Shown one piece after another: positions 1-64,000 of a stretch of 64,000 nucleotides of DNA. The notes under the pieces are model-generated. The model saw only the letters and a list, made by a program, of their open reading frames with translations. It had not been told where the DNA came from and ran no database searches. The stretch spans positions 1,179,015-1,243,014 of the forward strand of contig JACQXA010000004.1 in assembly GCA_016208975.1 (NCBI GenBank). Direction: 5' to 3'. Made by a program: the position numbers and the translations under genes. Within the stretch, counting starts at the first letter, position 1. Every line of letters starts with the position of its first letter. The DNA is from Nitrospinota bacterium (GTDB lineage: Bacteria; Nitrospinota_A; UBA7883; JACRLM01).

Positions 1-2
1 AC

Positions 3-632
3 CAGATAGCCGAAGGCATCCTGGCCCATTTCCCAATCACTAAAAAAGAAGCATGGGACAAGGCGGTGGAAATGCTGGCAAAAGTGGGCATCCCCTCGCC
101 GGAACGGCGGGTGGGCGAATATCCCCACCAGCTCTCCGGCGGCATGCGCCAAAGGGCCATGATAGCCATGGCGCTGGCGATGGATCCTTCGCTACTCATC
201 GCCGACGAGCCCACCACGGCGCTGGACGTTACCATCCAGGCGCAGATACTGGAGCTTTTGCTGGACCTGAAAAACCAGTTCGGCATGTCCATGATTTTGA
301 TCACCCACGACCTGGGGGTGGTGGCGCAAACCTGCGATGACGTGGTGGTGATGTACGCCGGGAAAGTGGCCGAATCGGCCCCGGTGAAATCCATCTTTGC
401 CAATCCGAAACATCCTTACACCCAGGGCCTGCTGGATTCAGTGGCTAGCCGGAAATCCGCGCCAGGCGACAAGTTGCGCGAGATTAAAGGCACGGTGCCA
501 AGCCTTATGGAGATGCCCACAGGATGCCCGTTCCACCCGCGTTGCCCCAAGGCCATGAGCGTATGCCGGGAGAAGATGCCGGAATTAAAAGAAGTGGGCG
601 CCGGTCAAAAAACCGCCTGTTGGCTGTATTAG
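3..632 (+). CDS. Oligopeptide/dipeptide ABC transporter ATPase, 3' part (OppD/DppD-like)
   Basis: The reading frame is open to the left edge of the window, so the N-terminal part with the Walker A motif lies outside. What remains shows the ABC signature LSGGMRQR, Walker B with D-loop ([12 protein letters not shown]) and the switch histidine (LITHD). It then has the C-terminal extension typical of peptide-transporter ATPases, with the cysteine motif GCPFHPRCP. In this family the protein couples ATP hydrolysis to import of di- or oligopeptides and pairs with an OppF-type ATPase. It ends two bases before the convergent kdsD stop. Substrate cannot be told from this half. Confidence 0.9.
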
Positions 633-633
633 A

Positions 634-1620
634 TTAAAGGTGGCTCTTTATCACGTCGTGGAGGCGCAGTAGCCCCACGGGGCGGTTGTCGTCGTCCACC
701 ACGGGCAGAACGGATATCTGCGTCTCCCGGTTTTCCATAAGGTCCAGCGCCTCGGCGGCGGTGGCGGAATGTTTCACCGTTACCGGCCCGGTTTTCATGA
801 ACTCTTTCACCGGCCTGTTCAGCAACCCGTCATCGGCTTTCAATATGAGCCGTTTAATATCCCCGTCGGTAAGCACTCCCAGCAGTCTGCCGCCGCCGTC
901 CACTATGTTCACGCCGCCCAACCGGCACTCCACCAGTTTCACCACGGCGTTGCGCAACGTGTCTTCGGCGGAACAAACGGGGTTCTTGTCCTTGGATAAC
1001 AAATCGCCCACCCTGGCGGTGAGCATCCAGCCAAGTTTGCCGCCGGGATGAAACTGGGCGAAATTCTCCGGCTTGAATCCTTTAGACACGATAAGCGCCG
1101 ACGCCAGCGCGTCCCCCAGCGCCATGGTTACGGTTGTAGAGGTCATGGGCGCAAGGTTCAACGGACACGCTTCCGACTCCACCCCCATCAGAAGAGTCAC
1201 GCTGGCGGCCTTGGCCAGGCTGGAAGCGGGGTCGTTGGTGATGGCGATAATAGGGTTGCCCTGTTTTTTCAGAAATGGCGCCGCGTCCAGCACTTCGCGG
1301 GTCTCGCCGCTTTTAGATATGAGTATGGCCACGTCGCCGGGGCGGATGGCGCCCAGGTCTCCATGCAACGCGTCCCCGGCGTGGATGTAAATGGAAGGCG
1401 TTCCGGTGGAAGTAAGGGTGGCGGCCATTTTCTGCCCCACCAGGCCCGACTTGCCCATGCCCAGGATAAACAGCGCGCCCCGGCAGTTATGGCAAAGGGA
1501 TAGCGCCGAGGCGAAAGCTTGCGAGCGGATGACCTCCGCCAGCCCGTCCAGCGCGCGGGCTTCCTCGCTGGCCACTTTTAAGGCCGCGTTTATCGCCAAC
1601 TCTCGAATGCCGGATTCCAT
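634..1620 (-). CDS. kdsD: Arabinose-5-phosphate isomerase, KdsD/KpsF/GutQ family
   Basis: Converts ribulose 5-phosphate to arabinose 5-phosphate, the first step of KDO synthesis for lipopolysaccharide. The protein has an N-terminal SIS domain (about residues 35-170, with GMGKSGLVGQK, SKSGET and HPGGKLG) and a C-terminal pair of CBS domains (about 195-325). I start it at the ATG at 1620 (328 residues, the usual family length) rather than at an in-frame TTG at 1662, which would overlap gmd by 29 bases. It lies 13 bases downstream of gmd on the same strand, so the two are probably co-transcribed for envelope sugar supply. Confidence 0.92.
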   Translation of the reverse strand: MESGIRELAINAALKVASEEARALDGLAEVIRSQAFASALSLCHNCRGALFILGMGKSGLVGQKMAATLTSTGTPSIYIHAGDALHGDLGAIRPGDVAILISKSGETREVLDAAPFLKKQGNPIIAITNDPASSLAKAASVTLLMGVESEACPLNLAPMTSTTVTMALGDALASALIVSKGFKPENFAQFHPGGKLGWMLTARVGDLLSKDKNPVCSAEDTLRNAVVKLVECRLGGVNIVDGGGRLLGVLTDGDIKRLILKADDGLLNRPVKEFMKTGPVTVKHSATAAEALDLMENRETQISVLPVVDDDNRPVGLLRLHDVIKSHL

Positions 1621-1633
1621 CCCCGTCGAAAAT

Positions 1634-2695
1634 TCAGCCTTTGATATGCCTGGCCGGATCAAGACCCGCCCGGCGCAAATCCGACTCCACCATCATCCGC
1701 ACCAGTTGGTGGAAAGTGGTTTTCGGTTCCCACCCAAGAACCCTGCGGGCCTTGGAAGAGTCGCCCAGCAACGTTTCCACCTCGGCGGGGCGGAAGTAAG
1801 CCTGGTCCACCTCCACGTAAACCCTGCCGGTCTTATCGTCGTAACCCTTTTCTTCCTGGCCTTCGCCTTTCCACTTTATGTCTATGCCCACAAGGCCAAA
1901 AGAGGCCTCCACGAATTGCCGCACGCTGTACTGCTCGCCGGTGGACAGCACGAAATCGTCCGCCTTTTCCTGTTGGAGCATAAGCCACATGCCTTCCACG
2001 AAATCCTTGGCGTAACCCCAGTCGCGTTTGGCGGAAAGGTTGCCCAGATAAAGCTTGTCCTGCGTCCCCTTGAGGATGTTGGCCAGCGACAGGGTTATCT
2101 TGCGCGTCACGAAGTTCTCGCCGCGCCGGGGCGACTCGTGGTTGAACAGGATGCCCGAGCAACCGAAAATGTTGTACGCCTCCCGGTAGTTAACGGTTAT
2201 CCAGTGGGCGTAAAGTTTCGCGGCCCCGTACGGGCTTCTCGGGTAGAAGGGGGTGGTCTCTTTCTGCGGAACCTCCTGCACCTTGCCGAACATCTCGCTG
2301 GTAGAGGCCTGGTAAAACCGGGTTTTCCAGGTGAGGTTTAAGGCGCGGATGGCGTCCAGTATCCTCAAGGCCCCCAGCGCGTCCGCCCCGCCGGTATATT
2401 CGGGGGTCTCAAAGCTCACCGCCACGTGGCTTTGGGCGGCCAGGTTGTACACCTCGTCCGGTTTTATCATCTCCATCAGGCGGTTGATGCTCAGGGTGTC
2501 TGTCATGTCGCCGTAATGGAGGAATATCTTGTTATCTTTCAGGTGATGGTCTTTGTGCAGATGCTCTATCCGCTCCCGGTTGAAGCTGGATGAGCGGCGC
2601 ACGATGCCGTGCACTTCATACCCTTTTTCCAACAACAGCTCCGCCAGGTAAGAGCCGTCCTGGCCTGTGATGCCCGTTATTAAAGCTTTTTTCAT
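1634..2695 (-). CDS. gmd: GDP-mannose 4,6-dehydratase
   Basis: Converts GDP-D-mannose to GDP-4-keto-6-deoxy-D-mannose, precursor of GDP-fucose, rhamnose or perosamine in surface polysaccharides. An extended SDR protein of 353 residues: N-terminal Rossmann motif ([10 protein letters not shown]), YGDMTD, the catalytic YxxxK in SPYGAAKLY, and the family motif [12 protein letters not shown]. The start is the ATG at 2695 ([12 protein letters not shown]); longer in-frame starts give a non-homologous leader. No reductase partner (fcl/rmd) is adjacent, so the final sugar cannot be deduced. Forms a likely operon with kdsD. Confidence 0.96.
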
Positions 2696-2783
2696 TGTCG
2701 CAAAAATCCCGAAAATGCCGTGAAAATAAGATTTTAGATTATACCCCACAAGGTAACGCGCCCCGCAAAATTTCTCCCGGAAA

Positions 2784-2948
2784 GGTAGAGCCCCGGTTTG
2801 GATCCGGAGGGTCGTGATGCTTCGCTCCGCCCAGCATGACAACAACATGGGAGCCAATGAGTACCACGTCATTCTGAGGCGTAGCCGAAGAATCCCTGTT
2901 ACATTTTCAACTGAAACCCTGCCGAAAATTTCAAACTGGGACGCTACT
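2784..2948. repeat. Degenerate copy of the 151-bp fold-back element
   Basis: The left edge (GGTAGAGCCCCGGTTTGGA) and right edge (TTCAAACTGGGACGCTAC) match the terminal inverted repeats of the five intact elements in this window. The interior keeps the CATGACAA and CATTCTGAGGCG...GAAGAATC arms. It is longer and diverged, and I see no flanking direct repeat, as expected of an old insertion. The rest of the 340-base gap between gmd and the next gene (2696-3035) shows no other recognisable feature. Confidence 0.55.
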
Positions 2949-3035
2949 CCCCGTTGAAAGGGGAGGGCATTTTTGGATGGAGCCGTGTTATCCTATGCCG
3001 GGCCGTCGAAATCAATGGTGGGCGAATAATACACG

Positions 3036-3698
3036 ATGAAGTTTCTATTGCGAATATGGTCTTTCACCCTCTACACCCTGGCGGTGACAGGTTTGATAGG
3101 CATCGTAAACCTGCTGGGCGTCATGTTCGGCGCCAACAAGTTTATTTTCGCATCGCTCCCAACCGCGCCTTACTCGAACAAATGCCAGTACATACTGCTT
3201 CTGCCCGGCGGCGGAATACCCAGCCCGGCCATGCTCATGCGGGCCTATGTGGCGGCGAGGGAATACAGGAAAAACCCTCAATCCAAGGTGGTTATTTCAC
3301 TTGTGGCGGGGCCCCAGCTGGAAAAATCCACCATTTGGGACATCCGTAACGAGCTTATATTCCGGGGCGTTCCGGCGGACTCTATCATTCTTGAAACTAA
3401 AGCCCGTAACACTTACGAGCACGCCAAGTTCATTAAAGAATCCACGATTGGCAATTTCGAGAAAGACAGCTATTTGATCGTCACATCTCCCACCCATATG
3501 CCCCGGTCGGTAATGACTTTCCGGTCCGCCGGTTTCAAGAACATATACGCGGTAACCAGCAAGGCGGTAGGGGATAAGGAATTCCTGGGGGAATGGACCT
3601 ATATAAGGTACGACTTTTGGGCCGCCCTAAGCACACAAGTGGAGCTTTTCCGGGAGTTGTTCGCTATCGGGTTTTATAAAGTGACGGGACGGGCCTAG
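3036..3698 (+). CDS. DUF218 (YdcF/SanA/ElyC-like) membrane-anchored protein
   Basis: A 220-residue protein with one N-terminal membrane segment (about residues 5-30), then a DUF218 domain. Visible family motifs are LLLPGGG, the acidic/Asn block ETKARNTYEHAKF and TSPTHMPRS. Relatives such as SanA and ElyC act in envelope and peptidoglycan-precursor homeostasis, but their chemistry is not settled. The gene stands alone, convergent with the sulfur operon, with only 2 bases between its stop and that of the Rrf2 gene. Exact role unknown. Confidence 0.8.
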   Translation: MKFLLRIWSFTLYTLAVTGLIGIVNLLGVMFGANKFIFASLPTAPYSNKCQYILLLPGGGIPSPAMLMRAYVAAREYRKNPQSKVVISLVAGPQLEKSTIWDIRNELIFRGVPADSIILETKARNTYEHAKFIKESTIGNFEKDSYLIVTSPTHMPRSVMTFRSAGFKNIYAVTSKAVGDKEFLGEWTYIRYDFWAALSTQVELFRELFAIGFYKVTGRA

Positions 3699-3700
3699 CG

Positions 3701-4156
3701 CTAAACCGTATGGCGGGAGGAAGAAACCGCCGAAAAGTCGAACTCACCCTTGAGCACATCAGCCAGGGTGATGGAATATAGCAACTCGTTGAAATGCTGG
3801 CCCAGGCGAGACCATAGGGCTTGCGTCCTGCACTCGGATGATTTGGAACAGCTGGAATGGGGCGCGCCATGCTGGTCCACACAATCGGTGAGAACAAGGT
3901 TCTCCTCCACCGCCGAGAATATATCACCTATGGAAATGGCCTCGGGATGGCGCACCAGCATGTATCCACCACCCGGGCCGCGCACGGATTTCACCAGGTC
4001 CGCCTTCCTCAGTTTCACGAAAAGCTGTTCAAGATAGTTCTGCGAAAGGTCCTGCCGCTCGGCTATCACTGAAAGCGACACAGGCGCCAGCGCCCCTTGC
4101 ATGGCCATGTCCACCATGGCCTGCACGGCGTAATGCCCTTTTGTTGATATTCTCAT
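3701..4156 (-). CDS. Rrf2-family transcriptional regulator with Cys cluster (IscR/CymR-like)
   Basis: 151 residues. The N-terminal winged helix (MRISTKGHYAVQAMVDMA, then LSQNYLEQLFVKLRKADLVKS and the GPGGGYML wing) is typical of Rrf2. Three cysteines follow at about residues 92-108 (DCVDQHG, SSCSKS, ECRT), where IscR and NsrR bind an Fe-S cluster. The spacing (C-x10-C-x5-C) differs from classic IscR (C-x5-C-x5-C). It is the last gene of the cysteine/sulfur operon and overlaps the NIL gene by 4 bases, so it probably controls this operon, as CymR and IscR do for sulfur and Fe-S genes. Ligand and operator are inferred only. Confidence 0.87.
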   Translation of the reverse strand: MRISTKGHYAVQAMVDMAMQGALAPVSLSVIAERQDLSQNYLEQLFVKLRKADLVKSVRGPGGGYMLVRHPEAISIGDIFSAVEENLVLTDCVDQHGAPHSSCSKSSECRTQALWSRLGQHFNELLYSITLADVLKGEFDFSAVSSSRHTV

Positions 4157-4647
4157 TCGATGACGTTCCCCTCTATGGGGTCCACCCGCACGCCCCGTTT
4201 CTTTAAATCTTCCACTGTGGCGTCCAGCTCTGCGAGGGTCCCGAAAACCTCCATGTCTATGACCCCCTGTTCAGTGTCTATCCGCGCCTGGCGGATGTTC
4301 AGCATCACCCCCCGGTCGGAAATGATGGAGCTTAACACCGGTTTGTCCACCTCGCCCTTGGGCACAAATACCCGCACCCGGATGCTGGAAAGCTTGGGGG
4401 GCTCCGTAAGGTTTACAAGCTCCCGCCCGCCTTCCGTAACCACGGCGCCCCGGCAACGCAAATCCTCCACCGCCTGGGCGATCTTCACCGGGTCTCCATC
4501 CACACACGCCACAAGCCAGCCGGAATCGGCCGTTACCTTGGCCTGGAAAATGTTTACCGTTAGCCCAAACCGGCGCACAAGGGTGTATAGCACCGGCTCT
4601 TTCACCAGCCATTCAGGAAGGTTTATGGAAAAATAGCGTTCGCTCAT
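4153..4647 (-). CDS. Protein with two NIL domains
   Basis: 164 residues made of two similar alpha/beta halves (about 5-78 and 88-160), each ending in a helix of the type VEDLRCRG / VEDLKKRG. This matches the small NIL domain that forms the C-terminal methionine-sensing part of MetN and is fused to some ferredoxins. A stand-alone double NIL protein in a cysteine operon suggests a ligand-binding regulator of sulfur amino acid supply. That is inference, as no catalytic motif is visible. The gene begins 7 bases after tusA and overlaps the regulator gene by 4 bases. Confidence 0.7.
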   Translation of the reverse strand: MSERYFSINLPEWLVKEPVLYTLVRRFGLTVNIFQAKVTADSGWLVACVDGDPVKIAQAVEDLRCRGAVVTEGGRELVNLTEPPKLSSIRVRVFVPKGEVDKPVLSSIISDRGVMLNIRQARIDTEQGVIDMEVFGTLAELDATVEDLKKRGVRVDPIEGNVIE

Positions 4648-4654
4648 GGCTGTC

Positions 4655-4894
4655 TTAATTTTTCTTTATGTAAAATTCCCAGGTGTTGTCCGCAATCTTG
4701 TGCGGCGGAGAGAGTATCTCGTGTCCCTCGTTCTCCATGCTCCTGGGCACGTTCTTGGTGGCGGGCTCATGGTCGGTCACTATCCGCAAAACCTGGCCCG
4801 GAGTCATCAACTCTATCTTGAGCTTTGATTTCACAAAAGTGTACGGGCACACTTCTCCGCGGATGTCTATTTCCTCATCGGGCTGGATGCTCAT
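4655..4894 (-). CDS. tusA: TusA/SirA-like sulfur-carrier protein
   Basis: 79 residues with the TusA fold signature: a beta strand (IDIRGEVCP) leading into the active-site cysteine and helix (CPYTFVKSKLKIE), then a mid-protein VTDHEPATKNVPR stretch. Family members carry a persulfide on this cysteine and pass it between DsrE-type proteins and acceptors. The CPxP box is altered to CPYT. In the operon it lies between a DsrH-like gene and the NIL gene, consistent with a relay that moves sulfane sulfur to CysO/MoeB. Confidence 0.85.
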   Translation of the reverse strand: MSIQPDEEIDIRGEVCPYTFVKSKLKIELMTPGQVLRIVTDHEPATKNVPRSMENEGHEILSPPHKIADNTWEFYIKKN

Positions 4895-4910
4895 TACCTT
4901 TTCTCCAGTA

Positions 4911-5186
4911 TCAAAGGGTTATTACCCTGTCGTTCGTCTCTATGGCGGAGGCCAGCTCCGTGTAACTTACAAGCCGCGCCTCGGCGGTTATGTTCCGGGC
5001 GGCCACATCGTCGGCCAGCGCCAGGATTTCCGCCCCGGCCGCCAGCTTCAGCCCGTGGGCTGTCAACCTGGCGGGAGTGTTGTACACGCCGTCCTGAATT
5101 AACGCCACTGTCCTGGCCTGGGCGAAAACCGCCTGCCCCAGGGCCGAGGGTATTTTCTCCGCCGTTTTGGTGACTATAACCAGCAT
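4911..5186 (-). CDS. DsrH/TusB-like sulfur-relay subunit
   Basis: 91 residues, start ATG at 5186, 4 bases after the cysM stop. Size, position next to DsrE-type genes and TusA, and features such as VALIQDGVYNT and the C-terminal SYTELASAIETNDRVITL match the DsrH/TusB family. That family forms a heterohexamer with DsrE and DsrF subunits (TusBCD). No cysteine is present, as is also found in several TusB/DsrH proteins. Role inferred: structural subunit of a persulfide-transfer complex feeding TusA. Confidence 0.7.
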   Translation of the reverse strand: MLVIVTKTAEKIPSALGQAVFAQARTVALIQDGVYNTPARLTAHGLKLAAGAEILALADDVAARNITAEARLVSYTELASAIETNDRVITL

Positions 5187-5190
5187 GGGC

Positions 5191-6153
5191 TTATTCTTCC
5201 TTGTCGCAGAAAACCCCGTGGGTTACGTCGCACTCGCAAGAGTCGGGAAGCACCGTGACCACCACGCCGTTTGTCAATGTTTTGGCCAGCGTCACCGCGC
5301 CCCTTACCGCCGCGCCGGAGCTGGTGCCCACCAGCAGGCCCTCTTCATCTTTCAGCCGGTTCACCATATCGTAAGCGTCGTCGGTTTTCACCGCCAGCTT
5401 GCCGTCCAGCTCCGCCTCGTTGTATATCCCGGGGACGATGGAGGTGGACATGTGTTTCAACCCTTCGATGCCGTGCAGGGATTCGGCTGGCTCGATGGCG
5501 TAGCATTTAACGCCCTGGCTTTTGTTCTTCAAACCCCTCGACGTGCCCATAACCGTGCCCGACGTGCCAATGCCCGCCAGGAAATGGGTTACCTTCCCGT
5601 CCGTTTGCGTCCATATCTCCTCGGCTGTGGTGAAAAAGTGGGCGCGCCAGTTGGCCGGGTTGTTGTATTGGTCTGGCCAGAAATAATGGCCGGGGTCTTC
5701 CTTGAAAATCTCGCGGCATTTTAGAATGGCGCCGTCGGAGCTTAACAGGGGGTCTGAAAAAACTATCTCCGCCTTGTAGGCGCTGGCCATCAGGTGCTTT
5801 CTTTCATTGCAAACGTTGGCAGGCATCACAAGCTTCACATGGTAGCCTTTAACCAGCCCGATAAGCGCGTAGGCCACGCCGGTGTTGCCGGAGGTGGAAT
5901 CCAGAATGGTCATGCCCGGGCGGAGCTTTCCGCTTTGCTCCCCTTCTTCTATCATACGCAGGGCGGGGCGGGCCTTCACCGATCCGCCAGCGTTGTACCA
6001 TTCCGCTTTGGCGTAAATCTCCACGCCAGCGGGCAGGTTCTCGTATTTGGCGATGTTCCGTAGCGGGATAAGGGGAGTGTTACCGATTTTCCTCAGTATC
6101 TCGGTGGTAAGATCCTCCACCTTCACAAAGGCGGTGGAAACCAGTTTTGACAT
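5191..6153 (-). CDS. cysM: PLP-dependent cysteine synthase, CysM-like
   Basis: 320 residues, fold-type II PLP enzyme. The PLP lysine lies in NAGGSVKARPALRMIEE, the substrate loop is STSGNTG, and the phosphate-binding loop is GIGTSGT. The SVK.RPA.RMIE..E..G.LRPG run resembles mycobacterial CysM, which uses O-phosphoserine and CysO thiocarboxylate rather than O-acetylserine and sulfide. The usual Asp of KDR is Ala here. The C-terminus carries three extra cysteines (DSCECDVTHGVFC), which could hold a persulfide or be redox-active. It lies between DsrE-like and DsrH-like genes in the same operon as cysO, which supports use of protein-bound sulfur. Substrate choice is inferred. Confidence 0.88.
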   Translation of the reverse strand: MSKLVSTAFVKVEDLTTEILRKIGNTPLIPLRNIAKYENLPAGVEIYAKAEWYNAGGSVKARPALRMIEEGEQSGKLRPGMTILDSTSGNTGVAYALIGLVKGYHVKLVMPANVCNERKHLMASAYKAEIVFSDPLLSSDGAILKCREIFKEDPGHYFWPDQYNNPANWRAHFFTTAEEIWTQTDGKVTHFLAGIGTSGTVMGTSRGLKNKSQGVKCYAIEPAESLHGIEGLKHMSTSIVPGIYNEAELDGKLAVKTDDAYDMVNRLKDEEGLLVGTSSGAAVRGAVTLAKTLTNGVVVTVLPDSCECDVTHGVFCDKEE

Positions 6154-6177
6154 AAATTCGAAAGCCTCGCTATTTAT

Positions 6178-6513
6178 TCAGGTCAATATGGCGCCAGCCG
6201 CCGATAGCAGGTCTTTTAGCCCCTCGCCGTCCACCAGTTTCACCCCGAACCGCGAAAGCTTGACGTTCCGCTGGCCGCAGGAAGGCTGGTGGGCGTAAAT
6301 ATCTTTTTTCATCAACTCCAGCATCGCAAGATGCTTGTCTATCTCCACGCCGGTCTTGGACCGGTCATGCCCCAGCCCGGCGTAAACGCCATCGTCTATC
6401 ATCAACACCGAAACGTTGTTCCCGTCTTCCAGGGTCAGGCCCACGGCCATACGCAGTTTCTCGGAAACGGCGGGCGACGGGGCGGACGAAACAACCACCA
6501 AAACGTTTTTCAT
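6178..6513 (-). CDS. DsrE/DsrF-like family protein (first copy after moeB pair)
   Basis: 111 residues; N-terminal beta strand MKNVLVVVSSAPSP followed by a helix and VSVLMIDDGVYAGL, the pattern of DsrE/DsrF/TusC proteins. A single cysteine lies at about residue 79 (HQPSCGQRN), near where TusD/DsrE proteins carry the persulfide. It overlaps the upstream DsrE-like gene by 4 bases, so the two are translationally coupled and may form a heteromer with the DsrH-like protein. Function as a sulfur-transfer subunit is inferred from family and context. Confidence 0.72.
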   Translation of the reverse strand: MKNVLVVVSSAPSPAVSEKLRMAVGLTLEDGNNVSVLMIDDGVYAGLGHDRSKTGVEIDKHLAMLELMKKDIYAHQPSCGQRNVKLSRFGVKLVDGEGLKDLLSAAGAILT

Positions 6514-6815
6514 GAGAAACTCACCACCCGGTCGAAATCATGGGTGTACCCGGCCAGGTCGTACTGACTGCCGTAGTTCACCCCGGCCACCCCCTCGGGA
6601 GCTTTGAACTGGCCCCGGTTGTGTTCACACACGGTTATCTGCGTCCCACCCTGTATCAGCGAGGTGAAATCCTCCCGCGCCAGGTTTAAAACCCCGGCGG
6701 TCATGATGAAAACCGTCACCTCATCGCCCCGTTCCCGGGCGGCGCGGGCCAGGTTAATCACCGTGCCTGTGTTAAGGCTGTCGGGACCCGTGTGCAGAAC
6801 CAAAGCCAGACGCAT
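6510..6815 (-). CDS. DsrE-like family protein (second copy)
   Basis: 101 residues beginning MRLALVLHTGPDSLNTGTVIN, with VTVFIMTAGVLNLAR in the middle, an alpha/beta pattern of the DsrE/DsrF-like family. The one cysteine is at about residue 67 (ITVCEHNRGQ), the usual position of the reactive cysteine in DsrE-fold carriers. It lies 5 bases downstream of moeB and overlaps the next DsrE-like gene by 4 bases. Likely partner in a TusBCD-like complex. Confidence 0.72.
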   Translation of the reverse strand: MRLALVLHTGPDSLNTGTVINLARAARERGDEVTVFIMTAGVLNLAREDFTSLIQGGTQITVCEHNRGQFKAPEGVAGVNYGSQYDLAGYTHDFDRVVSFS

Positions 6816-6820
6816 GACGA

Positions 6821-7639
6821 TTAATGGCCTCCAGCCGCGGGTATGCCGCAGAACTGCTCGTAATCAATAAGCCCGGTAATGGTCGGCTTGTCACCGCAAA
6901 TAGGGCAGTTCACGTCCCGCCTTATCTTCAGCTTGCGGAACTCGGAGTTTAACGCGTTGTACAGCATCAGCTCGCCGATTAGCGGTTTGCCCTTGCCCAA
7001 CACAACTTTTATCACTTCCATGGCCTGTAAAGAGCCCACCACGCCGGGAAGCACTCCCAGCACTCCGGCTTCCTGGCACGACGGAACCATGCCGGGGGGC
7101 GGAGGCTCCGGATATAAACAGCGGTAGCAAGGGCCCTCTTTCGGCTTGAAAACCGTCACCTGCCCGTCAAACCGGAATATGGAGCCATGCACGTTCACCT
7201 TGTCGAGCATCACGCAGGCGTCGTTTACCAGGTAGCGGGTGGGGAAGTTGTCGCACCCGTCCACCACGATGTCGTATTCATTGAAAATGTCGAACACGTT
7301 GGCGGAGGACAACCGCTCGTTAATGGCCACCACGTCCACGTCGGGGTTTAGCTTGTTGATGAACGTCCGGGCGGACTCCACCTTCAACACGCCCACCGTA
7401 GAGGTGTTGTGGATTACCTGACGCTGAAGGTTGGAATAATCCACCTTGTCAAAATCCACCACCCCGATTTTGCCGATGCCCGCCGCCGCCAGGTACATAA
7501 GCGCCGGAGACCCCAGGCCGCCCGCCCCCAGGCAAAGAACCCTGGCGCCCAACAGCTTCTGCTGGCCAACCCCGCCCACCTCGGGAAGGATTATATGGCG
7601 GCTATACCTGTATATCTGCTCTTCAGTGAAGTTGATCAT
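6821..7639 (-). CDS. moeB: MoeB/ThiF-type adenylyltransferase for a sulfur-carrier protein
   Basis: 272 residues, E1-like enzyme that adenylates the C-terminal glycine of a ubiquitin-like sulfur carrier. Visible are the ATP loop GAGGLGSPALMYLAAAG, the R/Q patch YSNLQRQVIH, the catalytic VDGCDNFPTRYLVND and the Zn-binding pairs CYRC and CPIC. There is no C-terminal rhodanese domain, which mycobacterial MoeZ uses to deliver sulfur, so another donor is needed. The neighbouring DsrE/DsrH/TusA genes are the obvious candidates. It follows cysO by 22 bases. Confidence 0.9.
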   Translation of the reverse strand: MINFTEEQIYRYSRHIILPEVGGVGQQKLLGARVLCLGAGGLGSPALMYLAAAGIGKIGVVDFDKVDYSNLQRQVIHNTSTVGVLKVESARTFINKLNPDVDVVAINERLSSANVFDIFNEYDIVVDGCDNFPTRYLVNDACVMLDKVNVHGSIFRFDGQVTVFKPKEGPCYRCLYPEPPPPGMVPSCQEAGVLGVLPGVVGSLQAMEVIKVVLGKGKPLIGELMLYNALNSEFRKLKIRRDVNCPICGDKPTITGLIDYEQFCGIPAAGGH

Positions 7640-7661
7640 TTCACTTACGCAACCGCTTCTT

Positions 7662-7946
7662 TCAGGCCGCGCCGCCGGCGATGGCGGGGATCACCGAAAT
7701 GTCGTCCCCGTCTTTCAACGCCGTGGTCTCGCCATCCAGAAAACGGATGTCCTCTTCATTTACATAGATGTTTATGAAACGGCGAAGGGCGCCTTTATCG
7801 TCATAAAGACGTTCCTTGAAACCGGGGTATTTGGACTCCAGCCCCTCGAAAACTTCCTTTATATTGCCGCCATCGCCAGTAACCTCACCCAAACCGCCGG
7901 TAAGCTTTTGCAACGGGGTGGGAATGCGGATTTTAACTTGCGCCAT
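7662..7946 (-). CDS. cysO: CysO-type ubiquitin-like sulfur-carrier protein ending in Gly-Gly-Ala-Ala
   Basis: 94 residues from the ATG at 7946; the in-frame TTG at 7955 is less likely. From memory it closely matches mycobacterial CysO: IPTPLQKLTGG, RRFINIYVNEEDIRFLDG and DGDDISVIPAIAGG. The adenylated and thiocarboxylated residue should be the second glycine of AGG, but here two alanines follow. Carriers with such tails need trimming by a metalloprotease (Mec or HcyD) before activation, and no such gene is in the operon. Expected role: carry sulfur as a thiocarboxylate to CysM for cysteine synthesis. Confidence 0.88.
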   Translation of the reverse strand: MAQVKIRIPTPLQKLTGGLGEVTGDGGNIKEVFEGLESKYPGFKERLYDDKGALRRFINIYVNEEDIRFLDGETTALKDGDDISVIPAIAGGAA

Positions 7947-7979
7947 ATCCCTCAAAACTCTCCTATATGCCGTACATGT

Positions 7980-9209
7980 CTATAAAGATTTTTGTAATTC
8001 CTCAAAAGCCGAAAGCTTCGGCTCTATTACCACTGGCTTGGCAAGATGCCCGTCAAGCGACTCCATGGTCTTCAACCCTTGCCCCGTGATGGAGATCACC
8101 GTCACGTCGTCTTTCCCGAACCGGCCCTGCTCGGCCAGCTTTTTGGTTACAGCCACGGTTACACCACCGGCGGTCTCCGTGAAAATCCCTTCGGTGCGGG
8201 CCAAAAGCCTCATCCCGGCGATTATCTCGTCGTCGGTCACATCCTCGCCCCAACCGCCGGTTTCCTTGACCACCTTTATCCCGTAAAACCCGTCGGCGGG
8301 ATTGCCGATGGCTATGGATTTGGCGATGGTATTGGGTTTTACCGGCTTGAAGTCTGTCCGCCCCGCTTTTATGGCGCCGGTCACAGGATTGCACCCGGTG
8401 GCCTGGGCGGCGAACACTTTGGTTTTCACGGGGCCGATAAGCCCCAGCATCTCGAATTCCTTGAACGCCTTGTATATTTTCGTTATCAGGCTGGAGCCCG
8501 CCACGGGAACGATAACGTTGTCCGGAGCGCGCCAACCCAACTGCTCGGCTATCTCGTATCCGTAGGTCTTGGAGCCGTCTCCATAGAACGGGCGGATGTT
8601 GATGTTCACAAAAGCCCATTTGAACACCGCCGCCAGCTCGGAGCAGAACCGGTTCACGTCGTCGTAAGAGCCTTTGATGCCCACAAGGGTGGGCTCATAT
8701 ATGGACGTGCCCAATATCTTGCCCGTCTCCAAATCGTGCGGGATGAAAATATAGCTCCTCATCCCGGCGGAAGCGGCGTGGGCCGCCACGGAGTTGGCCA
8801 GGTTGCCAGTGGAGGCGCAGGCCACGGTGTCGTAACCGAACTCCCTGGCCTTGTTCACGGCGGCGGCCACCACCCGGTCTTTAAAACTCAGGGTGGGGTG
8901 GCAAACCGAGTCGTTCTTTATATAAAGGTTGTTTAACCCCAGTACAGCGCCCAGGTTCTTGGCCCGCACTAAAGGGGTGAAGCCGTTCTGCAAGCCCACC
9001 ACTGGGTCTTTGTCTATGGGGATGAGCTCCCGGTACCGCCACATGTTGGCGGGACGGGATTCTATCTCTTTTCGGGTGAGTACCCGCTTTATGCCCTCAT
9101 AGTCGTACCGCACCTCAAGGGGGCCAAAACAAAACTCACAAACGTGGATGGGTTCTTTGGGATATTCCCTGCCGCATTCACGGCACCGTAAACCAGAGGC
9201 AAAACTCAT
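7980..9209 (-). CDS. thrC: Threonine synthase-like PLP enzyme with N-terminal zinc ribbon
   Basis: 409 residues, first gene of the sulfur operon. The N-terminus carries two CxxC pairs (CRECG, CEFCFG), the zinc-ribbon-like start seen in one class of threonine synthases. The PLP lysine lies in HPTLSFKDRVV, with ACASTGNLANS as substrate loop. Family function is conversion of O-phosphohomoserine to threonine. Being co-transcribed with cysO and moeB it might instead use a phospho-amino acid with the carrier-bound sulfur, but nothing in the sequence proves that. It is spaced 33 bases from cysO. Confidence 0.88.
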   Translation of the reverse strand: MSFASGLRCRECGREYPKEPIHVCEFCFGPLEVRYDYEGIKRVLTRKEIESRPANMWRYRELIPIDKDPVVGLQNGFTPLVRAKNLGAVLGLNNLYIKNDSVCHPTLSFKDRVVAAAVNKAREFGYDTVACASTGNLANSVAAHAASAGMRSYIFIPHDLETGKILGTSIYEPTLVGIKGSYDDVNRFCSELAAVFKWAFVNINIRPFYGDGSKTYGYEIAEQLGWRAPDNVIVPVAGSSLITKIYKAFKEFEMLGLIGPVKTKVFAAQATGCNPVTGAIKAGRTDFKPVKPNTIAKSIAIGNPADGFYGIKVVKETGGWGEDVTDDEIIAGMRLLARTEGIFTETAGGVTVAVTKKLAEQGRFGKDDVTVISITGQGLKTMESLDGHLAKPVVIEPKLSAFEELQKSL

Positions 9210-9351
9210 ATATGAAATCTTCCTGTCCGCGGATATTGAACACCGGGGGTCCTAACAAATCCCCCGGAAAATTAACAAAATACGCCCGGCCTGATTCAAT
9301 TTAAATAAAACCTACTGTTCTTGTCAAGTATTAATCATGTTAATAAATTTT

Positions 9352-9502
9352 GGTAGTGTCTCAGCTTGAAAGTGCAGGGGAGATTCTTCACTTACGCTCA
9401 GAATGACAATATAAAAGCCGTTGATAACATTGTCATCCTGAGCGAAGCGCCAGCGAAGTGAAGGATCTGTCCATTATTTGAGATTCAAACCGGGACACCA
9501 CC
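9352..9502 (+). mobile_element. MITE copy A (151 bp) with 8-bp target duplication
   Basis: Fold-back element with imperfect terminal inverted repeats GGTAGTGTCTCAGCTTGAA and TTCAAACCGGGACACCACC. The inner arms (AGATTCTTCACTTACGCTCA and the matching TGAGCG...GAAGTGAAGGATC) would form a long hairpin. It is flanked on both sides by TAAATTTT (9344-9351 and 9503-9510). No open reading frame of its own. It sits between the divergent sulfur operon and fliK. The rest of the gap 9210-9678 holds the fliK promoter and no other gene. Confidence 0.9.
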
Positions 9503-9621
9503 TAAATTTTGCCGGACCATACAGGCAACATTTGCCCCGGCAGAACGGGAAAAAACTTTAGTGGAATTTTTTGCAAATAGAAAATGTAAATAAAACAATA
9601 TGTTGCAAACAAGGCCGGTTT

Positions 9622-9637
9622 TGGCACAGCCCTTGTT
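9622..9637 (+). promoter_or_regulatory. Probable sigma-54 (-24/-12) promoter for fliK-flgD-flgE
   Basis: TGGCACAGCCCTTGTT fits the sigma-54 consensus TGGCACG-N4-TTGCW except for a T in place of the -12 C. It lies 42 bases upstream of the fliK ATG, as expected for a middle-class flagellar operon. Confidence 0.6.
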
Positions 9638-9678
9638 ATCTATTGTTACCGAAACCAGAGCACAACAGGGAGAAACAG

Positions 9679-11223
9679 ATGCTAAACCCGATCATGACCG
9701 ACTTACTGAGCATGGTCACACCCAGCGCCTCGCAGGCCACCGAAAGTAACCGGTCTGTGACGGACACCACGTTCCAGGAGGTGTTCAATTCCATCCAGGA
9801 CACCACCACCGAGATGGCCGCCAAGTCCACCGGGCCGGGAACGAAAAAAAATAGCGATAACTCCAATAAAAGCGCCACCAGCGAACCGGCGGCCAACACT
9901 GAAAGCTCCAGCAATAACGTAACTGATTCTGGCCGGGAAGATTCTTCTTACGAGTCCGCCAGCGTATCTTCGAATGAAACAGCGCAGGCCGACAGCGAAA
10001 GTTCCTCCAGCGCCGATTCCACTTCAGCCCTTGTGGCCGCCAAGGCGGCGGAACTGGCCGCCACCGACCCCTATGCCTATCAGCAGATGCTGTCCAGCCT
10101 GGACAACATGAGCATGAAAGACCTGTTCACCGCCCTGGGGATGAGCGCCGAAGAGATCAACTCGTTATCTGAAAAAATAGATCTCACCGCCCCGGTCTCC
10201 GAAGAAATGAAAACCGCCCTCGTCTCGGGGGACGCGGCTAAAATAGCTTCCGCGCTGACCACGCTAACCGAACTGCCCGTCGCCGAAACCATCGCGGTTT
10301 CCTCCAATGAGCAGGTATCGCAGGCGGCTTCGGACGCCTCGCAGAAAAACTCGGAAGTTTCCAGGACGGATTACAGCGCCGCCAAATCCAGCGACTCCAC
10401 CACTGAAAACAAAACTGCCGTGGCGCAGGAACCGGCTTCCCAGGAATCCTCGCTTTCCAATTCCAGCGCGGACAATAGCGGCTCCCAGTCTTCCCTGAAC
10501 GCTAATAGCCAGAACGCCGCCCCGGCGGCCACGCTGAATACAAAAACGGAAAACCTTGTGGTGGCCCAGGGCATAGAAACCGCCAATGCCGCCCAGGCGG
10601 CCCAAACCGCCAGCCCTAATGCCCAGGCGGAAGCGGCCAAGCCGAACCTGACGGTGGTCAACTCCAAATCCGCCGTGGACGGGGCTTCCACCGCCGGATC
10701 CACCAACAGCGCCACCGCTAAAGGCGACAGCGCCGCCACCCAGACCCGCGCCACCACCGAGTCCACCCGCCAACTGCTGGAACGGTCGGTGATGAGCCAG
10801 ATAGTGGACAAAGCCAGGATAATCGTGCGGCCCAACGGAACTTCCAACATGACCATGCGGATGGACCCGCCCAACCTTGGCAAGGTGGACATGCGCCTGG
10901 AAGTGACCGACAACAGCGTAAAAGCCGTGTTCGTGGCCGAAAGCCGCGAGGTTAAAAGCATCATAGAAAGCAATCTGGAAAACCTGAAAACCTCGCTTAA
11001 CCAGAGCGGCATAAAGGTGGACGAAATATCCGTTACCACCGCCGACGACCGGGGTTTCCAGTTCCGTAACGAAAACCAGGCCCAGAACGCCGGTTCCGGT
11101 AACACCAGAAGGCAGGGCAATGGCAGGGGAGGGTTTAGCGACGCCGGTCACGAAGGTGACGCGCCCGAGTCCAACGGGCATGCCGCCCTCCGGCACAACG
11201 GCATTCTGGATGTTGTAGCGTAA
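9679..11223 (+). CDS. fliK: Flagellar hook-length control protein FliK
   Basis: 514 residues from the ATG at 9679, which has a good ribosome site (CAGGGAGAAACAG). The first two thirds are low-complexity, rich in Ser, Asn, Ala and Thr, as usual for the secreted ruler part of FliK. The C-terminal domain (about residues 385-470) has the conserved core MRMDPPNLGKVDMRLEV and IIESNLENLKTSLNQSGI, the part that switches FlhB specificity when the hook reaches length. It is followed by flgD after 14 bases and flgE, the classic hook-assembly order. Confidence 0.93.
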   Translation: MLNPIMTDLLSMVTPSASQATESNRSVTDTTFQEVFNSIQDTTTEMAAKSTGPGTKKNSDNSNKSATSEPAANTESSSNNVTDSGREDSSYESASVSSNETAQADSESSSSADSTSALVAAKAAELAATDPYAYQQMLSSLDNMSMKDLFTALGMSAEEINSLSEKIDLTAPVSEEMKTALVSGDAAKIASALTTLTELPVAETIAVSSNEQVSQAASDASQKNSEVSRTDYSAAKSSDSTTENKTAVAQEPASQESSLSNSSADNSGSQSSLNANSQNAAPAATLNTKTENLVVAQGIETANAAQAAQTASPNAQAEAAKPNLTVVNSKSAVDGASTAGSTNSATAKGDSAATQTRATTESTRQLLERSVMSQIVDKARIIVRPNGTSNMTMRMDPPNLGKVDMRLEVTDNSVKAVFVAESREVKSIIESNLENLKTSLNQSGIKVDEISVTTADDRGFQFRNENQAQNAGSGNTRRQGNGRGGFSDAGHEGDAPESNGHAALRHNGILDVVA

Positions 11224-11237
11224 GGAGCGCTAAGGTA

Positions 11238-11987
11238 ATGATAGTAAGCACTTATTCAGGCGGATCAACGGCAACCGACACTAGCTCCGCCTCCGCTTCC
11301 ACCACCAACTCCGACATGGGGAAGATGGAATTCCTGACCATGCTGGTCACCCAGATAAAAAACCAGGATCCGCTGAACCCCATGGACAACCAGGAGTTCA
11401 CCGCCCAAATGGCGCAGTTCTCCTCGCTGGAACAGCTGTTCAGCGTCAACGACAACCTTAACATGTTGCTTACCGCTTCCAACGCCTCCACCTCGGCCCA
11501 GGCCATATCGCTTATCGGCAAAGAGGTGACCGCGCTGGGCCACAACGTGCACGTGAAAAACGGCGTGGCCACCGATGTGGCTTTCGATCTGCCGGAGAGC
11601 GCCTCGGAAGTAACCATAAACATCGAAGACGAAAACGGCAACATTGTAAGGACCATCACCGAGGAAAACCTTTCTTCCGGCCCTCACGCGACCGCTTGGG
11701 ACGGCAAAGATGAATACGGCAACCAGTTGGCCGACGGCCTTTACAGCTACTCCGTGGAGGCCAAAGGCACGGAAGGGCAGACCCTGGAAGTTACCACCTA
11801 CGCCAAAGGCGTGGTGACTGGGGTCTCTTTTGAAGACGGTGTGGCTTATGCCCACATTGGGGATTTAAGTTTCATGATGAGCGAGATAACCGAGGTGCAA
11901 GACGCTTCCACAGGCTCCACCGCGGCGGACAGCTCGACAACCACCAGCCAGGGAACGTCCACCGACCAGGGGACGCAGACAGTATAA
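11238..11987 (+). CDS. flgD: Flagellar hook assembly scaffold FlgD
   Basis: 249 residues. The N-terminal region has the FlgD signature (MEFLTMLVTQIKNQDPLNPMD... then FTAQMAQFSSLEQL), the part that caps the growing hook. A C-terminal FlgD tudor/Ig-like part follows (about 90-210; ENLSSGPHATAWDGKDEYGN). Start ATG at 11238 preceded by AAGGAGCGCTAAGGTA. The Ser/Thr/Gln tail is low-complexity. Acts at the distal end of the hook during export of FlgE subunits encoded next. Confidence 0.95.
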   Translation: MIVSTYSGGSTATDTSSASASTTNSDMGKMEFLTMLVTQIKNQDPLNPMDNQEFTAQMAQFSSLEQLFSVNDNLNMLLTASNASTSAQAISLIGKEVTALGHNVHVKNGVATDVAFDLPESASEVTINIEDENGNIVRTITEENLSSGPHATAWDGKDEYGNQLADGLYSYSVEAKGTEGQTLEVTTYAKGVVTGVSFEDGVAYAHIGDLSFMMSEITEVQDASTGSTAADSSTTTSQGTSTDQGTQTV

Positions 11988-12023
11988 ACGCGAAGGATTT
12001 TTTAGAGTTAAGGAGAAACGACC

Positions 12024-13274
12024 ATGAGCCTTTCCAGCGCAATGTACGCGGGCGTCAGCGGCCTAATGGCCTATGGCGACGCCATGAACGTCACCGGCGA
12101 CAACATCGCCAACGTAAACACCATCGGTTACAAGGGTAACAGGACGATCTTTGCGGACATCCTGGCCAACTCGGTGGCCAACGGTTCCACCACCCTGCAG
12201 TTCGGGCGCGGCTCGCACATTCTTGGGGTCACCGCCTCGTTCACCCAGGGTTCGTTTGAGACCACGGGCAACGCCACCGACATGGCCATCCAGGGTAGCG
12301 GCTTCTTCGTGGTGAAAGACCCGTCTTCTGGCGGTCTCTATTACACCAGGGCCGGCCAGTTTACCCTTAACGAAGCGGGCGAGCTGGTAAATCCCAACGG
12401 GTTCAACGTGCAGGGCTACCAGTTAACCACCAACGCTTCCGGCGCGGTGACCAAGGCCGCCTCCTCCACCAACATAGACGTTACCGGTGTGCAGAGCGTT
12501 CCGAAAGCCACCACCACTTTCACCCTTGGGCTTAACCTGAACGCCACCGCCTCGGCGGGCACCACTTTCTCATCCTCGTTCAACGCGTATAACGCCCTGG
12601 GCGAGACCACCACGGTAACTTATACGTTCACCAAGACCACCACGGCCCAGACTTGGGACTTCGTGGCCAGCGGCCCGGCGGGCACCACCCTGTCCGGAAC
12701 CGGGTTGTCCGGTTCGGTAACGTTCGATAGCGCGGGCATAATGACCGGCCCGGCCACTGACCTGGACCTGACCATAAGCGGGTTCCCCTCTGGCTCGGCT
12801 CCGCTGACCATCACCTGGGACCTGCTAAACAACACCACCGGCTTGTTGAACACCGACATTACGGGATACGCCGCCGGATCGGTGATGAACAGCATGGTGC
12901 AGGACGGTTACCCTACGGGCGTGCTAAGAGGCCTTTCGGTAAGTGACGACGGTATCATCTCCGGTCTCTTCTCAAACGGACAGACCCAGCAGATGTGGCA
13001 GGTTCAGCTGGCCGACTTCCTGAGCCCCTGGGGCCTCTCCAGGCAGGGCAACTCCATGTTCGCCGAGACCAGCCAGTCTGGCCAGCCGATCCTCGGCACG
13101 GCCAAGTCCGGCGGGTTCGGCACCATTTACGGCTCGTCGCTGGAACTTTCCAGCGTGGACCTGTCCACCCAGTTCGTGGACATGATCCAGAACCAGCGCG
13201 CCTACCAGGCCAACAGCAGGATCATCACCACGGTGGACACCATGATGCAGGAAGTGGTTAACCTGGTGAGGTAA
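12024..13274 (+). CDS. flgE: Flagellar hook protein FlgE
   Basis: 416 residues. Starts with the rod/hook N-terminal motif (MYAGVSGLMAYGDAMNVTG, NIANVNTIGYKG) and ends with the matching C-terminal helix (LSTQFVDMIQNQRAYQANS and RIITTVDTMMQEVVNLVR). Between these lie the FlgE-specific beta domains, starting with ATDMAIQGSGFFVV. Ribosome site AAGGAG lies 7 bases before the ATG. Structural subunit of the hook. Last gene of the fliK-flgD-flgE operon, followed by three hairpins. Confidence 0.96.
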   Translation: MSLSSAMYAGVSGLMAYGDAMNVTGDNIANVNTIGYKGNRTIFADILANSVANGSTTLQFGRGSHILGVTASFTQGSFETTGNATDMAIQGSGFFVVKDPSSGGLYYTRAGQFTLNEAGELVNPNGFNVQGYQLTTNASGAVTKAASSTNIDVTGVQSVPKATTTFTLGLNLNATASAGTTFSSSFNAYNALGETTTVTYTFTKTTTAQTWDFVASGPAGTTLSGTGLSGSVTFDSAGIMTGPATDLDLTISGFPSGSAPLTITWDLLNNTTGLLNTDITGYAAGSVMNSMVQDGYPTGVLRGLSVSDDGIISGLFSNGQTQQMWQVQLADFLSPWGLSRQGNSMFAETSQSGQPILGTAKSGGFGTIYGSSLELSSVDLSTQFVDMIQNQRAYQANSRIITTVDTMMQEVVNLVR

Positions 13275-13288
13275 TTTAGGTGAATAAA

Positions 13289-13431
13289 CCGGGGCGCGGC
13301 GTTTGGTAACGCCGGCCCCGGAAAGAGTTCTACGCGGAACGGCTCAATCCTTGCCTTCGCTCGGGGCGCTTGTTTCTCCCTGGTTTTAAGCGCCCCGATG
13401 ATTAAGCCCCGGCGGCTTCAACCGCCGGGGC
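13289..13431. terminator. Three consecutive stem-loops between flgE and thiD
   Basis: Three GC-rich hairpins follow flgE: 13289-13321 (CCGGGGCGCGGCGTT with loop TGGT), 13362-13397 (CGGGGCGCTT paired with AAGCGCCCCG) and 13406-13431 (GCCCCGGCGG, loop CTTCAA, CCGCCGGGGC) before a T-rich ATTTCATTTT. The last is the best terminator candidate for flgE and may also stop the convergent thiD transcript. Confidence 0.65.
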
Positions 13432-13450
13432 ATTTCATTTTAAGCCAGCG

Positions 13451-14254
13451 TTATTTTTTATCCCGCTCCAGCGGCGCCATATGGTTCACGGGCCCGGGGC
13501 CTGCGCCTACGGAATACGCTGATTGCAAGGCGAGGGTAATGTATTTTTCCGCGTCTTCAATGGCCATAACCAGATCCCGCCCCAGGGCAAGCCCGGCGGT
13601 AATGGCGGCGGAAAGGGCGCAACCGGTACCATGGGTGTGGTTGGTTTCCACCCTGGGTTTTCTGAATTTGAATATCTCACCATCGGCAAAAAGCACATCC
13701 ACAGCATCTTTGTCTACCAGATGCCCACCCTTCACCAGGACATTGGCAGGGCCCAGCCTGGCTATTTTCACTGCGGCCTCTTCCATGGAGCTTTCATCGT
13801 GAATTTTAATATTTACCAGCGTGGAGGCTTCAGTGATGTTCGGGGTAACAAGATGCGCAAGGGGAAAAAGATCCATCACCAGCGCTTTGGCGGCTCCCGC
13901 TTTCAATAAAGCCCCGCCGGTGGAGGAAACCATAACGGGATCCACCACAAGTTTTACATCTTGCCGGTTGCCCATGAACTTCGCCACCGCCAAGATTACG
14001 CCCATATCGTAAAGCATCCCGGTCTTGGCGGCCGCAATAGGGATATCCTCGAAAAGCGTTTCCAGCTGGGTTGTTACAAAATCCGGTTGCACAGCTAAAA
14101 CGTCTTTTACTTTCAGGCTGTTCTGGGCGGTAAGGGCGGTTATCACGGAAACGCCGTACACTCCCATGGCGGCGAATGTCTTGATGTCCGCCTGGATGCC
14201 CGCCCCGGCGGAAGGGTCCGACCCGGCGATGGTCAAAGCAACCTTGCGACCCAT
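13451..14254 (-). CDS. thiD: Hydroxymethylpyrimidine (phosphate) kinase ThiD
   Basis: Phosphorylates HMP and HMP-phosphate to HMP-pyrophosphate in thiamine synthesis. 267 residues from the ATG at 14254 (MGRKVALTIAGSDPSAGAG). Ribokinase-fold motifs are visible: TIAGSDPSAGAGIQADIKT at the N-terminus, VVDPVMVSSTGG in the middle, VLVKGGH, and the anion-hole/catalytic stretch NHTHGTGCALSAAI. Single gene, divergent from dnaA and convergent with flgE. No other thiamine gene is nearby. Confidence 0.95.
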   Translation of the reverse strand: MGRKVALTIAGSDPSAGAGIQADIKTFAAMGVYGVSVITALTAQNSLKVKDVLAVQPDFVTTQLETLFEDIPIAAAKTGMLYDMGVILAVAKFMGNRQDVKLVVDPVMVSSTGGALLKAGAAKALVMDLFPLAHLVTPNITEASTLVNIKIHDESSMEEAAVKIARLGPANVLVKGGHLVDKDAVDVLFADGEIFKFRKPRVETNHTHGTGCALSAAITAGLALGRDLVMAIEDAEKYITLALQSAYSVGAGPGPVNHMAPLERDKK

Positions 14255-14342
14255 TATTTTTTCTTTCTTTGTAAATTCAGTTAAATACACTACTTACATT
14301 AAACCAACTTTATGTTAGCGACAAGGATGTCTCTTGACCGCT

Positions 14343-14351
14343 TGTGGATAA
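14343..14351 (-). promoter_or_regulatory. DnaA box upstream of dnaA
   Basis: TGTGGATAA on the plus strand is the exact complement of the consensus box TTATCCACA. It lies 49 bases before the dnaA start and could serve autoregulation of dnaA and/or origin function. Confidence 0.75.
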
Positions 14352-14399
14352 CTCCATACAATCTCCCTTTCTAAAACAGTTGGTGGATGGTTCAAGTTA

Positions 14400-15758
14400 A
14401 TGCCTTCAACGGGAAAGCTGTGGGACGAGGTAAAGAGCTCCCTAAAAGAGCGTCTTCACCAGCATAACTATGATTCATGGATAGAACCCGTTGAATTTGT
14501 TTCGTATAAGAACCATGAGTTACTGCTGGCTGTTCCTTCGGCCTTCTTTATCGAATGGATAAACGAGCATTACAAGGAAAGCATCCTTGAGTTGATGGAG
14601 GAAGCCACAGGCTCCAGGGTCACCCTTTCCCTTTCCCTTGGCGCCCAAACCAAACCCCAGCCCCAGCCCCAACCTAAGGAAAAAGAAAAAGTCAAGGTTG
14701 ATGTTGCTCAGGAAACTTTAAGTATCAAGCAGTTGCGAGAAAAGTCCAACCTGAACGAAAAATATACTTTTGACAATTTCGTAGTAGATAAAAGCAACGA
14801 GTTCTGTAACGCCCTGGCCAAGGGCATCGTGGCTAAAATGGGTGAAAATAATCCCCTTTTCATATACGGGGGTGTGGGGTTAGGCAAAACCCATCTGATG
14901 CAGGCCATCGGAAACGCTGTATTGGAAAAAGCGCCTAATTACAACGTGTTGTATCTTAGCTCAGAAAAGTTCGTAAACGACCTTATAAATTCCCTCCAGC
15001 GCGGATCCATGTCCGCCTTCAGGAAGAAATACAGAAACCTCGACCTTCTTTTAGTTGACGATATCCAATTCATAGCCGGTAAAGAGCGGACCCAGGAGGA
15101 ATTCTTTCACACCTTCAACACGCTCTTTGAGATGAAAAAACAGATAATCCTCTCTTCCGACAAGTTCCCGAAGGATATTACAAACATGGAGGAGAGGCTT
15201 CGTTCCAGGTTCAGTTGGGGAATCATCGCGGACATAAAACCACCCGAGGTGGAGCTTAAAACCGCCATTATAAAAAAAATCGCCAGGAAGAATGGTTTCC
15301 ATATTGATGACGAGGTGGGGGCGTTTCTGGCGAAAAGGGTGAAGTCCAACATCCGTGAACTGGAGGGGTGTCTGGCCAGGGTTATGGCCTATGCCTCCCT
15401 CACCGGTAAACCGGTGGACATGGAAATGGCCCGGGAAACTTTGAAAGGTATCTACGACGAGGCGGCAAAGATACTGGACATAAAGCAGATACAAAAAGCT
15501 GTTTGCGACTTCTATCTCATTAAACTTGTTGATGTTAAATCAAAAAGTAGGCTCAAAAGCGTTGCCATGCCCAGGCATGTGGCCATGTTCCTTTGCAGGG
15601 AATTCACAAACGTGTCGCTTCCAGAAATAGGAAGGGCTTTTGGCGGGCGGGATCACACCACAGTTATGCACGCCGTAGAGAAAATAAGGAATGAAGTTGA
15701 GGTTAACACCCAGTTGTATAACGAGATAAACGAAATAAAAAAGAACCTGGACCTGTAG
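14400..15758 (+). CDS. dnaA: Chromosomal replication initiator DnaA
   Basis: 452 residues, normal length. Domain I (about 1-85, LWDEVKSSLKERLHQHNYDSW) is followed by a short Pro/Gln/Lys linker. The AAA+ domain has Walker A GGVGLGKTHLMQ and Walker B LLLVDDIQFIAG, and the C-terminal DNA-binding domain carries the box-recognition motif GGRDHTTVMHA. Start ATG at 14400. Binds DnaA boxes and opens the origin. It is followed after 188 bases by gyrB, with dnaN and recF missing from their usual place. Confidence 0.98.
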   Translation: MPSTGKLWDEVKSSLKERLHQHNYDSWIEPVEFVSYKNHELLLAVPSAFFIEWINEHYKESILELMEEATGSRVTLSLSLGAQTKPQPQPQPKEKEKVKVDVAQETLSIKQLREKSNLNEKYTFDNFVVDKSNEFCNALAKGIVAKMGENNPLFIYGGVGLGKTHLMQAIGNAVLEKAPNYNVLYLSSEKFVNDLINSLQRGSMSAFRKKYRNLDLLLVDDIQFIAGKERTQEEFFHTFNTLFEMKKQIILSSDKFPKDITNMEERLRSRFSWGIIADIKPPEVELKTAIIKKIARKNGFHIDDEVGAFLAKRVKSNIRELEGCLARVMAYASLTGKPVDMEMARETLKGIYDEAAKILDIKQIQKAVCDFYLIKLVDVKSKSRLKSVAMPRHVAMFLCREFTNVSLPEIGRAFGGRDHTTVMHAVEKIRNEVEVNTQLYNEINEIKKNLDL

Positions 15759-19152
<3,394 letters not shown>

Positions 19153-19175
19153 TCCAAACCTCTCATTAAATAATC

Positions 19176-19997
19176 ATGGGCGACCAGCGGGCTATAGGCG
19201 TTTTCGATTCCGGCATCGGCGGCCTTACGGTGCTAAAGGAAATCCAGAAAAGACTGCCCCACGAGTCGCTGGTGTATCTGGGGGACACTGCCCGGGTTCC
19301 CTATGGCGCAAAATCCAAAGACACCATAATCCGGTATTCCATAAACAACACCAGGCATCTGCTGAACGAAGGGGTGAAAATGCTGGTGGTGGCGTGCAAC
19401 ACCGCATCCGCTTACGCCCTGGAGGAGCTGGAAAAAATGTCCAGCGCGCCGGTAATTGGCGTGGTTGAAGGTGGAGTGATGGCGGCGGTACGGGCAACTT
19501 CCGGCAAAGTGGGCGTGATAGGAACCGAAGCCACGGTGCGTTCCGGCAAATATGTAACCGAGATTTTAAAAAGAATCCCCGGCGCCGAGATCGTTACAAA
19601 ACCATGCCCGCTTTTCGTGGCGTTGGCGGAAGAGGGTTGGACGGATAACGAAGTGGCCCACGCCGTGGCAAAAGAATACCTGAAAGACATGGAGGGGAAA
19701 ATTGACACGCTGGTATTGGGTTGCACCCATTACCCGGTGCTGAAGAACTCCATCCGGTACGCTTTGGGCGAAAATGTGAAGTTGATAGACTCCGCGGAGG
19801 AGACTTCCAGGCTGGTGGAAGAAAAGCTCCGCGTTTTAGGGTTGGGCGCGGACGCGGACGCGGACAATCCGGCTTTAATAAGGTTTTTGGTGACCGATTC
19901 CCCCGAGAGAAACCTTCAGCTTGGCAGAAGGATGTTGGGCGATGGGATAAAGATCGACCGGGCGGAACTGGTGGACATAACGTGGGGAGATAAATAA
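19176..19997 (+). CDS. murI: Glutamate racemase
   Basis: Makes D-glutamate for peptidoglycan. 273 residues. The two catalytic cysteines are present in VACNTASAYALEEL and LGCTHYPVL. The N-terminus has the substrate loop FDSGIGGLTVLKEI and GDTARVPYGAKS. Lies 23 bases after the TIM-barrel gene, and its TAA directly abuts the rph start, so the genes form one transcript from gyrB onward. Confidence 0.96.
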   Translation: MGDQRAIGVFDSGIGGLTVLKEIQKRLPHESLVYLGDTARVPYGAKSKDTIIRYSINNTRHLLNEGVKMLVVACNTASAYALEELEKMSSAPVIGVVEGGVMAAVRATSGKVGVIGTEATVRSGKYVTEILKRIPGAEIVTKPCPLFVALAEEGWTDNEVAHAVAKEYLKDMEGKIDTLVLGCTHYPVLKNSIRYALGENVKLIDSAEETSRLVEEKLRVLGLGADADADNPALIRFLVTDSPERNLQLGRRMLGDGIKIDRAELVDITWGDK

Positions 19998-20714
<717 letters not shown>

Positions 20715-20745
20715 GGGGGCGGGAACCTCCTTTTATAACCCTGTC

Positions 20746-20775
20746 TTGACGGAAAGCCATGTTTTATTGTAAATT
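20746..20775 (+). promoter_or_regulatory. Possible promoter for rpmH/rnpA
   Basis: TTGACG at 20746-20751 followed after 17 bases by GTAAAT, about 30 bases upstream of the rnpA start. The -35 is good but the -10 is weak, so this is tentative. Confidence 0.3.
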
Positions 20776-20806
20776 ACCAGTTTAATCTTTTGGCGATTGT
20801 GAAAAA

Positions 20807-21355
20807 TTGCCTCGACGGAAAAGGAGTTTAAGTGAAAAGGACATATCAGCCTCACAACACGAGGCGGAAGCGGACCCACGGATTTCTGGTCCGGATGAAA
20901 ACAAGAGGCGGGCGTTTGGTGATAAAAAACAGGCGCGCAAAAGGCCGGAAAAGGCTGGCGGTTTAAGGCTGGGGGGTAACAGGTTCGGAAAAGAGAGCAG
21001 GCTCAGGAAAAAGCGGGAGTTTGACGGGGTTTTCGCGAAAGGCGGAAGGTACCGGGGCGAAAAACTGCTGTTCGTATTTAATCCGAATGGATCGGAAATA
21101 TCGCGCCTTGGGTTGGCCGTATCGAGAAAGGCAGGGAAGGCCGTAGAGCGCAACAGGATAAAACGGTTGTTGCGGGAGGTGTTCCGGTTGAACCGGGACC
21201 GGCTGGAAAAAGGAATGGATCTCATAATGAGCCCCCTGCTAAAAGTAAGGCCCGCCGGATACCACGAGTACGAGGCGGATTTTTCAAGGTTTGTGGAAAG
21301 AATAACGGCAAAAAGCCGGGCGCCACAAAAAAGAGAAGGCAATACGCCTGAATAG
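20807..21355 (+). CDS. rnpA: RNase P protein component with N-terminal extension encoded over rpmH
   Basis: 182 residues, well above the usual 110-130. The RNase P protein domain runs from about residue 62 ([40 protein letters not shown] with the RNR motif). Between the TTG at 20807 and this domain there is no in-frame ATG, GTG or TTG. Translation therefore either starts at that TTG, 25 bases before the rpmH start, or uses a non-standard codon such as CTG at 20970. The roughly 55-residue extension is very basic and reads the rpmH gene in another frame. This arrangement is known from Thermus. The partner RNase P RNA is not in the window. Confidence 0.88.
20832..20966 (+). CDS. rpmH: Ribosomal protein L34, nested inside rnpA
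   Basis: 44 residues starting with GTG at 20832 ([18 protein letters not shown], then [20 protein letters not shown], ending RLAV), which is canonical L34 over its full length. An AAGGAG ribosome site lies at 20821-20826, 5 bases before the start and inside the rnpA frame. The gene is read in the +1 frame relative to rnpA and lies wholly within it. L34 sits in the 50S subunit near 23S rRNA. Confidence 0.95.
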
Positions 21356-21469
21356 AACAGCGATACCTGAAACCGGCGGGGATAGACGCCCCGCATTACT
21401 CGCGGCCCCCGCTAACCGGCTCCCTGGTTCCGGCCCTGAAAGGCTCCCAATGAAGGGCCAATTGGGGAA

Positions 21470-21679
21470 ATGAGGCGTCTTTTCATTTTGGCGGTACAAG
21501 GATACAGGCTGATCGTCTCGCCTGTTCTGCCGCCATCCTGCAAATACCACCCCACTTGCTCCCACTACGCCATTGAGGCCTTTGAAAGACACGGCGTGTT
21601 TTACGGGCTTTGGCTTGCCGCCGGAAGAATATTGAGATGCAACCCGTTTGCTAAAGGAGGGTTCGATCCCGTTCCATGA
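21470..21679 (+). CDS. yidD: Membrane protein insertion efficiency factor YidD
   Basis: 69 residues with the family hallmark of conserved cysteines: [21 protein letters not shown] and [17 protein letters not shown]. Assists YidC-dependent insertion of inner-membrane proteins. Begins 114 bases after rnpA and overlaps the yidC start (ATGA), the standard order rpmH-rnpA-yidD-yidC. Confidence 0.95.
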
Positions 21680-23430
21680 TGGATAGAAAATTTTTCCTCG
21701 CCCTCTTCGCCTCCATGGCGCTTCTTATTGGATACAACGTCTATTATGAATGGCGTTACGGAGCCTATCTGCAACAGCAGGAGCAAATAACCGCTGAAAA
21801 AGAGGAAGCAAAACCCGGAGACAAGCAGGAAGCCAAAAATTTAAACAAGCCAGCCGCCGGCCAGCCTCAGGCAGAGGCCCCCTCAAACGTTCCCGGCCAG
21901 GTTGCTCCCGTGGCCGGTAGCCAGGTTGATGAAGCCGCTCCCGGCCCCATGGCGGACAGCATGTTCGATAAAGCCGTTACCGCGGAAACCGCCGAGAAGC
22001 TTATCGTTATAAAGACCGGCGTCACCGAGGTGACCCTTACGAACCGGGGCGCCATACCCAAGAATTATCTGCTGGAAAAATACCGGGATAAGACCGGCAA
22101 TAAAATGGATCTGCGGTTCAATTTCGAGCAGTATCAGCAGAAACTTTCCGAGCAGGGCAAATCCCTGCTGAACGTGAAGTACATACCCCCCATGGGGTTG
22201 AAATTCCCTAAAGACGCTTTTTCGGACCGGGTCAACGGCTCCCTTTTCACCCTTGGGGAAACCCGGGGCGAAATAACGCTAAAAGAGGGGGACAAACCAG
22301 TCACCCTGGTTTATCTGTTGGAAGACCCGTCTGGAATAAAAATCAGCAAAAGCTACACCTTCTACCCGAACTCTTACAGTTTCGATTTCTCAGTACAGGT
22401 GATTTCAGACCCCAAATGGGGCGTTTTCGACTATTCGCTGGTGTGGTTCGGGCTGGGGGATGAAGATGCGGACCTGACCGGAGCCGTGTATTCCTACCAT
22501 GGCCCTATCATACTGGTGGGCAAGGAGCGGGTTGCCGAAGCGCCGGATTCCGACGAGCCGCGCAAGAAATATGCTGGGGATGTTCATTGGGCGGCCCTGA
22601 CAAACCGTTATTACGCCATGGTTACCACCCCGGTGGCCACCGCCACTAAAACCGTAACGGCCCAGTATGTGGACGATAACAATTTCGCGCTGGAGTGGGA
22701 TTTCAAGTCCACCCTGGATAAAAAGGCCGAATCGTTCAGCGTATTCGTGGGGCCCAAAGAGCACGAGGTGTTGGGTAAATACACCAACGGGGTATATTCG
22801 GTAATAGATTACGGCTGGTTCGACATTATCGCCAAACCGATATATGTGGTTCTGTCCACCTTCCATGGGTGGACGGGGAACTGGGGCTGGTCCATCATTA
22901 TGCTAACGGTGCTGGCCAAGGTCCTGTTCTTCCCCCTGTCGCAGAAAGCCTTCCGTTCAATGCAGAAACTGCAGAAGCTTCAGCCGCAGATGAAAAAGCT
23001 TCAGGAGGTTTATAAGGACGACCGGGACACTTTAAACCGGGAGTTGATGGCCCTTTATAAAGAGCAAAAGGTGAATCCGCTGGGCGGTTGTCTGCCGGTT
23101 ATCATGCAGATCCCGATATTCTTCGCGTTGTACAAGGTCCTGCTGGAGTCTATCGAGCTGAAAGGGGCCGGGTGGGCGCTGTGGATCCACGATCTGGCTC
23201 AACAGGACCCTTATTATGTCACCCCTGTGTTAATGGGCATCACAATGCTGATCCAGCAGATGATGACGCCTAAAACCGGGGATCCTTTGCAAAGAAAGAT
23301 GATGATGGCCTTGCCGGTGGTGTTTACGTTCATGTTCCTGTCGTTCCCGGCGGGCCTGGTGATTTACTGGCTTGTGAACAACATATTAACGATTGTCCAG
23401 CAATGGATCATATACAGAGAAGCCAAGTGA
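21676..23430 (+). CDS. yidC: Membrane protein insertase YidC (Gram-negative type)
   Basis: 584 residues. N-terminal membrane anchor (about residues 5-22), a Glu/Lys/Pro/Ala-rich linker, a large periplasmic P1 domain (about 105-370), then the five-helix insertase core with [40 protein letters not shown] and [17 protein letters not shown]. The P1 domain marks a diderm bacterium. Start ATG at 21676 overlaps yidD; a second ATG follows immediately. Confidence 0.97.
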
Positions 23431-23444
23431 GAGGTGAACAGGAT

Positions 23445-24632
23445 ATGGAATGGGTTGAAGTGGAAGGGGCCACTAAGGAAGAGGCGGAGCGCAAGGCATT
23501 AGGAGTTTTAGGCGCGGAGAAGCTTGAGGATATTGAGACCGAAGAGGTAAAAGTTACCCGGAAGTTTCTGGGTGTTGGGGGCAAGACATTTAAGATCCGG
23601 GCCAGGCGGAAGGCGGTGGCCCAGGAAGCGATAGGGGAAGAAGCCGCCAGCGAGGCCCCCGTCGAGACAAGGCATGCGCCCAGACGGGAGCATGTGGCCC
23701 TTGAGGAGCCCGAGATAGAACCGGCTGAAGTGGAAATTGCGCCGGAAGAAAAACCGGAGGCTATCTCCGCGCCAGAAGATATCGTCACTATGGAGTCGCT
23801 TTACAGGCCATGGGTGAAAGAGGGGCCGGGCGGTGTGGTGATGCCCAAGAAAGGCCGCGGGTTTGGCCGGAGGATTTATGACGCGGATCCGCTCCGCCCC
23901 ACGGTAAGCGCCACGGCGAGGCATGAGTCGGAAATAGGCGAAGTGGAGCCAATCGAGGAGGAAGAGGATTTCGAGATTCCGGAGCTGGCGGATGACCAAA
24001 GTTCTCCCATTACCGAGGAAACCCGGGACAGGGCCGTGGATTTCATCAAGAAAACCCTGACCGAAATGGAATTGACCGGTGAGGTTAAAGGGTTCCGGAT
24101 GGCCGACAGGCTTCACATCCAGATCGAAACCGAAAACGGCGGGCTTCTGATAGGGCGCAAGGGGGAGACCCTGGAAGCTTTGCAGTATCTGACGGACATT
24201 GTGGTTAACCGGCACCTGGAAGGCCGGATCCGCATAGTGCTGGATACGGAAAATTACCGGGAACGGCGGAAGTCTAAAATAGCCCATATGGCCCGGGATG
24301 CGGCGGAAGACGCCATTCGCACTCACAGGTCCGTACCGCTTCCTCCCATGAATCCCGCTGAAAGGCGGCTGGTGCATACCACCCTTGCCAAAGACACCAG
24401 GGTGGAAACCAAGTCTGAGGGGGAGGGTAGCAGGCGAAGGGTTATTGTCCATCCTGTGGGCGCCAAGAAATTCAGCCACAAAAAAGGTGGCGGAAGAGGC
24501 GGCCGCGGTGGCGGTTATGGTGGAGGTGGAGGCGGTTATGGGAACCGTGGCGGCGGCGGTGGGGGAGGCTCCTCTTATCGCGGTGGCGGAAGCGGGGGCG
24601 GCGGTAGCCGGGACAGGGGCCGGCGGCGCTAA
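23445..24632 (+). CDS. jag: Jag/KhpB RNA-binding protein with Gly/Arg-rich tail
   Basis: 395 residues from the ATG at 23445 (ribosome site GAGAGGTG). Order: Jag_N domain (about 1-55, EWVEVEGATKEEAERKALGVLG), an acidic linker, KH domain (about 195-270, with GLLIGRKGETLEALQYL), R3H domain (about 270-335, RDAAEDAIRTHRSVPLPPMNPAERR), then about 50 residues almost entirely Gly, Arg, Tyr and Ser (GGGRGGRGGGYGG, ending RDRGRRR). The RGG-like tail is not part of ordinary Jag. Jag proteins bind RNA with KhpA and affect cell elongation. Located after yidC as usual. Confidence 0.93.
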   Translation: MEWVEVEGATKEEAERKALGVLGAEKLEDIETEEVKVTRKFLGVGGKTFKIRARRKAVAQEAIGEEAASEAPVETRHAPRREHVALEEPEIEPAEVEIAPEEKPEAISAPEDIVTMESLYRPWVKEGPGGVVMPKKGRGFGRRIYDADPLRPTVSATARHESEIGEVEPIEEEEDFEIPELADDQSSPITEETRDRAVDFIKKTLTEMELTGEVKGFRMADRLHIQIETENGGLLIGRKGETLEALQYLTDIVVNRHLEGRIRIVLDTENYRERRKSKIAHMARDAAEDAIRTHRSVPLPPMNPAERRLVHTTLAKDTRVETKSEGEGSRRRVIVHPVGAKKFSHKKGGGRGGRGGGYGGGGGGYGNRGGGGGGGSSYRGGGSGGGGSRDRGRRR

Positions 24633-24653
24633 TCAGACTCTGGATAAAAAATG

Positions 24654-24688
24654 TCCGGCGGGTCAACACCGCCGGATTTTTTATTTTT
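24654..24688 (+). terminator. Rho-independent terminator after jag
   Basis: Stem TCCGGCGG (24654-24661) and CCGCCGGA (24669-24676) with a 7-base loop, followed by TTTTTTATTTTT. Separates the rpmH-jag block from mnmE. Confidence 0.85.
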
Positions 24689-24732
24689 ACCCGTAGCGGA
24701 TAATTTGAAAATGCGCCAGGCTTATAATTGAA

Positions 24733-26142
24733 ATGATGAAAAAGGAAGAGATCCGGCAAGAAGAGACCATAGCCGCCATCTCCACAGCCACAGGCGAGGG
24801 GGGCATTGGCATGGTGCGCCTTTCCGGAATTGGGGCGCTTAAAATATCCCGCGAAATATTTAGAACCCCATCCGGCGGCGTCAAAGAGAAATTCGATCAA
24901 CGAAAAGCTTATTACGGTTTTGCGGTGGACGCGGCGGGTAGCCGGATTGACGAAATATTGCTTACCATCATGAAATCCCCCAAAAGCTATACACGGGAAG
25001 ACATGACGGAGATAACCTGCCACGGCGGCCCGTTGCTGGTGAAAAAGATATTAAACAGGGCCCAGGAGTTGGGGGCGCGTTTGGCCCTCCCGGGGGAGTT
25101 TTCAAAAAGGGCCTTTCTGAATGGAAGGATAGACCTGATCCAGGCGGAGGCCATAATAGATATAATCCGGGCACGGTCGGAGAAGGGCTGGAAAACCGCA
25201 TTCTCACAGCTGGACGGCAGGCTTTCCGAGCGGCTTACGAAAATTGAAAATGAACTGGTGGAAGTTTTATCCCAGATAGAGGCTTCAATAGATTTCCCCG
25301 ATGAAGAACTGGAAATAGTCTCCAACGAAAAAATATTTGGCATGATGACCGAATTGTTGGGGGACATCGAGAAGTTGACCGCCACATACGACCTGGGCCG
25401 GATATACCGGGATGGGGTGTCCGTCACCATTATGGGCAGGCCCAACGTGGGCAAGTCCAGCCTGATGAACGCCTTGCTCGAGCGGGACCGGATGATAGTG
25501 ACCCCATATCCCGGCACCACCCGGGACACCGTGGAGGAGACGCTTCAGATAGAAGGGGTGGCCGTGAAAATGGTGGACACCGCCGGGGTGAGGGAAGTGG
25601 AAGACCCGGCGGAGCGGATGGGGGTGGAACGGACCATGCGGGCCGCGCAAGAGGCGGATGTGGTATTGATGCTTTTCGATGGTTCCGCGGCGTTGACCCC
25701 AGAGGATGAAAGGCTTATTGAAAACATGCAGGATGGGGCTCCGGACAGGGTGATTTTAGTGATAAATAAAAAGGATCAGCCCGCCGCATGGGACGAGTCG
25801 AAAATAGCGAATAATTATCCGACAGCGAAAATCCTGAAAATATCCGCAAAGACCGGCGAGGGGATGGAAGATCTGCGGAGCGCCGTGGTGGAGGAGGTCG
25901 AAAAAAAAGGGGACATATTAAGCGACGGCCCGGTTCTTACCCGACAGAGGCATATTGAGCAATTGAGACGAATGGGGCAGTCGGTGGAAAGGGCCATGGA
26001 GGCCGTAAGGGGAAACATGAGCCGGGAGTTCGTGGCGGCGGATTTGAGCGACGCCAGGGAGAGTCTGGAGGAGTTGACCGGCAAATCGGTGACCGACGAG
26101 GTGCTGGAAAAAATATTCAGCGAGTTTTGCATAGGTAAATGA
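24733..26142 (+). CDS. mnmE: tRNA modification GTPase MnmE
   Basis: 469 residues. N-terminal folate-binding domain (about 10-125, [18 protein letters not shown]), helical domain, inserted G domain from about 230 ([32 protein letters not shown]) and the C-terminal CIGK motif (FCIGK) with the catalytic cysteine. With MnmG it adds the (carboxymethyl)aminomethyl group at U34 of certain tRNAs. Two ATGs stand in tandem at 24733 and 24736. Its end overlaps mnmG by 4 bases. Confidence 0.97.
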
Positions 26143-28010
26143 CGTTTAAAACCGAGGTGGTGGTGATAGGCGGCGGCCACGCCGGCATAGAAGCGGCGCT
26201 GGCCTGCGCCCGGATGGGCGTTCCCACGGTGATGATCACCATGAATATAGACCAGATTGGGGCCATGAGCTGTAACCCGGCCATAGGCGGGCTGGCCAAG
26301 GGGCATCTGGTTAGGGAGATAGACGCGCTAGGGGGCGAAATGGCCCGGTGCATAGACGCAACCGGCATCCAGTTCCGGGTGTTGAACAGCTCCAAAGGGC
26401 CAGCGGTCCGGTCTTTCCGGGCCCAGGCGGACAGAAGGCTTTACAGGGCGCGGATGATAAAGACGCTGGAAGGCCAGCCCAACCTTCTGATCCGGCAGGG
26501 CATGGTAACGAAAATAGTTACCGAAGGTAATAAAATAACTGGAGTGGAAACGGCGCTGGGGGAGCGGTTCGAGTGCCGGGCCGTGGCTCTCACACCGGGC
26601 ACGTTCATGAATGGGCTCATCCACATAGGTTTAAAATCGTTTCCGGCGGGCCGTGCGGGGGATTTCGCATCTGTGGGGCTTTCGGACTCATTAAAAGAGC
26701 TGGGCTTCGAAATGGGGCGGATGAAAACCGGCACATGTCCCAGGCTGGACCGGGCCACCATAGATTTCTCGCGGACCCAGGAACAGCCCGGCGATGAACA
26801 TCCGCGACCCTTTTCCTTTTTCTCCGATGGAATCAGGCAACCGCAGATATCGTGTTTCATAACATATACCAACGATGCAACCCATGAGACGATCGCGGGA
26901 AACCTGGACCGGTCGCCGCTCTACACCGGCGTGATTGAAGGCGTTGGGCCGCGATATTGCCCATCCATCGAGGATAAGGTTAAAAGGTTCCCCGAAAAGA
27001 ACCGCCACCAGATTTTTCTGGAGCCGGAGGGGTTGGAGACAAAAGAGATTTACCCTAATGGGCTTAGCACTTCTCTGCCGGTGGACGTACAGCTGAAATT
27101 CCTTCGCACCATACCGGGGCTGGAAAAAGTGGAGATCATGCGCCCAGGATACGCCATAGAGTACGATTACTGCCCTCCAACCCAACTGCACCCCACATTA
27201 GAGACAAAGCTTGTTAACGGGCTGTTTTTCGCCGGGCAGATAAACGGCACTTCTGGATACGAAGAAGCCGCCGCCCAGGGGATAGTTGCCGGGATAAATT
27301 CAGCGTTATATACAAAGGGAGGGGCACAGGTAACGTTCCACCGGCAGGAATCTTACATTGGCGTGATGATAGACGACCTGGTAACGAAAGGAACCTCCGA
27401 GCCATACCGCATGTTCACCTCCCGGGCGGAATTCCGGCTGTTGCTGAGGCAGGACAACGCTGATCTGCGTCTATGCGACACAGGGCATAGGGTGGGGTTG
27501 CTGGCCAAAGCCGATTACGAAGCGTTTTCAAAAAAACGGGAACGCATTCAAAAAGAGTTGCAAGAAATTGAAAACAAAAGGATAAAGCGCGATAGTGTAC
27601 TGGACGGCGAGAGCATGTTCGGCGGTAAAATCCCGGAGGACGGCATAACGCTGAAAGATTTGCTACGACGGCCGGAGGTCGCGTTTAATGATTTGCCAAA
27701 GTACGCCCGGCCCGATGATTTAACGGAAGAAGAGGCCGAGCAGATAGAGATCACCGTGAAGTACGAGGGATATATCAAACGGCAGGAGCGTCTGCTGGAG
27801 AAAACCCTGGAGTCTGAAAATAAAATGTTCCCTCCGGATTTTGATTTTTCGCAAGCGCCGGGATTGTCCTCCGAGGTGCGGGAGAAGCTGGTGAAAATCC
27901 GGCCCGCTAACCTTGGCCAGGCGTCGCGCATATCCGGCGTCACACCGGCGGCATTAACAATTTTGCACATCTACCTTGAAAAACTTACCCAAGAACAAAG
28001 GCGCCTTTGA
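26139..28010 (+). CDS. mnmG: tRNA uridine-5-carboxymethylaminomethyl modification enzyme MnmG (GidA)
   Basis: 623 residues, FAD protein partner of MnmE. N-terminal dinucleotide motif [16 protein letters not shown], then [20 protein letters not shown], the cysteine-containing [24 protein letters not shown], and the C-terminal helical domain for MnmE and tRNA. Length and motif order are standard. Translationally coupled to mnmE; the 3' end overlaps the rsmG start by 35 bases. Confidence 0.97.
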
Positions 28011-28617
28011 GTTTTTAGGCGCGCTCCCGGAAGATACGAAAGAATCTCTGGAGGCCTTCACGGAGGAGCTTATCCGCTGGAACAAGAAACTCTCGCTTAC
28101 GGCGGTGCCGGACGTGGAGATAATGGAAAAGCTTATAGCTCCCTCCGCGTGGTTGGGGATGGAGTATTCGCGGGAGAATATCGGCATTGTGGCGGATTTC
28201 GGATCGGGCCCGGGGGTTCCGGGGTTTGTAATGGCCTTGTGTGACAACCGGAACAAATATCTGCTAGTGGAATCGAAGGGCAAAAAAGCCGCATTTTTAA
28301 GGGAAGTAGCGAGAAAACTGGGGCTTGGGAGGGAGAGGGTGGAGGTGGCCAATATAAGGATGGCGCCGGAAGCCGCGCTCCCGCCCGTCCAAAGGCTGGT
28401 TTCCAGGGCGGCTGGGGATCTGGCCGAAGTGATGGGTTTGTGGAGGCAAAACATGACAACCGGAGGATCCGGCGACTTCTTTAAAGGCTCCGACGCGAAG
28501 GATGAGATAAAGGAGTTCAAGGAAACATACCCTAACGCCTCCGCCGAAATTCTCAAAACGCCGGATTGGTTCGGCGATCTCGTAATAGTAAGAGCGCGCC
28601 TGCCTTTATACAATTAA
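27976..28617 (+). CDS. rsmG: 16S rRNA m7G527 methyltransferase RsmG (GidB)
   Basis: 213 residues, TTG start at 27976 inside the end of mnmG. SAM-binding motif I is [17 protein letters not shown], followed by [20 protein letters not shown] and [10 protein letters not shown], as in the family. [15 protein letters not shown] near the N-terminus also matches. Methylates G527 of 16S rRNA. Order mnmE-mnmG-rsmG-parA-parB is the typical origin-proximal arrangement. Start position is less sure than identity. Confidence 0.93.
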
Positions 28618-28645
28618 AGCCTTCGCGTTATTTCGATGCCCTTAA

Positions 28646-28661
28646 TGTTTCACGTGAAACA
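28646..28661. promoter_or_regulatory. parS centromere site 1
   Basis: Perfect 16-bp palindrome TGTTTCACGTGAAACA, the universal bacterial parS sequence, between rsmG and parA. Confidence 0.97.
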
Positions 28662-28724
28662 AAACAGCCCCTCGGCCAAACATTAAATCCCGTCCATCAA
28701 CCCGATGAAAAACCGGGGATTGAT

Positions 28725-28740
28725 TGTTTCACGTGAAACA
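28725..28740. promoter_or_regulatory. parS centromere site 2
   Basis: A second perfect TGTTTCACGTGAAACA, 79 bases from the first (start to start). Two sites this close give ParB a strong loading point beside its own operon. Confidence 0.97.
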
Positions 28741-28810
28741 CAATTAAGTGCCTGGGTAAAATTTTGTTTTGAACCTGATTTTTTATTGATATACTCCAAC
28801 TTACTTACCT

Positions 28811-29719
28811 ATGAAAAAAATAATCGCCATTGTGAACCAGAAGGGTGGGGTGGGGAAAACCACCACCGCCGTAAACGTCGGGGCCTGTCTGGCCGTGGCG
28901 GATCAAAACGTTTTGCTCATAGATATAGACCCGCAGGGCAACGCCACCACCGGTTTGGGCCTCTCCAAAGCCGATGACGGGGAAAACAATATCTATTCCG
29001 CCCTGATGGAAGGGGAGATTACCGATGCCATGGTGTTCGACACCGCCGTGGACCGGCTAAAGGCAATCCCTTCCACTACAGACCTTTATGGCGCCGAAAT
29101 CGAGCTGGTATCCTTCGAGAACCGGGAAAAAAGGCTGGCGCAAATAATTGATAAAGTGACAGACAAGTACGATTTCGTGATTATAGACTGCCCCCCGTCT
29201 CTAGGGCTTCTCACCCTGAACGCCCTCACCGCCGCAGACTCCGTGCTGGCCCCCATACAAACCGAATATTACGCCCTGGAAGGTTTGAGCCAGCTGGTGC
29301 GAACCATAGACAGGGTGAAAGGGGCGTTCAACCCCGCGCTTTCCATAGAGGGGTTGTTGTTCACCATGGTGGATGGCCGCACCACTTTGTCCAACCAGGT
29401 GATGGAAGAGGTGAAGAACCATTTCGGTGACGCGGTGTTTGAAACGGTTATTCCCCGGAACATCAGGCTTTCCGAGGCCCCCTCGCACGGCAAGCCCATC
29501 ATCCTTTATGACGTGAAATCCAAAGGCGCAGACGCTTATGTGGATCTAGCTTACGAGATCATAAAAAGAAACAAAGGCGCGTTCCGGAAGGCCCAAGCGG
29601 TTCAAGAGCAGATGGGGCCGCCCCGGGCCGAAGAGGTGGAATCACCGGCCTTGGTAGAAGCGCAAACAGGTTCCATAGAGCCGGAAGCCATGGCGGCGAA
29701 CCAACAAATAGATGCATAA
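28811..29719 (+). CDS. parA: Chromosome-partitioning ATPase ParA/Soj
   Basis: 302 residues. Deviant Walker A QKGGVGKTTTAVNVGA, then DIDPQGNATTGLG and the Walker B stretch FVIIDCPPSLGLLTLNAL. About 45 extra residues at the C-terminus (Glu/Ala/Gln-rich) exceed the usual 255-260. Works with ParB and parS to segregate origins. The ATG at 28811 lies 70 bases after parS site 2. Confidence 0.97.
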   Translation: MKKIIAIVNQKGGVGKTTTAVNVGACLAVADQNVLLIDIDPQGNATTGLGLSKADDGENNIYSALMEGEITDAMVFDTAVDRLKAIPSTTDLYGAEIELVSFENREKRLAQIIDKVTDKYDFVIIDCPPSLGLLTLNALTAADSVLAPIQTEYYALEGLSQLVRTIDRVKGAFNPALSIEGLLFTMVDGRTTLSNQVMEEVKNHFGDAVFETVIPRNIRLSEAPSHGKPIILYDVKSKGADAYVDLAYEIIKRNKGAFRKAQAVQEQMGPPRAEEVESPALVEAQTGSIEPEAMAANQQIDA

Positions 29720-29748
29720 TATATTGATATTACAGGCGTTATAATAAT

Positions 29749-30594
29749 ATGAGTAGGCCAGCGCTAGGGCGCGGGTTATCCGCGCTTATCCCCTCAAGAC
29801 CCGTGGAAGAACACAAAGGGGATGTTATAAAGAACATCCCCGTGGAGCAGATTTCCGCCGGGCGGTACCAGCCCCGGATGGTGTTTAAAGAAGACCTTAT
29901 TCAGGAGCTGGCGGAATCCATCCGCGAAAAAGGGGTTATCCAGCCCATCATCGTGGCGGAGAAACGCTCCGGGTTCGAGCTTATCGCCGGGGAACGGCGG
30001 TGGCGTGCGGTTAAAATGCTTGGCCACAAAGAGATACCGGCCATCGTGAAAGTGGTGCGGGACTCGGACGCGCTGGAGATGGCCATTATAGAGAACATCC
30101 AGCGGGAGAATTTGAATCCCATCGAAGAGGCGCTGGCCTACGAGCGTTTGCTTAACGAGTTCGCCTTCACCCAGGAAGCTTTGGCCAAAAAGGTGGGGAA
30201 GAACCGCTCCACCGTGGCCAACCTTATGCGTCTCTTAAAACTGCCCGAAAAAATAAAGGCGGACATCGCCGACGCCCGGCTGACCATGGGCCATGCCCGC
30301 GCCTTGCTGGCGCTGGATGATGAGCGCGCCCAGTTGAAGTTGCGGGACGAAATTGTGAACGCCGGAATGAACGTGCGGCAGGTGGAAAGCCATGCCCAGG
30401 CCCGCTCCGGCAAATCGCCCAGAAAACATAAAGGCCCCGATGATGTCCATTTGAAAAGAGTGGCGTTAAGCCTGGAGCGGCGGTTGGGCTCCAAGGTGGA
30501 GATAAAAGCCAAGGCCCGGGGCGGCGTGATACACATCCAGTACCACAACGTGGACGAGTTGAACCGGATAATTGATCTTATCGGCGCGGATTAG
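29749..30594 (+). CDS. parB: Chromosome-partitioning protein ParB/Spo0J
   Basis: 281 residues. N-terminal CTPase/ParB domain with RYQPRMVFKEDLIQELAESI, GERRWRA and the arginine-rich IIENIQRENLNPIEEA. Central helix-turn-helix (QEALAKKVGKNRSTVANLMRLLKL) binds parS, and a C-terminal dimer domain (about 230-281) follows. Follows parA by 29 bases. Confidence 0.97.
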   Translation: MSRPALGRGLSALIPSRPVEEHKGDVIKNIPVEQISAGRYQPRMVFKEDLIQELAESIREKGVIQPIIVAEKRSGFELIAGERRWRAVKMLGHKEIPAIVKVVRDSDALEMAIIENIQRENLNPIEEALAYERLLNEFAFTQEALAKKVGKNRSTVANLMRLLKLPEKIKADIADARLTMGHARALLALDDERAQLKLRDEIVNAGMNVRQVESHAQARSGKSPRKHKGPDDVHLKRVALSLERRLGSKVEIKAKARGGVIHIQYHNVDELNRIIDLIGAD

Positions 30595-30723
30595 ACCTGT
30601 AAAAATCCGCGGCGGGCCAAACAAAAATGTTGTTTAAGCCCATCGGATTGATTTATCCTTTTGCTATTCCCTTTGGCTGGTGGCATGGCTGGATTTCTCG
30701 AACAAAAAATACGGGGTGGGGCA

Positions 30724-31146
30724 ATGGCGCGCGAGAGCATAGAAAAACACGAGATTAAAGCCTTCCTTGGTGACGAGACCGAGTTCACCGGTTATCTCAC
30801 GTTTGAAGGCACCGTGCGGATAGACGGCAAGTTCGAAGGCGAGATAAAAACCAACGACTACCTTATCATCGGCGAGACCGCCCATATCAAAGCGGAAATC
30901 AGCGTGGGCGCCATGATGGTTCAGGGCAAGGTTGAAGGCAACATTAACGCCTCCCGGAAATTGCACATCACCAGCAAAGGCGTGGTTATCGGCAATGTAT
31001 CCGCCACCGCGTTGCATATAGAAGATGGCGCCACGCTGGAAGGCAGTGTGCACATGATGAAATCCGGCGCGGAAGACAACGTTTTGCCCCTCACCCGCCG
31101 CAAGGCCAAAGAAGGGGACGAGGCCAAGTCCGCCGTGTCGGCCTAG
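30724..31146 (+). CDS. Bactofilin-family cytoskeletal protein
   Basis: 140 residues from the ATG at 30724; in-frame starts at 30661 and 30685 would add up to 21 residues and are less likely. The bactofilin core is visible as a right-handed beta-helix pattern: FTGYLTFEGTVRIDGKFEGEI, IIGETAHIKAEISVG, VQGKVEGNINASRKLHI and LHIEDGATLEGSV. Polymerises without nucleotide into membrane-associated filaments. Position after parAB is frequent; in some bacteria bactofilins help position ParAB. Confidence 0.9.
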   Translation: MARESIEKHEIKAFLGDETEFTGYLTFEGTVRIDGKFEGEIKTNDYLIIGETAHIKAEISVGAMMVQGKVEGNINASRKLHITSKGVVIGNVSATALHIEDGATLEGSVHMMKSGAEDNVLPLTRRKAKEGDEAKSAVSA

Positions 31147-31163
31147 CGTCATTTCAAGATTAC

Positions 31164-31200
31164 AGCGGGGCGCGTAAAAACGCCCCGCTTTTTTGTTTTT
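31164..31200 (+). terminator. Rho-independent terminator after the bactofilin gene
   Basis: Stem AGCGGGGCG (31164-31172) and CGCCCCGCT (31181-31189) followed by a run TTTTTTGTTTTT. Closes the parA-parB-bactofilin operon. Confidence 0.9.
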
Positions 31201-31241
31201 ATAACGCGCGCCGCCGGGCAGGTTTATAATCCATCCTGTAC

Positions 31242-31317
31242 GCGCCCGTGGCTCAACGGATAGAGCAACGGTCTTCGGAACCGTGGATTGCAGGTTCGAG
31301 TCCTGCCGGGCGCACCA
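31242..31317 (+). tRNA. tRNA-Arg(TCG)
   Basis: Full cloverleaf: acceptor GCGCCCG / CGGGCGC, D stem GCTC / GAGC, anticodon stem ACGGT / ACCGT around loop CTTCGGA (anticodon TCG), T stem GCAGG / CCTGC with TTCGAGT. The CCA end is encoded. Confidence 0.97.
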
Positions 31318-31395
31318 AACATCCAGCCACGTTTCGCAATTGTTATGAGCCATCCCTGGCATGAAAAACTTGACGGCGGCGAACAGGATAAGTAC

Positions 31396-31411
31396 ATTAG
31401 TATTTGCTAAT
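31396..31411. promoter_or_regulatory. Putative operator of the ArsR-type gene
   Basis: Inverted repeat ATTAG-TATTTG-CTAAT, 17 bases before the GTG start, within an A/T-rich stretch that would overlap the promoter. ArsR-family proteins typically bind such short inverted repeats. Assignment is inferred. Confidence 0.5.
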
Positions 31412-31428
31412 ATACTTTATGGTGGGCC

Positions 31429-31746
31429 GTGAAGAAAGACGCGGAGTTGTTTAAGGTCTTGTCTGTGGACGCGCGGATCGAGATTATCGAGGCCCTGAAA
31501 AAAGAAGCCAAAAGCGTTAATGCGCTCGCCAAAACACTGGGAGTTACGCAGTCCGCCGTGTCACAACATTTGCGTGTGCTTAAAGGCGCGGGCTTGGTTA
31601 AGGACGAGAGAAAGGGCTTTTGGGTATTTTATTCCCTTAACCGGGACGCGCTGGAAAAGTGCCGCCAAAGGCTGAACAGGGTGTGCCTCTGCGGTTGCCG
31701 GGACCAGTCCGGAGCCGCTAAAGACAGGAATAAACCGGAAAGCTGA
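31429..31746 (+). CDS. ArsR-family winged-helix regulator with C-terminal CLCGC
   Basis: 105 residues with a GTG start. An ArsR winged helix fills the chain (LFKVLSVDARIEIIEALK, NALAKTLGVTQSAVSQHLRVLKGAGLV, FWVFYSLN). The classic ELCVCDL metal box in the recognition helix is absent. Instead three cysteines cluster near the C-terminus (RVCLCGCRDQ), a possible thiolate metal or redox site. The next gene encodes a 36-residue peptide with a similar CCACGC motif, suggesting a linked metal or thiol response. Regulator identity is firm, inducer unknown. Confidence 0.87.
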   Translation: MKKDAELFKVLSVDARIEIIEALKKEAKSVNALAKTLGVTQSAVSQHLRVLKGAGLVKDERKGFWVFYSLNRDALEKCRQRLNRVCLCGCRDQSGAAKDRNKPES

Positions 31747-31758
31747 CATTCTTTTTCG

Positions 31759-31784
31759 CCATATGTATTAGTTTTTACGCATAT
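31759..31784. promoter_or_regulatory. Second operator-like element before the Cys-rich peptide gene
   Basis: The stretch ATATGTATTAGTTTTTACGC followed by ATATAC shares the order ATTAG...ATATACTTT with the site upstream of the ArsR gene, and its ends (ATATG / CATAT) form an inverted repeat. It could be a second binding site giving the peptide its own promoter. Confidence 0.4.
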
Positions 31785-31810
31785 ACTTTTTTAGAAGGGG
31801 GGTGAGGGTA

Positions 31811-31921
31811 GTGGAGAAGAAGGATTCTAAACAGGCGCCCGTTGAAGTCAGGCTGGAGGCCAAAGCTCCGGCAAAGAGCTGTTGCGCCTGCGGCTGTGTT
31901 CCGCCGCTAAAGCAAAAGTAG
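31811..31921 (+). CDS. 36-residue cysteine-rich peptide (CCACGC)
   Basis: A small open frame from GTG at 31811 to TAG at 31919, preceded by a strong ribosome site (AGGGGGGTGAGGG). The product begins VEKKDSKQAPVEVRLEAKA and ends with a CCACGC cluster followed by VPPLKQK. Four cysteines in six residues suggest thiolate metal binding, and the motif echoes the CLCGC end of the ArsR protein encoded 65 bases upstream. Coding is supported by the ribosome site, position and motif, not by homology I can recall. Function unknown; a metallochaperone or metal-buffer peptide is one possibility. Confidence 0.6.
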   Translation: MEKKDSKQAPVEVRLEAKAPAKSCCACGCVPPLKQK

Positions 31922-32008
31922 CCGGTGTCGGGCTGACGGCGGGGCATTTGCGCTCCGCCGGTAATTTTTTCGATGGTGGAGCCGGAGGTGATGAACACCT
32001 CGGGGGAG

Positions 32009-32146
32009 CTTTCTCCCCATTGTTCAAGGGGGAGTGGCTCTGCGAGAGCCGAGGGGGTGAATCTGGTTAGCGGCGCTTGTTATAGGAAAAACCACCCCGG
32101 CTCAGGCTTTGCCTTCGCCACCCCTCCTTGGTTAAGGAGGGGAAAC
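32009..32146. repeat. Inverted-repeat element, second type
   Basis: The left arm (TTCTCCCCATTGTTCAAGGG, then GGAGTGGCTC...GCCGAGGGGGTG) and right arm (CCACCCCGGCTC...GCCACCCCTCC, then TTGGTTAAGGAGGGGAAA) are approximate reverse complements about 60 bases long each. This resembles dispersed intergenic palindromes of other genomes. The remainder of the gap 31922-32261 shows no gene. Confidence 0.5.
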
Positions 32147-32261
32147 TAATCGGATGGTTCTTCTTTAAAAGAAGCACCGCGAGGTGAAGTTTAACCGTAG
32201 TTGAAGAACGCCTGGCGGAGCAATTCGCTAGGAAACATAAACCCGTAACATCAGGACTGAA

Positions 32262-33323
32262 TCAAACGCTGGTGTCCAGCGCCTTCTGTTCCGGATTTTT
32301 CGCGGCTTCATCCTGTGGGGCGTTGTACAGCGACGTAATCGAAAAACTTTCCTGCCGCATATACGAGTAACGAATCAAGAGCTCTTTCATCAGCATGTCA
32401 CCGCCGGTGTCGCCCGATGGAGGAGGGGGCGGAGGCGGTGGTGGTGCGACAGCGGTTTCCTCAGCGGGTTCGCTGGCGTCTTCGGTTTTATTCTCCTCAT
32501 CCCCTTTGCCAAACAAAGCCTGTTCGGGATTTTTCAGTTTTTCCAGCAATTGCGCGAAAATGTCCCGGAGGCGTCTTAAAGATTCGTTTTCCGGCGAGTC
32601 CTGCCCATTGTCTGGCAATTTGGGCATTGTATCCTCGATGAACTTCTGCAGATCGCCGGGGATTGCGTCATTGGCGGCGTTGAACAGGCCGGGTATGTCC
32701 AGCCCCTTGTTTGCCCCTTCGCCTAACGGGTTCTGTTTAAAATAATCCAGCTTGCCCTGAACGCCGTCTATGAACCCTTTGACTTCTTGGGAGAAAAACT
32801 GCGCCACATGGTCCAGCCCTGTGGGACCCATGCCCATCACCTTTTCTATCTCGTTGAAAAGCTGGTCGGTAGCGGTTACGAACTCTTCATAATCCTTTGG
32901 ATTGAAAGACATCAGGTCGCCAGCGGCGGCGTTCCAGTCCGAAAAAACGCTGGAATCCAACTGGGAAAGTTTATCCGCCGCGCCGTTATATCTGGCCATA
33001 AAAGAAAAATCCAGGCTGAGGCTGGAAGAAAAGCTTCTAAAATAATCCTCCCGGGTGGTAACGGAGCCGGAAGAATCCTGCATTGTTACTTGCCGGGATA
33101 GCGATTCGGCCTGGGAATAAGAAAGATCCAGGCTTATATTGCCGAAAACGGCGGAGCCAAGCTTTTCGCTTTTATTTGCGTCATCGGACGGAACCGGTTG
33201 ATTAGACGCGTCAAGCGCCTTCGAAAAATCGCCCGCAGATGGCTGTATTGATGGTTCCACTTGGGGTTGCCGGAAACGTTCCGCCGGATTAAAAAAGCTT
33301 GGGCCTATGGATGAAATATTCAT
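32262..33323 (-). CDS. Unrecognised 353-residue protein with polyproline stretch
   Basis: No family recognised with confidence. The start MNISSIGPSFFNPAERF has no signal peptide. The middle (about residues 75-235) is helical and rich in Asp, Ser, Phe and Leu (LSLDFSFMARYNGAADKL, DQLFNEIEKVMGMG). A run of nine prolines at about 292-300 follows an acidic stretch, and the C-terminal part (about 305-353) contains LLIRYSYMRQESFSI. Codon use looks like its neighbours. It stands alone, between the repeat element and the protease operon. The absence of a secretion signal and the soluble helical make-up suggest a cytoplasmic or flagellum-exported protein, which is speculation. Confidence 0.75.
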   Translation of the reverse strand: MNISSIGPSFFNPAERFRQPQVEPSIQPSAGDFSKALDASNQPVPSDDANKSEKLGSAVFGNISLDLSYSQAESLSRQVTMQDSSGSVTTREDYFRSFSSSLSLDFSFMARYNGAADKLSQLDSSVFSDWNAAAGDLMSFNPKDYEEFVTATDQLFNEIEKVMGMGPTGLDHVAQFFSQEVKGFIDGVQGKLDYFKQNPLGEGANKGLDIPGLFNAANDAIPGDLQKFIEDTMPKLPDNGQDSPENESLRRLRDIFAQLLEKLKNPEQALFGKGDEENKTEDASEPAEETAVAPPPPPPPPPSGDTGGDMLMKELLIRYSYMRQESFSITSLYNAPQDEAAKNPEQKALDTSV

Positions 33324-33408
33324 AACTGTTCCTCACCAATAATTTTTTATCGGCAGGGAACGGTTTTAGCTAAAGAGGATTTTTAATTGACGGGGGGGAA
33401 GGGGAGGG

Positions 33409-34809
33409 TCAATCCCCAACGGTGATCTGGTAAACGAACTGGTCCCGCTGGATATATACAACTGCGCCGCCCATGGCCTGGCTGTCTATAATGGCGGAAC
33501 GGTAATCGGCCATGGTATTAGTCTGGGTCAAATTTATGCGCCGGAGTACATCCCCCGCCTTCACCCCGGTGCGGGCCAGCAATCTGGCGTTATCAAGTTT
33601 TGTGATAAGAAGCCCCTTGGCGGTGGGAAGCTTAAGCCGGGTGGCGGTTCTGGCGTCCACCGGGGTCAACTGGATGCCCAGCCATTCATAACCTATTTTC
33701 TCGGCCAGCGGCCCGGTCATCTTTGTCCCCCTGATGGAAATCTCCAGCAATTTAGGGGACCGGAACACCGTAAAAGATAATTTGCCTCCTTCAGTCCACG
33801 ACGATAACCTGGAGTAAAGATCGTCCTTATCGGTGATCTTCTTACCGTTCATGGTGGAAATGATGTCCCCAGGCGCAAGCCCGGCTGTGGCGGCGGGGCC
33901 GCCAGCGAATACTTTGGTCACCAGCGCGCCCCCTTTTTCCCGCCAGCCCAACCGGGCGCGAAGGTCGCTGGAAATATCCCGGACATAGAATCCGAAGAAG
34001 GGCCGGGTAACTTTGCCGTAGTTGATAAGGTCGTTGATTATGGCCTTGGCCTTGTCTATGGGGACAGCGAAACCAATGCCCTCCGCGGGCCTGAACACCG
34101 CGGTGGTTATCCCTATAAGCTCGCCGTTGATGTTCACAAGCGCGCCGCCGGAATTACCGGGATTGATGGAAGCGTCAATCTGGAGAAAATCGTGGTACAA
34201 ACGGTCGTTTTCCCCCTGTATGCTCCTGCCCGTGGCGGAAAGCACCCCGGTGGTAACTGTGTGGGTCAAACCAAAGGGGTTGCCAATGGCGATTATGGTT
34301 TCGCCAATCATAAGGTCGCTGGATTTGCCGATAGGCGCCGCTGGCAGAGGGGATTTGGCGTTCACTTTTATCACCGCCAGGTCCAAACTTGGGTCCGTCC
34401 CCACCACTTCGGCGGGGAAAGCCCGGTCGTCCGCCAGGGATACGCGAATCTCCGTGGCTCCGTCTATCACATGGTTGTTGGTAAGGATGTACCCCTCCGG
34501 ACGGATGATAACGCCGGAACCCAGCGATTCCCTTTCCGCAGGCTGAGGAGTAGCCCGGCCAAAAAAATCGCTCAACGGGCTTCTGCCCCGGAAAGGATTG
34601 GCGACCGCGCTCCGTGATGTGCTGATGTTCACCACCGACAGGCCGACCTTTTCCACCGCCTCCACCACAGGGGTCCTGCGGTTTGCGGCCTTAGCTGGAG
34701 AGGGGAGCGCTATTAAAGCAAGGGTGGCAAAGATAAAAACCGGGAGATTCCTGTTAAAAAATCCCCCGGCGCGTTTATTCAAGAATATGGCCCCAAAACC
34801 AGACATCAA
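33409..34809 (-). CDS. HtrA/DegP-type periplasmic serine protease, second of pair
   Basis: 466 residues. A signal-type hydrophobic segment lies at about 20-42 (ending PSPAKA). Trypsin-like domain with His in ILTNNHVIDGA, Asp in DPSLDLAVIKV and Ser in NPGNSGGALVN. Two PDZ domains follow (about 270-360, 370-460). The catalytic triad is intact. It overlaps the end of the upstream homologue by 4 bases, so the two proteases are co-produced, probably for envelope protein quality control. The first PDZ (FFGFYVRDISSDL) is divergent from standard DegP. Confidence 0.92.
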   Translation of the reverse strand: MMSGFGAIFLNKRAGGFFNRNLPVFIFATLALIALPSPAKAANRRTPVVEAVEKVGLSVVNISTSRSAVANPFRGRSPLSDFFGRATPQPAERESLGSGVIIRPEGYILTNNHVIDGATEIRVSLADDRAFPAEVVGTDPSLDLAVIKVNAKSPLPAAPIGKSSDLMIGETIIAIGNPFGLTHTVTTGVLSATGRSIQGENDRLYHDFLQIDASINPGNSGGALVNINGELIGITTAVFRPAEGIGFAVPIDKAKAIINDLINYGKVTRPFFGFYVRDISSDLRARLGWREKGGALVTKVFAGGPAATAGLAPGDIISTMNGKKITDKDDLYSRLSSWTEGGKLSFTVFRSPKLLEISIRGTKMTGPLAEKIGYEWLGIQLTPVDARTATRLKLPTAKGLLITKLDNARLLARTGVKAGDVLRRINLTQTNTMADYRSAIIDSQAMGGAVVYIQRDQFVYQITVGD

Positions 34810-36299
34810 TTTTCCAAAGGTTTCACCACGATGAAAATGGTGCTTTTCCCGCGTTTAACCAGCATCAACACTGGCTCCGCCGGGCCGGATTTGGCCAAGG
34901 CGTTTTTGTAAGACGAAAGATCGTCCACCGGTTGCCGGTTCACCTCGGTGATAATATCTCCGGGGCGGACACCCGCTTCCGCCGCAGGCCCTTGGGGCGC
35001 CACGTTACGGACTAAAACCCCTCTGGAACTTTCGGCGTTGAACCGTTTGGCCAGTTCGGGGGTCAGTTTTTCCACCGTAATGCCAAGATCGTCCTTGGCT
35101 GGAGCTACCGGTTTCTCCTGCTCGGTCTCTTCCGGCATTTCGCCCAAGGCCAGGGTAATGGTTTTTTCAGACCCGTCCCGGATAATTTTCACTTTAGCCT
35201 TTACGCCAGGCTTCAAAGCCCCTACCAGTTTCGGCAAAGCGTCGGAACTTGGCACAGGCTGGCCGTTGAACTCCACAATCACGTCGCCCCGCTTCAGGCC
35301 CGCCGACTCCGCCGGGGATTTTTCAAATACATCCCCCACCAAAGCGCCCTGGGCGGATTTCAACTTTAGCGCCTTCATGAAATCCGGCGTGATCTTCTGT
35401 ATCATCACCCCAAGCCAGCCTCGGGATACTTTGCCCACCTTCAGTTCGCCATAGATGGCTTTCACAGAGTCTATAGGTATGGCGAAACCTATACCTATGT
35501 TGCCTTGGGAGAACCCGCCGGTGAAAATGGCGGAGTTGATACCCACCACCTCGCCAGCCATGTTTAACAGCGGGCCGCCGGAGTTGCCGGGGTTGATGGA
35601 AGCGTCGGTCTGGATAAAATCGTCATAAGGCCCGGCGCCAATTGCCCGGCCCTTGGCGGATACAATGCCCACAGTGACCGACTGGGAGAACCCGAAGGGG
35701 TTGCCTATGGCCATCACCCATTCACCCACCTGAAGAGTGTTGGAGTCACCCAAAGGGATAGTGGGGAGCTTTTTACCCGCGTCCACCTTTATCACCGCGA
35801 TGTCGGTTTTAGGGTCCGACCCGATGACTTTGGCGGAATATTCCGTGTCCGATCCGTTGTGCCCGTCGCCGAAAGTGACGATAATCTCGTCCGCCTGGTC
35901 CACCACATGGCTGTTGGTCAGTATGTAGCCATCCTCCTCCACCACGAAACCGGAACCCAGGCTCTGGCGCACCTGCTCTTTGGGCATGTCTTTATACCAG
36001 GGGAAAAACCTGTCGTAAAATTCCTGCATGCGCTCATCTTCCATTTCAGGAGCCATGCGGGATTTCACTTTCTGTTTTGTAGAGATGTTTACAACCGCCG
36101 GGGTCCTGTTTTTGGCGATATCGGTGAAAACGGTGGTAGGCATATCTTTGCCCTGCGCCACCACTTTGGGCGCCAGGGCGCTGGAGATGGAATCGGATGA
36201 GGAGCCGGATTTGGAGAGCTGGGCTCCGGCCACCGCCCCGATCAATATTAAAATCAAGCCCAAAGAAAACCACCTGGCGTATATTTTGAACTGGCTCAA
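34806..36299 (-). CDS. degP: HtrA/DegP/DegQ-type periplasmic serine protease, first of pair
   Basis: 497 residues. N-terminal membrane/signal segment (about 9-30, WFSLGLILILIGAVAGAQL). Protease domain with His in ILTNSHVVDQA, Asp in DPKTDIAVIKV and Ser in NPGNSGGPLLNMAGEVVG. PDZ1 (about 290-380, GWLGVMIQ) and PDZ2 (about 400-490, VLVRNVAPQGPAAEAGVRPGD). Standard DegP-like layout. In this family it degrades or refolds misfolded periplasmic proteins. First gene of a two-protease operon. Confidence 0.95.
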   Translation of the reverse strand: MSQFKIYARWFSLGLILILIGAVAGAQLSKSGSSSDSISSALAPKVVAQGKDMPTTVFTDIAKNRTPAVVNISTKQKVKSRMAPEMEDERMQEFYDRFFPWYKDMPKEQVRQSLGSGFVVEEDGYILTNSHVVDQADEIIVTFGDGHNGSDTEYSAKVIGSDPKTDIAVIKVDAGKKLPTIPLGDSNTLQVGEWVMAIGNPFGFSQSVTVGIVSAKGRAIGAGPYDDFIQTDASINPGNSGGPLLNMAGEVVGINSAIFTGGFSQGNIGIGFAIPIDSVKAIYGELKVGKVSRGWLGVMIQKITPDFMKALKLKSAQGALVGDVFEKSPAESAGLKRGDVIVEFNGQPVPSSDALPKLVGALKPGVKAKVKIIRDGSEKTITLALGEMPEETEQEKPVAPAKDDLGITVEKLTPELAKRFNAESSRGVLVRNVAPQGPAAEAGVRPGDIITEVNRQPVDDLSSYKNALAKSGPAEPVLMLVKRGKSTIFIVVKPLEN

Positions 36300-36499
36300 A
36301 GTGTGTAACTCCTAACGGAATAGTTGCTCATTCCAACTAAAAAACATCCTTTAGATAAAAAATTATAACACATCGGCACTCGGCTAAAGTTCCCCGGCGG
36401 GAGCTTCCATGCCGGTTTCATTTCAGATTCAGCCAAAGGGTTTGTTTAATTATTAGATGGCCAAAGGTTCATTACGGCGCCCCAAGAAGTCAAAAAAAG

Positions 36500-36650
36500 G
36501 GTAGTGTCCCAGTTTGAAAGTACAGGGGAGATTCTTCACTTACGCTCAGAATGACAATATAAAAGCCGTTGATAACATTGTCATCCTGAGCGAAGCGCAA
36601 GCTAAGTGAAGGATCTGTCTATTATTTGAGATTCAAACTGAGACACCACC
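36500..36650 (+). mobile_element. MITE copy B (151 bp) with 8-bp target duplication
   Basis: Same fold-back element as at 9352, with ends GGTAGTGTCCCAGTTTGAA and TTCAAACTGAGACACCACC, flanked by AAAAAAAG on both sides (36492-36499, 36651-36658). Lies in the gap 36300-36743 between degP and the ribbon-helix-helix gene; nothing else is recognised there. Confidence 0.92.
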
Positions 36651-36743
36651 AAAAAAAGTCTTGACTTGATATTTATTTCTGTCAAAATATTTGTTAATTG
36701 AATGCAATTCTTTTATTTAGTGATATTTCGATAAGCGGGGGGA

Positions 36744-36929
36744 ATGGCAAAAAGCATTGAGCAGGAGAAAAAAGTCCCTGTAACCACCCATTTGTATCAA
36801 CGCCAGATTGATCAACTGAACGAGGTGGCCAGGGAGCTTAAGGTCACGAAGGCTGTCCTTTTCAGGGAGGCCATTGAGCAGTTGCTCAAGCGATACGAAG
36901 AGAAACAGTTGAATATAGGCATCAAATGA
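36744..36929 (+). CDS. Orphan ribbon-helix-helix (CopG-like) protein
   Basis: 61 residues. An N-terminal beta strand (KKVPVTTHLYQRQI) and two helices (IDQLNEVARELKVTKAVLFREAIEQLL) match the RHH DNA-binding fold of CopG/Arc-type regulators and antitoxins. No toxin-like gene follows. Downstream lies a candidate RNA gene and then MITE copy C. It is probably a small transcription regulator or a relic antitoxin. The segment 36651-37210 carrying it lies between two MITEs in the same orientation. Confidence 0.75.
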   Translation: MAKSIEQEKKVPVTTHLYQRQIDQLNEVARELKVTKAVLFREAIEQLLKRYEEKQLNIGIK

Positions 36930-36967
36930 TGCGCTTCCGCCTTTATGGCGGATTGGTTTTCCGGTGT

Positions 36968-36996
36968 TTGACATAGCGGAACGCACTGCCTGTAAG
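36968..36996 (+). promoter_or_regulatory. Probable sigma-70 promoter of the candidate RNA
   Basis: Perfect -35 TTGACA (36968-36973), 17-base spacer, -10 TGTAAG (36991-36996; 4 of 6 matches). Predicted transcript start about 37002. Confidence 0.55.
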
Positions 36997-37001
36997 TGGC
37001 A

Positions 37002-37185
37002 CCTACTTGGACGCGCTGGGCCGAGACCACCACTACTGTACTGACCACCAACCCCTGGCTGTCGCAAGACAGCCAAGCAAGAACCACCACATTTCGCCGG
37101 CGATGTTCAAGTTATGCCCTCCCGAGAGGGAGGTTAAATATGCCGGTTCCTGGACCCCAAAGCCGGGAACCGGCGATTTTTTTTG
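37002..37185 (+). ncRNA. Candidate structured small RNA, about 180 nt, family unknown
   Basis: Bounded by a good promoter and a strong terminator, with no convincing reading frame. Visible base pairing: ACTTGGAC (37005-37012) with GTTCAAGT (37105-37112), then CGCTGG (37014-37019) with CCGGCG (37097-37102), enclosing a large bubble with three ACCACC motifs (about 37026, 37044, 37083). An apical 8-bp hairpin TGGCTGTC-GCAA-GACAGCCA (37056-37075) has a GNRA tetraloop. A second small hairpin CCTCCC-GAGA-GGGAGG (37118-37133) precedes the terminator. The rod-with-bubble shape recalls 6S RNA, but the true 6S lies at 54.7 kb. Function unknown. Confidence 0.55.
37142..37182 (+). terminator. Rho-independent terminator of the candidate RNA
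   Basis: Stem GCCGGTTCC (37142-37150) and GGAACCGGC (37166-37174) followed by GATTTTTTTTG. Confidence 0.85.
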
Positions 37186-37210
37186 ATTGGCGGCGCGTTT
37201 CCTAAAATTG

Positions 37211-37361
37211 GGTTGTGTCCCAGTTTAAAAGTACAGGGGAGATTCTTCACTTACGCTCAGAATGACAATATAAAAGCCGTTGATAACATTGTCATCCTGA
37301 ACGAAGCGCAAGCGAAGCGAAGGATATGTCTATTATTTGAGATTCAAACTGGGACACCACC
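37211..37361 (+). mobile_element. MITE copy C (151 bp) with 8-bp target duplication
   Basis: Ends GGTTGTGTCCCAGTTTAAA and TTCAAACTGGGACACCACC, flanked by TAAAATTG on both sides (37203-37210, 37362-37369). Same orientation as copy B. It lies 90 bases upstream of the multiheme cytochrome start and may separate that gene from, or supply, promoter sequence. Confidence 0.92.
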
Positions 37362-37451
37362 TAAAATTGACTTGCCTTTTAGGGCTATTTCCCGTCTAAT
37401 ACTTTCCAATATTTCAAGTTAGCCACGCGGTTTGTTAGGGGTGGTTTAGGT

Positions 37452-39893
37452 TTGAATTTCTTGCCAGTTTTTGTCCGGCGGTTAACGCTGGCGGTATGTC
37501 TTCTGGCCGTCGCCTTGTCTTCTTCGGCCTTCGCCCAATCTTTGGGTGTGGGCAGGCTTCTCTCCCCGGGCGACCTGGCCAAATCCCACGCCGAGCTGGA
37601 CAGCATAAAAAGATGTACAGACTGTCACGACCTCCAGGGCGGTGTTAACGACACAAAATGCCTGGATTGCCATAAAGAGCTGGCCACCCTCGTATCCGCC
37701 AATAAGGGATATCACGCCCGCGCCAGCGTAAAAGAAAAGAAGTGCCAGAAATGCCACCCGGACCACAAGGGCAAGGCGTATTACATGATCCTGTGGGACG
37801 GGGGCAAGCGGGACTCTTTCAACCATGACACCACCGGTTATGCTTTAAAAGAGAAGCACCGGATATCCGACTGCGAAAAATGCCATAACAAAAAGACCGC
37901 CAAAGGCTCCGTCACCTACCTGGGGCTATCAAGGGAATGCGTATCCTGCCATAAGGATGTCCATCAGAAAACCCTTGGGGAAAAATGCGCCGACTGCCAT
38001 GTGAATTTCCACTCTTGGAAAGGGCTGGACGTAAAGTTCGACCATGACAAGCAGGCCAAATATCCGCTGGAGGGGAAGCATCAGCGCATCACCTGCGACA
38101 AATGCCACCCGAAACGGGCAAAGGACGAGGCGCTCTTCAAGGTGGCCGGGTTCGAGCGGTGCGTCACCTGTCACAAGAAAGAAGACGTTCATAAGAACGC
38201 CTTGGGCGACCGGTGCGAGAACTGCCATTACGCCGATGACTGGAAGAGGATAAAGTTCAACCACGACAAGGCCAGGTTCAGGTTAAAAGGCAAACATGGC
38301 GACGTTAAGTGCGAGAAGTGCCATCCCGGCGGCGCAAAGGCCGGGTTCAAGGTGGCCAAGTTCGACGCCTGCGGTACCACCGATTGTCACGACACCGAGG
38401 CCCGCGGCCTGGTTCATGGGGAGCAGTTCAAGGGCCGCAGGTGCGAAGAGTGCCACAACGAGACCACATGGAAGCCGAGCCTGTTCAAGCATGAAGACCC
38501 CGCATATAAGGGTTACAAGCTCCGGGGCAAGCACGCCAGGGAAGAATGCGCCGAATGTCACAGGGCCACTTCCGCCACATCCAAATACAAGGGTGGAACG
38601 CCGGTGGCGTTGTTCAAACCCATAGAGTCTTCCCGGTGCGACAATGCCGGATGTCACGACATACCCAAACGGGGCGGGAAAGTTCATGGCGACCAGTTCA
38701 AGGGCCGCAGGTGCGAAGAGTGCCACAACGAGACCACTTGGAAGCCGAGCCTGTTCAAGCATGAAGACCCCGCTTACAAAGGCTACAAACTGGAAGCGGG
38801 CCACGCCAATGTCAAGTGCGAGAAGTGCCATGTGAAGAACACGGCTGGCGTGGTGGTGTTCAAGCCGATAGACACCAGGAGGTGCGACACCCCTGCCTGC
38901 CACGACAAACCGGAACGGGGCGCCATCCACGGCAGGCAGTTCGAAGGGGTCTCGTGCGACCAGTGCCATACGGCGAAAAACTGGAAGCCCGCCACTTTCA
39001 GCCACGAAAGCCCGTCGTATCGCGGCTTCCGGCTGGAGGGCAGGCACAAAGACGTAAAGTGCGAAAAATGCCATAAGAAAGACGAGTCCACCGTTCCAAG
39101 GTACGACGATAAGAGCTGGCCGCAGGTCCACTACAAACCCATCGGGTACGACCGGTGCGACACCAGCGCGTGCCATCCGGACCCGCACAAGAGGCTGTTC
39201 GTTCCCCGGCGGTGCGACGAGTGCCACGTAGCCGCCGACTGGAAGAACATGTCCGCCGTGTTCGACCATACGCTGGACACGCATTTCCCCCTGACGGGAA
39301 AACACAAAACCGCCAAGTGCGACGAGTGCCACAAGAACAAGACATGGAAGCCGGTGGCCATGGATTGCCTGGCCTGTCACAAGAAAGACGACAAGCATAA
39401 AGGCAAGCTGGGCGCGTTGTGCGAGGAATGCCACACCACCGCCACATGGAGCCCCAAAGTGGCCGCCCATGAGCGGACCGGTTTCCCGCTGACCGAGACC
39501 CATGCCCAGATGGTTTGCGCCGATTGCCACACCAAGGGCAAAGGGGATTTCTCGGGGTTGAGCCCGGACTGTCAGCAGTGCCATACCGACCCGCATTTGA
39601 ACCAGATGGGAAGGCTTTGCAACGACTGTCACACCATGCGCAACTGGGAACCCATGAAGTTCAAACATAATTTGACTGGATTCCGGCTGGAAGGGGCCCA
39701 CAAATACCAGCCCTGCGGCAACTGCCACCAGGGCAGGGTGTACAGGGTGATACCCGGCGATTGTTATAACTGTCACGTGAAAGATTTCATCAGTTCCTCC
39801 GCGGTGGCGTTCCATAAGGTATTCAACCCGTCCATGGATCCCAACTGTGCCGGGTGCCATACCCAGTTCACATGGAGCTTGCCGCGCCGATGA
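37452..39893 (+). CDS. Periplasmic 30-heme c-type cytochrome
   Basis: 813 residues, TTG start; N-terminal signal peptide (RRLTLAVCLLAVALSSSAFA). I count 30 haem-binding motifs: 26 CxxCH and four of the form CxxxxCH (CGTTDCH, CDNAGCH, CDTPACH, CDTSACH). The chain is built of repeated units of about 45 residues pairing a CEKCH-type site with a KHxxxK/W-K-xxFxH pattern whose extra histidines can act as distal ligands. A 90-residue unit with CEECHNETTWKPSLFKHED is duplicated almost exactly at DNA level (38412-38513 and 38682-38783). The next gene is a beta-barrel overlapping by 4 bases. The pair looks like an electron conduit across periplasm and outer membrane. Confidence 0.93.
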   Translation: MNFLPVFVRRLTLAVCLLAVALSSSAFAQSLGVGRLLSPGDLAKSHAELDSIKRCTDCHDLQGGVNDTKCLDCHKELATLVSANKGYHARASVKEKKCQKCHPDHKGKAYYMILWDGGKRDSFNHDTTGYALKEKHRISDCEKCHNKKTAKGSVTYLGLSRECVSCHKDVHQKTLGEKCADCHVNFHSWKGLDVKFDHDKQAKYPLEGKHQRITCDKCHPKRAKDEALFKVAGFERCVTCHKKEDVHKNALGDRCENCHYADDWKRIKFNHDKARFRLKGKHGDVKCEKCHPGGAKAGFKVAKFDACGTTDCHDTEARGLVHGEQFKGRRCEECHNETTWKPSLFKHEDPAYKGYKLRGKHAREECAECHRATSATSKYKGGTPVALFKPIESSRCDNAGCHDIPKRGGKVHGDQFKGRRCEECHNETTWKPSLFKHEDPAYKGYKLEAGHANVKCEKCHVKNTAGVVVFKPIDTRRCDTPACHDKPERGAIHGRQFEGVSCDQCHTAKNWKPATFSHESPSYRGFRLEGRHKDVKCEKCHKKDESTVPRYDDKSWPQVHYKPIGYDRCDTSACHPDPHKRLFVPRRCDECHVAADWKNMSAVFDHTLDTHFPLTGKHKTAKCDECHKNKTWKPVAMDCLACHKKDDKHKGKLGALCEECHTTATWSPKVAAHERTGFPLTETHAQMVCADCHTKGKGDFSGLSPDCQQCHTDPHLNQMGRLCNDCHTMRNWEPMKFKHNLTGFRLEGAHKYQPCGNCHQGRVYRVIPGDCYNCHVKDFISSSAVAFHKVFNPSMDPNCAGCHTQFTWSLPRR

Positions 39894-41200
39894 GTTTTCG
39901 TTATCTGGCAAGAACGGCGCTGATAATAGCGGTCTTGGGGCTGGCCCTTTCGGAGCCCGCCAGCGCCCAGCGGGACGACCATGGCCGTTTCGCCATCGGC
40001 CATATCAATATAGACGACACCGCCTCCGCCGGTGATTTCAGCGCCACCACGCTATTCTACCGTTACATCGCCGACAATTTCATGGGGTGGGAAAACCTGT
40101 CGTTCAATCTGGACGGCAACACCCGGTTCTCCAACCAGGACTATAACCACGACATCCCCGGCGGCAGGGTGAGCATGGCCAACGTGAAGTTGAAAAAACT
40201 TATGGGCCATGTGGACCTTACCCTGGGCCGGTCTTTTGTGGAGGAGTTTGTATCCGAATCGGTGGACGGGGTGGATGTGAAATATTGGCTGGACAACAAG
40301 ACCGGCGCGGGGGTTTTCGGCGGTTTGCGGCCCGACCCGTATAAAGACAGCGTCAACGCCGATTACAACACCGTGGGCGGATACCTGTTCACCCGCACCG
40401 ACGAGCTGGGCCTGTCCGCCGGGTACGCATACGACACATACAAAGGCAAGAAAGACCGGGAGCGGATAAACGGCGTTTTCTACATCATGCCGTCCATAGA
40501 GAACCTGCATTTCCAGATGTCCGCCGATGTGGACAATATCGATGAAGAAGCCGACGAAGAACACCCTGCCAAACAGGGATGGGAAGTAACCAACCTGTTG
40601 GCCCATTTCAACTGGCGGCCCGTCCGGCGGCTGGTATTGTCCGCCACCTATAACGAGTTCCGCGCCATTAACCGGGAAGCCTCGCATTTGGAACAGCGGA
40701 TTGAAATGCTGGAAGACAAATACACCGTTGCCCGTGTGCGGGCCGAGGGGAGCCTGGGCAAGAGCTTTTATATCTACGGCGGCGTGGATCAACGCTTCCG
40801 CGAGGCCGATTCCGCCAACGCCACACAGTTATACGCCGGGTTGCGCGACAGCGATTTTGTGTTAGGCACGCGGTGGGACTTGCGCTATTCGGATCTGGAT
40901 TATTTCACCTCCAAGGTCAAGGCCGTTTACGGCATGCTGGGTGTTACCGTTGGCGAGTCGTTCAACGTGGAAGGCTCCGCCACGTGGCTGAAGAACACCC
41001 AGGAGGGGCAGATGGGCGACCTGGAACAGTGGGTGTACGACGTGACGCTGGACTATTGGATAACAAAGAACATCTACGCCAACCTCATGTGGCAGTACTC
41101 TTCCGAGAAGTATCTGGATATAAACTCCATCTACGCCACCCGGTTCGCCGACAACTTCACCACCACCACACTGTACGGCCAGGTGGGTTATCGGTTCTGA
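39890..41200 (+). CDS. Outer-membrane beta-barrel protein partner of the 30-heme cytochrome
   Basis: 436 residues from the ATG at 39890, overlapping the cytochrome stop (ATGA). Signal peptide (YLARTALIIAVLGLALSEPASA), then alternating amphipathic strands throughout (for example LSFNLDGNTRF, GVFGGLRPDP, RLVLSATYNEF, FYIYGGVDQRF) and a C-terminal strand ending in Phe (YGQVGYRF), the recognition signal for barrel assembly. No haem motif. Comparable in role, not visibly in sequence, to MtrB-type porins that sheathe cytochromes in the outer membrane. Role inferred from gene coupling. Confidence 0.82.
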   Translation: MSFRYLARTALIIAVLGLALSEPASAQRDDHGRFAIGHINIDDTASAGDFSATTLFYRYIADNFMGWENLSFNLDGNTRFSNQDYNHDIPGGRVSMANVKLKKLMGHVDLTLGRSFVEEFVSESVDGVDVKYWLDNKTGAGVFGGLRPDPYKDSVNADYNTVGGYLFTRTDELGLSAGYAYDTYKGKKDRERINGVFYIMPSIENLHFQMSADVDNIDEEADEEHPAKQGWEVTNLLAHFNWRPVRRLVLSATYNEFRAINREASHLEQRIEMLEDKYTVARVRAEGSLGKSFYIYGGVDQRFREADSANATQLYAGLRDSDFVLGTRWDLRYSDLDYFTSKVKAVYGMLGVTVGESFNVEGSATWLKNTQEGQMGDLEQWVYDVTLDYWITKNIYANLMWQYSSEKYLDINSIYATRFADNFTTTTLYGQVGYRF

Positions 41201-42183
41201 TTTCGGCCAACCCGGGGTTTTTGAGGCGCCTCCTCCACCTCCCCCACATCTTTCAGCTCTCCGGCCAGGTAGGTTTTCAACCGTTTCATCAACCGTTCCT
41301 CGGCCTGCCGTATGGCTTCGCGGGTGACGCCGTGTTTTTCGCCGATTTCCCGTAACGTGAGGGGATTATCGGAAAGCAGGCGATGCTCCAAAAGGTCTTT
41401 GTCCACCGGGCGCAGGGTCTGTTTGAACTTATCAATGGCGGCGTGGAACTTTTCCATCACCTGGCGGTTGGCCAGTTCCTCGGAAACGTCCGCCGACTGG
41501 CTGGCTACGGTTTCTCCCAGCTCCCTCTTGCCCTCGTCATCCACCGGCTGGTTCAGCGACGCGTCTGAAACGCCCAGGCTCTGCTGGATGTCTATAACAT
41601 CCTGCTCGGTGGCGCCAAACCGTTCCGCCAATAGCTTGGGCCCGGCCTCAATACCCCCTTCTTCCAGCTGGGCCTGTAACTCCCGCAGGTTGTAGAGCAG
41701 TTTGCGCCGCACGTTGGTGGTGCCAACTTTCACAAGGCGCCAGTTGTCCAACAGATATTTTAAAATGTAGGCGCGAATCCAGTAGGAGGCGTAGGTGGAA
41801 AGCCGGGCTCCCCGGAACGGATCAAACTTCCTTATGGCGCGCAGAAGCCCATAATTGCCCTCCTGAATCAGATCCATCATGTTCTGGAACTGCGAACGGA
41901 ACTCGTACGATATTTTGACCACCAGCATGAGGTTGGAAGTAACCAGCCGGAACGCCGCGTCCTTATCGCCCGTTTCACGGAACCGTTCGGCCAGCTCCAG
42001 CTCTTCTTCCCGGGTGAGGGCCGGGTATTGTTTTATCTTCTGGATGTAGATTTGGAGCGGGTCGGCGGGCGCCAGCGCTCCATAGTCCGCCCCCGGCACA
42101 GATGGCTTTGAAGCTTTCTCAAAACCATTGGGAGACACCTCTTCCCGGGGCGAGTCTTCTTCCAAGTCGTATATTTCGGCCAT
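41188..42183 (-). CDS. rpoH: RpoH-like (sigma-32 family) RNA polymerase sigma factor
   Basis: 331 residues from the ATG at 42183 (a TTG two codons upstream is possible). Region 1.2/2 has QKIKQYPALTREEELELAERF, NLMLVVKIS and MDLIQEGNYGLLRAIRKFDP, then LSTYASYWIRAYILKYLLDN. Region 4 helix-turn-helix is LTLREIGEKHGVTREAIRQAEERL. Typical of the heat-shock type group. The first 40 residues are acidic and variable. Its 3' end overlaps the convergent beta-barrel gene by 13 bases. Could control envelope/heat-stress genes such as the HtrA pair; that link is inference. Confidence 0.9.
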   Translation of the reverse strand: MAEIYDLEEDSPREEVSPNGFEKASKPSVPGADYGALAPADPLQIYIQKIKQYPALTREEELELAERFRETGDKDAAFRLVTSNLMLVVKISYEFRSQFQNMMDLIQEGNYGLLRAIRKFDPFRGARLSTYASYWIRAYILKYLLDNWRLVKVGTTNVRRKLLYNLRELQAQLEEGGIEAGPKLLAERFGATEQDVIDIQQSLGVSDASLNQPVDDEGKRELGETVASQSADVSEELANRQVMEKFHAAIDKFKQTLRPVDKDLLEHRLLSDNPLTLREIGEKHGVTREAIRQAEERLMKRLKTYLAGELKDVGEVEEAPQKPRVGRNQNR

Positions 42184-42323
42184 AGCCAAATTATTTTAAC
42201 ATGCCCCAAAAACCGTTGGAAAAATGACGCCAGCCCGGAAAAATAGGCCTACCCCGTCAATTTATCCACTCGCTCAATTAATGTATATGCTTACTTTACA
42301 ACTGGATATGTTAGCCCGATGTG

Positions 42324-42339
42324 TGGCGCCATACTTGCT
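42324..42339 (+). promoter_or_regulatory. Probable sigma-54 promoter for flgB-fliE
   Basis: TGGCGCCATACTTGCT has the GG and GC dinucleotides at the required -24/-12 spacing. It lies 38 bases before the flgB ATG. Confidence 0.6.
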
Positions 42340-42376
42340 AAATTGATTGGTGAACGAAAATAGGGTTTTAATCGAC

Positions 42377-42796
42377 ATGGGCTTGATAAACGACATATTG
42401 CACTCCAACGCCACGCCGAAGATGGCCCAGAAGGCGCTGGATATTTACGCCCAGCGCTCTTTGCTTATCACCAGCAACATAGCCAACGCGGAAACCCCGG
42501 GCTACAAAGCGGTGGACATCAAGCCCTTCGAAAGCGCTTTGAAAGACGCCATGGAGTCCAAGGCGCCCATGCTCAAAACAAACGAAAAGCATCTTTCCGG
42601 CCCAATGGAAAACATCCAGAACTTTCAGCCGGAGATAGAGGTATCCAACGAACCTGGCCGGCTGGATGGAAACAACGTTAACCTGGATAAAGAAATGGCC
42701 GGCCTTGCCCAGACCTCTCTAATGTACCAGACGGTGCTAACCGCCCGCGCCAAGCGGGGCCAGATAATTAACGAAACCATAGACCAGTCCAGATAA
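42377..42796 (+). CDS. flgB: Flagellar basal-body rod protein FlgB
   Basis: 140 residues from the ATG at 42377 (MGLINDILHS); in-frame TTG/GTG codons upstream are unlikely starts. Rod-protein motif SNIANAETPGYKAVDIKPFE near the N-terminus and a C-terminal helix (TSLMYQTVLTARAKRGQIINETI). Part of the proximal rod. Normally flgC follows, but here fliE does, 13 bases downstream. Confidence 0.93.
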   Translation: MGLINDILHSNATPKMAQKALDIYAQRSLLITSNIANAETPGYKAVDIKPFESALKDAMESKAPMLKTNEKHLSGPMENIQNFQPEIEVSNEPGRLDGNNVNLDKEMAGLAQTSLMYQTVLTARAKRGQIINETIDQSR

Positions 42797-42809
42797 GGTG
42801 AATTAAGCC

Positions 42810-43112
42810 ATGGCCGATCTTAAGATATTTGGCAACATGGAGCCTATCGGCTCCGCGCTGAAACTTCCAAAACCCACAGCCAAACCCGAAGGGAAATCTT
42901 TCGCGGACACCCTTTCCGAATCCATCAAGGAAGTGAACCAGATGCAGAACGACGCCGACCGCGCCATAGAGGATCTGGTAACCGGCAAGAGCAAGAACAT
43001 CCACGAAACCATGATTACCTTGAGCAAGGCCGAGGTTGCCATGAAGCTCACCCTGCAGGTGCGCAACAAGGTGGTGGAAGCCTATAAAGAGGTGCTGAAC
43101 ACCGGCATGTAG
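42810..43112 (+). CDS. fliE: Flagellar hook-basal body complex protein FliE
   Basis: 100 residues. The family pattern FADTLSESIKEVNQMQNDADRAIEDL followed by IHETMITLSKAEVAMKLTLQVRNKVVEAYKEVL is clear. FliE joins the MS ring to the rod. Ribosome site AAGGTG before the ATG. Ends the short flgB-fliE operon and faces a convergent response regulator gene. Confidence 0.95.
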   Translation: MADLKIFGNMEPIGSALKLPKPTAKPEGKSFADTLSESIKEVNQMQNDADRAIEDLVTGKSKNIHETMITLSKAEVAMKLTLQVRNKVVEAYKEVLNTGM

Positions 43113-43128
43113 TCCAGATGGTGGCGGC

Positions 43129-43578
43129 CTAATGCGGAGGCAGGGTCACCACCACCAGCCAAAACTCCTTTAGCCGCTGGATGCTGTTGATGAACTGGTC
43201 GAAATCCACAGGCTTGGTTATATAAGCGTTCACCCCCAGTTTGTAGGAATCTATAACATCCCTTTCATGATTGGAGGTGGTGAGCATAATCACCGGGATG
43301 GCCCGCAGGATGGGATCTTTCTTTATTTCCATAAGCGTCTGTTTACCATCCATCCGGGGCATGTTTATGTCCAGCAGGATAAGGTCTGGCAGGGGGTGGC
43401 GGGCCTTGTCGGTATATTTCCCCTCGTTCCGAAGGTAGTTCAGGGCTTCCACGCCATCTTCTACGATGAAAAGCTCATTCACTATTTTGGAATCGTCCAA
43501 AACCCTTCGGGTCAACTCCTGATCCGCCAGATTATCCTCGGCCAGCAGTATCACCGCCGGGCCCGCGTAAGTTTTCAT
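43129..43578 (-). CDS. Single-domain response regulator (Rcp1-like)
   Basis: 149 residues, receiver domain only. Acidic pair in LLAEDNLADQELTRRVL, phospho-acceptor Asp in LILLDINMPRMDG, Thr in IMLTTSN, Lys in AYITKPVDF. The loop between strand 2 and 3 is extended (LNYLRNEGKYTDKARHPLPD), as in Rcp1-type regulators that pair with phytochrome-like kinases. Starts 2 bases after the stop of the upstream kinase gene, so kinase and regulator form one pair. No output domain. Confidence 0.9.
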   Translation of the reverse strand: MKTYAGPAVILLAEDNLADQELTRRVLDDSKIVNELFIVEDGVEALNYLRNEGKYTDKARHPLPDLILLDINMPRMDGKQTLMEIKKDPILRAIPVIMLTTSNHERDVIDSYKLGVNAYITKPVDFDQFINSIQRLKEFWLVVVTLPPH

Positions 43579-43580
43579 GG

Positions 43581-45848
43581 TCAGCCTCTTTCTTGGTCAA
43601 TCCAGGGCTTTAAGGTGAATATGAATTTGGAGCCACCCCCCGCTTCCGACTCCACCCTGATAGCGCCTCCATGCCGGTGAATAAGCTTGCGGCATATGGT
43701 AAGGCCCGTGCCAGTCCCTTCATGGGCGGTTTTAGCGGGGATCTTTTTAAACGGTGTGAATATCTGGTTTAAATACCTTTTGTCGATGCCTATTCCATTG
43801 TCTTCGAAAGTAATTTCCAGCATTCCGTTCTGATGGACGCAGGACACTTTAATGACAGGCGTTTTGGCCCCACGGAAATTCAAGGCGTTTTCCAGAAGGT
43901 TGGCGAATACTTGCCATAACGCCTCCGGATCCCCCAATGCCGGAGGTAGATCTTCCACCAACACTTGCGCGCCCGCTTTTTTAATCCTGTCCGACTGGCC
44001 GGCGATAACCCCCTTGAGTAAGGTGTTTAGATCCACCTTGTTCATTTGCAAGGTGGATCTGCCCGCGTTGGAGAGGCTTAAAACATCGTCAACCAGGGTT
44101 TTCACCCGGCGGGCCGCTTCGCCAATGAACTTTAAATCCTCAGTCGCCTTTGGCGGCGGATCCACTGCCAGGTCGGTCTTTAGCAGGGCTGTATAGTTCA
44201 AGATGGCCCTGATGGGCTCTTGCATGTCGTGGCTGGCAAGGAACTGGAACTCCTCCAGTTCCCTGTTCATCTGCTCCAGCTCGTTTATTTTTTCCTTTAT
44301 CAGCCGTTCGTTCCACACCCTGTTGGTTATATCCCGTGCGGCGATGGTATATAGCTTGCCGGGCTTGGTTTCGGTAACGCACAATTCCAGCGGGAACCGG
44401 GCCCCGTCCCTTCGCACACCGTCTATGATTATCGGCTCACCCCGAGTACCCGTGGCGCTTGCTTTCCAATAATCCTCGAAGATCCTTCCCTGGGTGTCTT
44501 GCGCGTCCGGCTGGACGATAAGTGAAATGCTGGCGTCCAGAAGCTCTTTCTCGCTGTACCCCCAAATGGCGTTAGCCTGGCGGTTGACGCGGGTTATTTT
44601 GCCTTCCGAATCGACCACAACAACCCCTTCACCGATGGTTTCAAGCACATCGGCCATCTCTTTTTGCGAGTCCAGTATTTTTTGCTGGACGCGCCGGTTT
44701 TCCTCCTGGGTCTTAACCCTGTCGGTCACGTCGAAAACGTAGCCTATATAATGGGTCAATGCGCCTTTGGCGTCGCGCTCAATAATGGTGTAGTCATACA
44801 GCCATCTTTCATCGCCGGAATAGGTGACAACCCGGTATTCCTGCTCGAAAGATGAAACGCCAGCTGTTGAAAACTCTTCAACCTCCCTGGCCACCCGCTC
44901 CCTGTCTTTTTCGCTCACGATTTTGGTGTATGGAACCGCGCCGCTTATGAAATCATCGGCGGGATAGCCGAACTGGAAAACATTGGGCGAAACGTATTCC
45001 ACTGGCCACCCTTCGGCGGCGCGCCAGCGGAACACCACCACAGGCCCGCCCAGGAAAAGCGCCCGTTCCCTTTGCAAGGTATCATAGGCCTGTTCACGGT
45101 CGCCGATGTCCTGTTCCAGCAGGCGGTATGCGGTCTCCAGCTCTTCATTGGCGCGCTTGAGTTTCAGCTCCGCCTGCTCCCGGGAGACTATGTTGTGAAG
45201 TAGCCGCTCTACCTCCTGCGACTGGGTCTCCTCTTTGAGGAACTCGTCTGGCGGGATGAAATAATAGTTTCGCGCCACCGTGCCGCCGACGATCACATAT
45301 GGGTGGGTATATATTATGTTGCGGATTATCTCGGGGCTGAACCTGTTCTTGTTGTATTGGCAGATGGCCAGCAGGGGATAGTCCGGGAAAAAATAGTTCA
45401 GCTTGGCTTCGTATTCGATAAGCCTGTCCACCCCGTCTTCCGACCCTAACGCCCAGGTCATTTCCCCGGTGGCCCGCACCGCGGAATAACCCTGCGCCAG
45501 CGTTTCATTGGTGATATTTTTCAGGTAATTTATCATCCAGTCCGGGTCGAAATGCCCCTGCTTCAGATAGGCGTCTTGCTTGGTTATCACCGCCAGCGCC
45601 CCGGAATCCAGCGCGTCCCGCACATTTATCCCTTCGCCCCTCATGGCGTCCAGCACGGACTCCACGGTGTTTTCATCGGCGATGTAAACGCAACGTTCGT
45701 TTCGCTCCAGCCCCACCTTAATGAAAGGGATTACGGCGTTGAACTGCTCTTCCCGGGTTTCATAGATAAGGCACAGATGGTCGTGCGGTTGTAACTTCTG
45801 AAGGGTGTCTAGCAGGTCTTCTCTATCGCTGAACGATTGCCCGCACAT
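43581..45848 (-). CDS. MEDS-PAS-PAS sensor histidine kinase
   Basis: 755 residues, no membrane segment seen. N-terminal MEDS domain (about 15-190: HDHLCLIYETREEQFNAVIPF, later FDPDWMINYLKNI), a coiled coil (about 205-250), two PAS domains (about 260-370 and 385-500), a second coil, then a HisKA of the phytochrome-like type with the phospho-His in LASHDMQEPIRAILNY and a HATPase (about 610-745, FEDNGIGIDKRYLNQIF, GTGTGLTICRKLI). The MEDS domain occurs in one-carbon and sensory regulators such as DcmR. Signal unknown. Paired with the adjacent response regulator. Confidence 0.9.
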   Translation of the reverse strand: MCGQSFSDREDLLDTLQKLQPHDHLCLIYETREEQFNAVIPFIKVGLERNERCVYIADENTVESVLDAMRGEGINVRDALDSGALAVITKQDAYLKQGHFDPDWMINYLKNITNETLAQGYSAVRATGEMTWALGSEDGVDRLIEYEAKLNYFFPDYPLLAICQYNKNRFSPEIIRNIIYTHPYVIVGGTVARNYYFIPPDEFLKEETQSQEVERLLHNIVSREQAELKLKRANEELETAYRLLEQDIGDREQAYDTLQRERALFLGGPVVVFRWRAAEGWPVEYVSPNVFQFGYPADDFISGAVPYTKIVSEKDRERVAREVEEFSTAGVSSFEQEYRVVTYSGDERWLYDYTIIERDAKGALTHYIGYVFDVTDRVKTQEENRRVQQKILDSQKEMADVLETIGEGVVVVDSEGKITRVNRQANAIWGYSEKELLDASISLIVQPDAQDTQGRIFEDYWKASATGTRGEPIIIDGVRRDGARFPLELCVTETKPGKLYTIAARDITNRVWNERLIKEKINELEQMNRELEEFQFLASHDMQEPIRAILNYTALLKTDLAVDPPPKATEDLKFIGEAARRVKTLVDDVLSLSNAGRSTLQMNKVDLNTLLKGVIAGQSDRIKKAGAQVLVEDLPPALGDPEALWQVFANLLENALNFRGAKTPVIKVSCVHQNGMLEITFEDNGIGIDKRYLNQIFTPFKKIPAKTAHEGTGTGLTICRKLIHRHGGAIRVESEAGGGSKFIFTLKPWIDQERG

Positions 45849-45963
45849 GCCGATTCACCACATAGCGTTGCTGACGATTTCAATTTACACCCCAGAAGCC
45901 TGGGTTCAAAGGGAAAATTGCGGGTTTGACCTTGGGCCTTCCACGGGTTAACATCACCAGCCT

Positions 45964-46413
45964 ATGGACACTCTAAAAGTTAAAAAACTCCACCCCGCCG
46001 CCCATCCGCCGGAGAAAGCAAAACCGGGCGATTTGGGTTATGACCTGTTTGCGCTGGAGCATGTGGAAATACCCCACGGGCAGATGAAACCAGTAAAAAC
46101 CGGCATTGCCGTGGAGTTCCCGGAAGGGTGGGGCGGGATAATAAAAGACCGCTCTTCCATGGCCTTAAAAAGAATCACCGTCTCCGCCGGGGTGATAGAC
46201 CATGGCTACCGTGGCGAGATTGTTATCCTGCTCACGAACTCCTCTGGGGAGGATGTGACAATATTGCAGGACCAGAAAATCGCCCAGCTGATACCCTGCC
46301 CGGTAACCAACTGGAAAGTGGAGATAACCGGACAGCTAAACGACACCCATCGGGGCGAAGGTGGGTTTGGCTCCACCGGGGCGTTCAAGAACCCGGTTTT
46401 GACCTTGGAATGA
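45964..46413 (+). CDS. dut: Deoxyuridine 5'-triphosphate nucleotidohydrolase
   Basis: Hydrolyses dUTP to dUMP and PPi. 149 residues with all five trimeric dUTPase motifs: PGDLGYDLFA, DRSSMALKR, GVIDHGYRGEI, KIAQLIP and RGEGGFGSTG near the C-terminus. Start ATG at 45964. It is directly followed by a tRNA-Lys gene on the other strand. Confidence 0.95.
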   Translation: MDTLKVKKLHPAAHPPEKAKPGDLGYDLFALEHVEIPHGQMKPVKTGIAVEFPEGWGGIIKDRSSMALKRITVSAGVIDHGYRGEIVILLTNSSGEDVTILQDQKIAQLIPCPVTNWKVEITGQLNDTHRGEGGFGSTGAFKNPVLTLE

Positions 46414-46414
46414 T

Positions 46415-46490
<76 letters not shown>

Positions 46491-46548
46491 ATCACGAAAA
46501 GAGAGATTCTAAAGCATCCAGCCGTAAAATGCCAGTTCTTATCAGGGA

Positions 46549-46617
46549 ATTGTCGCCCTGAGCCTGCCGAAGGACAACAACTGGTTGTAACGCCTCGACT
46601 TCGCCCGGAGTGACAAT
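46549..46617. repeat. Short palindromic repeat, third type
   Basis: The left arm ATTGTCGCCCTGAG...CCGAAGG and right arm CGACTTCGCCCGGAGTGACA are approximate reverse complements around ACAACTGGTTGT. The arms share the TGTCNNCCTGAG-type core with the inner arms of the 151-bp element but the ends differ. Probably an unrelated or deletion-derived intergenic repeat. Confidence 0.35.
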
Positions 46618-46635
46618 TTGTTTGGCCGGTTTCCA

Positions 46636-46944
46636 TCAATCCGGTTCCAATGTGCAGGTTAACGGAAACCCCTTCGACCGGGCGGAGCGATGGGTGATCT
46701 CCACCTTAAACTCGGCCCTCTCCAGTGGTAAAAGCGCCACCTTCTCCAACCCGTTGTTATGGATGGCCATCATCACGTCGTTAGCCTTCTGGAAATCGTA
46801 ACCATATATTTTAATTAGTGTTTCTACCACAAAATCCATGGTTGTCACAGGATCGTCATGCATTACCACCCAGAAAAGGGGCGCCAGGCTTTGATGTGAA
46901 AGGGTATCGCTTTGACCCCGGGTTTCGGGCTTGAAAGTAGTCAT
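46636..46944 (-). CDS. clpS: ATP-dependent Clp protease adaptor ClpS
   Basis: 102 residues from the ATG at 46944. Family motifs: VVMHDDPVTTMDFVVETLI (substrate-binding pocket region), AIHNNGLEKVALLPLERAE and a C-terminal beta strand. ClpS delivers N-degron substrates to ClpA. No clpA adjacent in this window. Divergent from and overlapping the untranslated start of the GAF kinase gene; the upstream in-frame start at 46974 is less likely. Confidence 0.92.
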   Translation of the reverse strand: MTTFKPETRGQSDTLSHQSLAPLFWVVMHDDPVTTMDFVVETLIKIYGYDFQKANDVMMAIHNNGLEKVALLPLERAEFKVEITHRSARSKGFPLTCTLEPD

Positions 46945-47029
46945 AATCCGGAATTTTCGACCTATCCTATCCAACAGAAAAACCGCGCTTATGATAGCAT
47001 GGCTATTACGCTACCAGCATATATACAAA

Positions 47030-48169
47030 ATGGACGACAAGCTTCAGAAAGTCAATTTCCTGGGCCAATACCTGGCCGCCTCCCGGTCGGAAGAGCAGAT
47101 TCTGGAAATGGCCATCCTCATATCCCACGACGTGTTGGGTTACGACCATGCCATTATCCGCCTGCTGAAAGGGGACGAGCTGGTTTCCAGGATATCCATA
47201 GGGTTCCCCCGGGAAGCGGAGGACTTGATAATCCATCTGGACGAGGGGATAAGCGGCGAGGCGGCCCGCACAGGCAAATCCATCCTGGTAGAGGACACGT
47301 TAAAAGACCACAGGTTCATAAAAGGTGTGGAAAACTGCCGCTCGGAACTGTGTGTCCCCTTAAAATACAACGAGAAGACCATAGGCATCTTCAACGTGGA
47401 AAGCGAACAGCCCGCTTTCTTTTCCGAGACGGACTTGCGCCTGCTGGAAACCCTGGCCTCCCAGATTGCGGTGTCGCTGGAGACTGAACGCCTGCGGGAA
47501 GAGCTTAACCGCGCCGAGAAACTTTCGGTGGTGGGTAGCATGGCATCTTCCATCCTGCACGACATACGGAATGACATCCATCAGCTTCATATAGCCTCCG
47601 ACCTTCTGCGGAAGCCGGATATGCCAGCGGACCGGGCCGCCAAGGTGGCCGAGCTGGTCCGCAAGGCGGGGGATAACATATACGGCCTCATTGAAGACAT
47701 ATTCGATTTCGTTAAAACTGGCCACGCCAAACTGTTCAGGACCAGCACAGACCTGCGCTATGCCCTGGAAGGGGTGGTGGAGCAGGTGCGTAGTTTCGCA
47801 GAGCCCAACGTGGAAATATTGTTCGACGCCGAGCCGGGTATCGAGATTTCCATGGATCAGCGCAGGTTCCGCCGGGTACTGCTGAACCTTTGCCGGAACG
47901 CCGTGGAGGCCATGCCCAACGGCGGAACGCTTGTCATATCCGCCGCCAGGTCCAGCGGCGGCGTGGTTTTAAAAGTGGCCGATACCGGCGTGGGGATAGA
48001 CCGGCAAAACCTGGCGAAGATTTGGGAGCCACTGTTCACCCACGGTAAAAAAGAGGGCACCGGGCTGGGCATGGCAATCGTCAAACAGATCGTGGAGGAT
48101 CATAACTGGAAGATAGACGTGGACTCGGAACCGGGCAAGGGAACGGAATTTACGATTTTCATGTCATGA
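47030..48169 (+). CDS. GAF-domain sensor histidine kinase
   Basis: 379 residues from the ATG at 47030; earlier in-frame starts at 46931 and 46991 exist, so the true N-terminus is unsure. GAF domain (about 15-165, ELCVPLKYNEKTIGIFNVES), a dimerisation helix with phospho-His in SILHDIRNDIHQL, and a HATPase (about 265-379: NLCRNAVEAMPNGG, KVADTGVGIDR, GKKEGTGLGMAIVKQI). No membrane segment, so it is a soluble sensor. No response regulator adjacent. Followed by the restriction-modification island. Confidence 0.88.
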   Translation: MDDKLQKVNFLGQYLAASRSEEQILEMAILISHDVLGYDHAIIRLLKGDELVSRISIGFPREAEDLIIHLDEGISGEAARTGKSILVEDTLKDHRFIKGVENCRSELCVPLKYNEKTIGIFNVESEQPAFFSETDLRLLETLASQIAVSLETERLREELNRAEKLSVVGSMASSILHDIRNDIHQLHIASDLLRKPDMPADRAAKVAELVRKAGDNIYGLIEDIFDFVKTGHAKLFRTSTDLRYALEGVVEQVRSFAEPNVEILFDAEPGIEISMDQRRFRRVLLNLCRNAVEAMPNGGTLVISAARSSGGVVLKVADTGVGIDRQNLAKIWEPLFTHGKKEGTGLGMAIVKQIVEDHNWKIDVDSEPGKGTEFTIFMS

Positions 48170-48485
48170 GTTTAGCGCAAATTCCAGACTTGACTCCAGT
48201 TTATAGATGACGCAAATTAAGCGAAATTGGTATTCGCTCTTAAAAGAGCGGTGTTCAGATTTTTATTGGTCAAACATAGCCTTCAATTTTAAGTGGGATT
48301 GATTCTTTGCAGTAGTCACCATGACTCCTATTGGAGTTAAAGGCACAGTGATTGGTGGTAAATAGGGAAGCTGGCTATTGCGAAGTGAAAGAACATCTCG
48401 CGAGATTGGAAGGTCTGACCAATCCCGATGTTGTTGACTGACATGGGGGTTATGCCATACTTTGATCAAAGGATAGTTATCGACA
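48170..48485. other. AT-rich spacer before the restriction-modification genes
   Basis: Contains a small hairpin CGCTCTTAAAAGAGCG (48235-48250) that may end the upstream kinase transcript. A 68-codon minus-strand open frame from a TTG at 48469 (to 48263; ending KLKAMFDQ) is present. It lacks a ribosome site and recognisable family, so I do not call it a gene. Base composition falls here and stays lower to about 50090. Confidence 0.5.
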
Positions 48486-49430
48486 ATGCCAAAAAAAGTT
48501 AAGAAATATGAACAAGCTGATCCAATTGCTTTTTATGTTGGAGAAGATCAGGTTTCTTATGGCGTAAATAAAAGGCCATATTCCGTTTATTACGACGATA
48601 AGGAGCATGCCGTTAAGCTACTCCAAGGAAACTGTATAGAGATATTAAATCAGGCTCGTGAAAAATCGGTGGATATGATTTTTGCCGATCCTCCATATTT
48701 TCTCTCAAATGGTGGAATTACCTGTCAGGCTGGCCGAATGGTTTCAGTTAATAAGGGGAAGTGGGACAAATCTAGCGGTCATCAAGAAAACCACGAATTT
48801 AACCTCAAGTGGCTACGCGCTTGCCAGCGAGTTTTAAAACCAAATGGAACGATTTGGGTTTCTGGCACTACGCATGTTATTTATTCTATTGGATATGCGA
48901 TGCAGGAGTTAGGCTATAAAATATTGAACGACATTGTTTGGTATAAAAGGAATCCCCCACCAAACCTTTCCTGCCGCTATTTTACTCACTCTACTGAAAC
49001 CATTTTATGGGCCGCAAAGAACAGTCAGAGCAAGCACTGTTTTAATTACCAGACGATGAAGCATTTAAATAGCGGGAAGCAGATGAAAAGCCTGTGGAGG
49101 TTTGACGCGCAGGAGGAAGCGGAGGGTGCTGACAATGTATGGGGAATTTCCGCTCCTAACTCGCGCGAAAAAAAATTCGGCAAGCACCCGACTCAAAAAC
49201 CTTTGGAGCTACTAACCCGAATCATTCTTGCATCATCCAATGAAGGCGATTTAGTTTTGGATCCTTTTTGCGGTAGCTCTACAACTGGCGTGAGTGCAAT
49301 GCTTTTAAAAAGAAGCTACGTAGGGATAGATATGGAGGAGGGCTTTCTGGCGCTTTCCAAGAGACGGTTAATAGAAGCTGCATCGGTGCCATTACTTATT
49401 TCCCCAGCCGGCGCATTGGCTTTCAAATAG
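48486..49430 (+). CDS. DNA methyltransferase of a type II restriction-modification system
   Basis: 314 residues. The catalytic motif ADPPYFLSNGG precedes the SAM-binding motif DPFCGSSTTGVSAM, the beta-class order, and DPPY favours N6-adenine (N4-cytosine enzymes usually have SPPY). KHPTQKPLELL also fits the class. Codon use is clearly more A/T-rich than neighbours. Should protect the recognition site cut by the nuclease encoded 18 bases downstream. Target sequence cannot be read from the protein. Confidence 0.9.
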   Translation: MPKKVKKYEQADPIAFYVGEDQVSYGVNKRPYSVYYDDKEHAVKLLQGNCIEILNQAREKSVDMIFADPPYFLSNGGITCQAGRMVSVNKGKWDKSSGHQENHEFNLKWLRACQRVLKPNGTIWVSGTTHVIYSIGYAMQELGYKILNDIVWYKRNPPPNLSCRYFTHSTETILWAAKNSQSKHCFNYQTMKHLNSGKQMKSLWRFDAQEEAEGADNVWGISAPNSREKKFGKHPTQKPLELLTRIILASSNEGDLVLDPFCGSSTTGVSAMLLKRSYVGIDMEEGFLALSKRRLIEAASVPLLISPAGALAFK

Positions 49431-49448
49431 ATAATTAGGACTGAAAAC

Positions 49449-50057
49449 ATGGAAAGAGCCGAGGCTGTCGTAAAAATCAAGAAAATAGTTGGAGAGGATC
49501 TGAGACTGCTTGCTGATAAATATGAAGTAACAGTTTTTTCAAATGGCAGAAAGAATAAAGGATGGGCCGGACACGTTATTGAACGATACCTTGGCCTACC
49601 GCTGAATTCCTCGCAATCACCCAACTTTGGCTCATGGGAGCTTAAGACAATTTCATTGGCTCGCAAGAAAGATGGCGCCCTGCGTGTTAAAGAGACCATG
49701 GCTATAACCATGATAGATCCCGTCAATGTGAGAAAAACAGAATTTGAAAAGAGCCATATTCTTGCCAAATTGAGAAAGATGGTTGTGGTTGCGAGAATAT
49801 GGGAAGGACAAGATGAAAAATCATCGATCCTGCATTCGGTACAAGCGTTTAATCTCGACGATCCTGAAATTTATAGGCAAATAAAGGCCGATTATGATTT
49901 AGTGCGTAAGACCATTATTAACTCTGGATTTACAGCATTGACTGGGAAGATGGGGGTTTATATTCAGCCCAGAACCAAAGGGGCTGGTCATGGTAGCGTT
50001 TCAAGAGCTTTTTATGCTCGCACCGGGATTCTTTCAAAACTCTTTCTTGAAAAATAG
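49449..50057 (+). CDS. Putative restriction endonuclease, MutH/MvaI-like fold
   Basis: 202 residues. The stretch KNKGWAGHVIERYLG followed by PNFGSWELKTISL looks like the PD-(D/E)xK core of MutH/MvaI-type nucleases (E in helix 1, then D-x4-E-x-K). The acidic residue before ELK is Asn here (PNF) rather than Asp, so activity may be reduced or use a different residue. Further support is its place directly after a methyltransferase and shared A/T-rich codon use. Family match is by motif memory only. Confidence 0.7.
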   Translation: MERAEAVVKIKKIVGEDLRLLADKYEVTVFSNGRKNKGWAGHVIERYLGLPLNSSQSPNFGSWELKTISLARKKDGALRVKETMAITMIDPVNVRKTEFEKSHILAKLRKMVVVARIWEGQDEKSSILHSVQAFNLDDPEIYRQIKADYDLVRKTIINSGFTALTGKMGVYIQPRTKGAGHGSVSRAFYARTGILSKLFLEK

Positions 50058-50089
50058 TATTTCTGAAATTCATACTAATCATACAACCA

Positions 50090-50719
50090 TCATTTTTTGA
50101 CAGCTTTCCCCAGATAAAGCCTTCCTAAAATTCCTGGGGCGTTTTTGAAAACCACCCGCTCGCGTTCCGTAAGCTCCAGCCCGGCGTTCTCCACTATCCG
50201 CCAAATGTCCCTGTCCAGCCGGCATCCGTCGGCTATCACCATATTTAGGGGCGTAAGCCGGGTTTGCCATTTCCCTGTACGCTCGTTTTCCGCCAGCCCG
50301 TGCTCCAGAAAATAAAATCCGCCGCCGGGTTTTAGAACCCGCAGGATTTCTTTCACCGCTGTGTCCACATCGTCAATACTGCACAGCGTCCAGGTGGAAA
50401 CCACGCTGTCGAACGAATCGTCCGGTTCCGGCAGGTTTTCGCCGGAAAGATGATGGGAGGTCACTTCGATGGGTGATTTATTGATTCTGCGTAAAGCCAA
50501 GGCGTTCATGCCCGCGTTGGGTTCTACAATGGTGAGCTTTTTTATATGCGGGGGGTAATGGGGCAGGTTAAGGCCGGAGCCAAAACCTATCTCCAGCGTG
50601 GCGCCGGAAACGTTTTTAAGGACCAGCCGCCGGTGGCTCTCCACGTTTTCATTGTCCAGCGACCAGTCCAGGATCCGCGGGAATATTTTCGTCCGGTAAA
50701 AATCGTAAATTCCCATCAC
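50090..50719 (-). CDS. Class I SAM-dependent methyltransferase (UbiE/METTL7-like)
   Basis: 209 residues. SAM motif I TLEIGFGSGLNLPHY, acidic motif II end TIVEPNAGM, DSFDSVVSTWTLCSIDD and EILRVLKPGGGFYFLEHG follow the UbiE-like order. Close relatives methylate small lipophilic or thiol substrates; the actual substrate is unknown. Gene lies between the restriction island and a small cytochrome gene on the same strand, 24 bases apart. A second Met directly follows the first. Confidence 0.85.
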   Translation of the reverse strand: MMGIYDFYRTKIFPRILDWSLDNENVESHRRLVLKNVSGATLEIGFGSGLNLPHYPPHIKKLTIVEPNAGMNALALRRINKSPIEVTSHHLSGENLPEPDDSFDSVVSTWTLCSIDDVDTAVKEILRVLKPGGGFYFLEHGLAENERTGKWQTRLTPLNMVIADGCRLDRDIWRIVENAGLELTERERVVFKNAPGILGRLYLGKAVKK

Positions 50720-50743
50720 GTCCCCGCCGCCATCCGGAGGCGG

Positions 50744-51037
50744 TTAAAGCGACCGGAGGTAATCCACTATGGCGCCCAACTGTTTCGGGCTACACATGCC
50801 GGTGGGTGGGCACATGTGCGCGGCCCTTTTCAGCAATGTGGCCTTGCTGAATTTATTAGCCGCTTTCCGAAGGTTGGGGGCCGAACCGCCTTGGGCGCGC
50901 TGGCCGTGGCATGTGTAGCATTTGAACTTCTGGGAGTGATAAAGCTCCTTGCCCAGTTTTATCGTTTTAACGCTGGCCATGGCCGGGCCGGCCATTATTG
51001 AAAGCGCGACGAAGGCCACCACTATCTTTTTCATCAC
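50744..51037 (-). CDS. Small monoheme c-type cytochrome
   Basis: 97 residues. Signal peptide (KIVVAFVALSIMAGPAMA), one CYTCH haem motif at about residue 40, and downstream methionines in MCPPTGMC, one of which may be the sixth ligand. Short class I-type periplasmic electron carrier. Likely co-transcribed with the downstream methyltransferase gene and 20 bases after the DHH gene. Redox partner unknown. Confidence 0.88.
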   Translation of the reverse strand: MMKKIVVAFVALSIMAGPAMASVKTIKLGKELYHSQKFKCYTCHGQRAQGGSAPNLRKAANKFSKATLLKRAAHMCPPTGMCSPKQLGAIVDYLRSL

Positions 51038-51057
51038 AACGCTCCTGGTTTATTCCG

Positions 51058-51924
51058 TTAGTCGGCGTATGGAACCTGGCATGTGCCCACCTTGGGGTGC
51101 CCACCACCGCCATATTTCAGCATCAGGCTTCCCACGTTCGTTTTCGACGTGCGGTTCACTATGGAATGCCCCACGGCGAAAACCGCGTTTTGTTTCGCCC
51201 GGCCGTCTATAAGCCATATGGATATGTTCTGCTCCGGGAATAAAGCGTAAACCATGAACCTGTTGCCGGTGTATATTTCGTCCACGCCGCGCAGGTCTGT
51301 GATTATCACGTTACCGTCAGCCCGGGTGTGGGCCAGGAGCATGTCGCGGAAATGCGCGTCCTGCTCGAAATATCGTTTCATCCTCTCCACCACGTCCGGA
51401 TCCTGCAGTATCTCGCTGGCGGTTTTGGAATGGCAAAGGTCTATCATCCGCATCATCAGGTCGTAATTGCTTATGCGGTAATCCCGGTAACGCCCCAGCC
51501 CCGTGCGGGGGTCCATAATGAACGAAAGGAGAATCCACCCCTTGGGATTTAGAATTTCATCCACGGCCAGCCTGCCGGAATCGGCCTTGTCCACCGCCTC
51601 CATCATCGCGTCCAGATGGCCGAACTTTTCCTTGCCACCGTAATAGTCGTAGATAACGCGGGCGGCGGAATCCGCATGGTAGGAGGCGCCCCTGTAACGG
51701 CCCTTCAGGTCTTGCCGCTCATGCTCGCTGGCATGATGGTCGAACCACAGGCCGCACCCGTCGGCGAAGGGGATATTGGCCAGGATGTCATTATCGGTGA
51801 CTTCCACAAGGCCGTCCTGCACATCCTTGGGGTGGACGAACTTGTAGCCGTCCACAAGGTTCATTTCTTTTAACAGCACCGCGCAAGCCAGGCCGTCGAA
51901 ATCGGAACGCGTAAGAAGCCGCAT
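51058..51924 (-). CDS. DHH-family phosphoesterase-like protein
   Basis: 288 residues. N-terminal metal motif LTRSDFDGLACAVLLKE, then WFDHHASE (the DHH motif) and a C-terminal DHHA1-type glycine loop (LKYGGGGHPKVGTC). This is the layout of NrnA/exopolyphosphatase-like hydrolases that act on nanoRNA, cyclic dinucleotide products or pAp. The specific substrate is not evident. Start ATG at 51924. First gene of a small operon with the cytochrome and methyltransferase. Confidence 0.85.
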   Translation of the reverse strand: MRLLTRSDFDGLACAVLLKEMNLVDGYKFVHPKDVQDGLVEVTDNDILANIPFADGCGLWFDHHASEHERQDLKGRYRGASYHADSAARVIYDYYGGKEKFGHLDAMMEAVDKADSGRLAVDEILNPKGWILLSFIMDPRTGLGRYRDYRISNYDLMMRMIDLCHSKTASEILQDPDVVERMKRYFEQDAHFRDMLLAHTRADGNVIITDLRGVDEIYTGNRFMVYALFPEQNISIWLIDGRAKQNAVFAVGHSIVNRTSKTNVGSLMLKYGGGGHPKVGTCQVPYAD

Positions 51925-52043
51925 TAAACCCGCCCTCCTTCACAAACCGCATCGGGATTGTCCTGTGGAATAAAAGTTATAATAGCACAGCGCGATTTAT
52001 CGCTTTTACAGGAAAAACATTTAACCACGCGGGAGAATCAAAA

Positions 52044-52523
52044 ATGGGCGCACTGGATGTTTTTTTGACAAGGCAGGGTGAGGTGGTGGAGCAGATGGCC
52101 AAGGCCGCCGAACAAATCCCCCAAACACAAATGATGTGGAAACCTTGCGGCAAAAGCCTGCCGTGGATATATCTTCTCCACCATACCTGCGTCCACCGCA
52201 GGTTTTTCCTGAAAAGTATCAAGGGCCAGCCCTACGATTTTCCCGGAGACTACGGCGCTCCCGCCAACCAGCCCCACAGCCCCGCCGAGGCCGCCAGCCA
52301 GATACGCCAATCATGGCAGGAGCTTAAAAATTATCTGTCCGCCATGGGAGACCCGATTTTAAAAACGACGCTGAAACCCTACTGGGGCGGCGAGGAGCTT
52401 ACGGTGGAGCAAATCCTGTGGGAGCTATACGCCGAGAACGTCCACCATCGCGGCCAGGCGTGGCTGTATGCCCGGATGAACGGCATCACCCCGCCTGTGA
52501 TATGGGGAACCGAACAGGCCTAG
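52044..52523 (+). CDS. DinB-superfamily protein
   Basis: 159 residues, four-helix bundle pattern. Metal-ligand histidines of the DinB fold are visible: LLHHTCVHR in helix 2 and ENVHHRGQAWLY near the end. Such proteins often act as thiol-dependent S-transferases (bacillithiol or similar) or detoxification enzymes; no substrate can be named. Ribosome site GCGGGAGAAT before the ATG. Followed after 32 bases by the Mut7-C gene. Confidence 0.85.
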   Translation: MGALDVFLTRQGEVVEQMAKAAEQIPQTQMMWKPCGKSLPWIYLLHHTCVHRRFFLKSIKGQPYDFPGDYGAPANQPHSPAEAASQIRQSWQELKNYLSAMGDPILKTTLKPYWGGEELTVEQILWELYAENVHHRGQAWLYARMNGITPPVIWGTEQA

Positions 52524-52555
52524 GGGGGCGAGCCACGTCATCGGGAATTAACGCC

Positions 52556-53311
52556 ATGAACAACGCCGATGACTGCGGGTGGTGTGACATCCGCGTTTAC
52601 GCGGAACTGAACAGCTGTCTGCCGCCGGAGAAAAGACAACGGGTGTTTACCCATCTTTTCACGCCGGGGGATTCTTTGGAATCCATCCTGCGCGGCCTGG
52701 GGATCGCCGTGGAGCTGGTGGACGTGGCGCTGGTGAACGGAGAATCGGCGCCGCTCACCTATCGGCCTCATGGTGGGGAGCTTATCAGTGTTTACCCGGT
52801 GTTCGAGTCGTTTAACGTGGCCTCGCTGGGAAAAATCCGGCCCGAGCCGCTCCGTCAAACCCGGTTTGTTCTGGACGCGCATCTGGGGCGCCTGGCGAAA
52901 TATCTCCGCATGATGGGGTTCGACTCGGCCTACCGGAACGATTACAGCGATGACACCCTGGCCGCCATTTCCATAAGCGGGAAAAGAATACTCTTAAGCC
53001 GCGACACAGAGTTGTTGAAACGAAAATCCGTTACCCGGGGTTATCGAGTAAAGTCTGAAAATCCCAGGGAACAGGCAAAGGAAGTCTTGGAGCGGTTCGA
53101 CCTTTACGAATCCATACGCCCCTTCACCCGATGCGTTCGATGCAATGGAAATGTGGAGCCATTACCTAAAGACCGGGCGCCCAGCCTGCCCCCGGTGGTT
53201 CTGATGGAGCATGAAAATTTCTGGCGTTGCGGCGGTTGCGGAAAGGTATATTGGCGGGGAACACATTACCGCAGGATGGAAAGGTTTCTGGCGGCCATTA
53301 CCCGCCGGTGA
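52556..53311 (+). CDS. Ubiquitin-like/Mut7-C PIN-type RNase protein
   Basis: 251 residues from the ATG at 52556. The N-terminal part (about 10-92) resembles a ThiS/MoaD-like ubiquitin fold (CDIRVYAELNSCLPPEKR, VALVNGES). From about residue 98 comes the Mut7-C domain: FVLDAHLGRLAKYLRMMGFD, ILLSRDTELL and ending with a zinc ribbon CVRC...CGGC. Mut7-C is a PIN-like nuclease domain. This domain fusion is known but its biological role is unclear. It converges with nagZ, 3 bases away. Confidence 0.88.
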   Translation: MNNADDCGWCDIRVYAELNSCLPPEKRQRVFTHLFTPGDSLESILRGLGIAVELVDVALVNGESAPLTYRPHGGELISVYPVFESFNVASLGKIRPEPLRQTRFVLDAHLGRLAKYLRMMGFDSAYRNDYSDDTLAAISISGKRILLSRDTELLKRKSVTRGYRVKSENPREQAKEVLERFDLYESIRPFTRCVRCNGNVEPLPKDRAPSLPPVVLMEHENFWRCGGCGKVYWRGTHYRRMERFLAAITRR

Positions 53312-53314
53312 AAA

Positions 53315-54346
53315 CTAGGCCAGCCTCCCCTTGAGCTTTAAAATCCGCGCCAGCCTTGCTTGCGTCTGGTCGCCGTCCAACTCACCGGCGCCTATCATGG
53401 CCCGCGTGGCGTCGAACACTTTTTGCCGGCGAGGCGTTTCGTGGCACACCATGGCCATGTCCGCCCCGGCGAGGAAAGACAGGCGGGTTCCTTCCTCGTC
53501 AGGCCAATGCTCGGCGATGGCTTTCATGTCCAGATCGTCGCCCACTATCACCCCTTCATAACCCATCTGTTCACGCAAAATGCCTGTAATGATCTTTTTT
53601 GAAAGGGTGGCCGGATAGGTTTCATCCAGTTCCGGGTATATCACGTGCGCGGTCATCATAAATTCCACCCGCTCCTCCACCGCCATGCGGAACGGGTTCA
53701 TCTCCACCTCTATCAGCCTCCCTGAGGGCCGTGCGTCCACAGGCAAATCCAGATGGCTGTCTTTGCTGGTGTCGCCATGGCCGGGGAAATGTTTTCCGCA
53801 AGCCAGGATGCCAGCGCCTCTCAACCCCCTTATGGCGGCCCGGCCAAGGCGGGCCACTTTATCCGCATCGGGCGAGAAAGCGCGGTCGCCTATAACGGGG
53901 CTTTCGGTGTTGGTGCCCAGGTCTAGCACCGGCGCGAAATCCACGTTAAAGCCCAGGTCGCTAAGTATTGCGCCAATCTGCCCGTAGGTTTTCTCTACCA
54001 GTTCCTCGCTTCCATCTTCTCCAAGTTTCGCGGCGGTGGGGAACGCGGGGTAAGACTTGGGAAGCCTGGACACCCGGCCACCCTCCTGATCCACGCACAC
54101 AAACGGAGGCAGGCCGGTGATGTCTTCAATAAGGTTTTTAATGTCGGCTATGAGGGATTTGGTTTGTCCGCCGTTTTCAATGTTCCGTGCGAACAGGATC
54201 ACCCCGGCGGGTTTTAGTTTTTTAAATCCGGAGCCCATGGCGGGGGTATATCTTGTCCCGTCGAAACCTACTATCAATAGTTGGCCCGCCGCGGATTCAG
54301 CGGTAACATTTTTTAAAAATCCGGCGTATTTATCTTCAGTCATCAC
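53315..54346 (-). CDS. nagZ: Beta-N-acetylhexosaminidase NagZ (GH3)
   Basis: 343 residues. GH3 motifs: PPFVCVDQEGGRVSRL, the catalytic-loop KHFPGHGDTSKDSHLDLP with its His/Asp dyad, and the nucleophile Asp in VIVGDDLDMKAI. Removes GlcNAc from recycled muropeptides in the cytoplasm. Two tandem Met codons at the start. Stands alone before MITE copy D. Confidence 0.95.
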   Translation of the reverse strand: MMTEDKYAGFLKNVTAESAAGQLLIVGFDGTRYTPAMGSGFKKLKPAGVILFARNIENGGQTKSLIADIKNLIEDITGLPPFVCVDQEGGRVSRLPKSYPAFPTAAKLGEDGSEELVEKTYGQIGAILSDLGFNVDFAPVLDLGTNTESPVIGDRAFSPDADKVARLGRAAIRGLRGAGILACGKHFPGHGDTSKDSHLDLPVDARPSGRLIEVEMNPFRMAVEERVEFMMTAHVIYPELDETYPATLSKKIITGILREQMGYEGVIVGDDLDMKAIAEHWPDEEGTRLSFLAGADMAMVCHETPRRQKVFDATRAMIGAGELDGDQTQARLARILKLKGRLA

Positions 54347-54420
54347 AAGGAAGTTCTCTGTTTTTAATTGAAATTAGACTATAAATTGCCTTAATACCCT
54401 CTGGCAAGCCTCGTTTTTTC

Positions 54421-54570
54421 GGTGGTGTCCCAGTTTGAATCCCAAATAATAGACAGATCCTTCACTTCGCTTGCGCTTCGTTCAGGATGACAATGTTATC
54501 AACGGCTTTTATATTGTCATCCTGAGCGTAAGTGAAGAATCTCCCCTGTACTTCAAACTGGGACACTACC
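54421..54570 (-). mobile_element. MITE copy D (150 bp), inverted, with 8-bp target duplication
   Basis: Reverse orientation to the other four copies: ends GGTGGTGTCCCAGTTTGAA and TTCAAACTGGGACACTACC, flanked by GTTTTTTC on both sides (54413-54420, 54571-54578). Lies 109 bases before the 6S RNA gene. Confidence 0.92.
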
Positions 54571-54678
54571 GTTTTTTCATTGTTCTTGAACGCTCTTTAT
54601 GATATATAAATGATTGAGAATAGTCGCATTCCAAAGAGGGGCGGGCTAAAAAACAGCCGTTTCGGCAGAAATTAATAC

Positions 54679-54873
54679 TCCCCTGCCGCGTGCGACCCTG
54701 GCTGTGATTTTTTTGAGCCATTAAATCTTTGAACGGGAGCTGTTTAGATCCGCGAGTTGCGCAGACCCGGAGGTCTTCCATGGAAGATGGCCGGGGAGCC
54801 TGAAAACGGATACCATGGCGCCCACCTGGTTAAACCAGGTTCAAAAGATGCGGCCAGCCGGCGATGGCGGGGG
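54679..54873 (+). ncRNA. ssrS: 6S RNA
   Basis: Recognised from conserved blocks shared with proteobacterial 6S RNA: TGAGCCATTAAATCTTTG after a 5' arm, GCGAGTTGCG, GAGCCTGAAAACGG and the 3' hairpin CACCTGGTTAAACCAGGTTC. The ends pair into the closing stem: CCCTGCC (54681-54687) with GGCGGGG (54866-54872) and CTGGCTGT with GCGGCCAG. The central bubble mimics an open promoter and sequesters sigma-70 RNA polymerase. Downstream is RNase Y. End points are approximate. Confidence 0.8.
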
Positions 54874-55344
54874 ATTTTGATAAGAAAAAATTGGTTTTAT
54901 TTGGATTCCGTTTGATTTCAATGGTATCTGTCATGATAGGGTTTGTAGGGGCTGGCGTTTTAACCTTAGGCTTAGCTGTTTGCCTTGGGTTTTTAGGGGT
55001 GGTTTCCGCCCATTGTTTGCAAAACGCCTCCATCCTTTGCGAAAAGTGGAATTCCAGCGCCGGACGGGTGTTGTTCCGTTCCGGCCTTAACGCGCCTTGT
55101 GCCCATATATACGCGGTAGTGCCCGGCTTTGAGGGGGTTCGCATGCCTCCAATTGTCCGTTTGCGCTCTCTTGCGGGCCCTCCTTGCGCGTCGCTGGCAT
55201 AAATTCCCGCTAAAGTAGCTATCTAACCTAAGACTGATCCATAGTCATCCGGCTTCCCTAACGGTCCGCGATGGAGGCGCTTTGTCTCCTTCATTGCCGG
55301 AACTATTTGAATGTATACGTCTTCTGTAGGGAAAGGCAGAATTT
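54874..55344. other. Gene-free stretch between 6S RNA and RNase Y
   Basis: About 470 bases. Open frames exist on both strands (plus 54864-55202; minus 54830-55144) but neither has a ribosome site, plausible composition or recognisable family. The plus one begins inside the 6S gene. zapA or ygfA, often beside 6S RNA, are not visible. The end holds the rny leader and ribosome site (GGGAAAGGCAG). Confidence 0.6.
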
Positions 55345-56910
55345 ATGGATATTCTGATCTACGTATTTGCCGCATTGGCCGCAGGTGTTGGTTTGGGGTT
55401 TGCCATTCGCAAGAACGTCGGTGGCAAGCAGGCGGAAGAGACTGTAAATGCCGCCAAAAACGAGGCCGGCCAGATATTGACCCACGCCAAAAAAGAGGCT
55501 GAAACCATCACGAAGGAAGCCAGCCTGGTAGCAAAAGAGGCGGCCCTGAAAGCCCAAGCGGAGTTCGATGTAAAGATCACCGAGCGCAAGAATGAGATTG
55601 AGCAGTTGGAGAAACGCCTGCTCAACCGGGAAAAGATCCTGGACAAAAAGCTGGAGCAAACCGAACGGCAGGAGCGGGAACTGGCCCGCAAGGAAACCCG
55701 TGTTACCGAAATAGAAAAGAGCCTCGCCAAAAAAGAGGAAGAGTATGGCCAGTTGGTGGAGGACCAGATTTCCAAGCTCCAGCAGGTCTCGGGCATGACT
55801 CCGGATGAGGCCAAAGAGGAACTTAAAGAACGTTTGCTGGAAACCGCGCGGCTGGAGTCGGCCATGGTCATAAAGAAAATCGAGGACCAGGCCAAATCGG
55901 AAGGAACGGAGCGCGCCCAGAAAATCATCGCTAACGCCATCCAGCGTTACGCCTCGGACTATGTGGCCGAGAACACCGTTTCAGTGGTGGATCTGCCCAG
56001 CGACGAGATGAAGGGAAGGATCATCGGCAGGGAAGGGCGCAACATCCGCGCGCTGGAAGTTGCCACCGGGGTGGACCTGATAATAGACGATACCCCCAAC
56101 GCCGTCATCCTTTCCTGTTTTGACCCGGTGAAACGCGAAGTGGCCAGGCTAACGCTGGAACGGCTGATCCACGACGGCAGGATACACCCTGGCCGCATCG
56201 AGGACACCGTGGAGAAAATGACCAAAGAGGTAAACAACCTCATCCGTGAAGAGGGCGAGAAAGCCTGTTTCGAGCTGGGCGTGGACGGCATCCATCCGGA
56301 GCTTATAAAAATCCTGGGCCGGCTGAAGTTCCGCACCTCTTATTCGCAGAACGTCCTGCGCCACTCCATAGAGGTGGGTTTTCTGGCGGGCATCATGGCC
56401 GCGGAACTGGGCCAGAACGTGAAACTGGCCAAACGGGCCGGGCTGTTGCACGACATAGGCAAAGCGCTGGACCACAACGTGGAAGGCACCCACACGCAGA
56501 TTGGGTTCGACGTGGCCCGGCGCCATAACGAGCCGAAGGTGGTGTTAAACTCCATCGCCTCCCATCACGAGGACGTGCCCGCCGAATCGGTGATAGCTGT
56601 GCTGGTGGCCGCGGCGGACGCGCTTTCCGCCTCCCGTCCGGGCGCCCGCAGGGAGATGCTGGAAAACTACATCAAGCGGATGCAGAAGCTGGAGGAGATC
56701 GGCAACTCGTTCGGCGGCGTGGAAAAAACCTACGCCATCCAGGCCGGGCGCGAAATCCGCGTGGTGGTAAAACCGGAAACGGTGAAAGACAGCGAGGCCT
56801 TCTTCCTGGCCAAAGACATCGCCCGCAAAATAGAGGGTGAGTTGGCATATCCCGGCGAGATAAAGGTTACGGTGATAAGGGAAACCCGCGTCACCGATTT
56901 CGCGCGGTAA
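55345..56910 (+). CDS. rny: Ribonuclease Y
   Basis: Membrane-anchored endoribonuclease that starts mRNA decay. 521 residues: N-terminal membrane helix ([19 protein letters not shown]), long coiled coil (about 30-200), KH domain (about 210-275, [19 protein letters not shown]) and HD domain (about 335-430, [14 protein letters not shown]; later SHHEDVPA). Standard length. Followed after 12 bases by ymdB, the usual rny neighbour. Confidence 0.97.
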
Positions 56911-56922
56911 AGGCTGGACTGG

Positions 56923-57711
56923 ATGAAAATTCTCGTAATCGGCGACGTGTTCGGCAGAACCGGCCGGCGCATGCTGAAAACAGGCCTGGCCAACATCGTA
57001 AACCTGATGAAGGCCGATTTTGTCATCGCCAACTGCGAGAACCTGGCGGGCGGTTTCGGCTTCACCAAAGAGATGCTCGAAGAGGTTTACGCCGCCGGGG
57101 TGGAAGCGGTTACCACCGGCAACCACGTGTGGGACAAGAAAGAGGCGCTGGATATAGCCAAGGTTGACGCCCGCGTTCTGCGCCCGGCCAACTACCCGGA
57201 AGGGGTTCCCGGCAGAGGCTCCGCCGTGTTCACCACCCGGGGCGGGAAAAAGGTGGGCATACTAAACGTGATGGGCCGGGTGTTCATGGACGCGCTGGAC
57301 TGTCCTTTCAAAGCCGCAGAACGGGAGCTGGAAAAACTTAAAGCCGAAACCAACATAGTAATAGTGGACGCCCATTGCGAGGCCACGTCTGAAAAACAGG
57401 CGTTGGGATATTTTCTGGACGGGCGGGTGTCCGCCGTACTGGGAACCCACACCCATGTGCAAACCGCCGACGAGAAAATCATGTCCCGCGGCACGGCGTT
57501 TATAACAGACGTGGGCATGACCGGCCCGGCCCATTCCATAATCGGCGTGCGGGTGGACATAATTCTCAAAAGGTTTTTACAGAAGTTGCCCGAGAGGTTC
57601 GAGGAGGCCCATGGCCCCGGCCAACTAAACGCCGTGCTGGTGGAGGTGGATGATTTGACCGGGCTTGCAAAAAATATTAAGCGGGTGCAAACCGCCGAGC
57701 CGGAGAATTAA
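56923..57711 (+). CDS. ymdB: YmdB-family metallophosphodiesterase
   Basis: 262 residues. Calcineurin-like metal motifs: ILVIGDVFGRTGRR, ANCENLAGGFGFT, TTGNHVWDKKE, IVDAHCEATSEK, and LGTHTHVQTADE. Members hydrolyse 2',3'-cyclic nucleotides and affect RNA-decay and biofilm regulation. In operon with rny, a pairing widely conserved. The terminator right after it belongs to the opposite-strand flagellin gene. Confidence 0.95.
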   Translation: MKILVIGDVFGRTGRRMLKTGLANIVNLMKADFVIANCENLAGGFGFTKEMLEEVYAAGVEAVTTGNHVWDKKEALDIAKVDARVLRPANYPEGVPGRGSAVFTTRGGKKVGILNVMGRVFMDALDCPFKAAERELEKLKAETNIVIVDAHCEATSEKQALGYFLDGRVSAVLGTHTHVQTADEKIMSRGTAFITDVGMTGPAHSIIGVRVDIILKRFLQKLPERFEEAHGPGQLNAVLVEVDDLTGLAKNIKRVQTAEPEN

Positions 57712-57735
57712 AAAACCCGCGAGGGTTTCGCGGGT
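57709..57735 (-). terminator. Rho-independent terminator of the flagellin gene
   Basis: On the minus strand, stem ACCCGCGA (57735-57728) and TCGCGGGT (57722-57715) with loop AACCC is followed by TTTTTTAATT. It lies 19 bases after the flagellin stop. Confidence 0.85.
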
Positions 57736-57754
57736 CTAACCGGAAAGGACCACC

Positions 57755-58606
57755 CTAGCCTTTGATGTTCAGCAGAGAGCCTATCGCCCCGGCCTGAATT
57801 TTCGTTCCCTGTTTCAGCGCCGAAGTGGCCGCCTGGTTCAGCACGTTGTTCCGGTTCATGTCCGACACGCCTTGGGCATAATCCAGGTCGCTGATGTTGG
57901 AGTTGGCCGCAACAAGGTTTTCCTTGTAAACGCCCAGGTTGCTGGCCGCCGAGTCGAACCTGTTCTGGAGCGAGCCGATGTTGGCCCGGCTCTCGGTCAC
58001 GTTTTGGATTGCCGTATCGAAGGCCGCCAATGCGTCCCGCGCCCCTTGCTGGGTGCTGATGTCCACCCCGGAAACACCTAACGCTCCCGTGTCCGCCTGG
58101 TCCACCACATTCAGGTTTATCTGGTCCGCCGGGGTGCTGTTGATCCCGGCCTGAACGTTCACCTGCGTGGCGGCGCCAGGGGCCAGCTCGCCACTGAGCA
58201 ATTTTTGGCCGTTAAACTCTGTGGTTCCCGCCACCCGGTCAATTTCAGACTTGATGGCGCTGATTTCATTGTTTAAAAGCGCCCTCTGCTCGCTGTTCAA
58301 GGTGCCGCTGGCGGCCTGGACGGCAAGCTCCCGCCCTCGGGTGAGCATGTCCGACACCTCTCCCAGAGCCCCTTCGGCCACGCGGGTCATAGACATTCCA
58401 TCGGATATGTTCCGCTGGGCCTGTTCGGCGGAAGCGATGTCCGCATTTAACTGTTCGGCAATGGCCAGACCCGCCGCATCGTCCGCGGCTTTGTTTATTC
58501 GCTTGCCGGACGCCAGTTTTGAAAGACTGTCCGCCAGCCGGGAGCCAGAGGAGGCAATGTTTCTCTGGGCGGAGGTAGTGAAAGAATTGTTTATGCTAAT
58601 AGGCAT
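57755..58606 (-). CDS. fliC: Flagellin
   Basis: 283 residues from the ATG at 58606 (MPISINNSFTT); a GTG three codons upstream is possible. N-terminal D0/D1 helices (SLSKLASGKRINKAADDAAG, QAQRNISDGMSMTRVAEGAL, RGRELAVQAASGTLN) and C-terminal D1/D0 (IGSLQNRFDSAASNL, ending SALKQGTKIQAGAIGSLLN). Almost no variable D2/D3 region, so it makes a minimal flagellin. Monocistronic, with its own promoter and terminator. The tail lacks the usual C-terminal LL-R ending (ends LNIKG). Confidence 0.96.
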   Translation of the reverse strand: MPISINNSFTTSAQRNIASSGSRLADSLSKLASGKRINKAADDAAGLAIAEQLNADIASAEQAQRNISDGMSMTRVAEGALGEVSDMLTRGRELAVQAASGTLNSEQRALLNNEISAIKSEIDRVAGTTEFNGQKLLSGELAPGAATQVNVQAGINSTPADQINLNVVDQADTGALGVSGVDISTQQGARDALAAFDTAIQNVTESRANIGSLQNRFDSAASNLGVYKENLVAANSNISDLDYAQGVSDMNRNNVLNQAATSALKQGTKIQAGAIGSLLNIKG

Positions 58607-58645
58607 ACGAGCCACCGATTGTTAAGGAATGTTCCCTACCTATTT

Positions 58646-58674
58646 AATTTAAGCTTGTTTAAAAGGGTTGTCAA
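58646..58674 (-). promoter_or_regulatory. Sigma-70-like promoter of the flagellin gene
   Basis: On the minus strand: TTGACA (58674-58669), 17-base spacer, TAAATT (58651-58646). It lies about 40-68 bases upstream of the start. MITE copy E ends 7 bases before its 8-bp duplication at 58682, directly upstream of the -35. No clear sigma-28 or sigma-54 site was seen. Confidence 0.5.
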
Positions 58675-58689
58675 CGAATGGCTTAATTC

Positions 58690-58840
58690 GGTAGCGTCTC
58701 AGTTTGAAAGTACAGGGGAGATTCTTCACTTACGCTCAGAATGACAATATAAAAGCCGTTGCTAACATTGTCATCCTGGGCGAAGCGCAAGCGTAGTGAA
58801 GGATCTGTCTGTTATTTGAGATTCAAACTGAGACACCACC
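58690..58840 (+). mobile_element. MITE copy E (151 bp) with 8-bp target duplication
   Basis: Ends GGTAGCGTCTCAGTTTGAA and TTCAAACTGAGACACCACC, flanked by CTTAATTC on both sides (58682-58689, 58841-58848). Lies between the flagellin promoter and the end of the CheY-like gene. Confidence 0.92.
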
Positions 58841-58869
58841 CTTAATTCTAAAGGGTTACAGGCGGATCA

Positions 58870-59286
58870 CTAATCCTGGGAGGGGGGCTTTGGCGTATAA
58901 AGCCGCTCCAGGTTACCTCTCACCTTTTCGCCAAGGTCTTCGGTGGTCAAGGTTTTTATGATGTATCCTTTCACCCCCAGCTTGATGGCTTTCTGAACCG
59001 TGTCCTTGTCCGACTCACCGGTCACCATGATTACATGGATATCCTTGTTCAACCCGGCGGCTTTCCCCGCCTGCAAGGCTTGAATGCCGGACATGTCGGG
59101 AAGCATCATGTCCAGTATCAACACGTCGAAAACCTCAGTGGCAAGCTTTTCAACCGTCTCCCGGCCTGTGCCCGCCTCCGTTATGCTTGTGGCGCCGATG
59201 CCCTCCAAGGCATGTTTTTCGACACTCCGCATGAACTTGCTGTCGTCAACTATAAGGAATTTTAAACTGGCTATATCTACCGGCAT
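58870..59286 (-). CDS. CheY-like single-domain response regulator
   Basis: 138 residues. Acidic pair in FLIVDDSKFMRS, phospho-acceptor in VLILDMMLPDMSG, Thr in IMVTGESD and Lys in GYIIKTLT. Between the flagellin and kinase genes on the same strand, 56 bases after the Ser/Thr kinase. It may serve motility or chemotaxis signalling; no histidine kinase is adjacent. The KPF/KPL Lys-Pro is replaced by Lys-Thr. Confidence 0.88.
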   Translation of the reverse strand: MPVDIASLKFLIVDDSKFMRSVEKHALEGIGATSITEAGTGRETVEKLATEVFDVLILDMMLPDMSGIQALQAGKAAGLNKDIHVIMVTGESDKDTVQKAIKLGVKGYIIKTLTTEDLGEKVRGNLERLYTPKPPSQD

Positions 59287-59342
59287 TGTTTATAGCTTAA
59301 TCAAAGGGTGGTTGCTAAAGGATATTATAATACATTCCGGTA

Positions 59343-62006
59343 TTATTCCTTTGCCTGGTTCAGCCTTTTTAAGATCAAACAGTGGAGTTTTTCCAGCTCC
59401 GGGTAGCTGTTGAACTCTTCCGATTTCATAAGCCCCGGATTATGGAAAAGGGCCTCGATTAACCTGCTACAGGCTTCGGGCTGGTCTCCGGTCTCCAGGT
59501 CGGTGGACGCCAGTTCGCATAGCACCCATTCCTTACCCATGGGGTTTTGTACAAGGATGGTTTTATACACCATTTTCGCGTCTTCAAACCGCCCCATGTT
59601 CCGCAGTTGCAGGGCATGCCTCAATCCTGCGGTTTTCATGTTTTCCAAAACGATGTGCTTTTCCGGGATGGTGTATTTGAGAAGCTCCAGGTATATTTCA
59701 TAAGCCCTGCCATACTCCCCGGCTTTTCTTAAGGTGACGGCGTAATTGTTGAAAGCGGGCGCTACAATGGCTGGATCCCGCTTCAGGGCGCTACGGAATA
59801 TTTTCTCCGCCTCGGCCTGGTTTCCGCTGGCGGCCAGGATCAACGCCCGGTCCAACAGCATTTCCAGGTCTGTTTCCGGATCGTCCGCTTCCATGTTTCG
59901 GGTCTTGTAGGCCAGCCGCGCCGCCAGCTCCGCCAAGCGGTTCTTGATGTCATCCAAGCCCGTTATTTCAAAATCCACCTCGTGCATGGCCGAAAGCAAC
60001 GCCGCGTATGGATTTTTGGCCAGTTTCTCGGGAGTGGCGCGATTCTGCCTTTCGTATTGTTCTATCAACCTTTCCGATTCAAGCAGGCGCTTAATGCCCA
60101 CCTCAAACCAGTTCCTGGCTTTTTCCGTGTTGTCCTCCTCCATCTCGCGCCGGGCCATTATCAAACAACAGGCTCCGATTTTCGCGTATGGGATGGGGGC
60201 GGTCTGGTTCAACCGGTTGGCTTCCCGGTAGTCGTTAAGGGCGGGAACGTACCGGCGGATTTTGTAATAGGCGTCCCCCCGGTTAACCAATAACGCAAAG
60301 TCCGGTTTGAATAGCACCGCTTCAGTGAAAACTTTTATAGCTTCTTCAAACTGTCCTGATCTCATAAGGCTTTCACCCAGGGCCAGCAGACCTCTGTAAG
60401 TGTCTATATCCTCGGTTCCGTTTTTCTTGATTTCAGGGAGTTGCTTCTCCCTGACCGAAAAACCGTTCACATCCAAATCCGCGTACCGGACCAGATCGCT
60501 CATGATTTCGGCGATGTTCTGGTCTAAAACCACGTTTGGGGTGAGGAAAACGGCGTATTTCACACCGAAATCCGCCAGGAATTTGAATAGTGTGTGCTGT
60601 TGCTCCGATGTCACGGTGCTACGGAAAATAGGGATTACCACACCCATGTCTATGGTCGGATTTAAACGCAGTAGTTCCCTAAAAAGATCCACCAGGTTGT
60701 AGCCGGACTGTTTGGGCTTATAAAGCAGTAGATAAAGGTGACCCCGTTTAGTCTCGTAATTTATTTGCCGGGCCAGGTTGGCCATGGGGGCGGTGATGCC
60801 CGCATGCAGATAGAAGCCCATTTTAGTGAGCATCTCTTCAATACGTTCCGCCAGCATGTTTTCATCCATGCTGTATGAAATATGGGGGAATTTCGATAAA
60901 AGCTTTGAAAACTTGGCCTTTAGCGCCGTATCCCCCTTTTGCCTAACCATGCTGGCCGGAATTTCCAGCGTAGGCTCTTCACCTGCGGAGGGCTCCAAAA
61001 AAGCCTCCTCCTGTTTTGCGGGAGCGGGGATGAAATCCTGGGTAACTTCCCCCTCAAAAAATGAAACGGTCACAGGGGTTTCCTCATGGCCTTGGAAAGG
61101 CGTTTCTACGGCAATACCCGCTGTTTTTTCAATTGGTTTAGCAGATATTGCAGATTCACCGGCGGGTAGGGCTCCCATAACCAGATTCAACGCGCCCAGA
61201 TATTCGGTGAAGTTTGAAAACCTGCCCTCCAGTTCCTTGGACAACCCTCTTTGGATCAGTGAGTTCAAAACTGGGGGCAACGCCGGGTCTAGGCTTGTGG
61301 GCAGGGTTGGATCCTGATTTATAACGTTGAAAATTATGGATGTTATGTTGCTTCCTGTGAAAGGCTTTTCCCCGGTTACAAGCTCATAAAGGATAACTGT
61401 CAGCGAAAAAATATCCGTCCGCGCATCCACCCGTTTGCCATAAATCTGCTCTGGCGACATATAGCTGGGAGTACCCATGATTGCGCCGGAAAGAGTCAGG
61501 GAAGAGTCCGGCACCCGGGCCAGGCCGAAATCGGTAATTTTAGGATGATCCCCCTCCACCATGATTATGTTGGAGGGCTTTAGATCCCTATGGATTACGC
61601 TATGGCGGTGGGCATATTCCATCCCTTCCGCTATTTCTTTGATTATTTGAAGCTTTTTGTCGAGGCTTTTATATGTCTTGTTCTTGATGTGCCAGTCCAA
61701 CCCTTTACCTTCAAGGAATTCCATAGCAATATAAACGCTGAGAGAACCGTCTTGAAGGGTTTCCTCCCCCACGTCATAGATGGTTACTATGGCGGGGTGG
61801 GAAAGACGCCCGGCGGCTTGGGCCTCTACCATGAACCGTTCCATTGGCCGCAGATGGTGGATTTCTTTATCCTTGGCCAGGGTGGAGGAGCGGATGACCT
61901 TTAAGGCTACAGGGCGGTTGATTTTAGGGTCTAGTCCTTTAAAAACAAGGCCCATACCCCCACTGCCGATCTTATCCTGAATTTGATATCGGCCAAGCTT
62001 CTTCAT
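59343..62006 (-). CDS. Eukaryotic-like Ser/Thr protein kinase with C-terminal TPRs
   Basis: 887 residues. Kinase domain (about 5-270): GSGGMGLVFKG, Lys in RPVALKVI, catalytic HRDLKPSNIIM, DFGLAR and TPSYMSPEQIYG. A low-complexity linker (about 280-380) follows. Residues about 385-545 form an alpha/beta domain I do not recognise (GHLYLLLYKPKQSGYNLV, MGVVIPIFRSTVTSEQQ). The rest is TPR-like (about 545-880: ALGESLMRSGQFEEAIKVF, AEKIFRSALKRDPA). No membrane segment seen. Upstream of a CheY-like gene. Substrate unknown. Confidence 0.9.
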   Translation of the reverse strand: MKKLGRYQIQDKIGSGGMGLVFKGLDPKINRPVALKVIRSSTLAKDKEIHHLRPMERFMVEAQAAGRLSHPAIVTIYDVGEETLQDGSLSVYIAMEFLEGKGLDWHIKNKTYKSLDKKLQIIKEIAEGMEYAHRHSVIHRDLKPSNIIMVEGDHPKITDFGLARVPDSSLTLSGAIMGTPSYMSPEQIYGKRVDARTDIFSLTVILYELVTGEKPFTGSNITSIIFNVINQDPTLPTSLDPALPPVLNSLIQRGLSKELEGRFSNFTEYLGALNLVMGALPAGESAISAKPIEKTAGIAVETPFQGHEETPVTVSFFEGEVTQDFIPAPAKQEEAFLEPSAGEEPTLEIPASMVRQKGDTALKAKFSKLLSKFPHISYSMDENMLAERIEEMLTKMGFYLHAGITAPMANLARQINYETKRGHLYLLLYKPKQSGYNLVDLFRELLRLNPTIDMGVVIPIFRSTVTSEQQHTLFKFLADFGVKYAVFLTPNVVLDQNIAEIMSDLVRYADLDVNGFSVREKQLPEIKKNGTEDIDTYRGLLALGESLMRSGQFEEAIKVFTEAVLFKPDFALLVNRGDAYYKIRRYVPALNDYREANRLNQTAPIPYAKIGACCLIMARREMEEDNTEKARNWFEVGIKRLLESERLIEQYERQNRATPEKLAKNPYAALLSAMHEVDFEITGLDDIKNRLAELAARLAYKTRNMEADDPETDLEMLLDRALILAASGNQAEAEKIFRSALKRDPAIVAPAFNNYAVTLRKAGEYGRAYEIYLELLKYTIPEKHIVLENMKTAGLRHALQLRNMGRFEDAKMVYKTILVQNPMGKEWVLCELASTDLETGDQPEACSRLIEALFHNPGLMKSEEFNSYPELEKLHCLILKRLNQAKE

Positions 62007-62209
62007 ATAGCGTTACAATAAATGGGCGAAACCAAGGGTTCCACGCCCATGAAAGTATATAGCCAAAACTAACCAAACACCCTTGAGCCTTAAGGCTCTT
62101 CTATATTGTAAGATAATAAAACCTTACAAGTTATTCAAATTTTAATATCCGGTTGCCCCGCTTGGTTATAAGGTCGTACATTAAACCAATAAGTTAAAGC
62201 GGGGAAGTT

Positions 62210-63025
62210 ATGCTTACCAAGGAAGCTTTTAGGGAAGGGGTGTTGGGCCGGACAGGCCGGAAAGTATTAAGGCTTGGCTTGGCCGGGGGATACGGCGTGT
62301 CGGCCGAAGGTGTTGAAATGGCGGTGGAAAGGGGGGTTAACTACCTGTATCATGGCTCCATCCGGCGGGACGGCATGACCCAGGCCATAAAGAACCTGAC
62401 AGGCAAAGGCAAACGGGAGCAGTTGATCATTGTCGCCCAAATATACTGGCGGGAATGGGCTTGGCCGTTTAACAGGAGTTTCTATTCGTTCTTGAAAAAT
62501 AACGGGTTGGAATATGTGGATGTGTTACTGTTGGGCTGGCACAACGGCCCTCCGTCCCAGAAGACGCTGGATATTTGTAGTGACTTAAAAGTTAAGGGGT
62601 TATTCCGGCACCTGGCCATTTCGGGGCATAATAGGAAAGCTTTCCCTGAATTCGCCGCCTCTGGACTGTACGATGCAATGATGACCCGTTATAACGCCGT
62701 CCACAGGGGTGCGGAAGACGAGATATTCCCTCATATAGACAAAGAAAGGTCTGTCCGCCCAGCAATCACCACATACACCACCACCTGCTGGGGACAGTTA
62801 TTGAAATCTGGTAACACCCCCTCTGGCGAGGCGACACCTAAAGCCTCTGATTGTTATAGGTTTGTGATGAGCAACCCTACAGTTGACGTGTGCATGAGCG
62901 GGCCTAAAAATATGGATGAGCTGAAAGAAGCCCTATCCGCGCTGGACAAGGGGGAAATGAGCGAGGCGGAAATGAAATGGATGAGAAAAGTTGGGGACTA
63001 TATCCATTCGGGTAAAGCTAAATAG
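62210..63025 (+). CDS. Aldo/keto reductase-like TIM-barrel protein
   Basis: 271 residues. Pattern follows aldo/keto reductases: GRTGRKVLRLGLAGGYGVSAEGVEMAVERGVNYLYHGS, then EYVDVLLLGWHNG and FRHLAISGHNRK. The usual catalytic Tyr in the DTA...YG region is present as YLYH, but Asp and the active-site Lys are not obvious, and the tail (CMSGPKNMDELKEAL) matches this family. Stands alone; its end overlaps the convergent Fic-like gene by 8 bases. Activity uncertain. Confidence 0.8.
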   Translation: MLTKEAFREGVLGRTGRKVLRLGLAGGYGVSAEGVEMAVERGVNYLYHGSIRRDGMTQAIKNLTGKGKREQLIIVAQIYWREWAWPFNRSFYSFLKNNGLEYVDVLLLGWHNGPPSQKTLDICSDLKVKGLFRHLAISGHNRKAFPEFAASGLYDAMMTRYNAVHRGAEDEIFPHIDKERSVRPAITTYTTTCWGQLLKSGNTPSGEATPKASDCYRFVMSNPTVDVCMSGPKNMDELKEALSALDKGEMSEAEMKWMRKVGDYIHSGKAK

Positions 63026-64000
63026 ACCCGTATAACTCAATAAGTTGAGGAACCACATAGACCCGGTTGCGCCGTCTTCCCGTATGTTCCGCCAAAATCC
63101 CCAGCGACACCAGCTTCTCCACATTGAATTGCGCCGCCCGGAAAGTAACCCTGCAAACCCGGGCCGCCCGGTTCACCGTTATGGCGGGCAGGCTGAAAAG
63201 CTCGTCCAGTAGCTGGGGGAGCACGTTTGAGGCCCGCTCTGCCACCAAAAGCTTTGAATAATCATGATGAAGGGTATCCAGCCTGCCAGTGATATCCACA
63301 AGCCGGGCGCTTTGATCGGCAATCATGTCCAGAAACAAACCGGTCCACCCGGCCCAGTCTCCGTTTTGCATAATTTCATAAAAAGCTTTGGCCAGCTTTT
63401 CCTTATTTCTTTCAATATAAGGGGTTAAAGGTAATAGTGCCCCATCATGGCCTCCCTGCTTAGATGTCATGAGGCTAAATATCAGGCCCGCCATGATACC
63501 GGAGCCCATTTCAAAAGGTTGAAGGGCAACCAGCTGATAATAAACCAGTGTGGCAATTACCAGATCGGGCAAAGAAGGCGGGTGACGGAAGAATTTGTCC
63601 AAAGAATACAGGGCTGGCTTAAGGAAATCGACCGGAGGCGGGGTAAAAATATGGGTTGCAGACTCAACACCTAATAAATTAAAGGGTTCCAACTGGGTTT
63701 CCCGGAAATTTCCTGCCTCGGCACCCATCTGGCCGAACAGGATATTGTGCAAATCCAGGGTAAGCATAAGGTTTACCGGCAGACCTTTGGATAACTGAAA
63801 AGAACCTTGCTCCAAAGCCCGCTGATAATTATCAACCAGTTGATTTATCCGAGCATCGGCTTGATTGTCCATGGCGCGTGATAAAATGGCCGATTCAAAA
63901 CTGGTTGGCTGGCCATTTAAGCGTGAAAGCGCCGCAACCTCCGCTATCGGCAGGACGCTCCGCAAGAAGCCTAGCAGATTTGGGTGGGCGCCACGTCCAA
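63018..64000 (-). CDS. Fic-fold protein with degenerate active site (5' end beyond window)
   Basis: The frame remains open to the right edge, so the N-terminus is cut off; about 326 residues are visible. The Fic core and a C-terminal winged helix (RAARVCRVTFRAAQFNVEKLVSLGIL then GRRRNRVYVV) match Fic proteins with a DNA-binding tail. The catalytic HPFxxGNGR motif reads QPFEMGSGIM: His, Asn and Arg are all replaced, so AMP transfer is unlikely. The flap region (TPPPVDFLKPALYSLDKFF) is kept. Probably a regulatory relic. Family certain, function not. Confidence 0.82.
   Translation of the reverse strand, partial: GRGAHPNLLGFLRSVLPIAEVAALSRLNGQPTSFESAILSRAMDNQADARINQLVDNYQRALEQGSFQLSKGLPVNLMLTLDLHNILFGQMGAEAGNFRETQLEPFNLLGVESATHIFTPPPVDFLKPALYSLDKFFRHPPSLPDLVIATLVYYQLVALQPFEMGSGIMAGLIFSLMTSKQGGHDGALLPLTPYIERNKEKLAKAFYEIMQNGDWAGWTGLFLDMIADQSARLVDITGRLDTLHHDYSKLLVAERASNVLPQLLDELFSLPAITVNRAARVCRVTFRAAQFNVEKLVSLGILAEHTGRRRNRVYVVPQLIELYGSI

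Follow-up and report, generated by a model that had tools for sequence, protein, structure and literature searches.

The adjacent genes at positions 37452 to 41200 of the window, the 64,000-nucleotide stretch of a Nitrospinota genome that was analysed here, probably encode a conduit of the PCC3 superfamily for electron transfer across the outer membrane, in which a 30-haem cytochrome would reach from an outer-membrane beta-barrel into the periplasm and a lipoprotein cytochrome encoded elsewhere in the genome is the probable extracellular partner. Judged from its sequence, the pair appears to be a slimmed-down relative of PCC3 that probably serves to export or take up electrons. PCC3 is a porin-cytochrome cluster (He et al. 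2017, PMC5566968; Gallionellaceae survey, PMC10734462) and represents a known but putative kind of conduit. It has been reported in Alpha-, Beta- and Gammaproteobacteria (PMC5566968, PMC10734462), and the cluster also encodes an extracellular multihaem cytochrome (MHC) and an inner-membrane protein (PMC5566968). No account of PCC3 in Nitrospinota was found in the literature searched.

The upstream gene (37452..39893, forward strand) runs from a TTG start at 37452 to a TGA stop at 39893 and encodes a secreted c-type cytochrome of 813 residues, a homolog of the PCC3 periplasmic MHC. Its signal peptide, MNFLPVFVRRLTLAVCLLAVALSSSAFA (37452..37535), was assigned by reading of the sequence and contains Cys16, the sole cysteine of the protein that is not part of a haem motif. 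A motif count gave 26 CxxCH and four CxxxxCH sites, and no CxxxCH or CxxCK, across the 813 residues, which bears out the 30 haem motifs, four of them CxxxxCH, that the sequence-only reading had counted in this secreted protein. Composition-preserving shuffles held 0.73 motifs on average and five at most (n = 2000), and a chance origin of the 30 motifs was rejected on that basis. The chain begins with a conserved three-haem module (VGRLLSPGDLAKSH...CHPDHKG..., 37548..37847), which is the family signature for finding relatives, and continues with about nine c7-like triheme repeats at a spacing of about 26 residues per haem. Nine stretches matched the Pfam model Cytochrome_C7 (PF14522, E 4.7e-34), which identifies the repeats as tandem c7 triheme modules.

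In a 16-row alignment of relatives, all 30 motif histidines were conserved where aligned, and 29 of the 33 non-motif histidines were conserved in at least 80% of the rows, most of them in every row; a thirtieth conserved non-motif histidine, H788, was present in 11 of 15 rows. The 29 to 30 conserved distal histidines for 30 haems fit bis-His coordination throughout, which suggests a wire rather than an enzyme, and with this number of ligands no haem would be obviously free for catalysis. One could still regard the protein as a multihaem enzyme (e.g., a nitrite, tetrathionate or hydroxylamine oxidoreductase) that happens to be followed by an unrelated barrel gene, but its multihaem nature is all that speaks for this. 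The protein lacks CxxCK, has about one conserved distal histidine for each haem, is built of c7 repeats, matches no enzyme family and has a conserved barrel partner. An enzymatic role is therefore hardly credible, and we rejected it. An AlphaFold2 model of the cytochrome alone was of low confidence (pLDDT 54.5, pTM 0.26) and was set aside.

The downstream gene (39890..41200, forward strand) encodes a predicted outer-membrane beta-barrel of 436 residues. Its mechanical open reading frame opens earlier, at GTG 39854, but the start is best taken as ATG 39890, which yields a signal ending in ...LGLALSEPASA-Q and a 4-base ATGA overlap with the cytochrome stop. The signal peptide, MSFRYLARTALIIAVLGLALSEPASA (39890..39967), was likewise assigned by reading and is a helix (residues 3-19) in the model, and the protein ends in ...GYRF, a C-terminal YRF. 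The earlier description of a signal-bearing barrel that ends in Phe and overlaps the cytochrome gene by four bases holds with the ATG 39890 start. An AlphaFold2 model built on an 18-row alignment had 22 strands at a mean pLDDT of 82.8. A Foldseek search of this model against the PDB returned generic large barrels and pores only, the best being the usher FimD (TM 0.52), and MtrB was not found among the top 50 matches. No porin, MtrB or PioB model of Pfam or NCBIfam matched the barrel up to E 1, and a scan with the barrel found no relatives among viral contigs.

The kinship with PCC3 is most direct for the cytochrome. Two contigs found by a search with the cytochrome N-terminal module, one from Gallionella and one from Nitrosomonadales, encode an inner-membrane protein, a cytochrome of 24 or 27 haems, respectively, a second one of 13 or 12 haems, and a porin of about 743 residues; these loci were called PCC3 from the arrangement of their genes and not from locus tags. 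Over 751 residues, the window cytochrome is 33% identical to the 27-haem MHC of Nitrosomonadales L122 (E 6e-105) and 34% identical over 679 residues to the MHC of Gallionella L119 (E 1e-85). Its 30 haems place it with the large periplasmic MHCs (about 20 or more haems) that mark PCC3, the Gallionellaceae proteins having 21-27 (PMC10734462).

For the barrel, a narrow family profile matched the PCC3 porins with a probability of 6%, and a profile extended to about 70 rows did so with a probability of 97.7% (E 1.3e-12; reversed control, 6.6%), the match covering the C-terminal part of the porins (columns 344-711 of 713). When single porin sequences were compared with the barrel profile, five of six PCC3 porins gave probabilities of 52-94% and L135 only 5%; a classical porin and a Cyc2-like barrel, included as controls, gave 4% and 0.8%. 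The barrel beside the cytochrome is a PCC3-kind porin as a remote homolog only; PCC3 porins have an N-terminal extension of about 200-350 residues, and the 436-residue window barrel has none. By these comparisons it probably belongs to the PCC3 porin family as a bare barrel. The window cluster thus resembles PCC3 in that a large outer-membrane barrel accompanies a homologous periplasmic MHC, itself large and built of c7 repeats, and it differs in lacking both the extracellular MHC and the inner-membrane protein, and in its lineage, which is Nitrospinota rather than proteobacterial.

The pair had earlier been likened to MtrA-type conduits, a comparison that holds for the design and fails for the kinship. 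Like MtrAB, MtoAB and PioAB, the window pair consists of a periplasmic multihaem cytochrome plus a barrel, but it has three times the haems, c7 repeats and no match to MtrB_PioB. If it were a conduit of the MtrAB/DmsEF type whose MtrA had become larger, the general architecture would be explained, as would a weak match of the cytochrome to the MtrA/DmsE model TIGR03508. That match, however, scores 22.3 bits against a cut-off of 192.2, the barrel has no Pfam MtrB_PioB match and is predicted to have 22 strands rather than the 26 of MtrB, and the sequence relatives of the pair are of PCC3 type. A conduit of this kind is very improbable, and we rejected membership in MtrAB on the sub-threshold TIGR03508 score, the missing MtrB_PioB match and the PCC3-type relatives. 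That 30 haems is three times the number in MtrA is correct, but the number is not an oddity within its own family, where 18 to 67 haems are ordinary. Tandem c7 triheme modules also occur in GSU1996, the Geobacter c7 'nanowire' cytochrome, which has 12 haems, is roughly 12 nm long and, to our knowledge, has no barrel partner. The match of GSU1996 (PDB 3ov0) to residues 713-775 of the window cytochrome is weak (E 0.02).

The pairing is strictly conserved among the relatives of the window genome. The barrel was found in 20 of the 24 Nitrospinota genomes examined, and the gene directly upstream of it was a cytochrome of the same family in every one of the 18 relatives with a readable neighbour. 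An unlinked barrel in relatives, which the sequence-only reading had named as evidence against a conduit, was thus not encountered. These upstream cytochromes have 18-43 haems, leaving aside open reading frames that are split or cut by contig ends. The cytochrome N-terminus was detected in 18 of the 20 barrel-bearing genomes, and in the two exceptions (G007 and G021) the contigs begin inside the cytochrome gene; the cytochrome is likewise missing from G001, G006 and G010, the three relatives that lack the barrel. The start codon of the barrel gene lies at or near the cytochrome stop in relatives, with overlap being frequent. In a tree of the N-terminal modules, the window cytochrome clusters with L062, L063 and L071, all from Nitrospinota, within a supported group of 14 rows, nearly all of them from this phylum.

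The same gene pair, for which a search in other genomes had been proposed, is also present outside the phylum. A profile search of genome contigs with the cytochrome N-terminal module as the query (alignment rows 40-58% identical to the window row) gave 496 candidate relatives. A barrel of the same family was found in 50 of 75 named loci, some of them Nitrospinota, and nearly always directly beside the cytochrome; these loci were chosen by their cytochrome and say nothing about barrels that lack such a partner. By contig label, the loci with this pairing include groundwater Deltaproteobacteria, Nitrospirota, Bdellovibrionota and Myxococcota, and the haem counts reach 67. In the groundwater Deltaproteobacteria and Nitrospirota contigs, the gene order is inner-membrane protein, cytochrome of 40-67 haems and barrel of about 410 residues. 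The cytochromes of L102, L097 and L089 have 67, 63 and 65 haem motifs, respectively, in single chains of 1494-1576 residues, each encoded after the inner-membrane protein gene and directly before that of a 409-411-residue barrel. Bdellovibrionota loci L098, L105, L111, L113, L115, L118, L123 and L129 have the pair reversed, with the barrel gene preceding that of a 30-haem cytochrome and the two overlapping by 1-4 bases.

The sequence-only reading had remarked on the lack of a third, extracellular cytochrome beside the pair. This is correct for the locus, as no other multihaem gene was seen in the 20-kb surroundings, but not for the genome. Four relatives (L045, L046, L048 and L052) encode a lipoprotein cytochrome of 8-12 haems directly upstream of the pair, and the window genome encodes, at C4:1329030-1329953 and thus about 111 kb from the pair, a predicted lipoprotein cytochrome that is 52% identical to the L045 protein. 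This protein is the probable extracellular partner of the pair. The residue after its lipidated cysteine is Asp, which counts against such a role; Asp at this position favours the inner membrane in E. coli, a rule that may not hold here. The arrangement in the relatives is the same as that of the Geobacter OmaB-OmbB-OmcB and ExtABCD systems, in which a barrel is combined with a periplasmic MHC and a surface lipoprotein MHC, the likeness being one of layout only. Known members of those systems have 5-12 haems.

An inner-membrane partner is less apparent. The PCC3 inner-membrane protein has five transmembrane segments together with SGxxG and WX3HX13H motifs (PMC5566968), and its profile found matches in many relatives in the class (E 1e-65 to 1e-90), some of them 1.5-5 kb from the pair. 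In the window genome, the same profile search gave only a partial match (E 4.7e-4, C4:1446461). The protein with this weak match, a membrane protein of 271 residues, is encoded in a cluster with an 11-haem cytochrome and a cNMP-binding/4Fe-4S protein (L145:5636-9231, which is G000 C4 about 1443.6-1447.2 kb), an arrangement reminiscent of PCC4. A candidate for the entry point at the inner membrane is a NapC-type tetrahaem protein at C4:600 kb. It is encoded with a single-haem protein and a monohaem cytochrome (L146:2797-5094, or G000 C4 about 598.8-601.1 kb). The single-haem protein has an N-terminal CFTCHTAFPRLN motif and a barrel-like tail, looks Cyc2-like by eye and matched nothing in Pfam and NCBIfam; the cluster is possibly a second outer-membrane electron route.

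As to how the two proteins might work together, we infer that the 22-strand barrel would sit in the outer membrane, that one end of the all-bis-His cytochrome would plug or dock into it, and that the remaining c7-type triheme modules would stretch into the periplasm, in principle as far as electron donors or acceptors of the inner membrane and with no need for a soluble shuttle. Extrapolating from GSU1996, 30 haems could span up to about 30 nm, which would be enough for the membrane plus the periplasm. Electrons might flow in either direction, as in Fe or Mn oxidation or in mineral reduction. The window genome encodes haem-copper oxidases, and inward electron flow to O2 is therefore possible. 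A wire across the periplasm has already been proposed for PCC3 (PMC5566968, PMC10734462).

The two-component conduit that was suggested from the sequence gains support from the strict linkage of the genes, their co-occurrence across the class, the large predicted barrel and the all-bis-His cytochrome. Counting against a conduit are the absence of the PCC3 inner-membrane protein apart from the weak partial match, the low-confidence cytochrome model and the putative status of PCC3, together with the finding that both PCC3 copies of Sideroxydans ES-1 are down-regulated on Fe(II) (PMC8788666). Expression of PCC3 in Sideroxydans has also been reported to be above the mean, with the copies differing (PMC12442390).

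An alternative is that the two proteins cooperate with no physical trans-membrane complex, the cytochrome acting as a periplasmic electron store or soluble wire and the barrel as a channel that admits small redox substrates, for example soluble Fe(II), Mn(II) or a chelate. Thirty bis-His haems could hold charge, as in the capacitor function proposed for the many haems of PCC3 (PMC10734462), and a barrel that no porin or MtrB model recognises and whose structural matches are generic pores would fit such a channel. The tight one-to-one linkage across several phyla is harder to reconcile with this arrangement, and both parts are homologous to PCC3, where a complex is the expected arrangement; we consider it unlikely. 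Within the preferred reading of the pair as a trans-outer-membrane conduit, a more specific and tentative idea is that of a minimal one-protein wire, in which a bare 22-strand barrel and a single cytochrome would connect the exterior of the cell with the inner membrane without a soluble shuttle and, in some members, without a dedicated inner-membrane partner, the length being tuned by the addition of c7 modules (18 to 67 haems). This may be so, although we would sooner doubt it than assume it.

PCC3 itself, its high haem number and the idea that it spans the periplasm have already been published. What is new here is the two-gene form with a bare barrel, its strict conservation in Nitrospinota and its occurrence farther afield, with as many as 67 haems. 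Also new are the probable lipoprotein partner encoded apart from the pair and the remote homology of the barrel to the PCC3 porin. With these findings, the range of PCC3-type conduits, which are known from iron oxidisers and other proteobacteria, comes to include Nitrospinota. The two-gene form offers a minimal system in which to test whether a single cytochrome bridges the periplasm. Profiles of the barrel and of the cytochrome N-terminus can be used as metagenome markers for such conduits.

The surroundings of the pair include two tandem genes for DegP/HtrA-type proteases (Trypsin_2 plus PDZ) upstream on the minus strand (33409-36299) and, also on the minus strand, a gene for a sigma-70-type factor (41188-42189) that is convergent with the barrel gene and overlaps its last 13 bases (41188-41200). 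Rfam gave no match in the region of the pair. A dispersed repeat of about 160-175 nt occurs in the window at 36493-36667 and 37204-37378, and also at about 9345-9509 and 54416-54570, with at least 40 good matches (92-97% identity) in the genome. Between the first two copies lies a forward-strand open reading frame for 61 residues (36744-36929) that by eye resembles a ribbon-helix-helix regulator. Only 73 bp separate the end of one repeat copy from the start codon of the cytochrome gene, and this copy may carry or disturb the promoter.
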